Of a stretch of DNA of 64,000 nt, positions 1-64,000 are shown piece by piece. How positions within the stretch are numbered: position 1 is the stretch's first letter; every line of letters begins with the position of its first letter. The stretch spans positions 62,001 through 126,000 of the forward strand of contig NZ_JQGK01000007.1 of NCBI RefSeq assembly GCF_000743525.1, in the 5' to 3' direction. The position numbers and the translations under genes are program-made. The notes beneath the pieces were generated by a model. The model was given only the letters and a program-made list of their open reading frames with translations, made no database searches and was not told the origin of the DNA. This DNA comes from Sulfurospirillum sp. SCADC (GTDB taxonomy: Bacteria > Campylobacterota > Campylobacteria > Campylobacterales > Sulfurospirillaceae).

Positions 1-1
1 C

Positions 2-265
2 GGTGATCGACACAGTGCCCCACGAGAAGAGAAGCCCGTACCAACGTTTGTGCAAGATGAAGTGGTTGATGGTGTTGTGAAACGTATTGTTGATTTTGGT
101 GCGTTTATTGAACTTCCTGGTGGAATTGATGGGCTTTTACATGTATCTAAAATTGCCGATCACCGTGTGGATAAAGTGAGTGATTATTTGAGCTTAGAGC
201 AAAAAGTACGTGTTAAAATCTTAAAACAAACAGGGAATAAAATCGAGCTAGGGTTAGAACGATAA
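2..265 (+). CDS. pnp: Polynucleotide phosphorylase, C-terminal S1 domain (5' truncated by window edge)
   Basis: Only the last 87 codons are visible; the frame is open to the window edge. The residues form one S1 RNA-binding domain with the PNPase-type signature VDFGAFIELPGGIDGLLHVS, followed by a stretch (ADHRVDKVSDYL) that closely resembles the end of the E. coli PNPase S1 domain (ADKRVEKVTDYL). PNPase is a 3'-5' exoribonuclease that uses S1 and KH domains to bind RNA in the cytoplasm. The stop is TAA at 263-265. Another S1-domain protein cannot be excluded because the catalytic core lies outside the window. Confidence 0.78.
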   Translation, partial: GDRHSAPREEKPVPTFVQDEVVDGVVKRIVDFGAFIELPGGIDGLLHVSKIADHRVDKVSDYLSLEQKVRVKILKQTGNKIELGLER

Positions 266-269
266 CTTT

Positions 270-300
270 AAAGGCTTTTTAACAATTGGATGGCTATAAT
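270..300 (+). promoter_or_regulatory. Probable sigma-70 promoter for atpE
   Basis: The 102-bp gap between pnp and atpE contains a consensus -10 hexamer TATAAT at 295-300, preceded by GC. Upstream is a T-rich stretch rather than a good -35, which is usual for Campylobacterota vegetative promoters. A start site near 307 would give a leader of about 60 nt for atpE. Assigned by eye only. Confidence 0.4.
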
Positions 301-367
301 CTCGCTCACAAAGTGGAAAGTAGGGATGTTATCCGAACAGACTTTGAAAAACACAGAGGAGTAATCT

Positions 368-670
368 TTGAAAAAGATTCTTTTTTTAATGGTAGCATTT
401 GCAACGTTTGCGTTTGCAGGTGAGGGTGAAACAGTTAAAGCATATTCAGCACTCGCTGTAGGTATCGTACTTGGTCTTGCTGCACTTGGTGGCGCAATCG
501 GTATGGGTAACACTGCCTCTTCAGCAATTTCTGGAACAGCAAGAAATCCTGGTCTTGGTGGTAAACTGGTAACAACAATGTTTATTGCGCTTGCGATGAT
601 CGAAGCACAAGTTATTTATGCACTTGTTATCTCTTTGATCCTTCTTTACAAAAACCCATTTCTTGGTTAA
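368..670 (+). CDS. atpE: F-type ATP synthase subunit c
   Basis: A 100-aa protein with an N-terminal signal-like hydrophobic segment (about residues 3-17), then two transmembrane helices joined by a polar loop with the subunit-c signature (ISGTARNPG, about residues 54-62). The proton-binding acid is the Glu in the second helix (ALAMIEAQVIY). The c-ring conducts ions through F0 and drives rotation. The start is TTG at 368, chosen because an AGAGGAG Shine-Dalgarno lies at 354-360. As in several Campylobacterota, atpE stands apart from the other atp genes. A strong terminator follows at 688. Confidence 0.95.
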   Translation: MKKILFLMVAFATFAFAGEGETVKAYSALAVGIVLGLAALGGAIGMGNTASSAISGTARNPGLGGKLVTTMFIALAMIEAQVIYALVISLILLYKNPFLG

Positions 671-687
671 TTAATACACAACAAAAT

Positions 688-714
688 AAGAGGTCTTTTT
701 AGACCTCTTTCTTC
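688..714 (+). terminator. Rho-independent terminator after atpE
   Basis: Perfect 9-bp stem AAGAGGTCT (688-696) and AGACCTCTT (701-709) around a TTTT loop, followed by a pyrimidine/T-rich tail. It separates atpE from the tRNA gene. Confidence 0.85.
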
Positions 715-718
715 TTAT

Positions 719-803
719 GCGGTCGTGGTGAAACGGTAGACACACTACCTTGAGGTGGTAGCGCCCTACGGGTGTGGGGGTTCAAATCCCCCCGACCGCA
801 CCA
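719..803 (+). tRNA. tRNA-Leu (anticodon GAG)
   Basis: Class II tRNA of 85 nt with the CCA encoded (801-803). The acceptor stem GCGGTCG (719-725) pairs with CGACCGC (793-799). The anticodon stem CTACC/GGTAG encloses the seven-base loop TTGAGGT, giving anticodon GAG. A long variable arm and a T-arm (GGGGG TTCAAAT CCCCC) follow. Its 3' end is the attachment site of the neighbouring filamentous prophage; the copy here is intact because the phage restores the 3' end on integration. Confidence 0.95.
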
Positions 804-812
804 TTTTATCTC
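781..812 (+). repeat. attL: 32-bp direct repeat at the tRNA-Leu 3' end
   Basis: The repeat covers the T-loop, T-stem 3' half, acceptor 3' strand, CCA and nine bases downstream. The identical 32 bases occur at 10690-10721; the sequences diverge immediately on both sides. A tRNA 3' end duplicated at the far end of an integrase-bearing element is the normal product of tyrosine-recombinase integration. Confidence 0.93.
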
Positions 813-882
813 TCCAAACCCCTATTTTAGGCACTTCCAAAACAAATCAAAAAAAAGTCAAAAACCCTTACGTAGGCAATAT

Positions 883-1764
883 CTAGGAATAAACCGAAAT
901 ATTTGTATTGAAATTATTTAAATGCCCTTGAATATAACTCACATAAACGTCATAAATCATTTTTGTACTAGAATGACCCAAATACTGCGATAGTTCAACA
1001 GGTGTGCATAATTGACGGTAAAGCATATTCGTAGCGAATGTGTGACGCATATTGTAAGGTCTACGGTATGGAATATCAAGAGACTTTAGAAGAGGCTTCC
1101 ACCAATAATTGCAGAAAATGTGCGTGTCATGATATGGCAGACCATACTGTGTAGTCATCATATAATTGTCATTTTCTTTCTCAAACATTTTTAAGATATA
1201 AGGATACAGAGTATCTATAATTGGAAGATCGCGCGAAGAACCAAACGTTTTTGGTTTTACATCACCAAACCTAGAGATCGTAGAGCGTATATGAATGATT
1301 TTATTTTCAAGATCAACCTCACTTCTTTTTAGAGCTAAAATCTCACCTGTACGCATGCCTGTAAAAAGACCCATTGCAAGGAAGTAAACAAAGTTAAAAT
1401 TAAAGTCCTGTGCACCTTCGATGATACGTTTAACATCATCGGAACTAAAAGGATTTATTCTGGGTGCATGGTATTGCGGAAGCTTTACATGTATCATGGG
1501 ATTCTTTTCGATAACTTCGTCCTGCAATGCGACGTCTAGAATACCCTTTAAAACGCTTAAGTAGTTTCTTTTCGACTTATTCCCTACACCTGTTATTTTT
1601 TTATACCAAAGCTTAATATCAGAGGCATGAATGTCTTTAATGTTCATGTTTTGGAATTCATCAAAACGATTGTTTAGAATACGTTTGTTTTTATAGAGAT
1701 AGGATGGTTTCCACTCATCTTCGTTAAGTTGAATATAAAGGTCTGCGTATTTTTGGAAAGTCAT
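883..1764 (-). CDS. int: Tyrosine recombinase / phage integrase
   Basis: A 293-aa protein with an N-terminal SAM-like core-binding domain (about 1-95) and a C-terminal catalytic domain. Visible catalytic residues are Arg138 in GMRTGEI, Arg240-His241 in the YNMRHTFAT box (the usual first His of HxxR is Tyr237), His264 in YLGHSS and the probable nucleophile Tyr274. It would catalyse integration and excision at the tRNA-Leu att site. It lies next to attL and reads towards it, as the last gene of the leftward phage module. Length and motifs are normal for phage integrases. Confidence 0.93.
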   Translation of the reverse strand: MTFQKYADLYIQLNEDEWKPSYLYKNKRILNNRFDEFQNMNIKDIHASDIKLWYKKITGVGNKSKRNYLSVLKGILDVALQDEVIEKNPMIHVKLPQYHAPRINPFSSDDVKRIIEGAQDFNFNFVYFLAMGLFTGMRTGEILALKRSEVDLENKIIHIRSTISRFGDVKPKTFGSSRDLPIIDTLYPYILKMFEKENDNYMMTTQYGLPYHDTHIFCNYWWKPLLKSLDIPYRRPYNMRHTFATNMLYRQLCTPVELSQYLGHSSTKMIYDVYVSYIQGHLNNFNTNISVYS

Positions 1765-1773
1765 TTTATATAC

Positions 1774-2016
1774 CTATTTACAATCATAAATATTAAATGA
1801 AACAGGATAAGATGGATTAGAAGAAGAAAGAAAATAATAATGTCGACCACCATCTGCCGTATAGAAACTATTATTAATTAAAAAAGAAGATAAGCAAACA
1901 ATAGTTTCATTATTTTCAAAACGTTTAAGAGCACTACGAGAATCCTCACCAATATCATTTAAAATCAAAATAAAAGAAATAAAAAATGAACAAAGTAAAC
2001 CAATAAAAATTTGCAT
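1774..2016 (-). CDS. Small secreted or membrane-anchored phage protein, unknown function
   Basis: An 80-aa protein whose first 20 residues form one hydrophobic segment (signal peptide or anchor), followed by a polar domain with two cysteines. An AGGAGC ribosome-binding site precedes the ATG by 5 bases. It sits between the Rep-side small gene and int, nine bases upstream of the integrase, so it is probably co-transcribed. I do not recognise the family. Candidate roles (inference) are superinfection exclusion or a minor envelope function. Confidence 0.6.
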   Translation of the reverse strand: MQIFIGLLCSFFISFILILNDIGEDSRSALKRFENNETIVCLSSFLINNSFYTADGGRHYYFLSSSNPSYPVSFNIYDCK

Positions 2017-2029
2017 TTTAAGCTCCTAT

Positions 2030-2212
2030 TTATTTTTTTACTGCAATTACAGAATATGTTTTATTTTTCCAAATAGAACCAACATTTTGAGAACCATCAC
2101 CTCTAGTAAAATTCCAACCAACTTGACGACAACATATAGAACAAATGTCAACATAACCGTTAGGGGCAATATGTCTTACAATCCATTCAGAACAATCATG
2201 ACGCTTTTTCAT
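2030..2212 (-). CDS. Small Cys-rich phage protein, unknown function
   Basis: A 60-aa protein starting at the ATG at 2212, which has a GGAG site six bases upstream and lies one base beyond the rep stop codon. An in-frame ATG 18 bases upstream lacks spacing and overlaps rep. The protein is basic at its N terminus and carries a CSICC cluster plus another Cys near the start (KKRHDCSEW), suggesting a small metal-binding fold. Its place just after rep recalls small regulators of rolling-circle replication, but no function can be assigned. Confidence 0.6.
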   Translation of the reverse strand: MKKRHDCSEWIVRHIAPNGYVDICSICCRQVGWNFTRGDGSQNVGSIWKNKTYSVIAVKK

Positions 2213-2213
2213 T

Positions 2214-3599
2214 TTATGCTCCAAAATCATAGATTGTTGATTGACGATTATGTTCTATGACCGTTTCAGGTATAGGAGTAAGATCAAAAGTTTTAGGAAG
2301 TTTTCGATTTTTGTTATTTGCTATTCTTTTTTCTTCAGAGAGAGCAATCAAATTATTAAAGTGATCGTCAACCTTTTTGGGGTTAGCTTCGAGATAATAT
2401 TTGAATTTAGAAAGTTGATCAGAATAAGGATTGATATTTGTCTTAACTAGATCAGTAGAAAAATCATTAAGAGACTGAACTTGACCGTTAATAAGTCCTC
2501 GTTTAACACATTCGTTTTTAACTAAACCAAAGTGTTGAAGATTGTAAGTTTCAGGATTGAGTTTATAGTAATACGAAAGTAATTCGTATGATTTAAGATC
2601 AGAAACAGGAAGAACAGGGGGATTCAAAAGATTGCCTAAAACGTCGTAAATTTCAACAGAAAGGTTTTTTTGATGAACCTTTAAACACGGTTTATCTTCA
2701 CGTAACCAATCTTTACGGATGAATGACCTACGGTGCATATACAAATCGCCATAATCATTTGAAATTTGTAAGATTTTACCATCATCATTCAATAAAACTT
2801 CTAAGCGACCATTATTATACATAGTAGTCATTTTGTGAAGATTGTATTGACCTTTTAAACAACGATACACGTCAAGCGATATGAAGGTACGAGACATAGT
2901 AACTCTTGGTATTTTATGATGAATATACCAAAGTGTAAGATCGCTCAGATCATTAAGATCACCTTTGCTTTTGCGAAGATCGTCAAGCGTTTTAAAAATA
3001 TATTTCATGATGTAGGCAGTCGGATTATCAATCGCAACCCTACAATAGGATTTTTCATCTACAAAACGATGTTCAATAGCTTTAACACAATTATCCACAT
3101 ATTCAGCAGGGACAAAACACATGAAATTGAGATGGCATGTACCGTCTTTATGAGGCTCACGTGTCGTAACATAGCAACGATCATCTTTTGGAATAGCACG
3201 AAATACTTTTGAGTTTAAAATTGAGCGTACAGCATTACCAAGAATTTTGCTACCAGCGACAACAGAATGTGCGTCATCATTGATGTAATTATCGTTTCTA
3301 ACTAGCCTTATTTTGTCATTTTTTAACGTTATTTGACGTTTAAAATGGTATTCAGGGGGAAGGGAAAGAACGGCAAAAATGCACTTTAAACCTTTGTCAT
3401 TCGCATATTCATTCAAAGACCAAACTCGATGATTTAATTCAGCGATGTAACGATTTGAATTATGCCAAGCATTTTGAAAAAAGTCTGCATAAGGAATTTT
3501 TGCAACACCAGTGTCGATAAAATTCTCATAGAGATAATCTTGTTGTTTTTGCAATTTTGCCAAAACCGTTTTACGATCTTCTTTTGTTAATCCGTACAT
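2214..3599 (-). CDS. Rolling-circle replication initiation protein (HUH-endonuclease-like Rep)
   Basis: A 461-aa protein. Motif 1 is FAVLSLPPEYH (about 75-85). The metal-binding motif reads GTCHLNF with His156, but the second His of the usual H-x-H is Asn158. Motif 3 is AYIMKY, with Tyr196, Lys199 and Tyr200. These match gpII/gpA-type Reps, which nick the plus-strand origin through a tyrosine and start rolling-circle replication of the circular phage genome. The ATG at 3599 has a GGAAC ribosome-binding site. It follows the secretin gene by 71 bp, comparable with the gIV-gII junction that holds the origin in Ff phages. The HxN substitution is unusual. Confidence 0.8.
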   Translation of the reverse strand: MYGLTKEDRKTVLAKLQKQQDYLYENFIDTGVAKIPYADFFQNAWHNSNRYIAELNHRVWSLNEYANDKGLKCIFAVLSLPPEYHFKRQITLKNDKIRLVRNDNYINDDAHSVVAGSKILGNAVRSILNSKVFRAIPKDDRCYVTTREPHKDGTCHLNFMCFVPAEYVDNCVKAIEHRFVDEKSYCRVAIDNPTAYIMKYIFKTLDDLRKSKGDLNDLSDLTLWYIHHKIPRVTMSRTFISLDVYRCLKGQYNLHKMTTMYNNGRLEVLLNDDGKILQISNDYGDLYMHRRSFIRKDWLREDKPCLKVHQKNLSVEIYDVLGNLLNPPVLPVSDLKSYELLSYYYKLNPETYNLQHFGLVKNECVKRGLINGQVQSLNDFSTDLVKTNINPYSDQLSKFKYYLEANPKKVDDHFNNLIALSEEKRIANNKNRKLPKTFDLTPIPETVIEHNRQSTIYDFGA

Positions 3600-3670
3600 T
3601 TTAGAGTTCCTTTTCTATCTTATATTGGTACACATTTATTTTATAAGTAGCCAAGAGGCAACTTCGTCGC

Positions 3671-4870
3671 TCATTCCCCCGCTTGCGCGGGTGCCCCCTT
3701 TGGCTCCTCTGTTGCGTTTGAAAGAGAGATGAAAACAGAGAAAGTAAAGTCATTAATTGTTTCTGTTTTATGGCGTGTTAGAGACCCTAGAAGGGGTATA
3801 TTTTCAATGATCGGGATATTAGACTCAGTCTGACTCCTATCAAATGAATTTATGCCAGCTAGAAGGAAACTATTGTGATTATCTAGGTAAACATGTGTTT
3901 GAACATGTTTTGAATTAATTGTGGGTGTTTCACTTTCATTTGCAAGGCTCTCAATGTAAAGATCAAGAGCAAAGGTTATACGTTCATCAAAAATAACGAC
4001 ATTTGTAACATTCAGTTTTAACCCTACTTTTTTATAACTTTTGGTGGTTGTAGTAACTGTCTGTGCATTGGTTGTTGATGTAGTGCCAGTAGAAACGGGA
4101 ACTTCTTTTATACTCTCTAAAACTGCATCTTTGCCGTCAAGAAGAGTCACAACAGGATTGTAAATAATATCGCTTACACCTTGCGAACTCATCGCGTTAA
4201 TAAAAGAGGTAAATTTAACGGGGTCTTTTACTGTAGTTTTAAGCGATACTGTAGAAGTTACGAGTTTTATATAAGCGTCGTCGAATTGTTTAAATATTTC
4301 AAAATCTGTTCCAACATCTTTTAATTTTGAATTGTTTGTTGCAATAACGACAAAAGTAAGTTGCCGAAGTTGATAAGAAGCGTCAAGGCTATTGAGCATG
4401 GAGCGAATAGCGTCAATTTGAGAGGGTAAACAACGTACCAAAACGCGATCTTTAAAAACAGAGACCCCAACACCTTGAAAGATAGATAAAGCCTTTGTGA
4501 CATCGTTATTTGCAAGATAACGAAACTTAACAACGTAATAATCTTCTTTTTCTGTAACGTTGTTGTCAGATGGAGGAGTTAACGCTATATCAGGCTTTTT
4601 TTTGAAGATAATAATTGACTGAGCCGTTTCTTTAAAATCAAGATCATTGACCTGTAAAACATCAAGAAGAACGCTAAAGACATTCTCTTTTTTTGTGTAA
4701 TCAAAGGTAGGGAAGAAAACGTTAAAATTAGTATTTACCTCCCCACTGATAACAATATTTTTACCCGAAACAGAAGAAAGTTCACGCACAAAATCAGGGA
4801 AAGAGATATTTTTATAGTCAGCTGAAAAGAGACTACTTAACAGGACTATCATTAGCAATATTTGCTTCAT
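3671..4870 (-). CDS. pIV-like secretin, phage extrusion channel
   Basis: A 399-aa protein starting at the ATG at 4870, which has AGGAG seven bases upstream; the in-frame extension upstream lacks a ribosome-binding site. It has a signal peptide of about 17 residues (ending SLFSA), N-domains (about 20-190) and a C-terminal secretin beta-domain with the signature IPIIENIPLLGSLTR. A Ser/Thr-rich gate region (STGTTSTTNAQT) precedes it. It would form the outer-membrane multimer through which the filament leaves the cell. Its start lies 38 bases inside the zot-like gene, so translation is probably coupled. It is close to the Ff pIV length (about 405 aa). Confidence 0.9.
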   Translation of the reverse strand: MKQILLMIVLLSSLFSADYKNISFPDFVRELSSVSGKNIVISGEVNTNFNVFFPTFDYTKKENVFSVLLDVLQVNDLDFKETAQSIIIFKKKPDIALTPPSDNNVTEKEDYYVVKFRYLANNDVTKALSIFQGVGVSVFKDRVLVRCLPSQIDAIRSMLNSLDASYQLRQLTFVVIATNNSKLKDVGTDFEIFKQFDDAYIKLVTSTVSLKTTVKDPVKFTSFINAMSSQGVSDIIYNPVVTLLDGKDAVLESIKEVPVSTGTTSTTNAQTVTTTTKSYKKVGLKLNVTNVVIFDERITFALDLYIESLANESETPTINSKHVQTHVYLDNHNSFLLAGINSFDRSQTESNIPIIENIPLLGSLTRHKTETINDFTFSVFISLSNATEEPKGAPAQAGE

Positions 4871-5939
4871 TGCTTCGCTCCTTAAATGGTAATAAAAATT
4901 CATTAATTGCAGGATTACAACGTAAATAATAATGAGCAAAATTTGCGCTCAATGTTTCATATAAAACAATCTCACACTTATAAATATTGACAATTTTGAG
5001 CATGTTTTTTTCACCTAAAACGATGGAGTAATTTTCAAAACGACACCCAGTCGAATAACAAAAAGCTCTTAAAAAAACACCTTCCGTTAAAAAAGGTTTT
5101 TCTTGTTGTATAGGTAAAGATTGAGTGTTTTGTTTTGAAATATTTTGGTCATTAGAATAGTTTAGATCAAAACTTTTGGAAATTTCATTTTTAGAATTTT
5201 GAGGAACATCTTTGGAAACTTTAGGAGCACCAAAGAAGAAAAAGTAAAAGTAAAGAGCAGGGATTAAAAAGAAAAGAGGCATAAGTTTTTTTAAAACGAA
5301 ACTTTTATAAAGAACAGTTGAACCGCTATTATAAAAATTGTAAATATCTTTATTTAAAGTTAAGCTAACGTCCTCAATAAAATTGTCTTTACAGACTTCA
5401 GAAGTCGAATAGACTTTGTAAGAAAAAATCTTTGAATTTAAACGCTTAGCAGAAGATTTGGTAACTAAAAAAATATCACACTGATCAAAATAAGTTCTAT
5501 TAATTTGCCTTTTTGATTGTAGGATAAAAAATACATCTATGCCCCAATGACCATGATAAGAAAGAAAACGATTTTTATGATCTTCCAGCGTTTTTGTGAA
5601 AGTACCATAAGCCTCATCGATAATAATTAAACAATGGTGATAATCAGCATAAACGCCGTTTTCAATCGCCCATTTGTCATAGTCATTACCGTAATCGATT
5701 AAACCCTGTTCTGCTTGTGTATATATGCCAAATTCCTGTTGCATAGCATTATCAAAGTCAGCTTTGTTATAACGCTTAACAAAACCATCAAAAGAGTCAA
5801 AAAGAAAACCATTAATATTGGTATAAATAAAACGATAAGGAGAAACACCTTTTTTATGTTTTTTAAATTCCTCAACGATTAAATGTACAAGTTTGTAAGT
5901 TTTACCGGAACGAGGACGCCCGACGATAGCAGAAAACAT
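4833..5939 (-). CDS. Zot/pI-family morphogenesis ATPase
   Basis: A 368-aa protein with an N-terminal cytoplasmic P-loop domain: Walker A GRPRSGKT (residues 7-14) and Walker B LIIIDEA (104-110). One transmembrane helix lies at about 219-236, followed by a periplasmic C-terminal part. This is the architecture of filamentous-phage pI/Zot proteins, which assemble the virion at the inner membrane and contact the secretin. The name zonula occludens toxin comes from the Vibrio homologue; the role here is phage assembly. The C-terminal domain has several Cys (about 290-300, 324 and 342) and bears no recognisable toxin peptide. Neighbours are pVI-like (upstream) and secretin (downstream). Confidence 0.93.
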   Translation of the reverse strand: MFSAIVGRPRSGKTYKLVHLIVEEFKKHKKGVSPYRFIYTNINGFLFDSFDGFVKRYNKADFDNAMQQEFGIYTQAEQGLIDYGNDYDKWAIENGVYADYHHCLIIIDEAYGTFTKTLEDHKNRFLSYHGHWGIDVFFILQSKRQINRTYFDQCDIFLVTKSSAKRLNSKIFSYKVYSTSEVCKDNFIEDVSLTLNKDIYNFYNSGSTVLYKSFVLKKLMPLFFLIPALYFYFFFFGAPKVSKDVPQNSKNEISKSFDLNYSNDQNISKQNTQSLPIQQEKPFLTEGVFLRAFCYSTGCRFENYSIVLGEKNMLKIVNIYKCEIVLYETLSANFAHYYLRCNPAINEFLLPFKERSNEANIANDSPVK

Positions 5940-5959
5940 GGTGACTGGCTCCTTTTAAT

Positions 5960-6403
5960 TTAACGTGTCATCAAGAGTAAAAGATCATTGATGATTTTTA
6001 CGATGTTGCCCGTAATGGCTTTATAGAGCTTATAAAGCTGAATAACAAAGTAAACAGACAAAAGACCTATAAAAAGATCACCAGCGGTAATAAACGCGTC
6101 AGCAAGTCCACTTTCATGCAAAAAAGCGAAAGAAGAACTAACGATTTGAGAATTTGAAATACCGCCCCACGTTCCCCCTATGGAAGGCATAGAAGTAACT
6201 TGTGTAAATAAATCTTTAAAAGCGTTCCAAATACGCAAAATGTAAGAGGTAATAAAAGCAGCCGCCGCAATTAAAAAAGCAATGTAAAGAGCAACAACAG
6301 ACTTTATAAGTACGTTAACAGATACGAAAATGCCAAATTTTTTGACAATAATTTCGATTAAACTAACCGCACCAGCCGCAATAAAATTAATCAACCATTG
6401 CAT
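5960..6403 (-). CDS. DUF2523/pVI-like minor virion membrane protein
   Basis: A 147-aa protein with about three strongly hydrophobic helices (around 5-22, 30-56 and 105-140). Size, topology and position between the adsorption protein and the Zot ATPase match the pVI-like (DUF2523) minor coat protein of inoviruses, which caps the filament end with pIII and sits in the inner membrane before assembly. Ten bases separate it from the gene upstream. Family assignment rests on synteny and topology rather than sequence signature. Confidence 0.75.
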   Translation of the reverse strand: MQWLINFIAAGAVSLIEIIVKKFGIFVSVNVLIKSVVALYIAFLIAAAAFITSYILRIWNAFKDLFTQVTSMPSIGGTWGGISNSQIVSSSFAFLHESGLADAFITAGDLFIGLLSVYFVIQLYKLYKAITGNIVKIINDLLLLMTR

Positions 6404-6412
6404 GTAATCCCC

Positions 6413-8491
6413 CTAAGCGTTTGGCGTGGTATTAAAAAGATGTTTAATAGCAAACATAATGACACCCCAAGAAAATAACAAAGTGAAAAAAACCGTTAAA
6501 AACGGTTTTCGCGGAGCTACAAACATACAAGGGTCAATGGTATAGGTTTTTATAGGTCCACCTGTACGATTTGCACCCGAAATAGTAAAAGGGCAAGTAC
6601 CGTTAGGAATATTTACAGTTGGCTTATCAGTTAATTGATTTTTAGCGTCATCAAAAGCTTGAAAAAGATTTTTAAGATCAGAAAAAAGACCGTTAGTAAA
6701 ATCAAAAAGTGTGTCAAGAGAGACGCTGTAATTTGTAAATGCTTGTGTTAATTTTGTAAGAGAAACGACAGCTTCGGCAGTTTTTGGTGACGTGTATTCC
6801 CACTCTTTTTGCTTTTGTAATTGAATTTCATCTAATTTATTTTTGATTTGATCTAATCTTTGGATAATAGGAGAAAGATTAATAGCTGTTTCAGTTCTGT
6901 CTGTTTCGACAGATTGCGAACCAGCATTTGAACTTGTTGAGATTGAACCGTCATCATTAACCTGTGTAATATTAGAAGGTTTATTGACTGTATTTGTAAC
7001 GGTTCCAGTCGCGTCCGTTGTTGTAGTGTAAGCGCCGTTAAAAGTTTTTGTACCATTGGCAGTATTAACGATGTACGAATAACCAACTTCATTTACAGTA
7101 GCACCCGTTGACTGCTTTATTTGATTGACAGTAAAATCCGCTACCGTTGCGTCAGGATAAGTGACCTTACCTTTATAAACAGTAGCAACAGAACCATCAA
7201 CATTTGTCTTTTCAGATTGCTTGACAACAGCAACAGGATAGCTTTGAACTTCCGTTTTGTTTAGATATTGGCTGAGATCGATTTTTGTTGCAACAGTAGC
7301 GCCAACAGGCGCAGAAGTTGCAGGCGCAAGATCAGGGATTGTGCCCTTAGAAGCCATATTAGCCGAACCCAACATATTGTCACCAAACTTTGTTACATCA
7401 TCGCCCTTATAAAAATTATCGCCAATTTTAGAAGTAACAGCAGGGTCAACACCAAGATCATTGACAGGAGCTGAAGGGACTTCAGAAGTATCCGTTATAT
7501 AGCCATTATCTTTCAAAAATTTATTATAAGCCGCAGTGGTTTCAGCATCGGTGACGGCATTTTTTGGATTAAAACCAATATTACCGGTAACACCTTCAGA
7601 AGTCATGCCTAAATCTTCAACAACAGGTTCATATTTTGTTAAAGGAAAATCACCTTGTTTATTTTTGTATTCTAATAAAAGCTGTTTTTCGGAAACTGCT
7701 TTATTAGCTAAAGAAGCAGGAAAAGGTTTAACAGCACCAAGGATAAAACCACTCATTAAAAATGTAGAGTCAAGTCTAAAAACGTCGCTTTTAATCCATT
7801 GCTCATTTACACAACCCTCACCATGTTCTAAAATATACATAGTGTAATAATCCTGTACACTCTCACCCATCATCGATTTTTTATAATAAGTACCACCTTG
7901 TGAAGCACAATCAGGTTCACTAAGATCAGTACGTGGCAAACATGTATAATAAGTTGTTTTAAAAAGACCCGTAATATCAGTCGCTTGATCTGTCCAAAAG
8001 TATTTCATTTGGGAAGGGCAATCAACTAAAGGTCTACACTCATCTTTTGTGGCGGTGCCATCTTCGTTTTGAATATTTTTTGAAAAATAACCAGGATTAC
8101 AATCACATTGTTGTGTCGTTTGATTTAATGTTCCATTTGTACCACATGTAGGAATAACGCACTCACCATTAACGATTATACTAGGAGATTGACACGTTCC
8201 TGTATCTTTAACATAATTTTGAGTAACATGATCACCAACAGAACGACCAAAAAAAGGAATAGAAGTACAATAATTAATAATTAAAAGAAGACTAGTAGAA
8301 GAAAAATTCATAATCTGATAAGAATAGCCATTCAAAGGAGTAGGAATACCTAAGTCAACACCTGTAACAAAATTATAAGAATTACCAGACTTCACATAAG
8401 TAACACCACCATATGTATAATATGTTGGTGAAACAATATCAGAAAAAGAAGTCGTTACCATTATTATTAAAGCTAGGAATATTTTTTTCAT
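6413..8491 (-). CDS. Adsorption protein, pIII/TspB-like, 692 aa
   Basis: The start is the ATG at 8491, with GGAC about eight bases upstream, followed by a clear signal peptide (MKKIFLALIIMVTTSFS). The N-terminal third has Cys-rich, EGF-like spacing (CGTNGTL, CDCNPGYF, CRPLVDC). The middle is a long Thr/Asn/Val-rich region, then a probable coiled coil (IIQRLDQIKNKLDEIQLQ). The C terminus has a Cys pair (CPF, DPCMF) and a terminal transmembrane helix over about the last 28 residues. This is the layout of pIII-type tip proteins that bind the host receptor. The C-terminal part recalls Neisseria TspB-type phage proteins. It is the most likely host-range determinant. Confidence 0.82.
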   Translation of the reverse strand: MKKIFLALIIMVTTSFSDIVSPTYYTYGGVTYVKSGNSYNFVTGVDLGIPTPLNGYSYQIMNFSSTSLLLIINYCTSIPFFGRSVGDHVTQNYVKDTGTCQSPSIIVNGECVIPTCGTNGTLNQTTQQCDCNPGYFSKNIQNEDGTATKDECRPLVDCPSQMKYFWTDQATDITGLFKTTYYTCLPRTDLSEPDCASQGGTYYKKSMMGESVQDYYTMYILEHGEGCVNEQWIKSDVFRLDSTFLMSGFILGAVKPFPASLANKAVSEKQLLLEYKNKQGDFPLTKYEPVVEDLGMTSEGVTGNIGFNPKNAVTDAETTAAYNKFLKDNGYITDTSEVPSAPVNDLGVDPAVTSKIGDNFYKGDDVTKFGDNMLGSANMASKGTIPDLAPATSAPVGATVATKIDLSQYLNKTEVQSYPVAVVKQSEKTNVDGSVATVYKGKVTYPDATVADFTVNQIKQSTGATVNEVGYSYIVNTANGTKTFNGAYTTTTDATGTVTNTVNKPSNITQVNDDGSISTSSNAGSQSVETDRTETAINLSPIIQRLDQIKNKLDEIQLQKQKEWEYTSPKTAEAVVSLTKLTQAFTNYSVSLDTLFDFTNGLFSDLKNLFQAFDDAKNQLTDKPTVNIPNGTCPFTISGANRTGGPIKTYTIDPCMFVAPRKPFLTVFFTLLFSWGVIMFAIKHLFNTTPNA

Positions 8492-8754
8492 TTTGAAGTC
8501 CAAAACATAGGAACGCAAAGAGCTTTTTTAAAGTTTTCGACATTTATTACGATCAAAACCAAATCCCCTAGAGATGATTTCTCCGTAGCACGTCCGACTT
8601 GCGTGAACCCGACGTGAAAAAACCTTAAACGGTCGTTTTTCACATCGTGTGCCCGTCTGCGTCTCTTCTCAGGTTGAAACTTCTTTTTTTCGTTAAAGTT
8701 TTCTCTTTTAAAGAGCGAAGAGCAAAGAGAGGGGCAAGTAAGGAAAGATTGCAT
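8488..8754 (-). CDS. Possible small basic phage protein, 88 aa, unknown
   Basis: The frame starts one base after the stop of the 37-aa gene, has an AAAGGA site five bases before its ATG, and ends in an ATGA overlap with the adsorption-protein start. That coupling on both sides supports translation. The product is very basic in the middle (EKKKFQPEKRRRRAH) and has no transmembrane helix. Against coding: the DNA is richer in GC than its neighbours and contains two hairpins (8589-8616 and 8614-8643), so the stretch may instead, or also, be a non-coding packaging or origin region. No family recognised. Confidence 0.45.
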   Translation of the reverse strand: MQSFLTCPSLCSSLFKRENFNEKKKFQPEKRRRRAHDVKNDRLRFFHVGFTQVGRATEKSSLGDLVLIVINVENFKKALCVPMFWTSK

Positions 8755-8755
8755 G

Positions 8756-8869
8756 TCAATCCTTTGTTAGTGTAAGGGCAGAAATATAGATAAACAATGG
8801 AACGAAAAAGACGGCGTATTGCGCTAAAAAGAAATTGAACGTTTCGTTGGATAAAACTACTACTTCCAT
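8756..8869 (-). CDS. 37-aa membrane protein, pVII/pIX-like minor coat candidate
   Basis: The ATG at 8869 lies one base after the stop of the upstream gene and has an AGGAA ribosome-binding site. The product (starting MEVVVLSNE, ending LTLTKD) is essentially one transmembrane helix with an acidic N terminus and a short charged C-terminal end. Size and position between the coat gene and the adsorption protein match the tiny minor coat proteins pVII and pIX that start Ff filament assembly. The assignment is by size, topology and synteny. Confidence 0.65.
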   Translation of the reverse strand: MEVVVLSNETFNFFLAQYAVFFVPLFIYISALTLTKD

Positions 8870-8870
8870 T

Positions 8871-9047
8871 TTATTTCCTTGACGCCACTAAGATAAGACC
8901 AAGTAAAAAGGTAAATCCAACAAGGTTACCCGTAAGACCCATTAAAAAACTGTATTGGTTTGGAGTAAGATTTAACGAAGCGCTTGTTGCGTTTACATCT
9001 TCAGCAAGAAGAGAAAAAGGAATTAAAAATAAAAGATATTTCAACAT
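8871..9047 (-). CDS. 58-aa coat-like membrane protein
   Basis: The start is the ATG at 9047 after AAGGTG. A signal-like segment (MLKYLLFLIPFSLLA) is followed by a polar stretch and a C-terminal transmembrane helix ending in SRK. Mature size would be about 43 residues with an acidic N terminus (EDVNATS), which resembles a pVIII-type coat subunit. It is therefore either a second coat protein or a minor capsid protein. It follows the better major-coat candidate by 35 bp and precedes the 37-aa gene by one base. Confidence 0.68.
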   Translation of the reverse strand: MLKYLLFLIPFSLLAEDVNATSASLNLTPNQYSFLMGLTGNLVGFTFLLGLILVASRK

Positions 9048-9082
9048 GACTGACACCTTAAAAGGGGCGAAAGCCCCTTGAT

Positions 9083-9325
9083 TTAACGAACAAAACCTTT
9101 GGAACGTTTCGCAACCATGAAAACGATACAAACGACCAAAACACCTGCAAAAACGTAGTCAAACAGAGCAAAATCCGCTTTTAACTCAGTTGTAGGAACA
9201 ACAGGAGAGTCACCCGCCATCAAATTACCAGCGGCTACCGCACCCGCAACAACTAAACCTTTACCCGCTGTAACAACAGATTGACCCGCACTAACTGCTT
9301 TAGCAGTTAATTTTTTCCACGACAT
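9083..9325 (-). CDS. Major coat protein, pVIII-like
   Basis: An 80-aa preprotein: basic N terminus (MSWKKLTAK), a hydrophobic Ala/Gly/Val leader with a plausible signal-peptidase site after NLMA, then an acidic-to-neutral segment, one transmembrane helix (about 55-72) and a basic tail (AKRSKGFVR). The mature form would be about 42 residues. This is the typical inovirus major coat layout, the basic tail contacting the packaged ssDNA. AGGAG lies five bases before the ATG. Confidence 0.88.
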   Translation of the reverse strand: MSWKKLTAKAVSAGQSVVTAGKGLVVAGAVAAGNLMAGDSPVVPTTELKADFALFDYVFAGVLVVCIVFMVAKRSKGFVR

Positions 9326-9405
9326 AAGAACTCCTTACATGAGATGTATTAGAGCCAAAGCTCAAAAGAAGACTGGAATTCTTTTCAACTTTGATCTAAG
9401 AAACC

Positions 9406-9425
9406 CCCTTTTTAAAGGAAAAGGG
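9406..9425 (-). terminator. Possible terminator/attenuator between ssDNA-binding gene and coat genes
   Basis: A 7-bp stem CCCTTTT (9406-9412) and AAAAGGG (9419-9425) with a 6-base loop lies in the 115-bp gap upstream of the major coat gene. The T-tract on the minus strand is weak. Filamentous phages often place terminators near the coat gene to set transcript ratios. Confidence 0.35.
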
Positions 9426-9440
9426 TAAAACCTGTAAATG

Positions 9441-9764
9441 CTATTTAGAAGCTGGAGGCTGTAAAAGTGGGTCTTTATCGAATGTGAAAAACTGCATTTT
9501 TTCATCAGGGAAAAGATAGTTACCGTTTGACGTTGTAATAAAAACGTGAGGAACAGCAATAAATTTGCCTTTAAGTGGGTCAAATTTTAGTTTCATTTCC
9601 ACAGGATAAGACAGTGTCTCAGTGCTTTTAACGAGGTAACCTTCGTTATCTTTTGAACTGAATGTGATCGTAACGTCGATCAAAGGTTTCATTTCACCTG
9701 ATTTTTTATCTTTACGCTCAACTGGGCGAACCTCTTCGAGTAAACCGATTAGATATACGTGCAT
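9441..9764 (-). CDS. Candidate ssDNA-binding protein (pV-like)
   Basis: A 107-aa protein; the start is the ATG at 9764 with AAAGGAG seven to eight bases upstream, so the longer open frame upstream is not coding. It is predicted to be largely beta-strand, basic and aromatic (YLFPDEKMQFFTF), starting MHVYLIGLLEEVRP, which fits an OB-fold. As the first gene of the leftward module, just before the coat genes, it occupies the place of the protein that coats single-stranded phage DNA before packaging. No diagnostic motif is visible, so this is inferred from position and size. Confidence 0.58.
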   Translation of the reverse strand: MHVYLIGLLEEVRPVERKDKKSGEMKPLIDVTITFSSKDNEGYLVKSTETLSYPVEMKLKFDPLKGKFIAVPHVFITTSNGNYLFPDEKMQFFTFDKDPLLQPPASK

Positions 9765-9789
9765 GACAAGCTCCTTTAAGGAAGATTTT

Positions 9790-9827
9790 TTGACTGGTTG
9801 GAATAGATCAGGGGCGGAGCCAGTCAA
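9790..9827. promoter_or_regulatory. Hairpin in the leader of the ssDNA-binding gene
   Basis: Perfect 8-bp inverted repeat TTGACTGG (9790-9797) and CCAGTCAA (9820-9827) with a 22-base GC-rich loop, 26 bases upstream of the ATG at 9764. Possible roles are a translational operator for an ssDNA-binding protein (pV-type autocontrol is known in Ff phages), a promoter operator or a packaging/origin hairpin. Which of these applies cannot be told from the sequence. Confidence 0.4.
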
Positions 9828-9967
9828 CCACCCCATGACAAGAATTTCCCTCGCTAACGCAGAAACTCTTTCAGAGCCTTTACATGTAAAAGCTTTGAAA
9901 AAGTATTTTTTTATTAAAAAAAATAGAAATGCTATAATGCAACTTAAATATTTTAATGAAAAAGAAC

Positions 9968-10015
9968 ACATACTTAAAATACATAAGGAACTATACTAAA
10001 ATATATTAAGTATGT
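9968..10015. promoter_or_regulatory. Inverted-repeat operator in front of the phage HTH gene
   Basis: Perfect 10-bp inverted repeat ACATACTTAA (9968-9977) and TTAAGTATGT (10006-10015), centres 38 bp apart. It flanks a TATACT -10-like element (9992-9997) and ends 12 bp before the regulator ATG. A second candidate -10, TATAAT, is at 9933-9938. The site is well placed for autorepression by the HTH protein and control of the divergent phage module. Confidence 0.5.
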
Positions 10016-10027
10016 CAAGAGGAATAA

Positions 10028-10282
10028 ATGAATAATAAAGAATTTGCAGAATATTTAGGAATATCAGAGCCAACCATATATTCATGGAAAAAAAACAAAA
10101 AAAATTTATATGAAATAGTAATGCAATGGAAGAATGGAAGCTTAAATAAACTTAGTATAGAAGAAGAAAAAATCCTAAAGATATTTAAGTCGTTAAATGA
10201 AAAACAACAAAAATATTATCTATTAAAAATGGAAAGTGATGTTATTCAAAATGAAATGAACGAGGAGAATTACAAAAAATGA
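10028..10282 (+). CDS. HTH transcriptional regulator, candidate phage repressor
   Basis: An 84-aa protein with an N-terminal helix-turn-helix (MNNKEFAEYLGISEPTIYSW, about residues 3-25) followed by a charged helical part. Ribosome-binding site AGAGGAA lies just before the ATG. It is transcribed away from the phage structural module and sits behind an inverted-repeat operator, as expected of a lysogeny or copy-control repressor. It overlaps the next gene by ATGA. Strong AT bias matches phage origin. Confidence 0.7.
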   Translation: MNNKEFAEYLGISEPTIYSWKKNKKNLYEIVMQWKNGSLNKLSIEEEKILKIFKSLNEKQQKYYLLKMESDVIQNEMNEENYKK

Positions 10283-10671
10283 ACTACTTAGAAAATAATC
10301 AAAACAAAAATGGTGTACCAAGATATGTATGGATTGCTATAACAGCACTTATAGGATATATAATAATCGGAAGTTTTTTAGACAAAATAGAAGAAAGAAG
10401 ATTAACCCTAAAAATGGAAGCTCTAGGAGACAATTTAAATAGAGAACTAGGAAAAAGTTTTGAAATAATGAATAAAAGCTTTGAAAAAAGTATGAACATG
10501 TTTCAAGATAAACCTAAAATAACAATACCATATCCAACACAACAAGAAACTACAAAAAAAGCTCCTGTTACAATTATTGAAGAACCTATAAAAACAGAAA
10601 CAAAGACTTTACAAAAAGAAGAGGTAAAAACACCAACAAAAAACCCAAATATCAAGATCGAGATGCACTAA
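10279..10671 (+). CDS. Membrane-anchored phage protein, unknown function
   Basis: A 130-aa protein with one transmembrane helix (about 15-33, WIAITALIGYIIIG), a helical coiled-coil-like region (about 38-75) and a Lys/Thr/Pro-rich tail. It starts in the ATGA overlap with the HTH regulator, so the two are translated together, and ends 19 bases before attR. Being expressed with the presumed repressor, it could act in the lysogen, for example in superinfection immunity. That is inference; the family is not recognised. Confidence 0.55.
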   Translation: MNYLENNQNKNGVPRYVWIAITALIGYIIIGSFLDKIEERRLTLKMEALGDNLNRELGKSFEIMNKSFEKSMNMFQDKPKITIPYPTQQETTKKAPVTIIEEPIKTETKTLQKEEVKTPTKNPNIKIEMH

Positions 10672-10689
10672 AAAAGTATGTACCTTTTA

Positions 10690-10721
10690 TTCAAATCCCC
10701 CCGACCGCACCATTTTATCTC
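10690..10721 (+). repeat. attR: 32-bp direct repeat of the tRNA-Leu 3' end
   Basis: Identical to 781-812. Only the last part of the tRNA is present, with no upstream acceptor, D or anticodon arms, so this is an attachment site and not a second tRNA gene. Host sequence resumes after it. Confidence 0.93.
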
Positions 10722-10808
10722 CTCTTTTTTAATATCTCCATTTTTATAAAACTCAATGTTGAATTATGTTATTATTAGTCCTATTTTTTCAATTCTGAAA
10801 GGTTCTTG

Positions 10809-11069
10809 ATGCGAGAGTTAGAGCTAAAAAATGTCATCAAACTTGGTGAACGTGAGTTTTTAATTTCAACCATTAGTATGCATGTTCGCCACTCTTTTTT
10901 TGAAGGTGATTCTAAAAAAATTGTCTATGAAACCATGGTGTTTGAGATTATGAATGACGAAGTACAATTTCATCATCCTATCTTCAATGAACGCTACAAT
11001 ATGGCAGACGAAGCAATCGCAGAACACGGTGCTATTATTCAACATCCCGAAAACTTTTTTATTATCTAA
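10809..11069 (+). CDS. Small conserved-looking protein, unknown function
   Basis: An 86-aa soluble protein starting at the ATG at 10809 (GAAAGG upstream). It has no signal peptide, transmembrane helix or recognisable motif; it is rich in charged and aromatic residues (HHPIFNERYNMADEAIAEHG). It is the first host gene to the right of the prophage and lies 18 bp upstream of the sensor kinase, so it may share its transcript. No function assigned. Confidence 0.65.
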   Translation: MRELELKNVIKLGEREFLISTISMHVRHSFFEGDSKKIVYETMVFEIMNDEVQFHHPIFNERYNMADEAIAEHGAIIQHPENFFII

Positions 11070-11087
11070 TGTAACCTCTTTTAACGC

Positions 11088-13274
11088 ATGAAAAAGATTT
11101 TTTTACTTTGCTGTTTGAGTTTGGGAGTGCTTCTTGCTCAAAATACAAAAGATATTTTAATTATCCAGTCGTACCATAAAGGGTATAAGTGGAGCGATGA
11201 TATTTCAAAAACGATTGAAAAAAATTTTTCAAATCAAGAAAATATTTTTATATCAACGGTTTATATGGATACCAAACGTATTGATACCCCCGAATATTTA
11301 GAAGAGTTCTACCGCTATTATAAAGAGCGCTTTAGTCATTACACGTTTGATATTGTTATCGCAGTAGACAACAGCGCATTAGCCTTTGTTAAAGAACATT
11401 ATGAAGAGCTTTTTTCACACAAAACTCCTATTGTTTTTGTTGGTATCAATAATTTTGAACCCACGTTAATTGATGGAATCAAAAACATTAGTGGCGTGGT
11501 TGAAAATGTAGATATTGAAAAAAATATTGATTTAATGATAACGTTACAGCCTAATCTTGATAAAATCTTAATTATCAATGAGAAAACAATCACAGGTGAT
11601 GCTATTCGCAAAGAGATTGATGCGGTGAGTCCAAAGTATGAAAGTCGCATAGAAATTGAGCATGTTGATAGTATGGATATGGATGAAATTGCATCAAAAA
11701 CAGCGGGCTTGAGCAAAAACAGTGCTATTTTATGGGTTCTCCTCTTCAAAGATAAAACGGGACGTTTTTTTACCTATAAAGATAATTTACAACAGATTCG
11801 TAAAATCACGCACATACCTATTTATGGACTTTGGGATTTTTATTTGGATTATGGCATTGTAGGAGGTTTTTTAACCAGTGCGACAGCGCAAGCAGAGGCC
11901 GCTTCAAAAATAGTCGATCAAATTTTTGCAGGAAAAGATCCTCAGACGATTCCCATCGTGGAAAGAAGTCCCAACCGCTATCTCTTCGATTACAAAGAGC
12001 TTACCAATCATCAAATAGATCCATCTCCTGTTTTAAAAAATTACGAAGTGATCAATAAGCCTTTCTCTTTTTATGAGGAGTATAAGCATTATATTTGGCT
12101 TTTTGCTGCTATTTTTAGTGCTATCATTATGATTATTCTCTTTTTAATGCAAAATGTGCGCATTCGTAAACAGAGTGAAATGGCACTTAAAAATCAGCTG
12201 GAATTTATCAAAGTGCTACTCGATACAATCCCTAACCCTATCTATTTTACCGATGTCGAAGGGAAATATATTGGGAGCAATATGGCGTTTGCAAAGCTGT
12301 ATGATCAAAGCAAAGAGGAGATTATTGGAAAATCCATTTTTGATTTTTTCCCAAAAGAGTGGGCATCTGAGAGGCGAAAAAGCGATGTTGAGCTCTTAGC
12401 CAAAAAAGGTTCCGATATGCTTGAATTAATGTTGCATCTTCCTAAAAAAAGAGCGCGACTTTTTACACTGAGTAAAGCAGTCTACAGCAATATTGATGGG
12501 AGCGTGGGTGGTATCGTTTGTATTATGGATGATATGACAGAGCGGGTGCAACAACAACAATTTTTAATTCAACAATCGAAACTGACCGAAATGGGTGAGA
12601 TGATCGCAGGTGTTGCGCATCAGTGGAATGAGCCTTTGGTGGAGCTTTCGGCAATCATGCAAGATATGGAGTTTTGTTTTAATAGTGGGGAGATGGATCG
12701 GGCAAAAATGAAAGAGTTTGTACGTGACGCCATCATTCAGATACAATACATGTCACAAACGCTGAAAGATTTTCGTAATTTTCTTAAACCCTCCACCAAG
12801 AAGACACTCTTTTGCGCTAAAAAAGCGTTGAATGAAGTGTTAGAGATCATTGGTAGGCAGATCTTTTATGCGCATATTGATCTTAATGTCACTTACCTTA
12901 AAGAGGCAGAATCGTTTCCGGTGTATGGTTATGAAAATGAGTTTAAACAAGTGCTCATCAATGTCATTAATAATGCTAAAATCAAACTGGTAAAAGCGCA
13001 CAAAGGTGGGAAAATTAGTATTGAAGTTGATCGTGAGATGATCTATACCAAAATCATCATTAGCGACGATGGAGGATTTATTCCTGAAAAAATCATTGGG
13101 TTTATTTTTGATCCGTATTTTACGACGAACAAAAATGGAACAGGGTTAGGGTTGTATATGGCGAAGATGATTATTGAAGATAAAATGGGTGGCAGTATTC
13201 GCGTGCAGAATAAAGATACGAGCACCGTCGAGTTTACCATTTTAGTTCCGAATGCAAACAAAGGCAGCGAATGA
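11088..13274 (+). CDS. Sensor histidine kinase with ABC-substrate-binding-like periplasmic domain and PAS
   Basis: A 728-aa protein. Order: signal peptide (1-17), a periplasmic two-lobed domain of the ABC_sub_bind type (about 20-320, starting ILIIQSYHKGYKWS), a transmembrane helix (about 335-355), a PAS domain (about 370-490) and a kinase core with the phospho-acceptor His511 in GVAHQWNEPL. The ATPase domain has an N box (NVINNAK) and a GTGLGLYMAK G box. It should sense a periplasmic ligand and phosphorylate the response regulator that overlaps it by ATGA. Proximity to the TRAP transporter suggests a carboxylate or related ligand (inference). Confidence 0.9.
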   Translation: MKKIFLLCCLSLGVLLAQNTKDILIIQSYHKGYKWSDDISKTIEKNFSNQENIFISTVYMDTKRIDTPEYLEEFYRYYKERFSHYTFDIVIAVDNSALAFVKEHYEELFSHKTPIVFVGINNFEPTLIDGIKNISGVVENVDIEKNIDLMITLQPNLDKILIINEKTITGDAIRKEIDAVSPKYESRIEIEHVDSMDMDEIASKTAGLSKNSAILWVLLFKDKTGRFFTYKDNLQQIRKITHIPIYGLWDFYLDYGIVGGFLTSATAQAEAASKIVDQIFAGKDPQTIPIVERSPNRYLFDYKELTNHQIDPSPVLKNYEVINKPFSFYEEYKHYIWLFAAIFSAIIMIILFLMQNVRIRKQSEMALKNQLEFIKVLLDTIPNPIYFTDVEGKYIGSNMAFAKLYDQSKEEIIGKSIFDFFPKEWASERRKSDVELLAKKGSDMLELMLHLPKKRARLFTLSKAVYSNIDGSVGGIVCIMDDMTERVQQQQFLIQQSKLTEMGEMIAGVAHQWNEPLVELSAIMQDMEFCFNSGEMDRAKMKEFVRDAIIQIQYMSQTLKDFRNFLKPSTKKTLFCAKKALNEVLEIIGRQIFYAHIDLNVTYLKEAESFPVYGYENEFKQVLINVINNAKIKLVKAHKGGKISIEVDREMIYTKIIISDDGGFIPEKIIGFIFDPYFTTNKNGTGLGLYMAKMIIEDKMGGSIRVQNKDTSTVEFTILVPNANKGSE

Positions 13275-13915
13275 AAATTTTACTTTTAGAAGACAATGCA
13301 CGCTTTAATGCCACGATCGTCAAACGGTTGGAAGCGAAAGGGTACCGTATAGATTCATTTACGGATGGGCAAGAAGCGTATAATGCTTTGGATAATGGCT
13401 ATGCCTGTTTTCTTTTAGACATCAACGTTCCCAGTCTTGATGGCATTGAAATCTTGAAAAAAATACGCGATTTTTACCCAGAGACGCCAGTGATTATTAT
13501 GAGCTCCAGTGTGGAACTTGAAGTGATCAAAGATGCTTACAATTATGGGTGTAACGATTTCTTGAAAAAGCCATTTTTTATTGATGAACTTGAAATTAAA
13601 ATTGAAAAACTCTGCAATATTCGCCATGATATTGTGGATTTAGGGCATGAGTGTTGTTTTGATTTTAAAACAAGCTTGCTTCGTATCGGGGAAGCGCAAG
13701 AAGAGCACCTTTCGCGTAAAGAAAAACTTCTGTTAAATGTCCTCATTAGCGAAAAAGGAAAAGTGGTTACGTTTGATAAAATTCAAGCGATGGTATGGGA
13801 AGGCAATTTTGCAAGTTTGGATTCGATTCGCTCTTTGATGCGACGACTGCGTAAAAAAATTCCGTTTGAGTGTATCGAAACGGTAGTCGATGTAGGATAT
13901 ATTCTGCGTTATTAG
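13271..13915 (+). CDS. OmpR/PhoB-family response regulator
   Basis: A 214-aa protein: receiver domain (1-120) with acidic pocket Glu7-Asp8, phospho-acceptor Asp50 (FLLDINVPSLDG) and Lys100 (FLKKPF), followed by a winged-helix DNA-binding domain (about 130-214, LSRKEKLLLNVL... SIRSLMRRLRKK). It overlaps the kinase stop by 4 bases. It likely controls the TRAP transporter genes that follow a hairpin 75 bp downstream. Confidence 0.92.
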   Translation: MKILLLEDNARFNATIVKRLEAKGYRIDSFTDGQEAYNALDNGYACFLLDINVPSLDGIEILKKIRDFYPETPVIIMSSSVELEVIKDAYNYGCNDFLKKPFFIDELEIKIEKLCNIRHDIVDLGHECCFDFKTSLLRIGEAQEEHLSRKEKLLLNVLISEKGKVVTFDKIQAMVWEGNFASLDSIRSLMRRLRKKIPFECIETVVDVGYILRY

Positions 13916-13989
13916 TGCTTTACATGTAAGCTATTTGACTCAATGGTTCAGATGTTGCATTCAACGTTACGCACTCTTTTGTAAAATAT

Positions 13990-14030
13990 AAAGCGAGCAT
14001 CTTTGGAAGAAGGTTCTCGCTTTGCATTTT
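13990..14030 (+). terminator. Hairpin terminator/attenuator before dctQ
   Basis: Stem AAAGCGAG (13990-13997) with CTCGCTTT (14016-14023), an 18-base loop with some further pairing, then GCATTTTT. It separates the two-component genes from the TRAP genes, which begin 24 bp later. Confidence 0.6.
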
Positions 14031-14046
14031 TGGAAAAAGGATTTCA

Positions 14047-14580
14047 ATGCTCTTAATGATTGAAAAATGGTTTGATAAAATCAGCCATGGGATTGGGCAT
14101 CTTTGCTCAGGGTTGATGATTGTGATGATGTTAAATATCTTTTACGATGTGTTTATGCGGTATCTGTTTAAAAGTGGTTCTATCGCACTTCAAGAGATGG
14201 AGTGGCATCTTTTCTCTGTCATTATTCTCCTTGGGACTTCGTATGCACTGATGGAAGATTCGCATGTACGTGTGGATGTTTTGTACGCAAAATTTAGCGA
14301 TAAGAAAAAAGCGTTGGTCAATATCGTTGGCGCGATTGTTTTTATAACACCTATTGCCCTGCTGGTTGCCCTCAGTTCTGTGGGGTTTGTGATGGAAGCA
14401 TTTACCTCTCATGAAATTAGCAGCGATCCAGGAGGATTGACACATCGCTGGATTTTAAAGGCGTTTATCCCTTTTTCTTTTTGGCTATTGATTTTTATGA
14501 CGCTTGGATTTATTCTTAAAAATATTAACATCTACCGAGGTGTCACAAAAGCCCATTTTAGAAAGCAGGAAGAGTTATGA
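14047..14580 (+). CDS. dctQ: TRAP transporter small permease (DctQ family)
   Basis: A 177-aa protein with four transmembrane helices (about 20-38, 50-68, 90-112, 138-160) and the conserved DctQ segment around residues 35-50 (FYDVFMRYLF, LQEMEWHL). DctQ pairs with DctM to move organic acids inward with Na+. AAAGGA precedes the ATG. It overlaps dctM by ATGA. No DctP binding-protein gene is adjacent. Confidence 0.9.
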   Translation: MLLMIEKWFDKISHGIGHLCSGLMIVMMLNIFYDVFMRYLFKSGSIALQEMEWHLFSVIILLGTSYALMEDSHVRVDVLYAKFSDKKKALVNIVGAIVFITPIALLVALSSVGFVMEAFTSHEISSDPGGLTHRWILKAFIPFSFWLLIFMTLGFILKNINIYRGVTKAHFRKQEEL

Positions 14581-15929
14581 TCGGTATTGTGATGTTTATC
14601 GTCGGCATGCTGATGTTGCTGATAGGATTTCCTGTTGCCTTTACCTTTGGTGCAGTGTCGGTCTTTTTTGGGTTAGCTTCGGGCATGATAGACTCTTTGA
14701 GGGATGGTGGAACCATTATGGAAGGGCTTGATGCGGGGGCGCGGATGTTTGCTTTTATGCCGCATCGTATCTGGAGCATTATGAACAACACGATTCTGAT
14801 TTCCGTTCCGATGTTTATTTTAATGGGCATTATTTTACAAAAATCACGTTTGGCAGAGCGTTTGTTAGAGGCGATGGGCTTTTTGTTTGGCGAAATTCGT
14901 GGAGGACTCGCCATCAGCACGGTTTTAGTAGGTGCTCTGCTTGCCGCATCGACCGGTGTTGTTGGTGCCAGTGTTGTGGCAATGGGCGTGATCTCCTTGC
15001 CTGTTATGCTCAAATACAACTACTCCAAATCCCTTGCGTGCGGAACCATTTGCGCTTCAGGAACCCTAGGGCAAATTATTCCGCCGTCTGTTGTTTTGAT
15101 TATTTTAGGGGATGTCTTTCAGCTTCCTGTAGGCGATCTGTTTGAGGGCGCTTTTTGGCCAGGATTGACACTGGTGGTTGTTTATATTCTCTACATTGCC
15201 ATCGTCGCTTTTTTTAACAAAGAGATGGCGCCAGCCATTCCTAAAAGTGAGCTGACGCACAGCAAATCCAAACAAATTGTGAATGCGTTCAAAGCGATTT
15301 TACCACCACTTATTTTAATTATTTTGGTCTTGGGTTCCATTTTTGAAGGCATTGCAACGCCTACGGAGTCTTCGGCTGTTGGGTGTATTGGTGCGATGGT
15401 TTTGGCGTGGATGTACCAATCATTTTCGTTGAAGATGATTCAAGAAGCATCGATGGAAACCGTGCGTACAACGGCAATGGTTTTTGCGATTTTAATCGGT
15501 GCGACCGCTTTCTCCATGGTTTTTAGCTACACCGGTGGCGATGAAATCATCGCAGAGGTTATGCGTTCTTTACCCGGCGATAAATGGGGATTTATTGTTG
15601 TCTCAATGCTCGCAATTATGGCATTGGGCTTTTTTATTGATTTTGTGGAGATCTCTTACATCATCATTCCTATTTTAGCGCCGATTGCAGAAGCGATTGG
15701 GTTGAGTCCGGTTTGGTATGCGCTTTTAATCGCACTTAATTTGCAAACCTCGTTTCTAACGCCACCGTTTGGCTTTAGTCTCTTTTATCTCAGAGGCGTT
15801 GCCCCTACTTCTGTTGCGACAATGGACATCTACAAAGGGGTGGTTCCTTTTATTCTTTTGCAAATCTTAGTGATGCTTGTTTTCACACTTTTCCCAGAGA
15901 TTTACGGTGTTACAATGATGCTCAAATAG
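14577..15929 (+). CDS. dctM: TRAP transporter large permease (DctM family)
   Basis: A 450-aa, 12-helix membrane protein of the DctM family. Typical features are the GAVSVFFGLASG segment, GIILQKSRLAERLLE and the ASGTLGQIIPPSVVLIILGD signature, with a second repeat containing ATPTESSAVGCIG. It forms the transport channel with DctQ. Substrate cannot be read from the sequence; the neighbouring dehydrogenase suggests a lactate-like 2-hydroxy acid or related carboxylate (inference). Confidence 0.92.
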   Translation: MIGIVMFIVGMLMLLIGFPVAFTFGAVSVFFGLASGMIDSLRDGGTIMEGLDAGARMFAFMPHRIWSIMNNTILISVPMFILMGIILQKSRLAERLLEAMGFLFGEIRGGLAISTVLVGALLAASTGVVGASVVAMGVISLPVMLKYNYSKSLACGTICASGTLGQIIPPSVVLIILGDVFQLPVGDLFEGAFWPGLTLVVVYILYIAIVAFFNKEMAPAIPKSELTHSKSKQIVNAFKAILPPLILIILVLGSIFEGIATPTESSAVGCIGAMVLAWMYQSFSLKMIQEASMETVRTTAMVFAILIGATAFSMVFSYTGGDEIIAEVMRSLPGDKWGFIVVSMLAIMALGFFIDFVEISYIIIPILAPIAEAIGLSPVWYALLIALNLQTSFLTPPFGFSLFYLRGVAPTSVATMDIYKGVVPFILLQILVMLVFTLFPEIYGVTMMLK

Positions 15930-16016
15930 GCTCATGTAGAAAAAATGTTTCGCTTCTTCTTCTTTACATGTAAGGTGTGTCACTTTTTTGCTTGATCGGC
16001 TTTACATGTAAGGTTT

Positions 16017-16049
16017 TTTGACAAAATGTCATGTGTTTTTTATGTCAAA
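16017..16049. promoter_or_regulatory. Inverted repeat upstream of the dehydrogenase gene
   Basis: TTTGACA (16017-16023) and TGTCAAA (16043-16049) are perfect 7-bp inverted arms, centred about 55 bp before the ATG. The left arm contains TTGACA and could double as a -35 element. It is a plausible operator or promoter for the dehydrogenase; no factor is assigned. Two TTTACATGTAAG palindromes lie just upstream (15963 and 16001). Confidence 0.35.
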
Positions 16050-16087
16050 TTGATACACTGAGTAAAACCCCCTTTAAAGGATTGTGA

Positions 16088-18913
16088 ATGTTATTAAGCG
16101 GAAAATATCTTGATTTCTACAATGAAATCATTGCGTTTATTCCCGAGAAGAGAATTTTTACCGATCCTCTTCATACCATAGCATACGGTACGGATGCTTC
16201 GTTTTACAGGTTAGTTCCCAAAGTCGTCGTTTGGGCCAATAATGCTGATGAAGTGAGTCAAATTCTTAAAATCACCTCTTCACTCTCTTTGCCAGTTGTT
16301 TTTCGAGCGGCAGGGACAAGCCTTTCTGGGCAAGCGATTACCGATTCCATTTTACTTATGACGTCACGTGATTGGAAAAAGATCAATGTGAATAAAGAAG
16401 TGAGTACCATCACCATGCAACCCTCAGTCATCGGTGCGGATGCGAATGCGTATTTGCTTCCGTATGGGAAAAAAATCGGTCCCGATCCTGCCAGTATTAG
16501 CTCCGCGATGATTGCAGGCATTGCCGCGAATAACGCGAGTGGTATGTGCTGTGGCACAACCGACAACTCCTACAAAACGCTTGAATCGATGAAGATTATC
16601 TTCCATGATGGCACTGAACTCGATACGGCATCACCCCAAAGTATCAAAGAGTTTAAACAATACCATCACGCTTTGGTAGAGCGCATTAGCGCACTCTCGG
16701 CTGAGATTAAAGCCAATCCTTCACTTCATGATAAAATTGTCCGTAAATTTAAGATCAAAAATACCTGTGGGTATAGCCTTAATGCACTGGTGGATTATGA
16801 AGATCCAATTGATATTATCGCGCACCTCATGATCGGTAGTGAAGGTACGCTTGGATTTATTAAAGAGATTACCTTTAAAACGGTGCCTGAGTACAAAGAT
16901 AAAGCCAGTGCGTTGATGATCTTTAAAAACATCAAAGATGCCTGTGACGCGGTTATTGTGCTTAAAACTCAATGCAAAGAAAACGTGGCTGCGGCTGAAA
17001 TGATGGATAGGGCAGGGCTTGCGAGTGTTGAAAACAAAGAGGGAATGCCAAGTTTCCTTAAAACACTAAGCCCCACAGCCACCGCTCTTTTAGTTGAAAG
17101 TCGCGCAGAAAACGATGCCAAATTGGATGAAAACATCGCCGTCATTTTAGAGAAACTCTCTCATTTTGAGCCTGAAATGCCACTGCATTTTACCAAAGAT
17201 GTGTACGAGTATACGAAGTATTGGAAAATTCGTAAAGGGCTTTTCCCTGCCGTTGGTGCTGTGCGTGAGAGCGGAACAACGGTTATCATCGAAGATGTGG
17301 CGTATCCTATCGAATCTTTGGCGGATGCAACGTTGGAGCTTCAAGACCTTTTCAAAAAGTATGGCTACAACGAAGCGATTATTTTTGGACATGCTCTGGA
17401 TGGCAATCTACACTTTGTCTTCACCCAAGCCTTTGAAGATCCCAAAGAGATTCAACGCTACGAAGCGTTTATGCAAGATGTTGCCGAGCAAGTAGCCACA
17501 AAATACCATGGTAGTCTTAAAGCCGAACACGGCACAGGTCGCAATATGGCGCCATTTGTCGAATTGGAATGGGGAAATGATGCTTATATGCTTATGAAAG
17601 AGATTAAGAATATTTTTGACCCTCGTGGACTTCTCAATCCTGGCGTCATTATCAATGATGATCCTAAAGCGCATCTTAAAAACTTCAAATCAATGCCCGT
17701 AACAGATGAGTATATCGATAAGTGTATCGAGTGTGGTTTTTGTGAACCTGCCTGTCCATCGAACTTTTTAACACTTACACCTCGACAGCGCATTGTTTCC
17801 AATCGTTATATGAGTACCCTGAAAAATGCAGGAGATGAAGAAGCACTTGAAGCGTTTCAGGCGTTGTATCAGTACGATGGGGTTGACACCTGTGCCACGT
17901 GTTCACTCTGTTCACTGGTCTGCCCTGTTGGCATTGATACAGGTGCATTAACGAAGAAGATTCGTGCACATCAAATCACCCCAACGCAGCACAAAATTGC
18001 TAGTATGATTGCCAATAACTATGGAACCATTTTAGGTGTAGGTAGCTTTGTTTTAAGTGCCGTAAAAGGTGTCAATGCTGTTATTCCTGATGGCGTTATG
18101 AAAGCAATGAGCGCAGGTGTTACCGCACTCAGTGGAAATAAATTGCCACTATGGACAACCAGTCTACCCGGTGGTCATACGTTTAAAGACAGCAGAAAAC
18201 TCTTTGGCGTTGCTGATAAAGTGGTCTATTTTTCATCGTGTCTCAATCGTACCATGGGAAATCCAAAGCCAAAAGGTGAAGAGAAAGAGTTGGATGAACT
18301 CATCATCGGTATTTTAGAAAAAGCGGGCTTTGAAGTGATTTTCCCAGAGCAGTTAAAGCCATTGTGCTGTGGTATGCCTTTTTCGAGTAAAGGGTATAAA
18401 AAAGAGGGAAAACAAAAATCAGTTGAGCTTGAAGCTGCCTTGAATAAAGCAAGTGAAAACGGTAAATACCCAATCTTATGTGACATGAGTTCGTGTACCA
18501 AAACCATGATGGAGTATTTTGATTCAGGATTAAAAGTTCACGATCCTATTGAGTTTATTCATGATTTTCTCTTAGATAAGCTTACCATTAAGCAAATTGA
18601 TGAGCCAGTGGTCATTCATACGATTTGCAGTACGCGAAAAATGGGATTAGCCGATAAATTTGAAAAAATTGCACGTTTGTGCAGCTCTAAGGTCACGGTT
18701 CCTGCGGATGTCACCTGTTGTGGCTTTGCAGGAGATCGTGGGTTTAACTACCCAGAGCTTAATAAATCGGCATTACGTCATCTCAAAGCATCCATTCCCA
18801 GCGATACAAAATTAGCTTTTTCGACAGGAAAACCCTGTGAAATTGGTTTGAGCGAAGAGAGTGGATTGGAGTATCGTTCCCTCTTTTATCTCCTTGAACG
18901 CGCTATTTCTTAA
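16088..18913 (+). CDS. dld: FAD/Fe-S D-lactate dehydrogenase-type oxidoreductase
   Basis: A 941-aa fusion: N-terminal FAD-binding PCMH domain (about 40-270, with GTSLSGQAI and NNASGMCCGT), FAD-oxidase C domain (about 270-530), two 4Fe-4S motifs (CIECGFCEPACP near residue 545; CATCSLCSLVCP near 601) and a C-terminal CCG domain pair (LCCGMPFSS; TCCGFAGDRG). This matches the large respiratory D-lactate dehydrogenases of Helicobacter and Campylobacter relatives, which pass electrons to quinone. Other 2-hydroxy acids such as glycolate or 2-hydroxyglutarate are possible. TRAP genes upstream and the oad-pck cluster downstream support a role in carboxylate catabolism. Confidence 0.85.
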   Translation: MLLSGKYLDFYNEIIAFIPEKRIFTDPLHTIAYGTDASFYRLVPKVVVWANNADEVSQILKITSSLSLPVVFRAAGTSLSGQAITDSILLMTSRDWKKINVNKEVSTITMQPSVIGADANAYLLPYGKKIGPDPASISSAMIAGIAANNASGMCCGTTDNSYKTLESMKIIFHDGTELDTASPQSIKEFKQYHHALVERISALSAEIKANPSLHDKIVRKFKIKNTCGYSLNALVDYEDPIDIIAHLMIGSEGTLGFIKEITFKTVPEYKDKASALMIFKNIKDACDAVIVLKTQCKENVAAAEMMDRAGLASVENKEGMPSFLKTLSPTATALLVESRAENDAKLDENIAVILEKLSHFEPEMPLHFTKDVYEYTKYWKIRKGLFPAVGAVRESGTTVIIEDVAYPIESLADATLELQDLFKKYGYNEAIIFGHALDGNLHFVFTQAFEDPKEIQRYEAFMQDVAEQVATKYHGSLKAEHGTGRNMAPFVELEWGNDAYMLMKEIKNIFDPRGLLNPGVIINDDPKAHLKNFKSMPVTDEYIDKCIECGFCEPACPSNFLTLTPRQRIVSNRYMSTLKNAGDEEALEAFQALYQYDGVDTCATCSLCSLVCPVGIDTGALTKKIRAHQITPTQHKIASMIANNYGTILGVGSFVLSAVKGVNAVIPDGVMKAMSAGVTALSGNKLPLWTTSLPGGHTFKDSRKLFGVADKVVYFSSCLNRTMGNPKPKGEEKELDELIIGILEKAGFEVIFPEQLKPLCCGMPFSSKGYKKEGKQKSVELEAALNKASENGKYPILCDMSSCTKTMMEYFDSGLKVHDPIEFIHDFLLDKLTIKQIDEPVVIHTICSTRKMGLADKFEKIARLCSSKVTVPADVTCCGFAGDRGFNYPELNKSALRHLKASIPSDTKLAFSTGKPCEIGLSEESGLEYRSLFYLLERAIS

Positions 18914-18936
18914 GGATTCTGCTTTACATGTAAATA

Positions 18937-18974
18937 TGGGTCAATCACTCTTTATTGTAGACTGAATTGACCCA
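18937..18974. terminator. Large inverted repeat after dld (terminator or operator)
   Basis: Perfect 9-bp arms TGGGTCAAT (18937-18945) and ATTGACCCA (18966-18974) with a 20-base loop, in the 176-bp gap between dld and oadG. There is no T-run after the right arm, so an operator for the oad genes is as likely as a terminator. Confidence 0.4.
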
Positions 18975-19089
18975 ACTACCTCACCTTTAACACCACTTTT
19001 TCATGGGTTTGATTTAATAAATAAAATGATAAAATACTAAAATTTTGACTATGCTTTTTAGTTAAATTTAAACAAAAAGGGTTGCGTCT

Positions 19090-19335
19090 ATGGAAGTGAA
19101 TCTGATTGTGGAAAGCCTTAAATTCTTGGTTTTAGGAATGTCCACGGTATTTATGTTTTTGGTCTTAATGGTTGTTGTTTTGGAGCTTCAGGCTAAAATT
19201 ATCCTCAAATATTTTCCTCCCAAAGAGGTGAGTGTTTATAATTCTACACAAGAATTATCACAAAAAGATAACTTCACGGTTGTTGCAGCCATTGCTGCTT
19301 CTATTCAGTCATACAAAAAAAAATCAAAACAGTAA
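19090..19335 (+). CDS. oadG: Sodium-pump decarboxylase gamma subunit (OadG family)
   Basis: An 81-aa protein with one N-terminal transmembrane helix (about 10-32, LGMSTVFMFLVLMVVVLEL) and a polar tail ending in Lys-rich residues, the classic OadG layout. OadG holds the alpha and beta subunits of Na+-translocating decarboxylases together at the inner membrane. The ATG follows AAAGGG. The gene is 15 bp upstream of oadA. Confidence 0.85.
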   Translation: MEVNLIVESLKFLVLGMSTVFMFLVLMVVVLELQAKIILKYFPPKEVSVYNSTQELSQKDNFTVVAAIAASIQSYKKKSKQ

Positions 19336-19350
19336 AAAGGGCAAAGTAAG

Positions 19351-21165
19351 ATGGCTAAAAAATACATCGATGTGATGGATACAACGTTTAGAGATGGTTT
19401 TCAATCGGTTTTTGGTGGACGTGTACTTATGGATGATTTTCTCCCTGCAGTTGCTGCAGCAAGAGATGCGGGTATTAGCCATTTTGAATTTGGTGGTGGA
19501 GCACGTTTTCAAAGCCTTTACTTTTATCTTAATGAAGATGCTTTTGAGATGATGGATCGTTTTCGTGCCATCGCAGGTCCTGATGCCAACCTTCAAACCT
19601 TAGCACGTGGCGTCAATACCGTAATGCTCGATACGGGCAATCGTGATTTGATTGACTTGCATGCCAAAATGTTTAAAAAACACAGTACGACAACCATTCG
19701 TAACTTTGATGCACTCAATGATATTGAAAACCTCAAATACAGCGGTGAACGCATTGTGCATCATGGACTTAAACACGAGATCGTGGTAACGATGATGGAC
19801 CTTCCTCCTAAATGTGTGGGAGCGCATGATGTTGCTTTTTATGAGAAAACGCTTCGTGAGATTTTAGATTCAGGTATTCCGTATCACAGTGTCTGTTTTA
19901 AAGATGCGAGTGGAACTTCCAGCCCTCAAAAAGTGTACGAGACCATAAAAATGGCTAAAAAATTACTGCCTGAAAACACCCATGTTAGACTTCATACGCA
20001 TGAAACGGCAGGTGTCAGTGTGGCGTGTTATCTTGCCGCCCTTGAAGCAGGTGCCGATGGAATCGACCTTGCCGCTTCACCTGTGAGTGGTGGTACCTCT
20101 CAACCAGACATCTTAACGATGCTTCACGCGGTGAAAGGTAAAAATTACGATCTTGGAGGATTAGAACTTGAGAAAATTTTGACCTACGAAGATGTGTTGC
20201 AAGACTGTTTAAAAGACTACTTTATGCCACCCGAAGCGGTGCAAGTCTCTCCTTTAATTCCTTTCTCCCCAATGCCGGGGGGTGCTCTAACGGCCAATAC
20301 TCAAATGCTACGCGATAACAACATTTTACATAAATTCCCAGAAGTCATCAAAGCGATGCGTGAAGTCGTTGAAAAAGGTGGCTACGGTACGAGTGTCACG
20401 CCTGTATCGCAATTTTATTTCCAACAAGCCTTTAACAATGTGATGTTTGGACCGTGGACAAAAATTGCAGAAGGTTATGGCAAAATGGTGCTTGGTTACT
20501 TTGGAAAAACACCAGTCACTCCAGATGAACATGTTGTCGCCCTCGCAAGTGAGCAACTTAAATTAGAACCAACAAAGAAAAATGCACTTGATTTGGCAGA
20601 TGCGGATGAGAGTAAATCACTTGCACATGTGAAACAGATCTTAGCAAAAGAGGGACTTAAAACAACTGAAGAGAATCTCTTTATTGCCGCTTCATGTAAG
20701 GAAAAAGGTATTGCATTCCTCAAAGGTGAAGCAAAAGTCAATGTTCGTAAAATTGGTAAAGCAGAGAAAGAGAAGATTGTTTGCAGTGCCTCTTCAGATT
20801 ATACGGTCATTGTCAATGGTCAAAAATACAATGTTAAATCGTCCGATAAACAAGATGCTTTTGTCATTAACGGGCAAGAGTATTTTATAGAAATCGAAGA
20901 GGGATGCAGTGATGAAGCAGGTGGCGCTCATGTTGCAGCCTCTGCTTCTTCAAACGGTACTGAAATTAAAGCAGGCATTCCTGGTTCGATCTTTAAAGTA
21001 CTTGTGAATGTCGGCGATAAAGTGAGCAAAGGTCAACCCGTTATTGTGATTGAAGCCATGAAAATGGAAATTGAAGTGACAGCCCCATCCGATGGTGTGG
21101 TCAGTAGCGTCAGAGTGAAACAAGGTGATACCATCGTCAATAATCAATTACTTGTAACATTATAA
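19351..21165 (+). CDS. oadA: Oxaloacetate decarboxylase alpha subunit / pyruvate carboxylase subunit B
   Basis: A 604-aa biotin enzyme: carboxyltransferase TIM barrel (about 1-290, metal-site motif [10 protein letters not shown] and HTHET), a conserved PYC/OADA middle domain (about 300-470), and a C-terminal biotinyl domain with the AMKM lysine (EAMKMEIEV). In C. jejuni the homologue (PycB) lies next to pckA and works as part of pyruvate carboxylase. Here it is flanked by OadG and OadB, so a Na+-pumping oxaloacetate decarboxylase is the simplest reading. Both roles may be served by the same subunit. Confidence 0.9.
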
Positions 21166-21173
21166 GGGACAAA

Positions 21174-22484
21174 ATGAAAAAAAAGATCATTGGGATAATG
21201 TTGTTTTTAGGATTGATGGTGATTCCCTCATTTCTAAATGCGAGCGATGTAGCCAAAGAGAATTTAAACCAAGACTATAAATCCAAAAGCGTTTCGGAGC
21301 TTTTTGTCTCATTGTATGAATCCACAGGTATTAATGCCATGATTAATCCTGTTGAAGGATTAATTTCGCATGGCATTCCTGTCTCTACCTTTAACCAAGG
21401 TGCGGGTAAGGTTGTCATGATGGCTATCTGCTTTGTGTTAATTTATCTAGCGATTGCAAAAGGGTTTGAGCCGTTGCTGCTCATTCCGATTGCGTTTGGT
21501 GGATTCTTAGCCAATATTCCTGTGGCGGATATTGCAGGCCCTGAAGGATTTTTAGGTATTTTATTTAACATGGGTATCAGTTCAGGGCTTTTCCCCTTGA
21601 TGATTTTTATGGGCGTGGGTGCGATGACGGACTTTGGTCCTCTTTTAGCAAACCCTAAGACGGCCCTTTTAGGGGGTGCTGCACAACTTGGTATCTTTGG
21701 TACGATTGTAGGTGCGGCTATTCTAACCGAATACACAGGCTTTATTAACTTCTCTTTGAAAGATGCGTGTGCCATTGGTATTATCGGTGGCGCAGATGGT
21801 CCTACCTCTATTTTTGTAGCAACGAGGTTAGCACCGGATCTTTTGGGTGCTATTGCGGTAGCAGCGTATTCGTATATGGCATTGGTACCTATTATTCAAC
21901 CTCCTATTATGAAAGCGCTTACAACGAAAGAAGAGCGACTGATTAAGATGGAGCAGTTACGCGAAGTCTCTAAACTTGAAAAGATTATTTTTCCTATTAC
22001 CGTGATGATTTTATGTATTTTGATTTTGCCTGATGCGACCCCTTTGATTGGAGCACTTGCTTTTGGAAATTTAGCACGTGAATCGGGTGTGGTGAAACGA
22101 TTGTCCGACACAATGGAAAACGCGTTAATCAACATTGTAACCATTTTTCTAGGGCTCTCAGTTGGGTCAAAATTGGCCGCTGAAAAGTTTTTGGTTCCAG
22201 AGACGTTAGGCATTATTGTTTTAGGACTGATTGCTTTTTCTATGGGAACTGCAGGTGGTATCCTTATGGCAAAAGTGATGAATAAATTTAGCAAACATAA
22301 AGTAAACCCACTCATTGGTTCAGCAGGTGTGAGTGCTGTACCTATGGCGGCAAGGGTATCCAATAAAGAGGGTATGAAAGAAGATCCAACCAATATGCTT
22401 TTAATGCATGCGATGGGTCCAAATGTGGCAGGTGTCATTGGCTCTGCGGTTGTAGCAGGTGTGCTGCTGTCCATTTTTAAATAA
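21174..22484 (+). CDS. oadB: Sodium-pump decarboxylase beta subunit
   Basis: A 436-aa integral membrane protein with about 9-10 helices and OadB signatures, including [10 protein letters not shown] and the conserved [12 protein letters not shown] and [13 protein letters not shown] segments. It carries out carboxybiotin decarboxylation coupled to Na+ export. The N terminus has a hydrophobic signal-like helix and about 50 further residues before the conserved part. It begins 9 bp after oadA. Confidence 0.92.
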
Positions 22485-22507
22485 AATGTTTTGAGGATAT
22501 AAAGACG

Positions 22508-24085
22508 ATGTCGAAGATTAATGAAATTGAAAAGTTAGGCTTAACCACGGTTGGTAAGATTCACTACAACCTCGATTATGAAGCGTTGCTGAAACATGAA
22601 ATTGCCAATAATGAAGGGCGTGTCACCAGCAATGGTACGTTTAGTGTGGATACAGGAATTTTTACAGGTCGAAGCCCGAAAGATAAATACTTTGTAGATC
22701 AAGCGCCTTCCAATCAGTACATCTCATGGGGCAAAATGAACCATAAAATCAGTAAAGAGATTTTTGAAGAGCTGTTTGATAAAGTCAAAAAACAGCTCTC
22801 TGGTAAAGATATTTACGTTCAAGATGCTTACAGTGGTGGCAGTTTAGCGAGTCGCAAAAGCATTCGTGTGGTCACAGAGATTGCATGGCAAGCTCATTTT
22901 GTCAAAAACATGTTTATTCGTCCCAGTGAAGAAGAACTTGCCCATTTTAAACCAGACTTTGTGCTCTACAATGCGTGTAAAATGGTCAACGATGACTATA
23001 AAAAACACAATCTTCATTCCGATGTGTTTGTTGTTTTTAATGTGGAAGAGAACATTGCGATTATCGGAGGCACATGGTACGGTGGAGAGATTAAAAAAGG
23101 TATCTTCTCCATGATGAACTACTGGTTGCCATTAGAAGGCAAACTCTCGATGCACTGTTCTGCGAATGTCGGTGAAAAAGGCGATACCGCCCTTTTCTTT
23201 GGACTTTCAGGAACGGGTAAAACAACGCTTTCCACCGATCCTAAACGTAAACTCATTGGCGATGATGAGCATGGTTGGGATGATGAAGGTGTCTTTAACT
23301 TTGAAGGCGGCTGTTACGCCAAATGTATCAACCTTGATCCAAGCAGTGAGCCTGAAATTTTTGGTGCGATTCGTCAAGATGCCCTGTTAGAAAATGTTGT
23401 TATCAATGACAACGGGGTTGTGGATTATGCCGATGCCTCTAAAACAGAAAATACCCGCGTCTCTTATCCTATCTATCATATTGACAATCACGAAGTAAGC
23501 CTTCAAGCAGGGCACCCTAAAAAAATCATCTTTTTAAGTGCTGACGCGTTTGGTGTTTTACCTCCCGTATCCAAACTCACCAAAGAGCAAGCGATGTACT
23601 ACTTCCTCAGTGGCTATACGGCTAAAGTTGCAGGAACAGAGCGTGGTGTTACCGAGCCCGTTGCGACCTTTAGTGCATGTTTTGGTGAGGCATTTTTACC
23701 CTTGCATCCAACCGTGTACGCGAAGCTTTTAGGCGAAAAGATTGCCAAGCACAATGTGGATGTCTACTTGGTCAACACTGGTTGGAGCGGCGGAAGCTAT
23801 GGTATCGGTAAACGTATGAGCATTAAAGCAACCCGTGCGTGTATTAACGCCATTTTGGATGGCAGTATCAACGAGTGTGAGTTTGAAACCATTCCGGTCT
23901 TTAACATTCAAGCCCCAAAAGCGCTCGCAGGCGTTCCAACCGAAGTGCTCAACCCGAAAAGTACCTGGGAAAATAAAAGCCTTTACGATGCAACCAGAGA
24001 TGAGCTTGCCGAGATGTTTATTGAGAATTTCAAAAAATACATTACAGCCGATTCTGATTTTTCTAACGCGGGTCCAAAACTCTAA
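22508..24085 (+). CDS. pckA: Phosphoenolpyruvate carboxykinase (ATP)
   Basis: A 525-aa protein with the ATP-type PEPCK P-loop [11 protein letters not shown] (about 236-246), the metal/substrate site [23 protein letters not shown] region and the N-terminal TGRSPKDK signature. It converts oxaloacetate plus ATP to PEP plus CO2. Last gene of the oadGAB-pckA group; a terminator follows. The pairing with the biotin enzyme is conserved in Campylobacterota. Confidence 0.96.
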
Positions 24086-24101
24086 TTCAATCTTTACATG
24101 T

Positions 24102-24125
24102 AAAGGAGTTTCCAACTCCTTTACT
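24102..24125 (+). terminator. Rho-independent terminator after pckA
   Basis: Perfect 9-bp stem AAAGGAGTT (24102-24110) and AACTCCTTT (24114-24122) with a 3-base loop. The 5' arm begins inside a TTTACATGTAAA palindrome (24093-24104). Confidence 0.75.
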
Positions 24126-24149
24126 TTAGTTTTACATCACATTATCTTA

Positions 24150-24290
24150 TTAGAGTTCTTGCAAAACTCTTGACACGTCTTTAAAGCAAAGCTCTAAAGA
24201 CTACGTTAACACTGGGTAATCCTTGGCGGAATGCCCACGCACCTTTGGTGCTTTAAGTTCTTGTAAAACTCATTTTGCAAGAACTTTATT
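24150..24290. repeat. Structured intergenic element with internal repeats before argH
   Basis: A 16-base segment at 24154-24169 recurs at 24256-24271 with one difference; its complement follows at 24273-24286, giving a 14-bp hairpin (24255-24268 with 24273-24286, one G-T). Between them are further small hairpins: GTCTTTA/TAAAGAC (24177-24183 with 24195-24201) and GCACC/GGTGC (24239-24243 with 24247-24251). It has no open frame. It could be a small mobile-element remnant, a structured RNA, or an argH leader with terminator. Confidence 0.5.
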
Positions 24291-24316
24291 ACTTTATTTT
24301 ACAGGGAGACACGTTC

Positions 24317-25702
24317 ATGTCAAAGCTATGGTCTGGCAGATTTGCCGCAAGTGGAGCCGCTTTGCTCGATCAATTTAACGCTTCATTACCATTCGATAAA
24401 AAACTCTACGCAGAGGATATTAAAGGCTCCATTGCTCATGCTACAATGCTTGCAAAACAAGGCATTTTAACGCAGGATGAAGCCGATCAAATTGCCAAAG
24501 GACTCTTGCAAATCAAGCAAGAGATCGAAGAAGAGACATTTGTGTTTGATATTGCCCATGAAGATATTCATATGTCGGTGGAAACACGTCTCATTGATCT
24601 CATCGGAGAAGCGGGAAAACGCCTGCATACCGCGCGAAGTCGTAACGATCAAGTCGCGGTTGATTTTAAACAGTATGTGCAAAAACACACCCTCATCACT
24701 GTGCGTGCTTTAGAAGAGGTGATTGAGGTTTTGATGAGCATCGCTAAAGAGCATACCCAGACGCTACTTCCTGGTATGACGCATCTGCAACACGCGCAAC
24801 CGATCAACTTGGCGTTTCACCTTTTAGCCTACGTTTCGATGTTTAAACGTGACATCGAGCGCCTTGAGAGCTCTTACCATCGCAATAATGTTTTACCGCT
24901 TGGATGCGCCGCACTTGCGGGTACACCGCATAACATCGATCGAGAGTACGTAGCAAAGCTCCTTGGTTTTGACAGTGTGAGTGTGAATTGCCTTGATACG
25001 GTCAGTGATCGTGACTTTGCATTAGAGATTCTTTTTAATATTTCAACCATTATGATGCACATTTCGCGTTTTGCCGAAGAGCTTATTTTATGGTCAAGTT
25101 ATGAGTTTAAATTTATCACGCTCAGCGATGAGTACTCTACGGGCAGCTCCATCATGCCCCAAAAGAAAAATCCCGATGTGCCTGAACTGTTACGCGGTAA
25201 AACAGGACGCGTGAATGGCAATCTGATTTCACTCTTAACCGTGCTTAAAGGGCTTCCTTTGGCGTATAATAAAGATATGCAAGAGGATAAAGAGGGTGTG
25301 TTTGACAGTGTTGAAACCGTTTTTATGTCCCTTAATATTCTTAAAGAAGCGGTTCGTACGATGACCATCAATGTAGATCGTATGAAGCAAGCGTGTGAAG
25401 TAGGGCATCTCAGTGCCACCGATTTGGCAGACTACTTGGTTCAAAAGTGCAACATCCCTTTCCGTGAAGCCCATTTTATCACAGGGCGCGCCGTGGCGCA
25501 TGCGGAAGGTTTAGGAATAGATCTCAGTGTTATGAGCGTTCCTGAGCTTCAAAAAGTCGATGCACGTATTGGCGAAGATGTGAGTGAGTATCTCTCTTTA
25601 GTCCATTCTATGAACGCACGAACCTCCCAAGGAGGAACGGCAGTCTCTTCTACATGTAAACAGATTGAAATTTTTGAAACATGGATACAATCGCGTCACT
25701 AA
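24317..25702 (+). CDS. argH: Argininosuccinate lyase
   Basis: A 461-aa fumarase-superfamily enzyme with the signature [12 protein letters not shown], plus MSKLWSGRF at the N terminus and HTARSRNDQ. It splits argininosuccinate to arginine and fumarate. The start is the ATG at 24317 with AGGGAG eight bases upstream; the longer frame runs into the upstream hairpin. Normal length. Confidence 0.96.
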
Positions 25703-25711
25703 AAGAGAGCA

Positions 25712-25731
25712 GAAGAGGTGAAAACCTCTTC
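25712..25731. terminator. Bidirectional terminator between argH and the HIT gene
   Basis: Perfect 8-bp stem GAAGAGGT/ACCTCTTC with a GAAA tetraloop in the 35-bp gap between two convergent genes. T-tracts are short on both sides. Confidence 0.6.
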
Positions 25732-25737
25732 GATATG

Positions 25738-26094
25738 TTATAAAAAATTGTGGGTGTCACTGTCGCTTAAGTGACTCCATGAAAGTTTTGCTCCTCCTAA
25801 AAGGTGAAAATGCAGATGCAACACCTCTTGCCCACCGTCACTGCCGTTATTGGTAATCAAACGATACCCTCGCTCGTCCAATCCTAAAAGTTTTGCCACT
25901 TTTTGCGTAAATTCGGTGAGTCCTACCATGATTTTTGGATCAACTTCTTGAAAGCAGGTGTACTCAACTTTAGGGATTATCAAGATATGCACCGGTGCTT
26001 TGGGGTTAATATCATGAAACGCTAAGAAATCCTCATTTTCAAGCACTTTATTGCATGGAATTTCGCCACTTACAATTTTACTAAAGATCGTCAT
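25738..26094 (-). CDS. HIT-family nucleotide-binding protein
   Basis: A 118-aa protein with the histidine-triad motif HLHFHLL near the C terminus and the HINT-type N terminus (MTIFSKIVSGEIPCNKV). Such proteins hydrolyse nucleoside phosphoramidates such as AMP-lysine. The ATG at 26094 is preferred because GGAG lies six bases upstream; an in-frame ATG 15 bases earlier overlaps that site. Confidence 0.9.
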   Translation of the reverse strand: MTIFSKIVSGEIPCNKVLENEDFLAFHDINPKAPVHILIIPKVEYTCFQEVDPKIMVGLTEFTQKVAKLLGLDERGYRLITNNGSDGGQEVLHLHFHLLGGAKLSWSHLSDSDTHNFL

Positions 26095-26251
26095 TGCCTT
26101 CTCCTTCATTTTAGGGATATAGTGTAGTACATAGTGCTTTGAATTTAGTCTAAACGTTGGATTTTAACCTTTTATAATTAAAGTTTGACTAAAATGGGCT
26201 TCCGAATAGACTTAAGAGCGTAATGGATGCTCACGAATGAAAGGTAACCCT

Positions 26252-27244
26252 TTGAAAGATATAGAAAATGCGATTGCTTCATGTACGTCGCTTGTTGAAT
26301 TAGAAAAATTAAGAGTCTCGCTCTTTGGTAAAAAAGGGCATTTTGCAGTGCAATTTGAAAAGCTGAAAAAGCTTGACGGAGACGCTAAAAAAGAGTTTGC
26401 TCAAAATCTCAATATCAACAAAGAGAACTTTTTAGATCTGCTCAATCAAAAAAAGAGTGCATTGGATGCCGTGATGATTGAAGCGCAGATGCGCAAAAGC
26501 AGTGTGGATGTTACCCTTTTTAATCAAGAAAGTAGTGCAGGTGCACTTCATCCAGTGATGGATACGATGGATAAAATTATTGAATATTTTGTAAGTATGA
26601 ACTTTTCCATCGAAGAAGGTCCTTTGGTTGAAGATGACTTCCATAACTTTGAAGCGCTCAATCTTCCCAAATACCACCCAGCACGCGATATGCAAGACAC
26701 CTTTTATTTTAAAGATTCGATGTTGCTTCGTACCCACACCTCGCCCGTTCAAATCAGGACGATGCTCAGACAAGGCGCTCCGATTCGTATGATCTGTCCA
26801 GGAGCTGTTTTTAGGCGTGATTTTGACATTACGCATACTCCGATGTTTCACCAAGTCGAAGGTTTGGTCGTTGATAAAACAGGAAAAGTCTCCTTTGCCA
26901 ATCTAAAATTTATTCTTGAAGACTTTTTAAAGTACATGTTTGGCGATGTTAAAGTGCGCTTCCGTCCGAGCTTTTTCCCGTTTACGGAGCCAAGTGCAGA
27001 AGCAGATATTAGCTGTATCTTCTGTAAAGGGGAAGGGTGTCGTGTCTGTTCACACACCGGTTGGCTCGAAGTCCTTGGTTGTGGTGTCGTTGATCCAAAC
27101 GTTTTCAAAGCGGTTGGCTACAAAGATGTGAGTGGCTATGCGTTTGGACTCGGCGTTGAGCGCTTTGCGATGCTGTTGCATCAGATCCCGGATTTGCGGT
27201 CTTTGTTTGAGGGTGATTTGAGATTATTGGAGCAATTTAGATGA
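26252..27244 (+). CDS. pheS: Phenylalanyl-tRNA synthetase alpha subunit
   Basis: A 330-aa class II synthetase subunit: N-terminal coiled coil (about 1-85), then the catalytic core with motif 2 ([24 protein letters not shown]) and motif 3 ([14 protein letters not shown]). A Cys cluster ([16 protein letters not shown]) is present, as in many bacterial PheS. The TTG at 26252 is preferred because AAAGG lies seven bases upstream; an ATG at 26237 would add five residues but has no clear ribosome-binding site. It overlaps pheT by ATGA. Confidence 0.93.
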
Positions 27245-29580
27245 TAGTAACAAAACAGTGGTTAAATGAATGGATCGACATCAGTGCAATTGATACGGAT
27301 AAAATTTCTGTAGCACTGAACGCCATCGGTCTTGAAGTCGATGGGCTCACCAAAATCAAAATTCCTGAAAATGTCGTTGTTGGTCATGTCGTTTCGTGCG
27401 AAAAACACCCCAATGCGGATAAACTCAATGTCTGCCAAGTCGATGTGGGTGAGAGTATTCAGCAGATCGTGTGTGGGGCTAAAAATGTGGCTGCAGGCCA
27501 GATGGTCGCTGTGGCACTTATGGGTGCAATGCTTCCGGGTGATCTTAAGATCAAAAAAGCAAAACTTCGTGATGTCGAATCATGTGGCATGATCTGCTCT
27601 TCTACGGAGCTTGGACTTCCAAAAATCAATGATGGTATTATGATCTTAGATGAGAGTATTGGCACGCTTGAGCTTGGAAAACCTCTGTGTGAGTACCCTT
27701 TGATCAATGATGATGTGATCGAAATTGGACTCACTCCTAACCGAGGCGATTGCCAAAGTGTGTATGGTGTGGCTCGAGATCTCAGTGTCTATTTTGATTT
27801 GGAAGTCAAAACATTGAGTCAAAAAGAGGAAGAAGAGAACCAACCCGGTGTGGGTCGCGTGCTTCATCTGCATGGTAGCGAAGCACTTTCGGGCTCTTAC
27901 ATGTACAAAGTATTTGATAACACAGAGATTGGTGTGCCGCTTATTATTCAACTGCGTTTAGGGTTTGCCGCGATTGAAAATGAGTGTTTATTGGGTAAAT
28001 TGGTTGATTATGCTACCTATGTCACAGGCGTATTGCTTCGTGTCTACAACCAAACCTGCTTTGGTGCTAAAGAGGAAAAAGCAAAGATTGCCATCGCTAA
28101 AGATGAGAATGGGTTGGATGCTATTTACGGTCTTGAAGGTCAAAAGGTGGCGATTACGGGTGTGGCACAAATGAGTGAATGCCGAGCAACAGCGCTGGAT
28201 GATCGCATTATTGTCGAAGCAAACTACACGCATCCTGAGATCATTGCCTCACGCAGTGCCAACAAAAAATTAGGCGCGGACAAACACCTCTACCGCTCTT
28301 CCAGAGGCAGCGAACCGCAACTGGCGTTTGGTTTGAACTATTTCTTTAAAATGCTCAACAAACGTTCTAAAATCATGGCATATGCGGATTCTCAACAAAT
28401 TACGCAAGATTTTGAAGCCAAAATTATCAATATTCACCAAAGCGATTTGACCGAGATGATTGGGGAAGAGATCCCTAAAAATAAGATTATTAAAATTTTA
28501 AAACAGTTAGGATTTGGCGTTAACTTTGCATTTGAGCAAGATGTCATTAATGTCAAAGTACCACAATTTCGATCGGATGTTGTGAATACACAGGATATTT
28601 GTGAAGAGATTGTACGTATTGTGGGCATTGATAATATCACCTCAAAACCTTTTGTCTTTGCCGAACAACTCAAAATCAATCCACCGTATTTGAACTTCAA
28701 AAAAAGACAAATGTACCGTCACCGTGCCGTTTCTGCAGGATTTTTTGAGACCTTACATTTTGTGTTTGATGATCGCGAAAAAGCTGTAAAATTTCATTTG
28801 CCACTGTTAAATGAAGCACTGGATGTTGCCAATCCGATTACCAGTGAGCTTAACACACTTCGCAGTTCATTGTTACCGAATATTTTAAATGCGGTTTCCA
28901 ACAACCTCAAATTTGGTAAAAAACGTGTGGCACTCTTTGAAGTGGGCAGTGTTTTTGATACGCAGAGAAATGAGAGTAAAAAAATAGCGTTTGTCTTTAG
29001 TGGCGAAAATGGTATGGCTGAAATTGCAAATCATGGGAAGCCTAGTGAGATTGACTTTTTTGCGTTTGCGGGTAAAATTCAGAGTGTTTTGGGCAACTTT
29101 ACGCTGCTTCCATTAAGCGATGTCAATGGTCTGTGCAGTCCGTATGAAGCCGCGCGTGTGCTCATTGATGGCGTGGACGCTGGGTATATGGCACGTGTGA
29201 ATGTTCAAGTCGAAAAAGAGCTTGATTTAGCGCGTACGTACATTTGTGAGCTTGATTTTGACGCGTTGATGTATGAGCGTAAAATTGCCAAAGAGTACTC
29301 TAAACTTCCCTCTTCATCACGCGATCTTAGCTTGCTTGTCGATGCAAAAATGCACTATTTTGAGTTAGAGCAGTTTATCGCTTCCATTGCTCCCAAAGCG
29401 TTGGTAAAATTTGCAGTCATTGATCGTTACGTGCATGAGAGTCTTGGCGATAAAGTCAGTTTGACGCTTAAACTTCAATTCCAATCCATGGAAAAGACCT
29501 TTGAAGAAGAAGAGATCGCTTCGATGGTTGAAGAGATACTTGCCAAAATTCACGAAAAATTTGGAATTTCGATCCGATGA
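27241..29580 (+). CDS. pheT: Phenylalanyl-tRNA synthetase beta subunit
   Basis: A 779-aa protein in the usual PheT order: EMAP/tRNA-binding domain (about 40-150), B3/B4 editing domain, B5 domain (about 390-470), core, and C-terminal ferredoxin-fold anticodon-binding domain (about 685-779, [16 protein letters not shown]). It acts with PheS as an alpha2beta2 enzyme. Start ATG overlaps the pheS stop; the end overlaps aroA by 4 bases. Confidence 0.95.
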
Positions 29581-30860
29581 AAACTTTACATGTAAACCCA
29601 AAAGGAGACTTTTCGTTTACAACCGATCAGATCGCCAGCGATAAGTCGATTTCGCATCGCTGCGCGATTTTCTCACTCCTCAGTGATCAACCTTCCATCA
29701 TTCAAAATTACCTGCCTGCGGAAGATACGCTCTGTACCCTCAGCATTGTTCAATCCCTGGGTGCACAGGTTGAAAAAGCCGAAGATGGAACACTCACGAT
29801 TACGCCGCCTCTTAGCATAGTGGAGCCTCCGCTCATTTTAGACTGCGGCAATTCGGGTACAGCGATACGACTTTTGATGGGCTTTCTTTCTACATGTAAA
29901 GGGTTTTTTGTCTTGTATGGAGACAAATATTTATGCTCCAGACCGATGCGTCGTGTCGCAGACCCTCTGCGTGAGATTGGCGCTAAAATTGATGGCAGAA
30001 ACAATGGCAATTATGCCCCTCTTGGTATTCGTGGCGAAACACTTAAGGCGTTTCATTATGAGAGTAAAATCGCCTCCGCACAAGTCAAAAGTGCCCTGAT
30101 TTTAGCCGCCCTTCAAGCGGATGGTATCTCCACCTTTAGTGAACCAGAACTGAGTCGTGATCACAGTGAACGCATGCTTCGAGGCATGGGTGCGAATGTG
30201 GTATCTGAAGGTTTACATGTAAGCATTCATCCCCAAACTTCACCGCTCAAACCGTTGCACATGAAAGTTCCCAATGACCCTTCGAGTGGTTTCTTCTTTG
30301 CCGTTGCCGCAGCAATTAATACGGGAAGTTCCGTCACACTGCACAATATGCTTTTAAACCCTACACGCATCGAAGCCTACAACGTGCTAAAACGCATGGG
30401 TGCTGAGGTAGTGTTTATCGAAAAAGAGAGTGTATACGAGAGTGTTGGTGATATAATCATTATGGGCAAAGAACTGCACGGCGTGGAAGTGAGTGAAAAC
30501 ATCTCATGGTTGATCGATGAACTGCCAGCACTCTCCATTGCGTTTGCGTGCGCACAGGGTAAAAGTCTGGTTAAAAATGCACAGGAACTACGTGTCAAAG
30601 AGAGTGATCGTATCTCCAGCGTGGTGAAAAATCTTCGTTTATGTGGCATCGATGTCGAAGAGTTTGAAGATGGTTATGAAGTCAGTGGCGGAGCGCTTAA
30701 ACGTGCTACGATTAACAGCTTTGGTGATCACCGCATTGCGATGAGTTTTGCGATTGCAGGAACACGTGTGAGCATGAAAATTGAAGATATTGAGTGCATT
30801 AACACCTCTTTTCCCAATTTCATCGAGCTCTTGTCTCAAATAGGAGAGGTGGAGCAATGA
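29577..30860 (+). CDS. aroA: 3-phosphoshikimate 1-carboxyvinyltransferase (EPSP synthase)
   Basis: A 427-aa protein with the N-terminal DKSISHR motif, the [12 protein letters not shown] motif and the C-terminal DHRIAMSF motif. It makes EPSP from shikimate-3-phosphate and PEP in aromatic amino-acid synthesis. It is embedded in pheT-aroA-ispH with 4-base overlaps. Three copies or near-copies of the TTTACATGTAAA palindrome lie inside it (29585, 29889, 30212). Confidence 0.95.
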
Positions 30861-31690
30861 AAATTAAACTCGCTGAGAGTTACGGCTTCTGTTTTGGTGT
30901 CAAACGTGCGATCAAAATCGCGGAAAATACCAAAAATGCTTCGACGATTGGACCGCTTATTCACAACAACGAGGAAATTAATCGTTTGCGTGAGAATTTT
31001 AATGTGAAAACCTTGCACCATATCTTAGAAGCTGAGGGTGTGGGTAAAGCAATTATTCGCACGCATGGCATTCCTAAAAACGATCTTGAAACGCTTCTCA
31101 AAAGTGATGTTCAAGTGATCAATGCGACATGTCCTTATGTGACAAAACCCCAAGAAATTTGCGAAAAAATGAGCATGGAAGGGTATGAAATCGTCATTTT
31201 TGGCGATGCTGACCATCCCGAAGTCAAAGGGGTTGAGAGTTATGCCATTCATGGAGCGCACGTCGTTCAAAGTGTGGAAGAGCTTGAAAAAGTAAGGTTT
31301 AAAGGCAATAAAATTGCCGTTGTTTCACAAACGACGCGAAAAATCAGCGAATTTTTAGAGATCACCAATTTTTTGGAGACACGCTACAAAGAGGTGCGCG
31401 TCTTTAACACCATCTGCAACGCAACCTTTGAGAACCAAGATGCGGCGCGTGAACTGGCTAAAGAAGCCGATGTCGTCATTGTCATTGGAGGAAAAAATTC
31501 GTCCAATACAAAGCAATTGCACAGCATTTGCAAAGAGTATTGTGTGGATAGTTTTTTAGTCGAGAGTGAAAAAGATTTAGATCCGAGTTGGTTTGTGGGA
31601 AAAACGCTTTGTGGCGTGACTGCGGGCGCTTCGACACCGGATTGGATTATCGAAAAAATAGTTGGAAAAATCAGCAAAATTAAAGTATAA
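30857..31690 (+). CDS. ispH: 4-hydroxy-3-methylbut-2-enyl diphosphate reductase
   Basis: A 277-aa iron-sulfur enzyme of the MEP isoprenoid pathway. Signatures: N-terminal [10 protein letters not shown] (first cluster Cys), [14 protein letters not shown] (second Cys), and CNATFENQ (third Cys). It forms IPP and DMAPP in the last MEP step. It overlaps aroA by ATGA and is followed by rpsA, a common Campylobacterota order. Confidence 0.95.
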
Positions 31691-31754
31691 TAGACAACTT
31701 TTACATGTTTACATGTAGCTAAATGTGTCAAAAATCAATCAAAAAGGGTATAAA

Positions 31755-33431
31755 ATGGTAAATGAGGCGAACAAAGCTGTTCATACTGACGCCGTAGACG
31801 AACATGAGGAGATGGATTTTGCGGCTATGTTGGAAGAGTCTTTCAAAGATTCTGAGAGAGATGCACTCATCAATGGTGTTGTTGTAGCGATCAAAGAAGA
31901 TGTTATCTTAGTTGATGTGGGTAAGAAGTCTGAAGGACGTCTCAACGCATCTGAGGTCACAGATGAAAATGGCAACATAACATGCAAAGTGGGAGATGTC
32001 ATCCCTGTAGTGATTACAGGATTCAGAAACGAAAGACCAGCGGTTTCGCACAAAAAGGCCCTTCGTAAAGGTCATATTAAATCATTTATCGCTGACTATA
32101 AAGAAGAAGACGATGTGGTTCTTGATGTTAAAATCACGGGAAAAAACAAAGGTGGATTTATCGCTGAAAATGCAGAAGGTATCGAATTTTTCCTTCCTCG
32201 TTCACAAGCAGCGGTCAAAGATATGAACGCACTTTTAGGTAAATCGCTCAAAGTGAAAATCATCAAAATTGACACTGAGACCGAATCGATCATCATTTCT
32301 CGTAAAAAATTCCTCGATGACGAGCGTAAAAAACGCAAAGAGATCGTTCAAGAGTTGATCGACCGTGACGAAGTGGTGGAAGGTACGATTAAAAAAATCA
32401 CCACGTATGGTATGTTTGTGGATGTGGGTGGTATTGACGGTTTGGTTCACTACAGTGAAATCAGCTACAAAGGTCCCGTCAATCCTGGTACACTCTACAA
32501 AGAGGGTGAAGTTATTCCTGTTAAAGCGATTAAATACGACAAAGACAAGCGTCATCTTTCTCTCTCCGTAAAAGCGGCTATGCCTGATCCTTGGGATGAG
32601 ATCAAAGATGAGTTAGAGACAGGTGATTCAATTCAAGTTACGATTAGCAATATTGAGCCATACGGTGCGTTTGTTGATTTGGGTAATGACATTGAAGGTT
32701 TCCTTCACATCTCTGAAATTTCATGGGATAAAAACATTAAACACCCACGCGATTACATCGAAGAGGGACAAGTGGTTGATGTTGAAGTGATTGAAATTGA
32801 CGCCAAAGAGAGACGTTTAAGAGTTTCTTTGAAAAACGTACTTCCAAAACCATTTGATGATTTTATGAAAAAATTCAAAGTCGGTGATGTGGTTAAAGGT
32901 GCTATCACGACCATTACAAACTTTGGTGCATTTGTTAAAATCGGTGGAATTGAAGGTCTCTTACACAATGAAGATGCTTCTTGGGATCGTAACAACAAAT
33001 GCAAAGAGCTTTTTGCGGTTGGCGATGAAGTAGAAGTAAAAATCGTTAAGATTGATGAAGAGACTGAAAAAGTATCTCTCAGCAAAAAAGAGCTTGAAGA
33101 CAGCCCAATCCAAAAATACGCAAAATCACACGAGAATGGCGACATCGTTCATGGTAAAATAAGAGATATTAAAGAGTTTGGTATCTTTGTTGAACTTGAA
33201 GAGAATGTTGACGCGTTGATTCGTAAAGAAGATTTGGGTCAAGTGAGTGAAGCTGATCTTAAGATTGGTGATGAAATCGAAGCTGCCATTACGTTTATTG
33301 ATGACAAGAAAAACCGCATCCGTCTCTCTGTTAGACGTCTTTCAAAACTGAAAGAGAGAGAAGCGCTTAAAGAGATCAATAAAGAAGAGAAGATGACACT
33401 TGGGGACATCCTTAAAGATCAATTGAAATAA
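31755..33431 (+). CDS. rpsA: Ribosomal protein S1
   Basis: A 558-aa protein with six S1 repeats; the third and fourth carry the strongest signatures (TYGMFVDVGGIDGLVH, PYGAFVDLGNDIEGFLH). It recruits mRNA to the 30S subunit. The ATG at 31755 follows AAAAAGGG; the longer frame upstream passes through the non-coding palindrome region at 31700-31720. Length agrees with other S1 proteins. Confidence 0.95.
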   Translation: MVNEANKAVHTDAVDEHEEMDFAAMLEESFKDSERDALINGVVVAIKEDVILVDVGKKSEGRLNASEVTDENGNITCKVGDVIPVVITGFRNERPAVSHKKALRKGHIKSFIADYKEEDDVVLDVKITGKNKGGFIAENAEGIEFFLPRSQAAVKDMNALLGKSLKVKIIKIDTETESIIISRKKFLDDERKKRKEIVQELIDRDEVVEGTIKKITTYGMFVDVGGIDGLVHYSEISYKGPVNPGTLYKEGEVIPVKAIKYDKDKRHLSLSVKAAMPDPWDEIKDELETGDSIQVTISNIEPYGAFVDLGNDIEGFLHISEISWDKNIKHPRDYIEEGQVVDVEVIEIDAKERRLRVSLKNVLPKPFDDFMKKFKVGDVVKGAITTITNFGAFVKIGGIEGLLHNEDASWDRNNKCKELFAVGDEVEVKIVKIDEETEKVSLSKKELEDSPIQKYAKSHENGDIVHGKIRDIKEFGIFVELEENVDALIRKEDLGQVSEADLKIGDEIEAAITFIDDKKNRIRLSVRRLSKLKEREALKEINKEEKMTLGDILKDQLK

Positions 33432-33434
33432 GCA

Positions 33435-33923
33435 ATGCAAAAAAAAGTACTTGGCGCACTCTTTCTGCTCCTCTTTGCAGGAGTAGGATTTTTTCTCTCC
33501 AAACTTCTGACTCACGAGACAGATGTGAAGGAAGAGATCGTCAAGTACGAACCTTCCAAAACGCAAGAAATCAAACAAGAAACATCCCAAAACGTTTGGA
33601 TCAAAGAGATGGCGCATAAAGACGCTAGGGAGTTTATCTTCCCTGTCAATGAGCTTTTTATGCAGATCGATGCGTATGGGCAAAAAAGCGGAAGTGCAGG
33701 CAAATTAAAGTCGTTTCGCTTGGTGATTGATCGAGCGGATCGCTACTCACTGTTTTGCATTGTGCAGACTCTGAATGCTTTGCATCTACCGTATATGGTG
33801 ATTAAGGAAGATAAAATTCCTATTATCTACGTAGAAGAAAAAAGTGAAAAGCAACTGGAAAATGTTGTTCTAGAGCTTGAAAAATACGATATAAAATCAA
33901 AAATTGTCGAGGTTTGGTTATGA
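33435..33923 (+). CDS. Membrane-anchored protein of unknown function
   Basis: A 162-aa protein with an N-terminal transmembrane helix (about 5-23) and a soluble C-terminal domain of mixed alpha/beta character (about 60-162). It lies between rpsA (3-bp gap) and serA (ATGA overlap), so it is in their operon. The family is not recognised; the domain would face the periplasm if the helix is a type II anchor. Confidence 0.75.
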   Translation: MQKKVLGALFLLLFAGVGFFLSKLLTHETDVKEEIVKYEPSKTQEIKQETSQNVWIKEMAHKDAREFIFPVNELFMQIDAYGQKSGSAGKLKSFRLVIDRADRYSLFCIVQTLNALHLPYMVIKEDKIPIIYVEEKSEKQLENVVLELEKYDIKSKIVEVWL

Positions 33924-35506
33924 AACAGAAGAAAATCATTGTATGCGATGCGATTCACGAAAAAGGTTTTGCAATCTTACGTGCTGAAAAAGATATTGAA
34001 GTTATTGACGCTGTACGTTTGCCTAAAGATGAGTTGCTTAAAATTATTGGCGAGAGTGATGTTGCGATTACACGAAGCTCCACCGATGTGGATGAAAAAT
34101 TTTTAAACGCAGCGACCAACCTTAAAGCGATTGTAAGAGCAGGTGTAGGCGTTGACAACGTCGATCAAGATGGCTGTAGTAGACGTGGTATCATCGCGAT
34201 GAACGTTCCAACCGCCAATACGATTGCTGCGGTTGAGCTGACGATGGCACATCTTTTAGGCTGTGCACGAAGCTTTACCAACGCCAACAATCACCTCAAA
34301 ATTGATCGTGTATGGAACCGCGAAAAATGGTATGGCGTTGAATTGTGTGAGAAACGTCTTGGCGTCATTGGTTTTGGCAATATCGGTAGTCGTGTAGCCA
34401 TTCGCGCTAAAGCCTTTGGCATGGAAGTGGTGGCGTATGATCCGTATATCTCTGCATCCAAAGTGACCGATCTTGGCATGACCTATACTGAAAATTTCAA
34501 TGACATTTTAAGCTGTGATTTTATTACGATTCATACGCCTAAAAACAAAGAGACGATTAATATCATTTCACACGATGAAATCGCGAAGATGAAAGATGGC
34601 GTACGCCTTATCAACTGTGCGCGTGGTGGTCTTTACAATGAAGAGGCTCTGTTAGAAGGCATTAAAAGTGGCAAAATCGCTTTTGCGGGTATTGATGTTT
34701 TTTCCAAAGAGCCAGCAACCAACCACCCTTTACTGGATCTTGAGCATATCTGTGTGACCCCACACCTTGGTGCTAATACCCTAGAATCTCAAGAAAAAAT
34801 TGCGATTCAAGCCGCCGAAAATGCGATCAGTGCGGCGCGTGGCATTAGTTATCCTAATGCGCTCAATCTTCCAATCAAAGCAGAAGATATTCCTGCGTTT
34901 GTGGAGCCATACTTAGAGCTGGTACAAAAAATGGGCTTTTTAGCCGCGCAACTGAACCGCTCTGCGATCAAATCGATCAAACTTGAGTTAGAGGGCGAGA
35001 TCGGTGGTTACGCGAAATCCCTCTTAACCTTTGGTATTGTAGGCTCTCTCAAAGAGGCAAATGAGAACAAAATCAACTATGTCAATGCGGAATTTGTTGC
35101 CAAAGAGAAAAACATTGAGAGTAAATGTGAAGTGGCTGCGAGTTCAAGCGGCTATAAAAATAAAGTAACGCTTGTTTTAACCACTGAAAAAGATGTGATC
35201 AGTATCAGTGGAACCGTTTTTGGCGAAGATGAGCAACGCATCGTGGGTATCAATGGCTTCAAGTTTGACTTTAAACCTAAAGGTAAGATGATTATTTTTA
35301 AAAACAATGACGTACCAGGTGTTATCGCTCATATCGCGACGATTTTAGCCAAAGAGGGCATTAACATTGCTGACTTTAGATTGGGGCGTGGTGCGCACCA
35401 ATTTGCGATGGCGGTTATCTTGGTGGATACCGACATTGATAAAAAGATCATTACCGAACTCACCAAACTCGAGTCATGCGTTTGGGTAGAGTACGCTGTT
35501 TTATGA
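33920..35506 (+). CDS. serA: D-3-phosphoglycerate dehydrogenase
   Basis: A 528-aa long-form SerA: D-2-hydroxyacid dehydrogenase substrate and NAD domains (about 5-315; GFGNIGSRVA, the catalytic INCARGGLYNEEAL and CVTPHLG), an intervening domain (about 320-450) and a C-terminal ACT domain (about 455-528). It catalyses the first step of serine synthesis. The ATG at 33920 overlaps the previous stop. Confidence 0.95.
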   Translation: MKQKKIIVCDAIHEKGFAILRAEKDIEVIDAVRLPKDELLKIIGESDVAITRSSTDVDEKFLNAATNLKAIVRAGVGVDNVDQDGCSRRGIIAMNVPTANTIAAVELTMAHLLGCARSFTNANNHLKIDRVWNREKWYGVELCEKRLGVIGFGNIGSRVAIRAKAFGMEVVAYDPYISASKVTDLGMTYTENFNDILSCDFITIHTPKNKETINIISHDEIAKMKDGVRLINCARGGLYNEEALLEGIKSGKIAFAGIDVFSKEPATNHPLLDLEHICVTPHLGANTLESQEKIAIQAAENAISAARGISYPNALNLPIKAEDIPAFVEPYLELVQKMGFLAAQLNRSAIKSIKLELEGEIGGYAKSLLTFGIVGSLKEANENKINYVNAEFVAKEKNIESKCEVAASSSGYKNKVTLVLTTEKDVISISGTVFGEDEQRIVGINGFKFDFKPKGKMIIFKNNDVPGVIAHIATILAKEGINIADFRLGRGAHQFAMAVILVDTDIDKKIITELTKLESCVWVEYAVL

Positions 35507-35528
35507 TCGTATAAAATATGATACTCAT

Positions 35529-35555
35529 AGGAGCCTCTCTTTGCAGAGAGCTCCT
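35529..35555 (+). terminator. Hairpin terminator after serA
   Basis: Arms AGGAGCCTCTCT (35529-35540) and AGAGAGCTCCT (35545-35555) pair over 11 bp with one bulged C and a TTGC loop, 23 bp after the stop. The rest of the gap to 35745 is AT-rich with no supported gene. Confidence 0.65.
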
Positions 35556-35745
35556 GTGTTCTTTCGTTAAAATATAGTTTACTTCTTTTGGATATAGTCC
35601 CTCTTTTAAAGCTTTAGTCACCTTTTTAAAAAGTAAAATTTTATTATCTTTAGCTAAAATGATCTGCTTAATATTTTTCAATAAATAAATAAATATTATA
35701 CATTTGATAATATAATAGTAATTAAAATAGGTGAGGGGAATGTGC

Positions 35746-37083
35746 ATGCGAATGATTCTGCTTTTTCTACTGGCATTGCGTTTTAGCTTTGCAGCGGATG
35801 GACTCCGTTTAGACGATGCGATTCAAAAACTCAAAGCGCAAAACAGCGAGATTGTGATTGCTAAATTTGATGAAAGAATTAAAATGCTAGAGCATCAAGC
35901 AGCTTTAGGTGCGCATTATGGAAGTTTAGAACTCTCCCAAGCAGCACTTCGAAGTAACGATGCCCTAAACATCTTTGGCTATAAACTTCAATCACGCGAA
36001 GCCACCTTTGCGGACTTTGGCTTTAAGCAGTTTAGTGGGAGTAACTACATGTTATCGCCCGATGATCTTAACAATCCCTCGGATCGTAATCACTTTCAAA
36101 CCAAAATAGAGTATACCTTACCGCTTTACACAGGTGGCAAAATTGAGCAGTATGGCAAAATCACCCAAGCCTTGCATGCGATGAGCACACTAGATCGTGA
36201 GGCGTTAACCCTTCAAAAAATTTACGAGCTCAAAAAGAGTTTTTTTGCTATAACGCTTTTGGATGCGCACCTTTATAACCTTCACATTATTGCGTCTAAT
36301 ACCGCCAAATTAGAGGCAAAAACAGCGGCGATGCTGGAAGAAGGGTATGTTAAAAAAATCGATCTTTTAGAAGTGCAGAGCAAACAAGCCGATGTCGAGC
36401 GATTGATTCATCAAGCCGAAGCGAACAGAACGCTTTTATATGCCTTTGTTTCGTTTTTAGTGGATGAACCTGTGACGCAAATTTCGGGAAATGATGAAGA
36501 GGCGCTTATGCTTCACAGTAGCGATGCAGACATTTTGAACGACAATCTTGAGATCAAAAAAGCCGAGCAGGGCGTTGAGATTTCTAAGATGGGCATTGAC
36601 CTGCAGCAGAGTGCTTTTCTCCCTCAAGTAGGTGCGTTTGCAAACTATGGCAGCAGTGATGATAAGCTGATGAATGACTTTTCAAAAAACGATGCGTACA
36701 CTGTGGGGCTTCAAGTGAAATGGAACCTTTTTAACGGTGGAAGCGATAAAAATAATCTGGAAAAAGCGCGCGTTGAAAACCTCAAAGCTTCGCAACAATT
36801 GGCGTTGGCAAAGAAACAGATTGCTTTGTCAATCAAGCAGATTCAGACCCAGATATATAATGATGACTATGAGATCCAAAGTCTTAAAAAAGAGGTGGAA
36901 CTTGCCCATCTCATTTATGAAAATTATGCAGGAAGGTATGCGCAAAAATTGGTCTCTATTAACGAGGTGATGATGAAACAATCCGAAGAGCTTACCAAAG
37001 TACTCAGGCTCAAAGAGGTGCAAAATGCACGCAATGAAAAAATCTTTGAGCTTCAAAAATTAGCCAGCAAGGAAGTGCAATGA
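35746..37083 (+). CDS. TolC-family outer-membrane efflux protein
   Basis: A 445-aa protein with a signal peptide (MRMILLFLLALRFSFA) and two outer-membrane-efflux repeats rich in heptad helices (about 20-220 and 240-440). It forms the outer-membrane duct of a tripartite pump. The ATG at 35746 is used because GAGGGG lies seven bases upstream; ATG 35740 is too close. It overlaps the adaptor gene by ATGA. Confidence 0.88.
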   Translation: MRMILLFLLALRFSFAADGLRLDDAIQKLKAQNSEIVIAKFDERIKMLEHQAALGAHYGSLELSQAALRSNDALNIFGYKLQSREATFADFGFKQFSGSNYMLSPDDLNNPSDRNHFQTKIEYTLPLYTGGKIEQYGKITQALHAMSTLDREALTLQKIYELKKSFFAITLLDAHLYNLHIIASNTAKLEAKTAAMLEEGYVKKIDLLEVQSKQADVERLIHQAEANRTLLYAFVSFLVDEPVTQISGNDEEALMLHSSDADILNDNLEIKKAEQGVEISKMGIDLQQSAFLPQVGAFANYGSSDDKLMNDFSKNDAYTVGLQVKWNLFNGGSDKNNLEKARVENLKASQQLALAKKQIALSIKQIQTQIYNDDYEIQSLKKEVELAHLIYENYAGRYAQKLVSINEVMMKQSEELTKVLRLKEVQNARNEKIFELQKLASKEVQ

Positions 37084-37886
37084 AATCTTTACATGTAAAA
37101 GCAGTAATGCTTGCTTTAATCGCCTCAGGAACGCTTCAAGCAGGAAGTTTGACCTTAAGCGGTAGCGTGATTTCCGAGAATCAAAAAACAATTTCGAGCC
37201 GTTATATGGGATTTGTGCAAACGGTCAATGTGAGCGAAGGCGATGTGGTCAAAAAGGGCGATCTGCTCTACAGCATTGACTCTAAAGAGGTCGATACCGC
37301 TCTTGCGCAAAGTGAGCTTGCGATCTCTCAAGCGGAGCTTAGTCTGAAAATGTACGAAAACCAGTATCAAAATGCAAAGCTCAATTTAGAGCGTCATCAG
37401 CGCTTGCTTGAAAAAGATATGGTTTCAAAGTATGAGGTTGAAAATTTGGAGCTTTCAACGAGCAATCTTAAAGCGATGGTTGATATTGCAAGACAACAGA
37501 TAGCGCAAGCCAAACAAAAACGCCAAGAGGTTCAAAACCAGTACCAGTATCTCAAAGTGAAAGCACCCAATGAGAGCGTCGTGATTGAAAAGCACATTAA
37601 AGCAGGAGAAATGGCGCTCTCCGGAGTTCCCACATTGGTTTTAGCCGATCTGAGTGCGCTTAGAATTAGCACTGAAATTGCAGAGAGTTATCTTGGTAGT
37701 GTTAAAGTGGGCGATAAAGCTCGTGTGGAAGTGCCTTCCATTGGGTGCATTAGTGAAGGAAAAATCGAAGCGATCATCCCTAGCTCCAATCAAATGGCGC
37801 ACACCTTTCGTGTGAAACTCTCTTTTACATGTAAAGATACCAAAGCGTATCCTGGTATGTACGCAGTTGTCACGGTGGGTGAGTAA
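37080..37886 (+). CDS. RND efflux periplasmic adaptor (MFP/HlyD family)
   Basis: A 268-aa protein with a signal peptide, a split lipoyl domain (about 45-70 and 155-185), a helical hairpin (about 75-150) and a beta-barrel (about 185-260). It links the RND pump to the TolC-like duct. It is shorter than typical AcrA (about 380-400 aa), lacking much of the C-terminal membrane-proximal domain. Two TTTACATGTAAA copies lie inside it. Confidence 0.87.
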   Translation: MKSLHVKAVMLALIASGTLQAGSLTLSGSVISENQKTISSRYMGFVQTVNVSEGDVVKKGDLLYSIDSKEVDTALAQSELAISQAELSLKMYENQYQNAKLNLERHQRLLEKDMVSKYEVENLELSTSNLKAMVDIARQQIAQAKQKRQEVQNQYQYLKVKAPNESVVIEKHIKAGEMALSGVPTLVLADLSALRISTEIAESYLGSVKVGDKARVEVPSIGCISEGKIEAIIPSSNQMAHTFRVKLSFTCKDTKAYPGMYAVVTVGE

Positions 37887-37888
37887 CG

Positions 37889-39478
37889 ATGAAGTACAAA
37901 GAGCGATACCTCGCAGGCTACTTAGCGCGACTTTTTTTGAAAAATCCTCTGACGATGATTTTAGGGGTGAGTTTGATTGTTTTGGGAGTGATCGCACTCT
38001 CGTTAATGCCCAGAGAAGAAGACCCCCAAATTTCGATCAGCGGTGGCGTGGTCATCGTCTCGATGCCAGGGGCGAGTGCGGCTGAGATCGAGCAGATGAT
38101 TGTTCGTCCCTTAGAGAGGCGTATCAAGGAGATTAAAGGTGTGGAGCACATTTATGGGATCGCGAGTGATAATGTGGGCATTGTGAATGTGATGTATTTT
38201 ATCGGCGAAAACCGTGAAGCGTCGAACCTCAAACTCTACGATAAAGTGATGCAAAATATGGATCAACTTCCTCAAGGGGCAGCAACGCCACTGGTGCGTC
38301 CTTTTGACATCGACATCGACATTCCTATTCTCTCCATCGCTTTTTACGCTAAAACGCCTCAAGGGGTGGATAATGTGAGTCTTTATAAGCGTGTGGAAGC
38401 TTTTCGAAATACGTTAGGCAATGTGCCTAATGTCGCTAAAACCGAGATCAAAGGCGAACACAAAGAGCAGTTTAACATCGAGATCGATCTTTCCAAACTC
38501 TCCGCTTATCATCTCTCTTTGGAGCAGATCGTAGGCTCGTTAAAATCACTCACGGTCTCCTCCCCTGAAGTGAAAAATAGAACGCAAGAGGGGAAATTGA
38601 TCGTTTTTGGTGTGAAAAATGCGCTTGAAAAGGTCGAAGATATTCAAAATCTGATTGTCGCCCATTTTGGCGGTTCGGTGGTGTATCTGAAAGATATTGC
38701 CGCTATTCATCTGGGTGATGATATTCAAAACAAAAAGAGTGCGCAGATCAGCTACAAACAAGGCGAAACCTTTACGCCTTTGCAAGATCAAGTCACGCTC
38801 AGTGTTTCCAAACTCAAAGGCTCCAATGCTGTTGTGATCGCCAATGACGTGGTCACCCGTCTTGAGGCTTCCAAAAGTGCTCTGGATCGTGAGGGCATTG
38901 GCTACATTGTAACGCGAAATTATGGTGAGCGCGCCAATGAAGCGGTGAACGAGTTGGTCTTTCACTTGTTGATTTCCATCGTGATTATTGCTTTTTTGCT
39001 GATTTTTATTTTGGGTTGGAGGGAAGGATTGATCGTCACGCTTACCGTTCCTGCCATCTTAGCGATTACGATTTTTATCGCCTACATGAGCGGGCAAACG
39101 ATCAACCGCATCACGCTTTTTGCCTTTTTGCTGAGCCTTGGGCTTTTGGTGGATGATGTTATCGTCGTCATCGAAAACATTCATCGCCATCTGCACGCAA
39201 AAGATGCTCATGATAAAGAGATGGATGAGCTACTTATCGAAGCGACCGATGAGATCGGAGCTCCGACCAACTTAGCAACGATTGCGATCATCTTAACGAT
39301 GGTGCCGATGGCGTTTGTGGGGCAGATGATGGGTGAGTTTATGAAACCGATTCCACTCAATGTACCTGTGGCGATGCTCTCCTCTTTATTGATCGCCTAT
39401 ATTTTTACACCGTTTTTAGCACGCAGATTTTTGAAAAAACCAACACACACTCAAGGAGAGCATGATGCAAAAATTTGA
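37889..39478 (+). CDS. RND efflux pump, N-terminal half (split pump)
   Basis: A 529-aa protein equal to the first half of an RND pump: TM1 (about 20-38), periplasmic porter domain, then TM2-TM6 with the TM4 proton-relay motif GLLVDDVIVVIEN. Normal RND pumps are single chains of about 1000-1050 residues. Here the chain ends in the loop between TM6 and TM7, and the next gene supplies TM7-TM12. The two frames overlap by 14-17 bases around an A5 run. The short adaptor and TolC-like protein are upstream. Confidence 0.88.
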   Translation: MKYKERYLAGYLARLFLKNPLTMILGVSLIVLGVIALSLMPREEDPQISISGGVVIVSMPGASAAEIEQMIVRPLERRIKEIKGVEHIYGIASDNVGIVNVMYFIGENREASNLKLYDKVMQNMDQLPQGAATPLVRPFDIDIDIPILSIAFYAKTPQGVDNVSLYKRVEAFRNTLGNVPNVAKTEIKGEHKEQFNIEIDLSKLSAYHLSLEQIVGSLKSLTVSSPEVKNRTQEGKLIVFGVKNALEKVEDIQNLIVAHFGGSVVYLKDIAAIHLGDDIQNKKSAQISYKQGETFTPLQDQVTLSVSKLKGSNAVVIANDVVTRLEASKSALDREGIGYIVTRNYGERANEAVNELVFHLLISIVIIAFLLIFILGWREGLIVTLTVPAILAITIFIAYMSGQTINRITLFAFLLSLGLLVDDVIVVIENIHRHLHAKDAHDKEMDELLIEATDEIGAPTNLATIAIILTMVPMAFVGQMMGEFMKPIPLNVPVAMLSSLLIAYIFTPFLARRFLKKPTHTQGEHDAKI

Positions 39479-41120
39479 GTCATTCATCCATGCTCTTTTA
39501 ATGGATGAGCGTAAGAAAAAGCTCGTTCTTTTTTTAACGTTGTTAGCCTTTGTCCTAGCCGTGCTGATGTTTCCTACTAAAATTGTCTTAGCCAAGATGT
39601 TACCGGGAAAAAGTACGAACACATTTTCAATCTATGTGGATCTTCCCAGTGGAAGTTCGTACCAAGAGACTGACAGGGTCAATTCCTGCGTTGTGGGTAT
39701 TTTGCAAAAAGAGAAAGAGATTCAAAATATTGAAGTTTTTAATGGCATGGGATCTCCTTTAGATTATGCAGGGTTGGTAAAAGGCTCTGGGCTGAAAAGA
39801 GGAGAGCAAAGCAGTGAAATCGTGGTCAATCTCAGTGGCATTCATGAGCGAGATGAGCGCTCCTTTGCGATGGTGCATCGCTTGCGTCCTCTCATCCATC
39901 AAGCATGTGAAACCTTGATTCCAAAGACGTCCATCAAGATGGTCGAACAGCCTGCTGGCCCTCCAACAATGGCGGCTGTGGTGGTCGAGTTGTATGGCGA
40001 AAAGAGTGAGCCTTTAAACGCGCTAGCGCAGAGAATCAAACAGATTTTAGCGCAAACCAAGGATCTGGTCGATGTGGATATACTCTCTGAGGAGGTGTAT
40101 GAAAAGTACGCGCTTGTGCTTGATAAAGAAAAAGTGACCCGTTCGCATCTAACCATTGCTCAGATCAACGAACTGTTGTACCTTGCCTTTGAAGGCGCAC
40201 ATGTCGCTCATAAAAACAGTGAAAATTCCCCTGAACAAATCCCACTGTATGTAGTGTTAAGCGCTCCTTCCAAGTCGCTTCCACATGCCTCCAAAGAGGA
40301 GCTCAGCGCAAAATTGAGTGAGCTTAAACTGCTCAATGCTCAAGGCATGATGGTGCCACTCTCCGAAGTGGTTCGTGTTGAAAAAGTGGCTTCAAGCCCA
40401 ACGATTATGTCAAAGAATCTTCAAAAGATGGTCAGCATTGTGGCTGAAGCTGATCTTGTTTCGCAAGTCTATCCGCTTTTGGAAGCACGATCCCAGATCA
40501 AAGAAGCACTGCAAGAGGAGTTTGAGGTACATCGTAGCCATCTGTTTGATCTCACGCTCAAAGATAAAAAGAGTGGTGATGTGTACGAATTGGCTTGGGA
40601 TGGCGAGATGAAAGTAACAATGGATACGTTTCGTGACCTCGGTGGTGCGTTTATCACAGCCCTTGTTTTGATCTTTTTATTGATGGTTGTTTACTACAAA
40701 AGCTTTGCGCTCGCTGGCATTGTACTTTTAGGAAGTTTTCTCTCGATCATTGGGGTGATCATCGGGCATTGGATCATGGATCTTTTTGCATCGACAACGT
40801 TTTTTCTCACCGCAACATCGCTGATTGGATTTATTTCACTGATGGGGATTAGCTCGCGCAATTCTTTGTTGTTGATTGATTTTGCGCAGACTTTGATCAC
40901 ACAAGGGAGTTCAAAAAAAGAGGCGATAGCCAAGGCGAGCGCTACCAGAGCAAAGCCGATTATGCTGACAGCAGCAGCGATTATTTTAGCCAGTACATTG
41001 CTTGCCACCGATCCTATATTTGGTGGACTTGGGGTTGCTTTGATCTTTGGAACGATTGCGGCTGTGATCGTATCGTTGATCGTGGTTCCGGTGTTTATGG
41101 ATAATACAAAGGCACTTTAG
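39465..41120 (+). CDS. RND efflux pump, C-terminal half (split pump)
   Basis: A 551-aa protein equal to the second RND half: TM7 (about 20-37), porter domain and TM8-TM12. The TM10 relay region reads GISSRNSLLLIDFA, with Arg where AcrB has Lys940. AAGGAG lies six bases before the ATG at 39465, so independent translation is plausible. It is in the +1 frame relative to the first half; deleting one base from the A5 run near 39470 would fuse the two into a chain of about 1080 aa. Whether this is a natural two-gene pump or a frameshift is unresolved. Confidence 0.87.
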   Translation: MQKFESFIHALLMDERKKKLVLFLTLLAFVLAVLMFPTKIVLAKMLPGKSTNTFSIYVDLPSGSSYQETDRVNSCVVGILQKEKEIQNIEVFNGMGSPLDYAGLVKGSGLKRGEQSSEIVVNLSGIHERDERSFAMVHRLRPLIHQACETLIPKTSIKMVEQPAGPPTMAAVVVELYGEKSEPLNALAQRIKQILAQTKDLVDVDILSEEVYEKYALVLDKEKVTRSHLTIAQINELLYLAFEGAHVAHKNSENSPEQIPLYVVLSAPSKSLPHASKEELSAKLSELKLLNAQGMMVPLSEVVRVEKVASSPTIMSKNLQKMVSIVAEADLVSQVYPLLEARSQIKEALQEEFEVHRSHLFDLTLKDKKSGDVYELAWDGEMKVTMDTFRDLGGAFITALVLIFLLMVVYYKSFALAGIVLLGSFLSIIGVIIGHWIMDLFASTTFFLTATSLIGFISLMGISSRNSLLLIDFAQTLITQGSSKKEAIAKASATRAKPIMLTAAAIILASTLLATDPIFGGLGVALIFGTIAAVIVSLIVVPVFMDNTKAL

Positions 41121-41149
41121 CAGCACTTACATGTAAACGGTGGGGCAAC

Positions 41150-41317
41150 TCAACGTTTTACATGTAAGAGTTTTCGACGCGTTGAGACCAACAGACGCAT
41201 CATGCGGTAGACAAAAAGACGTTTTGTCATGATGTTTATTTTACGGCAATGCTTATGTTTCAAACACTCAAATACCTCTTCTAATGCCAACTTCTCACTC
41301 ACGGATAGATTTGTCAT
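41150..41317 (-). CDS. 55-aa basic protein coupled to an HTH regulator
   Basis: The ATG at 41317 overlaps the stop of the HTH gene as ATGA, which supports translation. The product (starting MTNLSVSEKLALEE) is highly basic with two Cys and a C terminus LLHVKR encoded across a TTTACATGTAAG palindrome (41157-41168). No transmembrane helix or known family. It may be a partner of the regulator. Confidence 0.55.
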   Translation of the reverse strand: MTNLSVSEKLALEEVFECLKHKHCRKINIMTKRLFVYRMMRLLVSTRRKLLHVKR

Positions 41318-41562
41318 ACCGTTCCTTTTTGCCCATCATTTATTTTACGCACTAATCTCACAATATCTTCATCTTTCAACATTCCGAGCATATTGAAAAC
41401 CACAGGAATGCCCATAGGCGCGCTACTTCCAAGTCTCCACTCTTGGTAGGTGCGCATGGAAATACCAAAGGTTTCCGCCATTTTTTTTTGAGAAATTTTC
41501 TTCCCCATATTTTCGGCTTCAATGGCATTATGCAAAAGATTAATAATATCGCTTGTTTTCAT
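41314..41562 (-). CDS. HTH transcriptional regulator (XRE-like)
   Basis: An 82-aa protein with a Cro/CI-type helix-turn-helix at about 24-48 (SQKKMAETFGISMRTYQEWRLG). It is divergent from efp across a 220-bp very AT-rich region that contains repeated TTTATATTGAT elements, possible operators. It overlaps the 55-aa gene downstream. Confidence 0.75.
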   Translation of the reverse strand: MKTSDIINLLHNAIEAENMGKKISQKKMAETFGISMRTYQEWRLGSSAPMGIPVVFNMLGMLKDEDIVRLVRKINDGQKGTV

Positions 41563-41659
41563 CGTATGATGATACTGAAAGATGTATTAAATATAAATTA
41601 AAAATCATAAAATATACAAGTTAATTTATATTATAAACAATATTATGAATTTTATAACG

Positions 41660-41712
41660 TTTATATTGATAATTATATCATTTATATTGATTTAAACATA
41701 CAATATATTGTA
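41660..41712. promoter_or_regulatory. Direct repeats and palindrome in the HTH-efp divergent region
   Basis: TTTATATTGAT occurs at 41660-41670 and 41681-41691, exactly 21 bp apart (two helical turns), and a perfect 14-bp palindrome TACAATATATTGTA is at 41699-41712. The layout suggests binding sites for the neighbouring HTH protein overlapping promoters of both genes. The region is so AT-rich that chance repeats cannot be excluded. Confidence 0.4.
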
Positions 41713-41782
41713 TAAAAATAGACTGCTTTGTAGTCGTAGTTTTTTTCGCTATAATGACGAAAACTAAAATCTAGGAGAATGT

Positions 41783-42346
41783 ATGGCCTCTATAGGAATG
41801 GGCGACTTAAAAAAAGGGTTAAAGATCGAATTAAACGGCACACCGTATAAAATCGTCGAGTATCAACATGTCAAACCGGGCAAAGGTGCGGCCTTTGTAC
41901 GCTGTAAAATCAAATCATTTATGGATGGCAAAGTCATTGAAAAAACATTTCATGCGGGTGATAAGTGTGAAACGCCTCATCTTGAAGATAAAATCATGCA
42001 ATTTTTATACGACGATGGTGAATTTTTACAATTTATGGACAGCGTTACCTATGAGCAAATCGCACTAACACACGATCAAGTCGGTGAAGCAGCGGATTGG
42101 ATCATTGATGGTATGAATGTTGATATGCTTTACCACAACGGTAAACCTATCAGCGTTGAAGCGCCTCAGTTTGTTCAACTCAAAATTGTCGAAACACCCC
42201 CTAACTTTAAAGGCGATACCCAAGGCGGTAAGAAACCAGCAACGCTTGAGAGTGGTGCAGTGGTTCAAGTACCTTTCCACGTCGTTGAGGGTGATGTCAT
42301 CAAAGTGGACACGGTTCGCGGCGAATACTTAGAAAAAGTTAAATAA
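41783..42346 (+). CDS. efp: Translation elongation factor P
   Basis: A 187-aa protein with the three EF-P domains. The modified-residue loop reads [10 protein letters not shown], with Lys at the tip as in EF-P proteins that take beta-lysine. It relieves ribosome stalling at polyproline. AGGAGA precedes the ATG. Confidence 0.96.
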
Positions 42347-42360
42347 GTCTACATATCAAC

Positions 42361-42402
42361 ACCATAGCATCGAAAACGGTGCTATGGTTTCCTCTTCTTT
42401 TT
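42361..42402 (+). terminator. Rho-independent terminator after efp
   Basis: Perfect 9-bp stem ACCATAGCA (42361-42369) and TGCTATGGT (42380-42388), then a T/C-rich tail. Confidence 0.85.
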
Positions 42403-42472
42403 TCCTTTAGTGCTATAATAATCTTCACAAGACCGACCTTACACACAACACCATTTTTTTGAGGAGTTTCCT

Positions 42473-43024
42473 ATGCGTAAAAAAGTGATTGTCCCTTTAG
42501 CTGAGGGATTCGAAGAGATCGAAGCACTCACGATTGTGGATATTTTAAGACGTGCCAATGTTGAAGTGGTTATGGCAGCCTTAGAGTCTTTACATGTAAA
42601 AGGAGCACACGGTATTGTGGTCGTAGCCGATGCCCTTTTAAAAGAGGTTGATGGCGATGCTTACGATATGATCGCCCTGCCGGGCGGACTCCCTGGTGCG
42701 ACCAATTTAGCTGCCGATGAAACCACCCAAAATCTTCTGAAACGCTTTGATGCTAAGCATAAAGCCATCGCTGCGATTTGTGCGGCCCCTTATGCCCTAA
42801 AGAGCGCAGGCGTGCTTAAAAACAGCTACACCTGCTACCCAGGCTTTCAGCCAAAAATTGGAGGGGAAGGTTATAACGCCATTGATAAAGTGGTTAAGGA
42901 TGGCAATATTACAACTTCACAAGGGCCCAGTACGGCGATGCTTTTTGCTTTGAGCCTTGTGGAACAGCTCTGCTCTGCAGACGTTGCCTTTGCGCTCAAA
43001 AAGGATTTATTACTTAATATGTAA
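42473..43024 (+). CDS. DJ-1/PfpI family protein
   Basis: A 183-aa protein of the DJ-1 clan: N-terminal PLAEGFEEIEA with the conserved Glu and the nucleophile elbow AAICAAPYAL with the reactive Cys at about 104. Bacterial members (YajL-like) act as chaperones, deglycases or oxidative-stress proteins. GAGGAG-like site precedes the ATG. A TTTACATGTAAA copy at 42589 encodes SLHVKG. Confidence 0.92.
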   Translation: MRKKVIVPLAEGFEEIEALTIVDILRRANVEVVMAALESLHVKGAHGIVVVADALLKEVDGDAYDMIALPGGLPGATNLAADETTQNLLKRFDAKHKAIAAICAAPYALKSAGVLKNSYTCYPGFQPKIGGEGYNAIDKVVKDGNITTSQGPSTAMLFALSLVEQLCSADVAFALKKDLLLNM

Positions 43025-43087
43025 TTTTATCAACATTTTAAGAGGCATGACTTTATAATCAAGATAAATTCATACGAAGGATCGGTA

Positions 43088-44662
43088 ATGTTGCTTAGAA
43101 CCATCAAAGGGAAGTTAACGCTTCTTTTAGCGATATTGATTGTAGGCTTTGGAGCACTGGGGTATCAGATTGTAGAGGTGAGCAATAATGCTAAAGGGAT
43201 TGCGGTACGATTTACTGCTATTCAGGCACTGGAGTCACATTTTTTACAAATGCGCATTGAACAGCGAAATTATCAAAATTATTACCGTGAAGAGGCGGTG
43301 AAGGCGTATGAGGAGCATTATGAAAAGCTCGTACCTCAGATCGAAACACTGACAAAGATTTTTCGCTCCAAAATTAACCAAGATAAAATCGCTGAGATTA
43401 AACATGCTATTGAGATCTGGCATGTTGCCAATGAGCCTAAAAAAACGGTCGATGGTAGTAGTTTTGAAGATTATCAAGGCAGTAGTGACAAGTCCAAAAA
43501 GAATGTCAATGCGTTTGAAACGATTTTGGAAAACATCTACGAGCTTTCTCAAAATATGAAACAAACCAATTTTGATCGACTCGAAAAGAACAAAACCAGC
43601 TCACAGATTGTTTTAGGGGCTGTCTCGCTGGTGATTTTGGTGCTCTTCTTTTTTCTCACGCGTTCCATCAAACACTCTGTCGCACAAGCCCAATCCAAGT
43701 GTGAACAGATGCGCCACAGCAAAGTTCTAAACCAATCACTAAAGCTCGATACGCACGATGAGATCAGTGAAACGATGCTCACCGTAAATGCACTGCTTCA
43801 AGAGATTTCAACCGCCATTGGTGAAGCCAAAAGCAATGCCGTTGAAAATGCTTCTGTTGCCGAAGAGCTCTCGAGCACGAGTTTGCAAATTGGCAAGCGT
43901 GCAGAAGAGGAAGCAAGTGTGGTGAGGGAGACAACGCAAGAGGCGTCTGCGGTTGCTTTGGAGATCGAACACACGAGTGCCGATGTGGGAAAAATGAAAG
44001 AGCGCATCCATACCGCACAAAAGAGTCTGTTACTCGCTCAAAATCTGCTCAATGAAACCATCATTCAACTAGGCGACACCTCCCATGCCGAATCTGAGAT
44101 CAACGACCGACTCAATCAGCTCTCCAACGACACCGATCAAGTGAAAAATGTTTTAGAGGTGATCAGTGATATTGCAGAACAGACCAATTTATTGGCGCTG
44201 AATGCTGCCATCGAGGCAGCGCGTGCAGGGGAACATGGACGTGGGTTTGCCGTTGTGGCGGATGAGGTGCGAAAGCTAGCGGAGCGTACGCAAAAGAGTT
44301 TGATCGAAACCAATGCAACGATCAATGTCATCGTCCAGTCCATTCAAGATATTTGCGGGCAGATGAATCTCAATGCCAAACGCATCCACGATCTCTCGGA
44401 TTTTTCAACGAAAGTAAGCACACAAACGGGCGATGCGGTCAGCTTATTGGATGAAACCGTAAGTGCAACCGACTCCGTGGTCGCCAAAGCGGAAGATAAT
44501 GTTAGGCGCATCCAAACCGCCGTCATCCACAAAATCGAAACGATCAATCATCTCTCCAGCTCCAACGCCAGAAGTGTCGAAGAGATCGCCTCTGCGGCAG
44601 AACATTTAGCACGTTTATCCGAGAGTTTAAGCGCAACGCTCGCTCAATTTAAAACCGCGTAA
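43088..44662 (+). CDS. Methyl-accepting chemotaxis protein
   Basis: A 524-aa receptor: TM1 (about 8-28), a small helical periplasmic domain (about 30-175), TM2 (about 176-196) and a cytoplasmic signalling domain. The hairpin tip carries [20 protein letters not shown] and [19 protein letters not shown], the CheA/CheW contact region. The ligand-binding domain has no recognisable PAS/Cache motif and may be four-helix-bundle type. Ligand unknown. Confidence 0.93.
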
Positions 44663-44674
44663 GCTTTTACATGT

Positions 44675-44694
44675 AAAGAGTGTTTTCACTCTTT
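44675..44694. terminator. Bidirectional terminator between chemoreceptor and mutS genes
   Basis: Perfect 8-bp stem AAAGAGTG/CACTCTTT with a TTTT loop between convergent genes. It overlaps the end of a TTTACATGTAAA copy (44666-44677) and reaches into the mutS stop codon. Confidence 0.75.
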
Positions 44695-47641
44695 ACTTCT
44701 CTTCATAATGGAGTTTTAACCCTTCGCTTCCCATCACAAAACCGCTAATCACGATCTTGCCTTCATGCACCATTTTATGATGCTTCGCGCAGAGCGGAAT
44801 GAGATTGTAACGGTGATTTTGGTGAAAGTGGTCGATGTTGCCATGCTCATCCGCACGCTCTTGCGCCTTGATGTGATGCACCTCTTCAACATACTCATCG
44901 CAGAGGGCACATTTGGCGAGGTAGAGATTTTTATTGTATTTACTGCGTTTTTTCTGCTTTAACAGTTCCACATCGCCTAGCTCTCCTGCGAGGCTGCGAC
45001 GAATATCGTACGCGGTTTTAATGAAGGTTGGGTCCATATGCAACGACTTGGCAAACTCTAAACCGTAGAGTGAGCTTCCACTGCCAATTTCGAGTTTGCG
45101 GTTGTAGAGAAGCTTATCACTCTCTTCATCGTAACACACGCCTAAATGCAGGTAAATCACCTTTTTGAGCTCTGCAATCAGAGGCAGGTTGTTCAGTTGA
45201 TGCAGATGGGTCGCAAAGACGAAAAACGAGCCTAGCGTGTGCATCTTCACCACGCTACTCGCGACAATCGCCAATGCCGATTCAGTCTCCGTTCCATGGC
45301 TGATCTCATCGCCTAAGACGAGTGAAAACTCCGTGGCACGGTTGAAGATATTTTTGAGTTCCAACATCTCCACCGTAAAGGTCGAAAGCCCTTTGTAAAG
45401 GTTGTCGTGGCTGATGATGCGCGTGAAGATTTTATCAAACAGGTGAAACCTCAGACTCGCGCACGGTACAAAAAAGCCCGCTTGCGCCATGATGACGGCG
45501 ATACCAAGGCTTTTCATTAAAGAGGATTTACCACTCGAGTTAATGCCATAGAGCAAAATGCCCTGCACATCATTCTCTTTGCATGCTTCAAGGGTCACAT
45601 GATCGTGGGTGATCTCTGGCGTGCAGTGTCCCAAGAAAAGATCGTTGGGAATGTAGATACCATTCTCCTCGCGCGATTCGATTAAAGGATGGCGCAGTCC
45701 GATGGCTTCGATAAAGCGGTTTTTCTCCTGCATCGGCAAAAGCTCAGGTCTGACGTAGTTGTATAAAATCGCGCATTTGGCATTGCTCAGCGCCACGTCG
45801 AGTGTTCCCACAAATGAGATCAGATGCTCCAAAGTGAGCGCATAATGCGTTTCGATCTTTTCCAACATCTCATCGTAGCGCTGTTTGACCAATGCGATCA
45901 TTTGAAGGTTACTGAGCGTGATCTCTTGGGAAATCTCATCGATCAGTGAGGCAGAAATCTTCACGCTGTTTTTGAGGTGTTTGTAGGTGAAATCTTTGAA
46001 GAAATAGTGCTGTTCCCCAATGGTGATAAAGCTTTGCATGAGTCTGTCTTCAATGAGCGCAAAACGGTTTTTGCTCATCGCGATGTAATGCCCTTCGCTC
46101 TCCAACCATTCGATGCTGAGCGTCGTGCGGTTACTCTCTTCAAAGAGCGTTTCAATATGTTGTGCGATGTGTTCAAGGGCGCTAAAACGCTCTTGCTTGC
46201 TCTGCTCGATCTTGTCAATTTGTGGGAAAATACCTTTGACAAAAAGGTTTTCGCTGATCTGATCTTTGCGAAACTTCGCACAAATATCGAGTACAAAGGT
46301 ATTTTTGAGCATCAACAGCAGCGCTTCACTCTCATCAAAAAGCTTTTTGGGTGTGGGCACTTTTTTAAGCTCCGCCTCTTTGAGAATGCCCAAAATCGCT
46401 TCAAGCGACGTGCCGAGGTAATCGAGCTCCAACGGGTGCAATTTTTTCAGCGCAATCCGTCTTAAAATGCGCTCCAAATCGTAGACTTGCTTGAGCGCGA
46501 TCTCAAATTTTTTAGAGTCGCTGATGAGCTGCGCACTCAGCTCAAAACGCTCATTGAGGGTTTTAAGATCACAAATCGGGTTGAGCAAGCGTTCTTTTAA
46601 GAGTCGCTTTCCAATGGCAGTCGAGGTCTGATCGATCAGGTTTAAAAGCGTCATCTCGGAAGGATTTTTGGAGATGATGTCGAGCTGTTCGAGAGTATTA
46701 TTGCCAATGTAGAGGTAGCGACTGTTACCAAGTAAAATCGGGCGGCTCATCTTCTCGATGATATTGGCATCGTGTTCGATGATAAAATCGCACAAAATCG
46801 CCAATGATTCACTCGCATAGGGGTAGCGCTCGATGTCGAGGTATTCGATAGGCGAGAGCAGGGAGCGAATCGCGTAAATGCGACCGAAAAGTTCATTTTG
46901 ATAGGTCACTTTGAGGCGCTCTTTGTTGAGGCTGTGCGCGACACTGGGCGTGATCTCCAGGTAGTTTTGCACCCACTCTTTATCGATGCTCTCGGTGTTA
47001 AAGGTGAGGACAATTTCACTGGTTTTATAGGTCTGCAAAAGGTTGAAAATCTCGTCCAGTGCATAAGTTTTATCTTCTCTGGTTCCATGCACTTCGTTGA
47101 TGATGGTTTTGCCCGTTGTGACATCAATGGCGCTGTAGCCGATGGAATAGATCTGATGATTGCAGTCTACGAGCAGTGAAACCAAGTAGTTTTCACTAGG
47201 CTCGATCAGATAATCAAAGTTTGTACCTGGGCTGATGATATTGGAGATGTAGCGTTTGACGTGGGGCGGCTCGCCTTTTTGGCGAACCAAAACGATTGTG
47301 TATTTTTTCGCTTGCACCAGACGGCTCAAATAACGATCGAGTGAAACGGAAGGAATGCCTGCAAGCAGAGGATTTTGCACGGAGTTTTCTAAAATGGATT
47401 TATTTTTGCGCGTGAGTTGGATGTTTAAAAGCTCACTGACCTCTTTGGCTTTGCCGATTTGATGCGTTTCGTTGTTGACTTCATAGGTTTCAAAAAAAGA
47501 GCCGATTTCCATAAATACAATCGTATTTTTGCCATATTTTGATTCAAAAAAGAGCTGAAGATCGAAGTAAATTTCAGTCAGAAGTCTCTCTTTGGAGCAG
47601 AGCATTTGCGCAATATTTTCAAGCATTCTTTTTCTATCCAT
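44693..47641 (-). CDS. MutS7-type mismatch repair protein with C-terminal HNH nuclease
   Basis: A 982-aa protein: mismatch-recognition domain I with the Phe-x-Glu motif (GSFFETY, Phe49 and Glu51), connector, lever and clamp domains, an ABC ATPase with Walker A GINSSGKS (699-706) and signature region, then an added C-terminal HNH domain. The HNH zinc/catalytic residues are Cys911, Cys914, His922-His923, Asn946, Cys951 and His954-His955. This architecture defines the MutS7 subfamily, known from octocoral mitochondria, giant viruses and Campylobacterota. The fusion could let one protein both detect and cut DNA, without MutL/MutH. Confidence 0.93.
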
Positions 47642-47742
47642 CTCGTTAAAGTGGCTAGATTATAGCGCACGAAAGCATAAAGTTTGGTTTGCCAAAAGCC
47701 ATTTTAAGGTACAATAAAAGCACTTATTGTAAAAGGATAACC

Positions 47743-48156
47743 ATGGAGATTGAAATTTCAACCCCCGCCCTTTTGTTCCCTGCTGTTTCACTTTTGCTAC
47801 TGGCATATACCAACCGTTTTTTGGCGGTTGCGCAACTGATTCGCATGTTGCATCGTCAATCAAACGAGCGCGAAAATTGCGAAGAGTACAAACAGATCGG
47901 CAATCTTAAGCACCGTTTGGAACTCACCAAATGGATGCAGTTTTTTGGCGTACTTTCCATTTTGCTCTGTACCTTCTCGATGTTTGATCTTTTCTTGGGC
48001 ATTTTAGAGTTAGGGAAAAAAATCTTTGGCTTAAGCCTCATTTCAATGTGTATTTCACTTTTTATCTCCCTTTGGGAAGTGATGATCTCTACACGTGCTT
48101 TAAATATGGAACTCAGCGATATGCACGATCGCTGTAAAATAATCGAGGATAAATGA
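47743..48156 (+). CDS. DUF2721 membrane protein
   Basis: A 137-aa protein with an N-terminal hydrophobic segment (about 6-30), then two helices (about 66-85 and 93-112), with a charged cytoplasmic linker between. Matches DUF2721 layout (ALLFPAVSLLLLAYTNRFLAV start). Function unknown. The ATG at 47743 follows AAAAGGA. It overlaps the next gene by ATGA. Confidence 0.8.
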   Translation: MEIEISTPALLFPAVSLLLLAYTNRFLAVAQLIRMLHRQSNERENCEEYKQIGNLKHRLELTKWMQFFGVLSILLCTFSMFDLFLGILELGKKIFGLSLISMCISLFISLWEVMISTRALNMELSDMHDRCKIIEDK

Positions 48157-48992
48157 ATCAATACCTGCTTGTAGGCGAAAAAAATCGTCTGAAAATCAAC
48201 CGTTACACCGACAATGGCGTTTACCTGATCTGTGAGGATCAAGATGAAGTTCTCATGCCCAACCAATACGTCACCTACGCGATGAAAGAGGGCGATGAGA
48301 TCGATGTGTTTGTCTATTTTGACTCGGAAGATCGCATCGTGGCGAGTACGACTTTCCCCAAAGCGATGCTCGATCAATTTGGCTGTTTTGAAGTGGTCGA
48401 TGTCACCCCCTTTGGCGCTTTTCTAGACTGGGGCTTGCCCAAAGATTTATTGGTTCCTAAAGCGCTTCAGAAATTTCCGTTTTATGTCGGCATGAAGGTG
48501 ATCGTACAGGTCAGTTTGGACGATGAGACGGGGCGCATCATAGGGACACAAAAGTACAACGACTTCTTAAAAAAAGATCTCAAAGCGCTCAAACTCAAAC
48601 AAGAGGTCAACGTTCTGGTGCGCGAGCGAACCCCACTTGGCTTCAAAGTGATCGTTAACAACCTTTACGATGGGCTCATCTTTCACAATGAAATTTTTGA
48701 AAATGTTGAGATCGGTGATGAAAAAGTGGGTTACATTAAAACCCTTCGCAAAGATGGAAAATTAGACATTGTGCTTCGTCCCATCGGCGATAAAAGCGAT
48801 GAAGCGGCTGCCGCTAAAATCGTGGAGATTTTAAGTCTCACGGGTGGGGCGTGCGAGATGAATTACAAAAGTACGCCTGAGCTGATTTCGGATCGTTTTG
48901 GGCTGAGTCGTAAGGCGTATAAACGCGCCCTCACCAAACTGATCGAGGCAAAAAAACTGGAAGTGAACGATGAAGGCATGAAGCTTTTATGA
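48153..48992 (+). CDS. cvfB: S1-domain RNA-binding protein, CvfB-like
   Basis: A 279-aa protein with successive S1-like domains (signature VTPFGAFLDWGLPKDLLVP at about 86-104; a second around 150-200) and a C-terminal winged-helix domain (about 215-279). Same order as CvfB/YitL RNA-binding regulators. Overlaps its neighbours on both sides by 4 bases. Confidence 0.85.
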   Translation: MNQYLLVGEKNRLKINRYTDNGVYLICEDQDEVLMPNQYVTYAMKEGDEIDVFVYFDSEDRIVASTTFPKAMLDQFGCFEVVDVTPFGAFLDWGLPKDLLVPKALQKFPFYVGMKVIVQVSLDDETGRIIGTQKYNDFLKKDLKALKLKQEVNVLVRERTPLGFKVIVNNLYDGLIFHNEIFENVEIGDEKVGYIKTLRKDGKLDIVLRPIGDKSDEAAAAKIVEILSLTGGACEMNYKSTPELISDRFGLSRKAYKRALTKLIEAKKLEVNDEGMKLL

Positions 48993-50206
48993 GTCGTGTT
49001 GCCATCATTGGAGCAGGAGCGTCGGGACTGGTGTGTGCCATCGAAGCCTCGCGCAAAGGACATAGCGTCACGCTGTTTGAGAAAAACAGCAAAGTAGGGC
49101 GCAAAATTCTTGCCACGGGCAATGGTAAGTGCAATATCTCCAATGAAAAGATCAGCCTCGAGCGCTACCATGGCGAATCGCCCAGCTTTGCCAAAGAGGC
49201 GTTGCGTCGTTTTGACACCCTTACATGTAAAACGTTTTTTCGCACGTTAGGACTGGAAATGCGCGAAGGCGAGGAGGGCAGACTCTACCCGATGAGCCAT
49301 CAAGCTTCAAGTGTGGTCGATATGCTGTTGCATGAAGTGCGATCTTTGCATGTAAACATTTTACTTGAATCTGAAGTCGCAAAAATAGAGAAAAAAGGTG
49401 TGGAATTTATTTTACATGTAAACGATAAAACGCATGTTTTTGATGCCTGCGTGATTGCCACAGGAAGCGTCGCAATGCCCACTTTGGGAAGTTCTGGCAG
49501 TGGGTATGGTTTTGCCAAAACCTTGGGACATAGCGTCATTGAGCCGTATCCTTCGCTGGTGCAGTTTGTCTGCGATGAACCGCATCTGAGAGAGGTGAGC
49601 GGTGTGAAGATGGACGCGAATGTCGAGCTTTACATCGACAACCAAAAATGCCAAAGCGTGCAGGGCGATCTGCTTTTTACCGCGTATGGACTTTCAGGCT
49701 CGGCGATTTTAGATCTAAGTCGCAAAGCGTCTCATGCGTTGGTGCATCATGAATCCGTGCATGTCGTGCTCGATCTTCTTCCCACGCTTTCGCGCGAAGC
49801 ACTGACGTCGCTGCTTCAAAAAAGAGTGAGTGTTGCCAAAGAGAAGTCACTCTCGTTGTGGCTTGAGGGGATGATTCCTAAAAAGCTAGCCCATTTCATT
49901 ATCGAAAACACAAAAATAGCGCACATCAAAGAGGCGTCAACACTGGGTGCAAAAGAGATCAAAAAGATCGTCTTTGCTTTGAAGGCACTGCGTTTACATG
50001 TAAAGGCGACCAAGGGATTTGAAAGTGCCGAAGTGTGCGCTGGTGGCGTGGATGTGCGCGAACTAGATGCCAAAAATCTGATGTCAAAAAAGATGCCAAA
50101 TCTCTATTTCTGTGGCGAAGTGTTGGACATTGATGGCGATTGCGGAGGGTTTAACTTGCATTTTGCGTGGGCTTCGGGGTATCTCGTTGGGCAGTCTGTA
50201 ACCTAA
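48989..50206 (+). CDS. HI0933/YhiN-family flavoprotein
   Basis: A 405-aa FAD protein with the N-terminal dinucleotide fold (VAIIGAGASGLVCAIEASRKG), followed by KVGRKILATGNGKCNISN, diagnostic of the HI0933/YhiN family, and a C-terminal FAD contact (LYFCGEVLDIDGDCGGFN). Biochemical role not established. It contains three exact cores and one near-copy of the TTTACATGTAAA palindrome (49220, 49345, 49411, 49993). Confidence 0.9.
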   Translation: MSRVAIIGAGASGLVCAIEASRKGHSVTLFEKNSKVGRKILATGNGKCNISNEKISLERYHGESPSFAKEALRRFDTLTCKTFFRTLGLEMREGEEGRLYPMSHQASSVVDMLLHEVRSLHVNILLESEVAKIEKKGVEFILHVNDKTHVFDACVIATGSVAMPTLGSSGSGYGFAKTLGHSVIEPYPSLVQFVCDEPHLREVSGVKMDANVELYIDNQKCQSVQGDLLFTAYGLSGSAILDLSRKASHALVHHESVHVVLDLLPTLSREALTSLLQKRVSVAKEKSLSLWLEGMIPKKLAHFIIENTKIAHIKEASTLGAKEIKKIVFALKALRLHVKATKGFESAEVCAGGVDVRELDAKNLMSKKMPNLYFCGEVLDIDGDCGGFNLHFAWASGYLVGQSVT

Positions 50207-50361
50207 ACGGAGCGTTTTTTGCAATGACTGAGCACAGCGCTATTTTTATAATACGTACCCAATACGTTTGACTATAGCTTCGTATTTTCTTGGTGAATTA
50301 AGGTAGAGACAAGTACAATAATAGCCTTAAAATCATAGTTTTGTTGGAATAAATCTGACAC

Positions 50362-52000
50362 ATGATGTTCAAAAAAGGTAGGGTGTTGAGACTCAAATAC
50401 GGCTGGTTTAACGAGATTAAAAATAGCATTATTGTGAGGGTGATTTTTATGTGTTATGATCATCATAGGGGGATTAACACGGTATTACCTCTTCGCTTAT
50501 ACCATCCATACGAATCTTTTCAAGGTCGTTTCGATTCATCAAGAAGCACTTGCCAACGAGGCAGCTAAAGAGATCACGCATGATTTAGATGTTCGCAAAA
50601 CATTGCTTGCACAGATTGCGTCTCGGATGCCTTTAGAATTGCTTGAAAATCCACATCAACTTAAAATGTGGCTTGAGGAACGCCATGTTTTCAATCCCTT
50701 TTCTCCGGCGCTCTGTTGGTGCTCAATGAAGAGGGAAGTTTGATCGCAGGGACGGGGGCTGAAAGAGTAGAGGGTGAAAAAGCGTATGCGAGTGATGATG
50801 TTTTTAAACGTGCGTTTAATCAAGAGTTTGTGATTGGAACGCTGATGTTCTCTCAACATTCAAACGAGCCTGTTCTTCCTATGGCGATGCCGATCAAAGA
50901 TGATTTTGGGCATGTTCGAGCCATCGTGGTGGGCTTGACGTATTATGATGCCACGTTTTTCAATCGCGGCCTTAATGGTCGCATTGGTAAGACAGGCGGC
51001 TTTTTACTGATTGATGCGAAGCAGCAGATTTTTATAGCAGCGACGAACAAAGAGCTGATACTCAAACCCACACCGCCAAAAGGGAAAAATCTCTTGCATG
51101 ATAGGGCAATAGAAGGTTTTAGGGGCAGTGATATTACGATCAACACCAATGGCGTCGAAGAGTTATCTGCGATTGCTTCCATTCCCAACACCGACTGGTT
51201 TGTTGCTTCTCATATTCAGACCAAAGAGGCTTTTGTGATGGAAGAGATATTAAAACGACCCTGATACGAGCACATATCATGAGTCTCGTCATCGTTCCAG
51301 CCATACTTTTTTTGTTCTTGTTTTTCTTTTTTAAACCTCTTCGAACGTCGGCTTTGTTGGCCAATAAAATGTCGCTTGGCGAAGTCCCTCTCAAACCATT
51401 GCCGATCACAAGGATGGATGAGGTGGGTATTTGACGGTTGCGTTCAACCGCTTGATGGCAATGCTTTTAGCGAGTCAAAAAGAGCTCAAAGAGATCGCCC
51501 ACTATGACTACTATCTGACCAAGCTACCTAACCGCTTTTTGATGGTCGATAGACTGGAGCAAGCTCTGGCACGGTGCGCACGCAATCATACGAGGCTGGC
51601 ACTGCTTTTTATGGACTTGGATGGATTTAAGGCGATCAATGACTCTTTGGGTCATAGCGCAGGAGATCACGCATTGATTGAGGTGGCGAAGCGGTTTTCA
51701 GCGTTGATACGCGAGAGTGATACGTTAGCCCGCGTTGGCGGTGATGAATTTGTGATTGTGCTCAGCGACCTTGAGAGTGATGTCGCATCTGCACGCAATA
51801 CGGCAACGCTTGTTGCAACGAAGTGTATGGAAGCTTTAAAAGAGCCTTTTTTCTTTCAAGGCAGTGCCAAAATGTTGGGTGTCTCCATCGGTATGGCGAT
51901 GGGCGACAAAGAGAGCAGGGTGGATGACTTGATGGTTGAGGCGGATACCAAGATGTATCAAGCTAAACATGGAGTTCATCTCAGCGCCCATGAAGCGTAA
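50362..52000 (+). pseudogene. Frameshifted dCache-GGDEF diguanylate cyclase
   Basis: Reading across frames gives one continuous sensor protein: N-terminal transmembrane helix, dCache-like periplasmic domain, second helix (LVIVPAILFLFLFFFFKPLR), then HAMP-like linker and an intact GGDEF domain (HYDYYLTKLPNRF, RVGGDEFVIVLSD). The reading frame changes about four times: near 50450, 50720, 51258 and 51430. There are no in-frame stops within the segments. The GGDEF residues are intact, but the protein cannot be made as one chain. Either a recently decayed gene or assembly errors. Confidence 0.8.
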
Positions 52001-52049
52001 TGGTATCGTTTCTGTTTACATGTAAACTTTTGCAGCGATCAAAGAAAAA

Positions 52050-52565
52050 TTACCCTTTATGTTTTGGTTGCTGGAAAATCATGTAAATGATAAAGGCAAA
52101 AAAGGCGACCGTAATAGAGGTAAATAGCAGTGAAAATGTTTTAACCACAACGTAAGCGACGATCAAAATGGAAAGCAAGGTTGGCACTTCATTGTACGCG
52201 CGGAAGAATTTGCCGCTTTGGGTGCATTCATCGTTTTCCAACTGTACACGGTAGTATTCCAATGAAAAAGAGTATGCGGTTAAAAGCGCAACTACCGTTA
52301 ATTTAGCGTAAAGCCATTCGCCTGATTCAAATAAAATAGGGTTGATGATCAGCATCGCTGCACCGCTTAAAAGCGTTGCCCAAAAGGCAGGCAGACCGAT
52401 GTATTTGTAGATTTTGTACTCTTGAATCTTCACCACTTCGACAAATTCGCTTTTGTGTGCGTTTTCAACATGGTAGACAAAAAGACGTGGCAGGTAAAAA
52501 AGCATCGCCATCCACGACATAAACGACATAACGTGAAATGTTAAAATCCAACTGTAGTACTCCAT
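52050..52565 (-). CDS. hemJ: Protoporphyrinogen IX oxidase HemJ
   Basis: A 171-aa, four-to-five-helix membrane protein with the HemJ signature MSWMAMLFYLPRLFVYH, including the essential His near residue 11 (LTFHVMSF) and the downstream Arg/His. It oxidises protoporphyrinogen in heme synthesis in organisms lacking HemG/HemY. AGGAGT precedes the ATG. Confidence 0.9.
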   Translation of the reverse strand: MEYYSWILTFHVMSFMSWMAMLFYLPRLFVYHVENAHKSEFVEVVKIQEYKIYKYIGLPAFWATLLSGAAMLIINPILFESGEWLYAKLTVVALLTAYSFSLEYYRVQLENDECTQSGKFFRAYNEVPTLLSILIVAYVVVKTFSLLFTSITVAFFAFIIYMIFQQPKHKG

Positions 52566-52627
52566 CGCTCACTCCTGCAAAATAATAGTGCCATTATAGC
52601 AAGTGCGCGTGGGTTTTTATGGGATTT

Positions 52628-52930
52628 TTAACAACACTCCATTTCAGCTTTTTCCATCAGTTCGATTCCTTTTTTAAAATCATACGTTTCAAAAAGAGCC
52701 GAAAGATAAAAAACATGAGAGCAGATGTGGTACAAAATGTCCTTAGAATAGTGCTTCGCAAAAACCGCTTTATAATCTTTAGGAATCAATGTCTCAAAAC
52801 GAATCCACAAACCATCTTTAGCTTCAGGATACAGATCAAAGAGTTCATACATGGCATCAAGCACTTGGGTTGCATTTTCATAGCAGTCAATGTTATGAAA
52901 ACTCACATATCGATCACGAATTTCGTCCAT
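52628..52930 (-). CDS. cowN: CowN, nitrogenase-protecting protein
   Basis: A 100-aa soluble protein with the CowN features DRYVSFHNIDC at the N terminus and CSHVFYLSALFETYDF plus a terminal ECC. CowN sustains N2 fixation when carbon monoxide is present by protecting nitrogenase. Its presence implies that nif genes exist elsewhere. The ATG at 52930 has AAGG nine bases upstream and a sigma-54-type promoter just before it. Confidence 0.87.
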   Translation of the reverse strand: MDEIRDRYVSFHNIDCYENATQVLDAMYELFDLYPEAKDGLWIRFETLIPKDYKAVFAKHYSKDILYHICSHVFYLSALFETYDFKKGIELMEKAEMECC

Positions 52931-52956
52931 GTTTGGATGCCTTTTTACGTGACATA

Positions 52957-52972
52957 TGCACGTTGTGTTCCA
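52957..52972 (-). promoter_or_regulatory. Sigma-54-type promoter of cowN
   Basis: On the minus strand the sequence TGGAACACAACGTGCA matches the -24/-12 consensus (TGGCAC-N5-TTGCA) at 10 of the 11 or so informative positions apart from two substitutions, keeping the invariant GG and GC with the required spacing. The predicted start near 52946 gives a leader of about 16 nt that still includes the ribosome-binding site. This fits NifA/RpoN control of a nitrogen-fixation accessory gene. No NifA upstream site was found by eye. Confidence 0.6.
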
Positions 52973-53149
52973 TAAGCTTATGTAGTGTTTGAAGATTTGT
53001 TTTTTAAACTGTTTTTAAGTGTGGTGGTTCGTTGAAATCTTTACATGTAAACAAGAAAAGGTAGAGTTAAAGAAGTTAAAAGCTTTGCTTTGAGCCATTT
53101 TTCCCTTTTGAAAAAGAGAGTGATGCTTTGGAGTAAACGACGTCAATCG

Positions 53150-53359
53150 TCATAAAGTATAGCTTCGTTTAGATTCTATCACGAGTGCTTTTGTCTCTTC
53201 ATCTTGAAGTAAAGCTTTGATCTCTTGTTCTTCTTCTTGTGACATATAACCAACTTCAAAAGGGTCAATGAGTTGTACTTTTTCTTTGGGTAAGAGCGAT
53301 AAAAAAGCTTTGATTTGCTCAAAAACACCATCGTCGGCTTTTAACAGTAAAGTTTGCAT
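53150..53359 (-). CDS. Small acidic protein, antitoxin-like, unknown
   Basis: A 69-aa protein (starting MQTLLLKADDGVFEQIKAFL, ending KALVIESKRSYTL) with AAAGGAG before its ATG. Its size and charge recall solitary antitoxin-like proteins, but no toxin gene is adjacent and no DNA-binding motif is clear. Lies alone between cowN and an intergenic stretch. Confidence 0.6.
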   Translation of the reverse strand: MQTLLLKADDGVFEQIKAFLSLLPKEKVQLIDPFEVGYMSQEEEQEIKALLQDEETKALVIESKRSYTL

Positions 53360-53657
53360 CTTCTGCTCCTTTAATTTTAAATATTGTAGCGAAAAAGAGC
53401 TATGAAGATGAAAAATTCAAAAGAGATGACACTTCGTCTCCATCAACCCAAAAGAGGAGAAAACAAAAGATGAGATCACAGGACGTTTTGGATGATGCCA
53501 TCTTTTACATGTAAAGGAAAAGAGAGAATCCGCACGTAAGGAAGTTTTAGCTCCGACCTTTATTCACTTAAAGTGTATTTTGAAATATAAGTCAAAATAG
53601 AGTAAATTATAACGTTCTAAATAAGTTATGCAAGCAAAATAAACGAGGGGAAGAAAA
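53360..53657. other. Intergenic stretch, no supported gene
   Basis: About 298 bp. It holds the minus-strand ribosome-binding site of the 69-aa gene, one perfect TTTACATGTAAA (53504-53515), and very short open frames (23 and 13 codons) that I do not support as genes. AT-rich promoter-like sequence precedes the next gene, and GAGGGG lies before its ATG. Confidence 0.6.
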
Positions 53658-54674
53658 ATGACCTTTAATGGATTTGTTCGGAGTGTTAACAGAGTTTCTA
53701 AAGCAATGGAAAGAGATGCAAAGAAAAGACAGCGTGAATTAGCGCAAAGGAAAAAAGAATATTCAAAAATGCAGGAATTGGAACAAGCCTTGTATGCAGT
53801 TGAAGAGTATGAAAATGATATTGAGATATTACAGTCACTTCATAAAGAATGTAGTGAACGCATTGATTGGAAAGATATTGCTTTAACAAAAGAGCCAGAG
53901 AAACCAGTTAACGTTAGGACACATGAAAAAGAAGCAACACTTAAATTAGAAAAATATTATCCAAGTTTAATTGATAAGCTTTTTAGAAGAGAAGAAACAC
54001 AACAACAAAAGTTAAAGATAAAAATAGAACAAGCTATTGTAAAAGATGAAGAAGAATATAGAATAAAATTTAATCAATGGGAAAAAGAGTTAATTGATTG
54101 GGAAAATAACACAGAAATAGCCAATGCCTTATTAAAAGATGACAAAGACACAAAAATGAAAGTTATTGAAGAAATGAACTCTTTTTCAGAGATTTCTAGT
54201 ATTGGATCAGAAATATCTATATCCATTAATGATAAAAATATTGTAGAAGCAAAAATTTACGTTCATGGAAATTCTATTATTCCAAATGAAGTAAAAAGTT
54301 TACTCAAAAGTGGAAAATTATCGGTTAAAGAAATGCCTAAAAGTCAATTTTATACACTATATCAAGATTATGTTTGTAGTGCGATATTAAGAATAGCTAA
54401 TGAATTATTCGCAATTATTCCTGACAATGTCGTTATTGTCACTGCTATTGATAACTTGTTAAATGATAAAACAGGACATTTAGAAAAACTACCTATCGTA
54501 TCTGCTTGCATTTCAAGAAATACATTGGCATCTTTAAATATGGATAAGATTGATCCATCAAATTCAATGAGTAATTTCATACATAATATGTCATTTAAAA
54601 AGACTAGTGGGTTTTCTGAAGTAGCTTTTTTAGATATAAATCAAATTGAAGATAAAGGTGACAAACGTCTTTAA
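53658..54674 (+). CDS. Coiled-coil protein of unknown function, AT-rich
   Basis: A 338-aa soluble protein. The N-terminal 160 residues are strongly charged and helical (RVSKAMERDAKKRQRELAQRK, then coiled coil); the C-terminal part (about 185-338) is a mixed domain with IYVHGNSIIPNEVK and DYVCSAILRIANELFAIIP. No signal peptide or transmembrane helix. Base composition is clearly more AT-rich than neighbours and it contains no TTTACATGTAAA, both consistent with recent acquisition. No known family recognised. Confidence 0.72.
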   Translation: MTFNGFVRSVNRVSKAMERDAKKRQRELAQRKKEYSKMQELEQALYAVEEYENDIEILQSLHKECSERIDWKDIALTKEPEKPVNVRTHEKEATLKLEKYYPSLIDKLFRREETQQQKLKIKIEQAIVKDEEEYRIKFNQWEKELIDWENNTEIANALLKDDKDTKMKVIEEMNSFSEISSIGSEISISINDKNIVEAKIYVHGNSIIPNEVKSLLKSGKLSVKEMPKSQFYTLYQDYVCSAILRIANELFAIIPDNVVIVTAIDNLLNDKTGHLEKLPIVSACISRNTLASLNMDKIDPSNSMSNFIHNMSFKKTSGFSEVAFLDINQIEDKGDKRL

Positions 54675-54679
54675 ATAGT

Positions 54680-55924
54680 TTAATGAATCACTAAACTCCC
54701 AAACGGTTTAGGTTCGCTGAAATGATACCCTTGAAAATAGTCAATCCCAAGCTCTTTACATGTAAGGTAAATTTCTTCGTTTGCGACAAATTCTGCGACG
54801 GTTTGCATGCGCATTTTTTGTGCGAAGGTGACCATGGTTTCGACGACGGCTTTGTGGATGGCGTTTTTATGGATATTTTTGATGAGACTGCCATCGATCT
54901 TGATGAAATCGGCTTGGAGTTTGACCAGATATTCAAAGTTCGAGTAGCCTGTTCCAAAATCATCGATGGCGATTTTGACCCCTTGGCTTTTGAGTGAGCT
55001 TAAAAACGAGATGACTTCGGGGTGATTTTCGATGCCTTCGCCCTCGGTGACTTCAACGGTTAAGCGATCGGCGATGTTAAATTCGTACATTTTTTCAAAC
55101 AAAAAGTCGATGCGGTTTTGATCTAATATATCGCTGAGTGCGAGGTTGATCGAAAATTCGGCGTGCTTGTCAGCAAAAAATGCAAACGATTTTTGAATGA
55201 CGATTTTGGTGATCGCGCCATACAGATTGGCACGCTTAGCATGGTCTAAAAAGAGGTACGGCGAGATAATGCGCCCATCGGGGTGATGCAGACGCACCAA
55301 GCACTCAAATTTGGGGATTTTGCCCCCTTCGATGCTTTGTGCGAACACATCAAAACGCCCTTTTTTAAGCCCCTCGCGAATCGTCCGCTCCCACTCAACA
55401 TCGGCTCTGGCAGTGGATTGGGGTGTGCACAACGAAGGGATGGCGGCATCGTAAACCATCAAATCTTTACCAATGCGTTTGGCTTGTTTGATCGCAAATT
55501 CGGCATTGAGAAAAAGGTCGTCGTAGCCGATGGCAACACCGATGCGAAGGGGTGTGTAGATGCGCTCATTTGCCACTTCGATGGGCGAGTAGCCAAAGTA
55601 CCAGAGGCACGATTCGATATTTTGCAAGAAGTGCTCAAGTGCGACCTCTTTTCCTGCCAAAATCGCGAAAAGATCGGCACCCAAGTGAAAAACGACGGCT
55701 CCTGAAAAGCGACGTTTCAGCCTTTGAGAGATGGTTTTTAAGATGTGATCGCCGACCTCATAGCCAAAGGAGTGGTTGAAGTTCCAAAAGCCATTGACAT
55801 TGAGGAGGGCGAGTTTATTGGCGGTTGAGTTCGCAAGGGTGTTGATGAAGCGTTGACGATCGGGCAGTTCGGTGAGAGGGTGAATCCTGCCGTATTTTAA
55901 TTCGTACTTGAGCTCTTTTCGCAT
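54680..55924 (-). CDS. GGDEF-EAL protein, probable c-di-GMP phosphodiesterase
   Basis: A 414-aa cytoplasmic protein. The GGDEF domain (about 15-165) is degenerate: the active site reads LGADLF, so cyclase activity is unlikely. The EAL domain (about 175-414) keeps Glu in FECLVRL, the DDFGTGYSN loop, ADFIKIDGSLI and QGYHFSEP, so it is probably an active phosphodiesterase. It lacks any N-terminal sensor or membrane segment. Confidence 0.88.
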   Translation of the reverse strand: MRKELKYELKYGRIHPLTELPDRQRFINTLANSTANKLALLNVNGFWNFNHSFGYEVGDHILKTISQRLKRRFSGAVVFHLGADLFAILAGKEVALEHFLQNIESCLWYFGYSPIEVANERIYTPLRIGVAIGYDDLFLNAEFAIKQAKRIGKDLMVYDAAIPSLCTPQSTARADVEWERTIREGLKKGRFDVFAQSIEGGKIPKFECLVRLHHPDGRIISPYLFLDHAKRANLYGAITKIVIQKSFAFFADKHAEFSINLALSDILDQNRIDFLFEKMYEFNIADRLTVEVTEGEGIENHPEVISFLSSLKSQGVKIAIDDFGTGYSNFEYLVKLQADFIKIDGSLIKNIHKNAIHKAVVETMVTFAQKMRMQTVAEFVANEEIYLTCKELGIDYFQGYHFSEPKPFGSLVIH

Positions 55925-55953
55925 CCTTGCTTAACCCTTATGTGATAGTTTTA

Positions 55954-56853
55954 TTATTGTACTATGACACTGTTTAAAAAATCATCGACCGCTTTGGTGT
56001 AGGTGGCGTCCGCTCCTAAGAGTTGATTGATCTCTTTGTGGCTCATGTTCTCTTTGAGCAATAAGGTCTTCGTTCCAAATGAAGAGGCTTTGGTTAAAAA
56101 CTTTTCCGCTTGGGGGCAAGAGTCGTCTCGTTTGGTGGAGCAAACCGCAAGAAGCGGCATACGTGCGGAGCTAAGTTGATGGAACGGTGAGAGGCTTTGC
56201 CAATACGCAGGATCGCTTCCAAACGCGTGATCGTATAAGCGCATATGTTTCGCACTCATAAGCGCTGGCGTGTCCATAACCGCACTATCGAGTGAAACGG
56301 CTGCGATGGGAGGCGTGATGGCGTTAGTGGAATATAACGAAGGAGACGCCGCAATCATCGCGATGATGTGCGCCCCAGCGGAGTGACCCATCAGGATAAA
56401 TTGGGCTCTGTTCCCACCCCAAGAAGCACTTTTCTCTTGCGCAAATCCGAGCGCTTTTGCCACTGCTTTGACCTGTTCACTCACCGGTGCATCGGGTAGC
56501 ATTTTGTAGTTGGTGGAGATGACGATGTAGCCTTTTTTGACCCAATAATTGACCTTATTTTCGACCACACTTTGAGACGTTTTATCGCCAATACGCCACG
56601 CTCCACCGTGCACCATAAAGATGACGGGAGCCAAAGAAGAGCTGTTTACATGTAAAGGGGTGTAAACATCCAAACGCTCTTTGGCATCCGCGCCATAACT
56701 GACATTGGCGATGAGGCGAACCTCTTTGGAAAACCGCGCTTCCTTCTCCTGCTCATCATCATCCCCAAGACTCAAACGATCGCGCAAAATGCCTGCGTGT
56801 AAACTCTGAAACAGCACCAGTGTTAAAAGCGCAAAAAAGAGTTTTTGAACCAC
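55954..56853 (-). CDS. Secreted alpha/beta-hydrolase (esterase/lipase type)
   Basis: A 299-aa protein with a signal peptide (about 1-20), the oxyanion-hole motif HGGAW (about 81-85) and the nucleophile elbow GHSAG (about 155-159); the late His in NMSHKE completes the triad. This is the carboxylesterase/BD-FAE type. Substrate unknown. A GTG start at 56853 follows GGAA. It follows the flavin reductase by 22 bp. Confidence 0.85.
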   Translation of the reverse strand: MVQKLFFALLTLVLFQSLHAGILRDRLSLGDDDEQEKEARFSKEVRLIANVSYGADAKERLDVYTPLHVNSSSLAPVIFMVHGGAWRIGDKTSQSVVENKVNYWVKKGYIVISTNYKMLPDAPVSEQVKAVAKALGFAQEKSASWGGNRAQFILMGHSAGAHIIAMIAASPSLYSTNAITPPIAAVSLDSAVMDTPALMSAKHMRLYDHAFGSDPAYWQSLSPFHQLSSARMPLLAVCSTKRDDSCPQAEKFLTKASSFGTKTLLLKENMSHKEINQLLGADATYTKAVDDFLNSVIVQ

Positions 56854-56875
56854 CTCAAATTCCTTACATGTAAAG

Positions 56876-57904
56876 CTAAAAGGCTCTTACATACGAAGGT
56901 TCAATCAGCGCTTTTTTCCCCTCATCTTTGGCGGTGAAAAAGACAAAATTGGGGTTGCGCAACAACTCTCTGCCATACGCTACCAAATCACAAAAACCGC
57001 CGTTCAAAAGCTTTTCACCTTCTTCAGCTGTCGTGATGAGTCCCACCGCAATCGTTGGAATCTCAACACTTTCACGAATGACTTTGGCGTAAGCAGCTTG
57101 GTAAAGGGGCACAAGAGGCGGTGTTTTTTGCGCTTCATTGTTGCCGCCAGCTGAGACGTGAATCATCGCAACACCCATGCTTTGAAGCTGTTTGGAGAGG
57201 TAAATGCTCTCTTCCACGTTCCATCCCTTTTCCATCCATTCATCGGCACTGATGCGCACAAACAAAGGCGTCTCTTTGGTTGCATCTAAAATCGCTTGCG
57301 CTACTTCGAGGACAAAGGCACAACGGTTTTCCAAACTGCCACCGTATTGGTCGGTACGTTGGTTGGAAAGCGGCGATAAAAATTCGCACAACAGATACCC
57401 GTGTGCGGCGTGTAGTTCAAGAAATTCATACCCTGCGTAGGTCGCGCGAAGAGCGGCTTGGACAAAGTGTTTTTTGATATTTTGCATCTCTTCAAGGCTG
57501 AGTTCATGCGGCAGTTTGTAGCCATTGGTTGCACTAAAGGCAAGGGCACTAGGAGCCACAGGCGTGGAAGAGGCGCAAAGGCTTTTGCGTCCTGCATGGG
57601 CGAGTTGGATGCCCATTTTGGCACCGTATTCATGGCAGAGGTGAACCAACTGTTGATGCCCTGGCACTTGCGCGTCATCCCAAAGACCCAGATCGGTTTC
57701 GCTGATGCGACCACGCGCTTCAACCGCCGTGGCTTCAACGATGATCAACCCCACGCCTCCGATTGCGCGCGTCGTATAATGCACGAGGTGAAACGGAGTC
57801 ACTTCGCCATCACTTTCCGCTTTATACATGCACATCGGTGGCATCACCACGCGGTTTTTAAGCGAGAGTCCGTTCTCTTCGTAAGGGCTTAACAGTAGAC
57901 TCAT
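56876..57904 (-). CDS. Old yellow enzyme, YqjM-type NADH:flavin oxidoreductase
   Basis: A 342-aa TIM-barrel flavoprotein with YqjM-class features: PPMCMYKA (the redox-tuning Cys), HAGRKS, ELHAAHGYLLCEFLSPLSNQR region and GGSLENR. Such enzymes reduce activated alkenes with NAD(P)H. The ATG at 57904 has GGAG upstream; the GTG six bases earlier is too close to it. Confidence 0.92.
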   Translation of the reverse strand: MSLLLSPYEENGLSLKNRVVMPPMCMYKAESDGEVTPFHLVHYTTRAIGGVGLIIVEATAVEARGRISETDLGLWDDAQVPGHQQLVHLCHEYGAKMGIQLAHAGRKSLCASSTPVAPSALAFSATNGYKLPHELSLEEMQNIKKHFVQAALRATYAGYEFLELHAAHGYLLCEFLSPLSNQRTDQYGGSLENRCAFVLEVAQAILDATKETPLFVRISADEWMEKGWNVEESIYLSKQLQSMGVAMIHVSAGGNNEAQKTPPLVPLYQAAYAKVIRESVEIPTIAVGLITTAEEGEKLLNGGFCDLVAYGRELLRNPNFVFFTAKDEGKKALIEPSYVRAF

Positions 57905-57914
57905 TTTCACTCCT

Positions 57915-59315
57915 TTAGTTTACATGTAAAAGATCAGCTTCATTCCAACCGCCGCCGAGGGCTTTAAAGAGTTCGGCTTGGTCGGTCAAAAGGGCTTGTT
58001 GGGTTGCGATGACACTGAGAGTACTGCTGAGCACGCCTTTTTGGGCGTCTAAGACTTCAAGCTGGTTGGCAACGCCTTGGTTAAAACGTTTGGTAGAGAG
58101 GTCTAACACTTTTTGGTAGGCTTTGAGTTCCTCTTGTTGAAAGGCAAGGCGGCTTTGGGCTAAATTCTCTTTTGCAAGCGCGTCATGCACCTCTTTGTAG
58201 GCTTTTTTTACGGTTTGCTCATAGCTTATTAAAGACGATTGTAAGTCGGTTTCAGAGATAGAAACGCGCTGTTTGATGCGCCCAAAATCAAAAATCGGCA
58301 CGCTAAGGCTAGGTCCCAAACTCCAACGGTTCGCACTGGATTTGAGGATGTTGCCCAGATCATCGCTTTGCTGACCGTAACTGCCTGTGAGGCTAATGGT
58401 TGGGAAGTAAGCGGCTTTTTCAACCCCAATGAGTGCGTTTTTGCTTTTGAGATTTTCCAAGGATTCTTGAATATCGGGGCGATTTTCCATCAAACTGGAA
58501 GGCACACCTTGGGGAATCGTAAGTGCGCTTGGCAGGGTCGCATCCATTTTTAACGCTTCAAAAAGTGCTTGCGGACTTTTACCCACCAAAATGGCTAAAG
58601 CGCTTTTTTGAAGCGCATAATTCTCCATCAAACTGTTTTGAGAGGCTTTGGCATTGTTGTATTGCGCTAGGGCTTGGTTGGCTAATAGATCGCTGATTGT
58701 GCCCACTTTTTGCTGTTTGGAGCGAAACTCATAACTCTCTTTATACGCTTGCGCGGTCTGCTCTAGCACTTTCATGCGCGCTTGCAAGGAGGCGAGGTTA
58801 AAGTACGCGCTAATCACATCGTGAATGAGTGTGTTGCGAACCGTCTCACGCGCCGCTTGCGTGGCTAAATAGAGCGACCAACTGGATTCACTCTGATTGG
58901 AGAGGCGTCCCCAAAAGTCGATCTCATAAGAGAGCGTGCCATTCATCGCAAAGTCAGAATACTCAGCGCCCTTATTTTTCGTCGAGTAGGCTTCATCGCT
59001 GGTTTTTTGACGCGTGTTACTGGCGTTGGCGTTCAACGTTGGAAGTTCATTAGCCGTGCTCAGCCCATAGGTTTGGCGCGCTTTGAGCACTTTGAGTGCT
59101 GAAAGCTTCAGATCGTCACTGCCAAGAAGCGCTTCTTCGACGAGGGCGTTCAGTTTGGCGTCGTTAAACTGCTTCCACCACTCCTTGTTTACATGTAAAG
59201 CTTCTTGGGCGCTTTTGGGTTGTTCTATTTGAGGAACATTCAGCTCAGGTTTGAGCGAACATCCGCCCAAAAACAAGACAGCTACGAGGGATAAAAGGGT
59301 AATGCTACGAGTCAT
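57915..59315 (-). CDS. Outer-membrane efflux lipoprotein (NodT/OprM family)
   Basis: A 466-aa protein with a lipoprotein signal (lipobox LGGC, Cys19), two helical efflux repeats (about 60-250 and 270-460). It forms the outer-membrane duct for the RND pump upstream; it overlaps the pump gene's end by 11 bases and has GGAGT before its ATG. Ends with LLHVN encoded by a TTTACATGTAAA copy. Confidence 0.92.
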   Translation of the reverse strand: MTRSITLLSLVAVLFLGGCSLKPELNVPQIEQPKSAQEALHVNKEWWKQFNDAKLNALVEEALLGSDDLKLSALKVLKARQTYGLSTANELPTLNANASNTRQKTSDEAYSTKNKGAEYSDFAMNGTLSYEIDFWGRLSNQSESSWSLYLATQAARETVRNTLIHDVISAYFNLASLQARMKVLEQTAQAYKESYEFRSKQQKVGTISDLLANQALAQYNNAKASQNSLMENYALQKSALAILVGKSPQALFEALKMDATLPSALTIPQGVPSSLMENRPDIQESLENLKSKNALIGVEKAAYFPTISLTGSYGQQSDDLGNILKSSANRWSLGPSLSVPIFDFGRIKQRVSISETDLQSSLISYEQTVKKAYKEVHDALAKENLAQSRLAFQQEELKAYQKVLDLSTKRFNQGVANQLEVLDAQKGVLSSTLSVIATQQALLTDQAELFKALGGGWNEADLLHVN

Positions 59316-62300
59316 GAACGACTCCTTTTTTGGTAAACTTTTCTTTCGTTTTCATAATGAGATAGAAAAAGAGCGGTACAAAAAACGTACCGATCAACGT
59401 GAGCGTAATCATACCACCTACAACCGTGGTTCCGATGATATGACGGCTATTGGCTCCTGCTCCCGTACTCAGCGCAAGAGGTAACGTTCCTGCAATAAAC
59501 GCAAATGAGGTCATAACGATGGGTCGGAAACGAATACGCGCCCCCTCAATTGTCGCATCGATCAAACTGTAACCATCAGTGAGCTTGTGCATCGCAAATT
59601 CCACCATCAAAATGGCGTTTTTAGACGAGAGTCCTACCAGTGTCACCAACCCCACTTGGAAGTAGATGTCGTTTTGCAAATCTCTAAAATAGACCGCGAG
59701 TGCTGCGCCCAAAAGTGCGAATGGAACGGCTAACACGATTGCAAATGGAATCGTCCAGCTCTCATACAGTGCCGCCAAGATCAAGAAAACGAAGATGATC
59801 GCATAGACAAAAGCAGTATTGCCACTTTTTTCAAGCAGTTTTTCTTGGTACGAAGTACCTGCCCAAGCGATGGTGTAGCCATTGGGAAGTACGCTTTTTG
59901 CCACCTCTTCAATGATGCGAAGCGCGTCACCTGAGCTGTAGCCCGGACTTGGTTGACCTGAAATTTGCGCGGCTTGGAACATGTTGAACTTTTGAACAAT
60001 CGAAGACCCTACGATGCGTTTAATGCTTGCAAGCGAGCTAATCGGAACAAGCCTTCCTTCGCTGGATTTGACAAAAACATCGTTGTAATTTTCTGTGCCT
60101 TCTCTAAAGGTACTGTCACTTTGGACGTTGACATGATAGGTTCGTCCAAAGAGGTTAAAGTCGTTGGTGTACGTATTGCCAAAAGTCACTTGAATGGTGG
60201 TGAAAATGTCCGCAGTATCGACACCCAGTGATTTGGCTTTGTCTGTGTCAACGTTGATGAGAAATTGCGGTACATTGGTGTTAATCGTCGAACGCATCGC
60301 AGCAAGCTCTTTTCGCTCCGCCGCTTTGGCTAAGATCTCTTTGACGTAGCCATCGAGCACTTGGATATTTCCATCCGTTTGATCTTGCACAAACATCTCA
60401 AACCCACCCGTGGTACTCATACCCATAATCGGAGGAGGCGTTACGGCGATCAAAAACGCTTCTTTATTTTGAGACAGTCCGCCCATCATTTTACCTGCAA
60501 TTGCTTAGGAGGTTTGATCGGCGTTGGGTCTATCATCCCACGGACGAAGACGAATAAAGCTAATACCCGAATCGGTTTTATACGCATTGATAATAAAATC
60601 AAGCCCCGACATCGCTCCCACACGAATGACATCTGGGTTGGTAAAGGCAAAGTCACTGACTTGTTGGCTAACCTTTTGCGTTCGATCCAGTGAAGCACCG
60701 GGCATCAGGTTGTTGATGATCAGGATCATACCTTTATCTTCATTCGGAACCAAACCTGTAGGGATGCGCGCAGTGATCAAGAAAATAGCAGCAATCATCA
60801 CACCAAAGACCGCAATATTGATAACACCAAAGCGAATCGTTTTGCGCACGCCTGTTGAGAAAAGTTGCGTTCCTACCTCAAAAAAGTCATTAAATTTTTG
60901 AATCAGCCAAAACGGTGCACTCTCATGTTTACGCAAAAGAAGGGCACACAGTGCTGGCGTTAAGGTCAATGCCACGATACCCGAGATGGTCACAGAGATG
61001 ATGACGGTCATCGCAAATTGTTTGTACATCGTACCGCTAAAACCACCCATAAACGCGGCTGGCACAAAGACCGCACATAAAACCATCACGATGGCGATAA
61101 CCGGACTGGTGATCTCTTTCATTGCCTTAATCGTTGCATCTTTGACACTGAGCTCTTCTTCGTCCCTGAGAATTCGCTCAACGTTTTCAATGACGACAAT
61201 CGCATCATCGACGACCAGACCAATGGCAAGCGTGAGTCCAAAGAGGGTGAGAAGGTTGATGGAAAACCCTGCGGCATAAAAGCCTGCAAAGGTGCTAATG
61301 ATGGAGACAGGGATGGCAAGAACGGGAATAAACGTCGCGCGCAGATTGCCCAAAAAGAGGTAAATGATACCAACCACCAGTGCAATTGAGAGGATCAACG
61401 TAAAGATGACCTCGTGGATCGATTCGCGCACGAAAATCGTTGGATCGTATGCCGTGTCAATCTCAAGATCGCTTGGGAAATTGGGTGAAATCTCTGCCAA
61501 TTTTTGCTCTAAAAGGTTGGAAACTTCCAGTGCATTAGCACCTGAAGCTAAGAAAATACCAATGGGAATCATCGGTTTGTTGTTGAAAATACCGCTAAAA
61601 TAGTACGACTCAACACCCAGTTCGATGTTGGCAACGTCTCCGAGTTTTAAAGAGGAGCCATCGCTATTGGATTTGATGATGATTTTCTCAAATTCACTCG
61701 CATTTTTCAGCCTACCATCGGTTTTTACTGTGTAGGTATAGGCGGGTTGTTTTGCCATCGGCTCTTGTCCGATTTGACCTGCGGCGTACTGCTCATTTTG
61801 ACTTTTGATCGCATTGATTACTTCGGCGGTGGTGAGATCGTAAGCGGATAATTTATCGGGTTTAATCCAGACGCGAATCGCGTAGTTTTTATTACCAAAA
61901 ATGGTAACATTACCGATGCCGGGGATGCGCTTAAGATCATCCACGATGTTTACCAGTGCGTAATTGGAGATAAAGGTTGTATCGTGCACATTGTCTTTGG
62001 AGGTGAGTGTTAAAACTTTGAGGATGTCAGGAGAGCGTTCCCTTGTAGAAACGCCTTGTTTGCGCACCGCTTCGGGTAGTTTGTTCGTGGCGATTTGCAC
62101 ACGGTTGTTCACATCGACTTTGGCTTGTTCAACATCGGAGCCAATTTGAAAATAGACGTTGATGCTGACATTGCCGCTTGGTGAGGCGGTGGTGGTCATC
62201 ATGTAGAGCATGTTAGGCACACCATTGATCTCCTCTTCTAGCGGTGCTGCCACGGTCGTTGCGATGGTTTGGGCATCCGCACCAGGATAGGTGGCAGAGA

Positions 62301-62436
62301 CGATGATCTGCGGAGGTGCGATGCTAGGATACTCCTGAATCGACAGCGATTTGATCGCAATGATACCCGCCAAAATAATCACAATCGAAACAACGGTTGC
62401 AAAAATAGGGCGGTTGATAAAAAACTTAGAGAACAT
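59305..62436 (-). pseudogene. AcrB/MexB-type RND pump interrupted by one in-frame stop
   Basis: Reading 62436 to 59305 in a single frame gives 1043 residues, the normal RND length, except for TAA at 60505-60507 (codon 644) after PNADQTS. Homology continues directly on the other side (AIAGKMMGG, then TPPPIMGM). The stop lies in the second periplasmic domain, so the truncated product lacks TM8-TM12. TM4 (GLVVDDAIVVIENVERI) and TM10 (GLSSKNAILMVEFA) relay residues are intact. A CAA to TAA change would explain it. The gene starts in a TAATG overlap with the adaptor. Confidence 0.88.
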
Positions 62437-63563
62437 TATTTCGCCTCTTCGTTGATCACTTTATCCACCTTCACCGGTGCTCCCGCTTTGATTCTAAAGA
62501 AGTTGTTGACGATGACCACATCGCCCTCTTTCAGACCGCTTTCAATCACATAGTCATTCTCACTCGCTTCGCCCATTTTCACAGGTTTAACCACCGCTTT
62601 TCCCTCTTCCACAACAAAGACAACGGTGCCAAGTGGGTTTTGAAGCACCGCTTTTTGTGGCACTTTAATGACGTTGTTACGGGTTAAACCTATGAGATTG
62701 ACTTTAACAAATTGGTTGGGAAGTAGCTCTTTGCCTTCATTTTTAAAGGTAGCGCGCGCTTTGAGTGAGCCTGTTTTGGCGTTAAGGGAACTGTCTAAAA
62801 AGTCTACGACACCGACCTCTTTAAATTTGGCGTCGCCGACTTGAAGGGCGGCTTTGAGCTTGCCCTCGGTTGGGTTGGACCATTTACCATTTTTGATGTT
62901 GTATTTTTGCTTCATCACATCAATGTCTGGAATGGAAAACTCTACATGTAAAGGGTTGATTTGCGTAATATCCACAAGTGCTGTTCCATCGGTAACGAGC
63001 GATCCCACATCAACCATCTTAAGACCCGTCATACCGCTCATCGTAGCTTTGATGGTGGTACGGTCTAAATTAATGCTCGCCGTTTGCAAGGAAGCTTTGG
63101 CACTCGCAAGGCTTGCTTTCGCACCTTCATAGCTCCAGTACGCACTGTCTTTTTCTTGCTCACTCGAAGCGCCTGATTCATACAGCGCTTTGATGCGCTC
63201 CCAATCTTTCGTTGCTTTTTGGAGTTGAACATCCAGAGCGTTTACATTGGCTTTGGCAAGATTGAGAGCCGCTTCGTAGCTGTCGGGTTCGATTTTATAG
63301 AGCACATCGCCCTCTTTGACAAAATCACCTTCGGTGAAGAATTTCTTCATCAAAATACCATTGGCACGGGCTTTAATCGTGACGCTCTGGGAGCTGATCG
63401 TTTTACCAGGGTATTGTAAACTCAATGCCTCTTCTTTCGCTGCCGCAATTTTGTAGACATCAACTGCAGGGGAAGGCTGTTTTTTTGCCTCTTCCGCATA
63501 ACTTTGTGCTCCTAGGGCGAGGCACGTGACTAAAAGAAAGATCTTTTTATTGAGTAAAAACAT
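62436..63563 (-). CDS. RND efflux periplasmic adaptor (AcrA/MexA type)
   Basis: A 375-aa protein: signal peptide (MFLLNKKIFLLVTCLALGAQ), barrel-sandwich/lipoyl halves (about 60-90, 165-195), helical hairpin (about 95-160), beta-barrel (about 200-280) and C-terminal membrane-proximal domain. AGGA lies five bases before the ATG at 63563. First gene of the adaptor-pump-lipoprotein operon; no TetR-type regulator is adjacent. Confidence 0.92.
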   Translation of the reverse strand: MFLLNKKIFLLVTCLALGAQSYAEEAKKQPSPAVDVYKIAAAKEEALSLQYPGKTISSQSVTIKARANGILMKKFFTEGDFVKEGDVLYKIEPDSYEAALNLAKANVNALDVQLQKATKDWERIKALYESGASSEQEKDSAYWSYEGAKASLASAKASLQTASINLDRTTIKATMSGMTGLKMVDVGSLVTDGTALVDITQINPLHVEFSIPDIDVMKQKYNIKNGKWSNPTEGKLKAALQVGDAKFKEVGVVDFLDSSLNAKTGSLKARATFKNEGKELLPNQFVKVNLIGLTRNNVIKVPQKAVLQNPLGTVVFVVEEGKAVVKPVKMGEASENDYVIESGLKEGDVVIVNNFFRIKAGAPVKVDKVINEEAK

Positions 63564-63714
63564 CAGCATTCCTTAGAGGTGATTATCATTTTATTAGATT
63601 GTAACATATTGGAATTAATCGTAGGTAAATAACGATGGGTTGAGGAGGGGTTAATCATCTTTAAATCTAACACACCTTATACTCAAATGAAAGATACGTT
63701 TAAGGAATAGACAG

Positions 63715-64000
63715 ATGCAAACGGTAGGTGATGAAATTTTACTGGATGAAACCTCTTTGTTGGTCTCTGAAACGGATGCGAAAGGGAATATTGTCTATGC
63801 GGATGAAACCTTTGTTAAATTCTCTGAGTATAGCTTAGAAGAGCTCATTGGAAAACCTCACAATATGATTCGCCATTCCGATATGCCCAAAGCGGTCTTT
63901 AAAGAGCTGTGGGAGAGTCTGAAAAAAGGCAATGTTTGGCAAGGATTTGTCAAAAATCGTACCAAAAGCGGTAAATTTTACTGGGTTTACGCCACCATTT
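63715..64000 (+). CDS. PAS-domain sensor protein, N-terminal part (truncated by window edge)
   Basis: Ninety-five codons are visible. They form an Aer/CetB-like PAS domain: FVKFSEYSLEELIGKPHNMIRHSDMP region, then a KKGNVWQGFVKNR turn. Such domains head aerotaxis or energy-taxis receptors in Campylobacterota. AAGGAAT lies before the ATG at 63715. The remainder lies beyond the window, so whether it is a chemoreceptor or a small bipartite sensor is unknown. Confidence 0.85.
   Translation, partial: MQTVGDEILLDETSLLVSETDAKGNIVYADETFVKFSEYSLEELIGKPHNMIRHSDMPKAVFKELWESLKKGNVWQGFVKNRTKSGKFYWVYATI

Follow-up and report, generated by a model that had tools for sequence, protein, structure and literature searches.

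In this Sulfurospirillum strain, cowN would be part of the nitrogen-fixation regulon, and the encoded protein would allow Mo-nitrogenase to function in the presence of CO. The gene would be read from a nif-class -24/-12 promoter by sigma-54 RNA polymerase, most likely with the nif-linked factor RpoN2. NifA would supply the ATPase step without a bound upstream activator sequence (UAS), its Fis-type domain being lost. We consider it probable that RpoN2 picks the promoter and that NifA activates cowN and the nif genes without tethering. By itself, a cowN gene with a sigma-54 promoter is of a known kind and unremarkable. If the proposed control is true, a genus of likely diazotrophs with a NifA unable to bind an enhancer provides a natural experiment on sigma-54 specificity without enhancers.

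The window, i.e., the whole stretch of 64,000 nucleotides that was analysed, is part of a 2.66-Mb draft genome. The following features were located at cowN:

52628..52930, minus strand: cowN coding sequence, stop included (ATG at 52930, stop at 52628; 100 aa), assigned by profile matches and alignment
52931..52946, minus strand: predicted 16-nt leader with the predicted start at 52946, by the 12-nt distance rule
52940..52946, minus strand: AAAAAGG, conserved, probable ribosome-binding site, position taken from the sequence
52957..52972, minus strand: sigma-54 element TGGAACACAACGTGCA, GG-N10-GC, nif class (A at -11)
52050..52565, minus strand: hemJ (protoporphyrinogen oxidase), the next gene downstream of cowN after a 62-nt gap

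The identity of the gene was observed directly. The product matched the Pfam family CowN (PF20543) with 80.7 bits (cut-off 27) and the NCBIfam family NF033689 with 62 bits (cut-off 48), in both cases over nearly the full length, so that both curated cut-offs bear out the name CowN given in an earlier, sequence-only reading of this DNA. The -12 C of TGGAACACAACGTGCA lies at 52958, which sets the predicted start at 52946 and the leader at 16 nt. A GG-N10-GC element with -24/-12 spacing and a 16-nt leader had been described in the same reading; the coordinates agree with it, and the element proved to be conserved at the cowN genes of the genus. Co-transcription of hemJ with cowN is possible. No relatives of CowN were found in viral contigs, and a sequence search yielded no solved CowN structure.

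The nif genes were sought in the whole genome. The nifH, nifD, nifK, nifB, and nifT genes scored over the NCBIfam cut-offs (nifD with 820 bits), and a nifE-like gene (492.5 bits, cut-off 505.1) and NifA (496 bits, cut-off 528.85) were both slightly under. The sequence-only reading had proposed a diazotrophic lifestyle, to be checked by a search for nifHDK and nifA, together with RpoN/NifA-type control. The search found nifHDK and the NifA match just given, and such control is supported by the presence of nif genes, NifA, and two rpoN genes in the genome. The reading was also right that cowN lies outside any nif cluster in the window, but nif genes are located on contigs C1 and C20. Also encoded is an anaerobic CO dehydrogenase (734 bits); its cluster is cooF-cooS-cooC-like, and ORFs beside the CO dehydrogenase genes were judged hydrogenase-like from their translated starts. 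As the genome encodes this cluster, CO is a plausible factor for the organism. According to the available text of PMC4794192, nif genes in the genus Sulfurospirillum are already known.

The distribution of cowN follows that of nitrogenase. Among 44 genomes of the family, cowN was found in 23 and nifD over the cut-off in 21; 20 genomes have both genes and 20 neither (Fisher p 2e-8). The exceptions are three genomes (G023, G033, and G041) that have cowN, with nifD limited to fragments or NifE-like matches, and one genome (G026, 88% complete) that has nifD without cowN. In related genera, cowN lies within the nif operon between ORFs labelled NifX-like from their translated starts, and it faces nifE. 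The Sulfurospirillum cowN is relocated, mostly adjoining or near hemJ, and has its own promoter.

NifA is a textbook enhancer-binding protein. The NifA of this genome (L007) consists of 467 aa and ends 43 residues past the WPGNVREL motif. Pfam detected the GAF, Sigma54_activat, and AAA lid domains in it, with GAFTDA, Walker A, and Walker B intact, and HTH_8 was absent; the same search detected HTH_8 in L070, L089, and the AnfA protein L169. The match to TIGR01817 covers the profile only to position 439 of 534. The family includes 24 genomes of the genus, and NifA was read in 21 of them; it is split over two frames in G031, which was left out, and no NifA match was obtained in G014 and G029. 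The absence of the domain is a direct observation: all 21 proteins stop after the AAA+ domain without a C-terminal Fis-type HTH. Their tails past WPGNVREL have 30-43 residues, in contrast to 89-115 in HTH-bearing proteins, and most members of the genus carry a fairly conserved new tail, LPAFNQKLMCQRRIMSEEE, in place of the HTH. Three relatives, G035 (S. arcachonense), G041, and G042, have a NifA that keeps the HTH. Eight genomes of the genus, this one not among them, encode an AnfA-like activator with HTH, which could help NifA in those eight.

In a sample of the phylum, 70 of 397 genomes gave a strong NifA match. Among the proteins read, HTH-less NifA was found in four g42 genomes, one g41 genome, and two g55 genomes, besides G040, whose NifA is cut at the 5' end. 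The NifA tree (57 rows) implies at least four changes of HTH state. The NifA set does not include L189-L192 (no ORF) and L202 (partial). L194-L196, L198-L200, L208, L211-L214, L216, and L218 were read and kept outside the tree, as were the AnfA rows L170, L171, L173, L175, and L176. We considered and rejected a single HTH loss, the tree needing at least four changes; the AU test of one clade, chosen post hoc on the tree, gave a marginal p of 0.043.

The gene order gave further information. In the genus, both the HTH and the next gene (~175 aa) are missing, and nifA directly adjoins a SIR2-like gene; the HTH-less lineages g42 and g41 retain the ~175-aa gene after nifA. This difference in operon layout agrees with separate HTH losses and points to at least two such events. 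The SIR2-like gene encodes 276 aa (L007, 621-1451), overlaps the end of nifA by 13 nt, and is conserved downstream of nifA in several lineages. In the tree, the NifA of L224 and L225 (G263 and G378; g55, a different family) is placed among the Sulfurospirillum proteins, and it has the same tail, which suggests nif gene transfer.

As NifA lacks its DNA-binding domain, the control of cowN cannot take the textbook UAS-bound route. The TGT-N10-ACA motif is absent from the 300 bp upstream of the window cowN. It was found upstream of the promoter at one of 19 cowN genes of the genus (1.24 expected) and at none of 18 nifH genes (1.22 expected), which is no enrichment. In relatives with an HTH-bearing NifA, the motif precedes nifH in 5 of 19 cases (1.17 expected), and in HTH-less lineages outside the genus in one of eight. 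The contrast between HTH-bearing and HTH-less NifA is not significant (p 0.63 without the genus, 0.069 with it). By the motif counts, the canonical UAS appears clearly to be missing in the genus, and a tie between its absence and the loss of the NifA domain is only suggestive. A CooA-like site, tGTCg-N6-tGACa, was sought in two strict forms and found in none of the 19 cowN upstream regions of the genus.

Canonical control would be retained if NifA, via a partner or a hidden DNA-binding surface, bound an unknown upstream site and looped to cowN. In its favour, the HTH gives way to the new tail in most members of the genus. A partnership of this kind is described in the accessible part of PMC11999139 for FleT of Cereibacter sphaeroides, which lacks the domain and works paired with the domain-bearing FleQ. 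We nevertheless regard canonical control as unlikely. Besides the missing Fis-type HTH and the lack of TGT-N10-ACA enrichment, the 40 bases preceding the cowN element in 19 regions of the genus contain no conserved block above ~1.3 bits. Most columns there hold less than 1 bit, and the flanks diverge. Moreover, this genome has no HTH-bearing activator left that might act as the partner.

The possible selection of promoters by RpoN2 was examined at the level of sigma factors and their sites. Two rpoN genes were observed in the genome, one on contig C1 and the other (RpoN2) on C20 near the nif genes; their products are 42% identical. All seven Sulfurospirillum genomes examined, G000 among them, have the RpoN2 type in their nif stretch, and it also occurs in the nif regions of G035, G040, G041, G042, G325, G387, and G393. 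A tblastn search of the stretches L306-L309, L311, and L312 (E up to 10) detected no RpoN; the RpoN of G387 and G393 lies in other stretches (L278 and L310), and that of G173, G417, and G182 may lie outside the stretch searched. RpoN1 shares the RpoN box, VRRTITKYR, with every nif-type sequence long enough to include it (that of G041 is cut off). The HTH preceding the box, which we take to be the region reading -12, is ESTISRA followed by V/I, S/A, and NKY in the nif type and PSTISRAIAGKY in RpoN1, the latter represented by this genome only.

Two classes of sigma-54 promoters were also observed. GGAAY-N6-TGCW sites number 102 in the genome, in comparison to 55 for the reversed control. The stricter pattern GGAAYAC-N4-TGCA is present in seven of the 100 sites listed (2.2 expected), and all seven precede nif- or anf-associated genes. 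The targets are nifH, the nifE-like gene, a ferredoxin gene of the nif region, nifB, cowN, a Rop-like (PF05082) ORF of a presumably nif-associated family, and an anfD-like relic. Between the nifE-like site and the called start there are only 26 nt, which would leave nearly no leader. In the flagellar class, the pattern is GGAAY-N5-TTGCTT; flgH, flgI, the gene of an FlgE/F/G protein, that of a rod protein, and fliK, all Pfam-confirmed, read TTGCT. The base at -11 is A in four of four nif promoters, with cowN left out, vs none of five flagellar ones (p 0.008), a comparison made in one genome on few sites.

Two of the nif-class sites touch genes of separate interest. The Rop-like gene (L129, C9:9792 onward) has a nif-class promoter and a good ribosome-binding site, and it is a candidate for a new member of the nif regulon. 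The relic of an Fe-nitrogenase alpha-chain gene, which we take to be anfD-like, is spread over two frames (L015, C1:13210-13910), and no AnfA is left in the genome.

Strong Sigma54_activat matches in this genome are confined to NifA and FlgR, the six others scoring 21.7-28.8 bits. FlgR, too, is without an HTH, and in principle any sigma-54 promoter might be within its reach. FlgR with RpoN1 might thus activate cowN, and the gene would then follow the flagellar programme and not nitrogen status. We find this crosstalk very unlikely, because in all 19 genes the cowN core is of the nif class and carries A at -11, in contrast to the flagellar TTGCT, and because cowN tracks nifD across the 44 family genomes.

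Relatives with an HTH-bearing NifA share the nif core, GGAAC-N6-TGCA, at nifH, and RpoN2 is found among such relatives as well. This indicates that the promoter class and RpoN2 came first. The idea that the nif core evolved to replace the UAS was dropped, since the core is common to the HTH-bearing relatives.

The conservation of the cowN element itself was observed directly. GGAAYACNNNNTGCA, with the nif-class pattern GGAAYAC-N4-TGCA, marks a single site in the window, upstream of cowN (0.07 expected). The element is conserved in all 19 cowN upstream regions of the genus, one of them with a degenerate -12 TGT. When the regions were aligned on it, GG, A(+3), A(+7), T, G, and A(-11) were invariant across all 19, and the -12 C was shared by 18. 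The spacing from GG to ATG is 39-41 nt in 18 of the 19 genes and 60 nt in G013. Many sites within coding regions of the window reach a similar simple score; hence, the cowN element is not distinctive by score alone, and we take it as real because of its conservation across the 19 regions. The abundance of such sites inside genes, and the lack of a nif-class element at a second cowN on contig C14, speak for the alternative that the element is fortuitous or secondary and that cowN is read from a sigma-70 promoter. The footprint conserved in 19 genomes makes this highly improbable, as does a consensus scan of the minus strand between 52540 and 53160, which revealed no sigma-70-like site.

The second cowN (L001 / L010, C14:1279-1584) is 75% identical to the window copy. 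It is divergent from an AraC-type regulator, which consists of two ORFs here and is intact (364 aa) in UBA1314 (L039, L245). The window CowN carries two substitutions, D61Y and E86K, seen in no other sequence of the genus that was compared; position 61 is D in all the others, and position 86 is E except for one D and one Q. They may reflect relaxed constraint or a sequencing error. That the window cowN is decaying in this strain and the intact C14 copy carries the function would agree with these substitutions, yet it is scarcely credible, given that the window copy keeps its open frame, its promoter, and all 25 invariant columns of a 12-sequence alignment, and that the regulator beside the C14 copy is itself broken.

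The window also contains a highly iterated palindrome. TTTACATGTAAA occurs at 16 sites (0.04 expected) and TTACATGTAA at 25 (0.12 expected), the palindrome sites including 52015, 53040, and 53504. Stretches from genomes of the genus, this one included, hold TTACATGTAA at a density of ~0.43 per kb, compared with 0.35 in g4/g5 and 0.017 in other families. A literature search with the exact string gave no match that concerned these bacteria by its title or the start of its abstract. The palindrome could play a part in uptake, methylation, or chromosome organisation.

Returning to control by RpoN2 and untethered NifA, nif and flagellar sigma-54 genes would be told apart mainly by which RpoN reads -12/-11 (TGCA for nif, TTGCT for flagella), and the pairing of each RpoN with its own activator would add specificity. 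CO protection, the RpoN2-NifA pairing, and untethered activation are what we infer for this organism. A reading that fits is that RpoN2 and the promoter class made the DNA grip of NifA dispensable, and that the grip was then lost several times. A wider proposal would hold for the nif genes of Campylobacterota: a dedicated RpoN2 reads promoters with A at -11, the NifA domain was lost repeatedly, once for the whole of Sulfurospirillum, and NifA acts from solution with no UAS. We see the chances for and against this proposal as about equal. Counted against the model were the nif core and RpoN2 shared with HTH-bearing relatives, the weak UAS contrast, and the two odd CowN substitutions. With only two activators, both lacking a DNA-binding domain, and two RpoN paralogues, promoter choice by RpoN and tethering of the activator become testable alternatives. 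As a gene away from the nif cluster with a short isolated promoter, cowN makes a practical reporter.

In the accessible portions of the open-licence literature, we found no NifA without a DNA-binding domain and no UAS-free nif regulon in this phylum; the available text of PMC12316311 and PMC7755780 holds nothing on NifA in the genus Sulfurospirillum. Within these bounds, a nif regulon served by an HTH-less NifA and a dedicated RpoN would be a new variant.

The closest known systems share parts of the proposed control. The cowN genes of Rhodobacter capsulatus and Gluconacetobacter diazotrophicus belong to the CowN family, as does the gene described here; their expression depends on NifA, and they have a role in N2 fixation under CO (PMC8047169, available text). 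In those species, cowN is preceded by a NifA site (TGT-N10-ACA) and a CooA site, whereas in the genus Sulfurospirillum neither occurs beyond chance and NifA has no DNA-binding domain. Helicobacter pylori FlgR and Chlamydia CtcC are likewise sigma-54 activators without a C-terminal DNA-binding domain, and the accessible part of PMC3162934 calls FlgR the sole such activator of Campylobacter and other Epsilonproteobacteria. Unlike these two, the activator here is the GAF-AAA+ NifA of the nif cluster. In C. sphaeroides, as proposed here, separate sigma-54 paralogues serve nif (RpoN1/NifA) and flagella (RpoN2/FleQ-FleT), and the -11 base together with the cognate bEBP-RpoN pairing separates the two sets of genes (PMC11999139, in the portion available). 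The -11 position is the same in both cases, although the phyla are unrelated and the RpoN sequences and promoters differ. One activator of C. sphaeroides, FleT, is without a DNA-binding domain and NifA is counted there as having it, whereas here both NifA and FlgR are without one.
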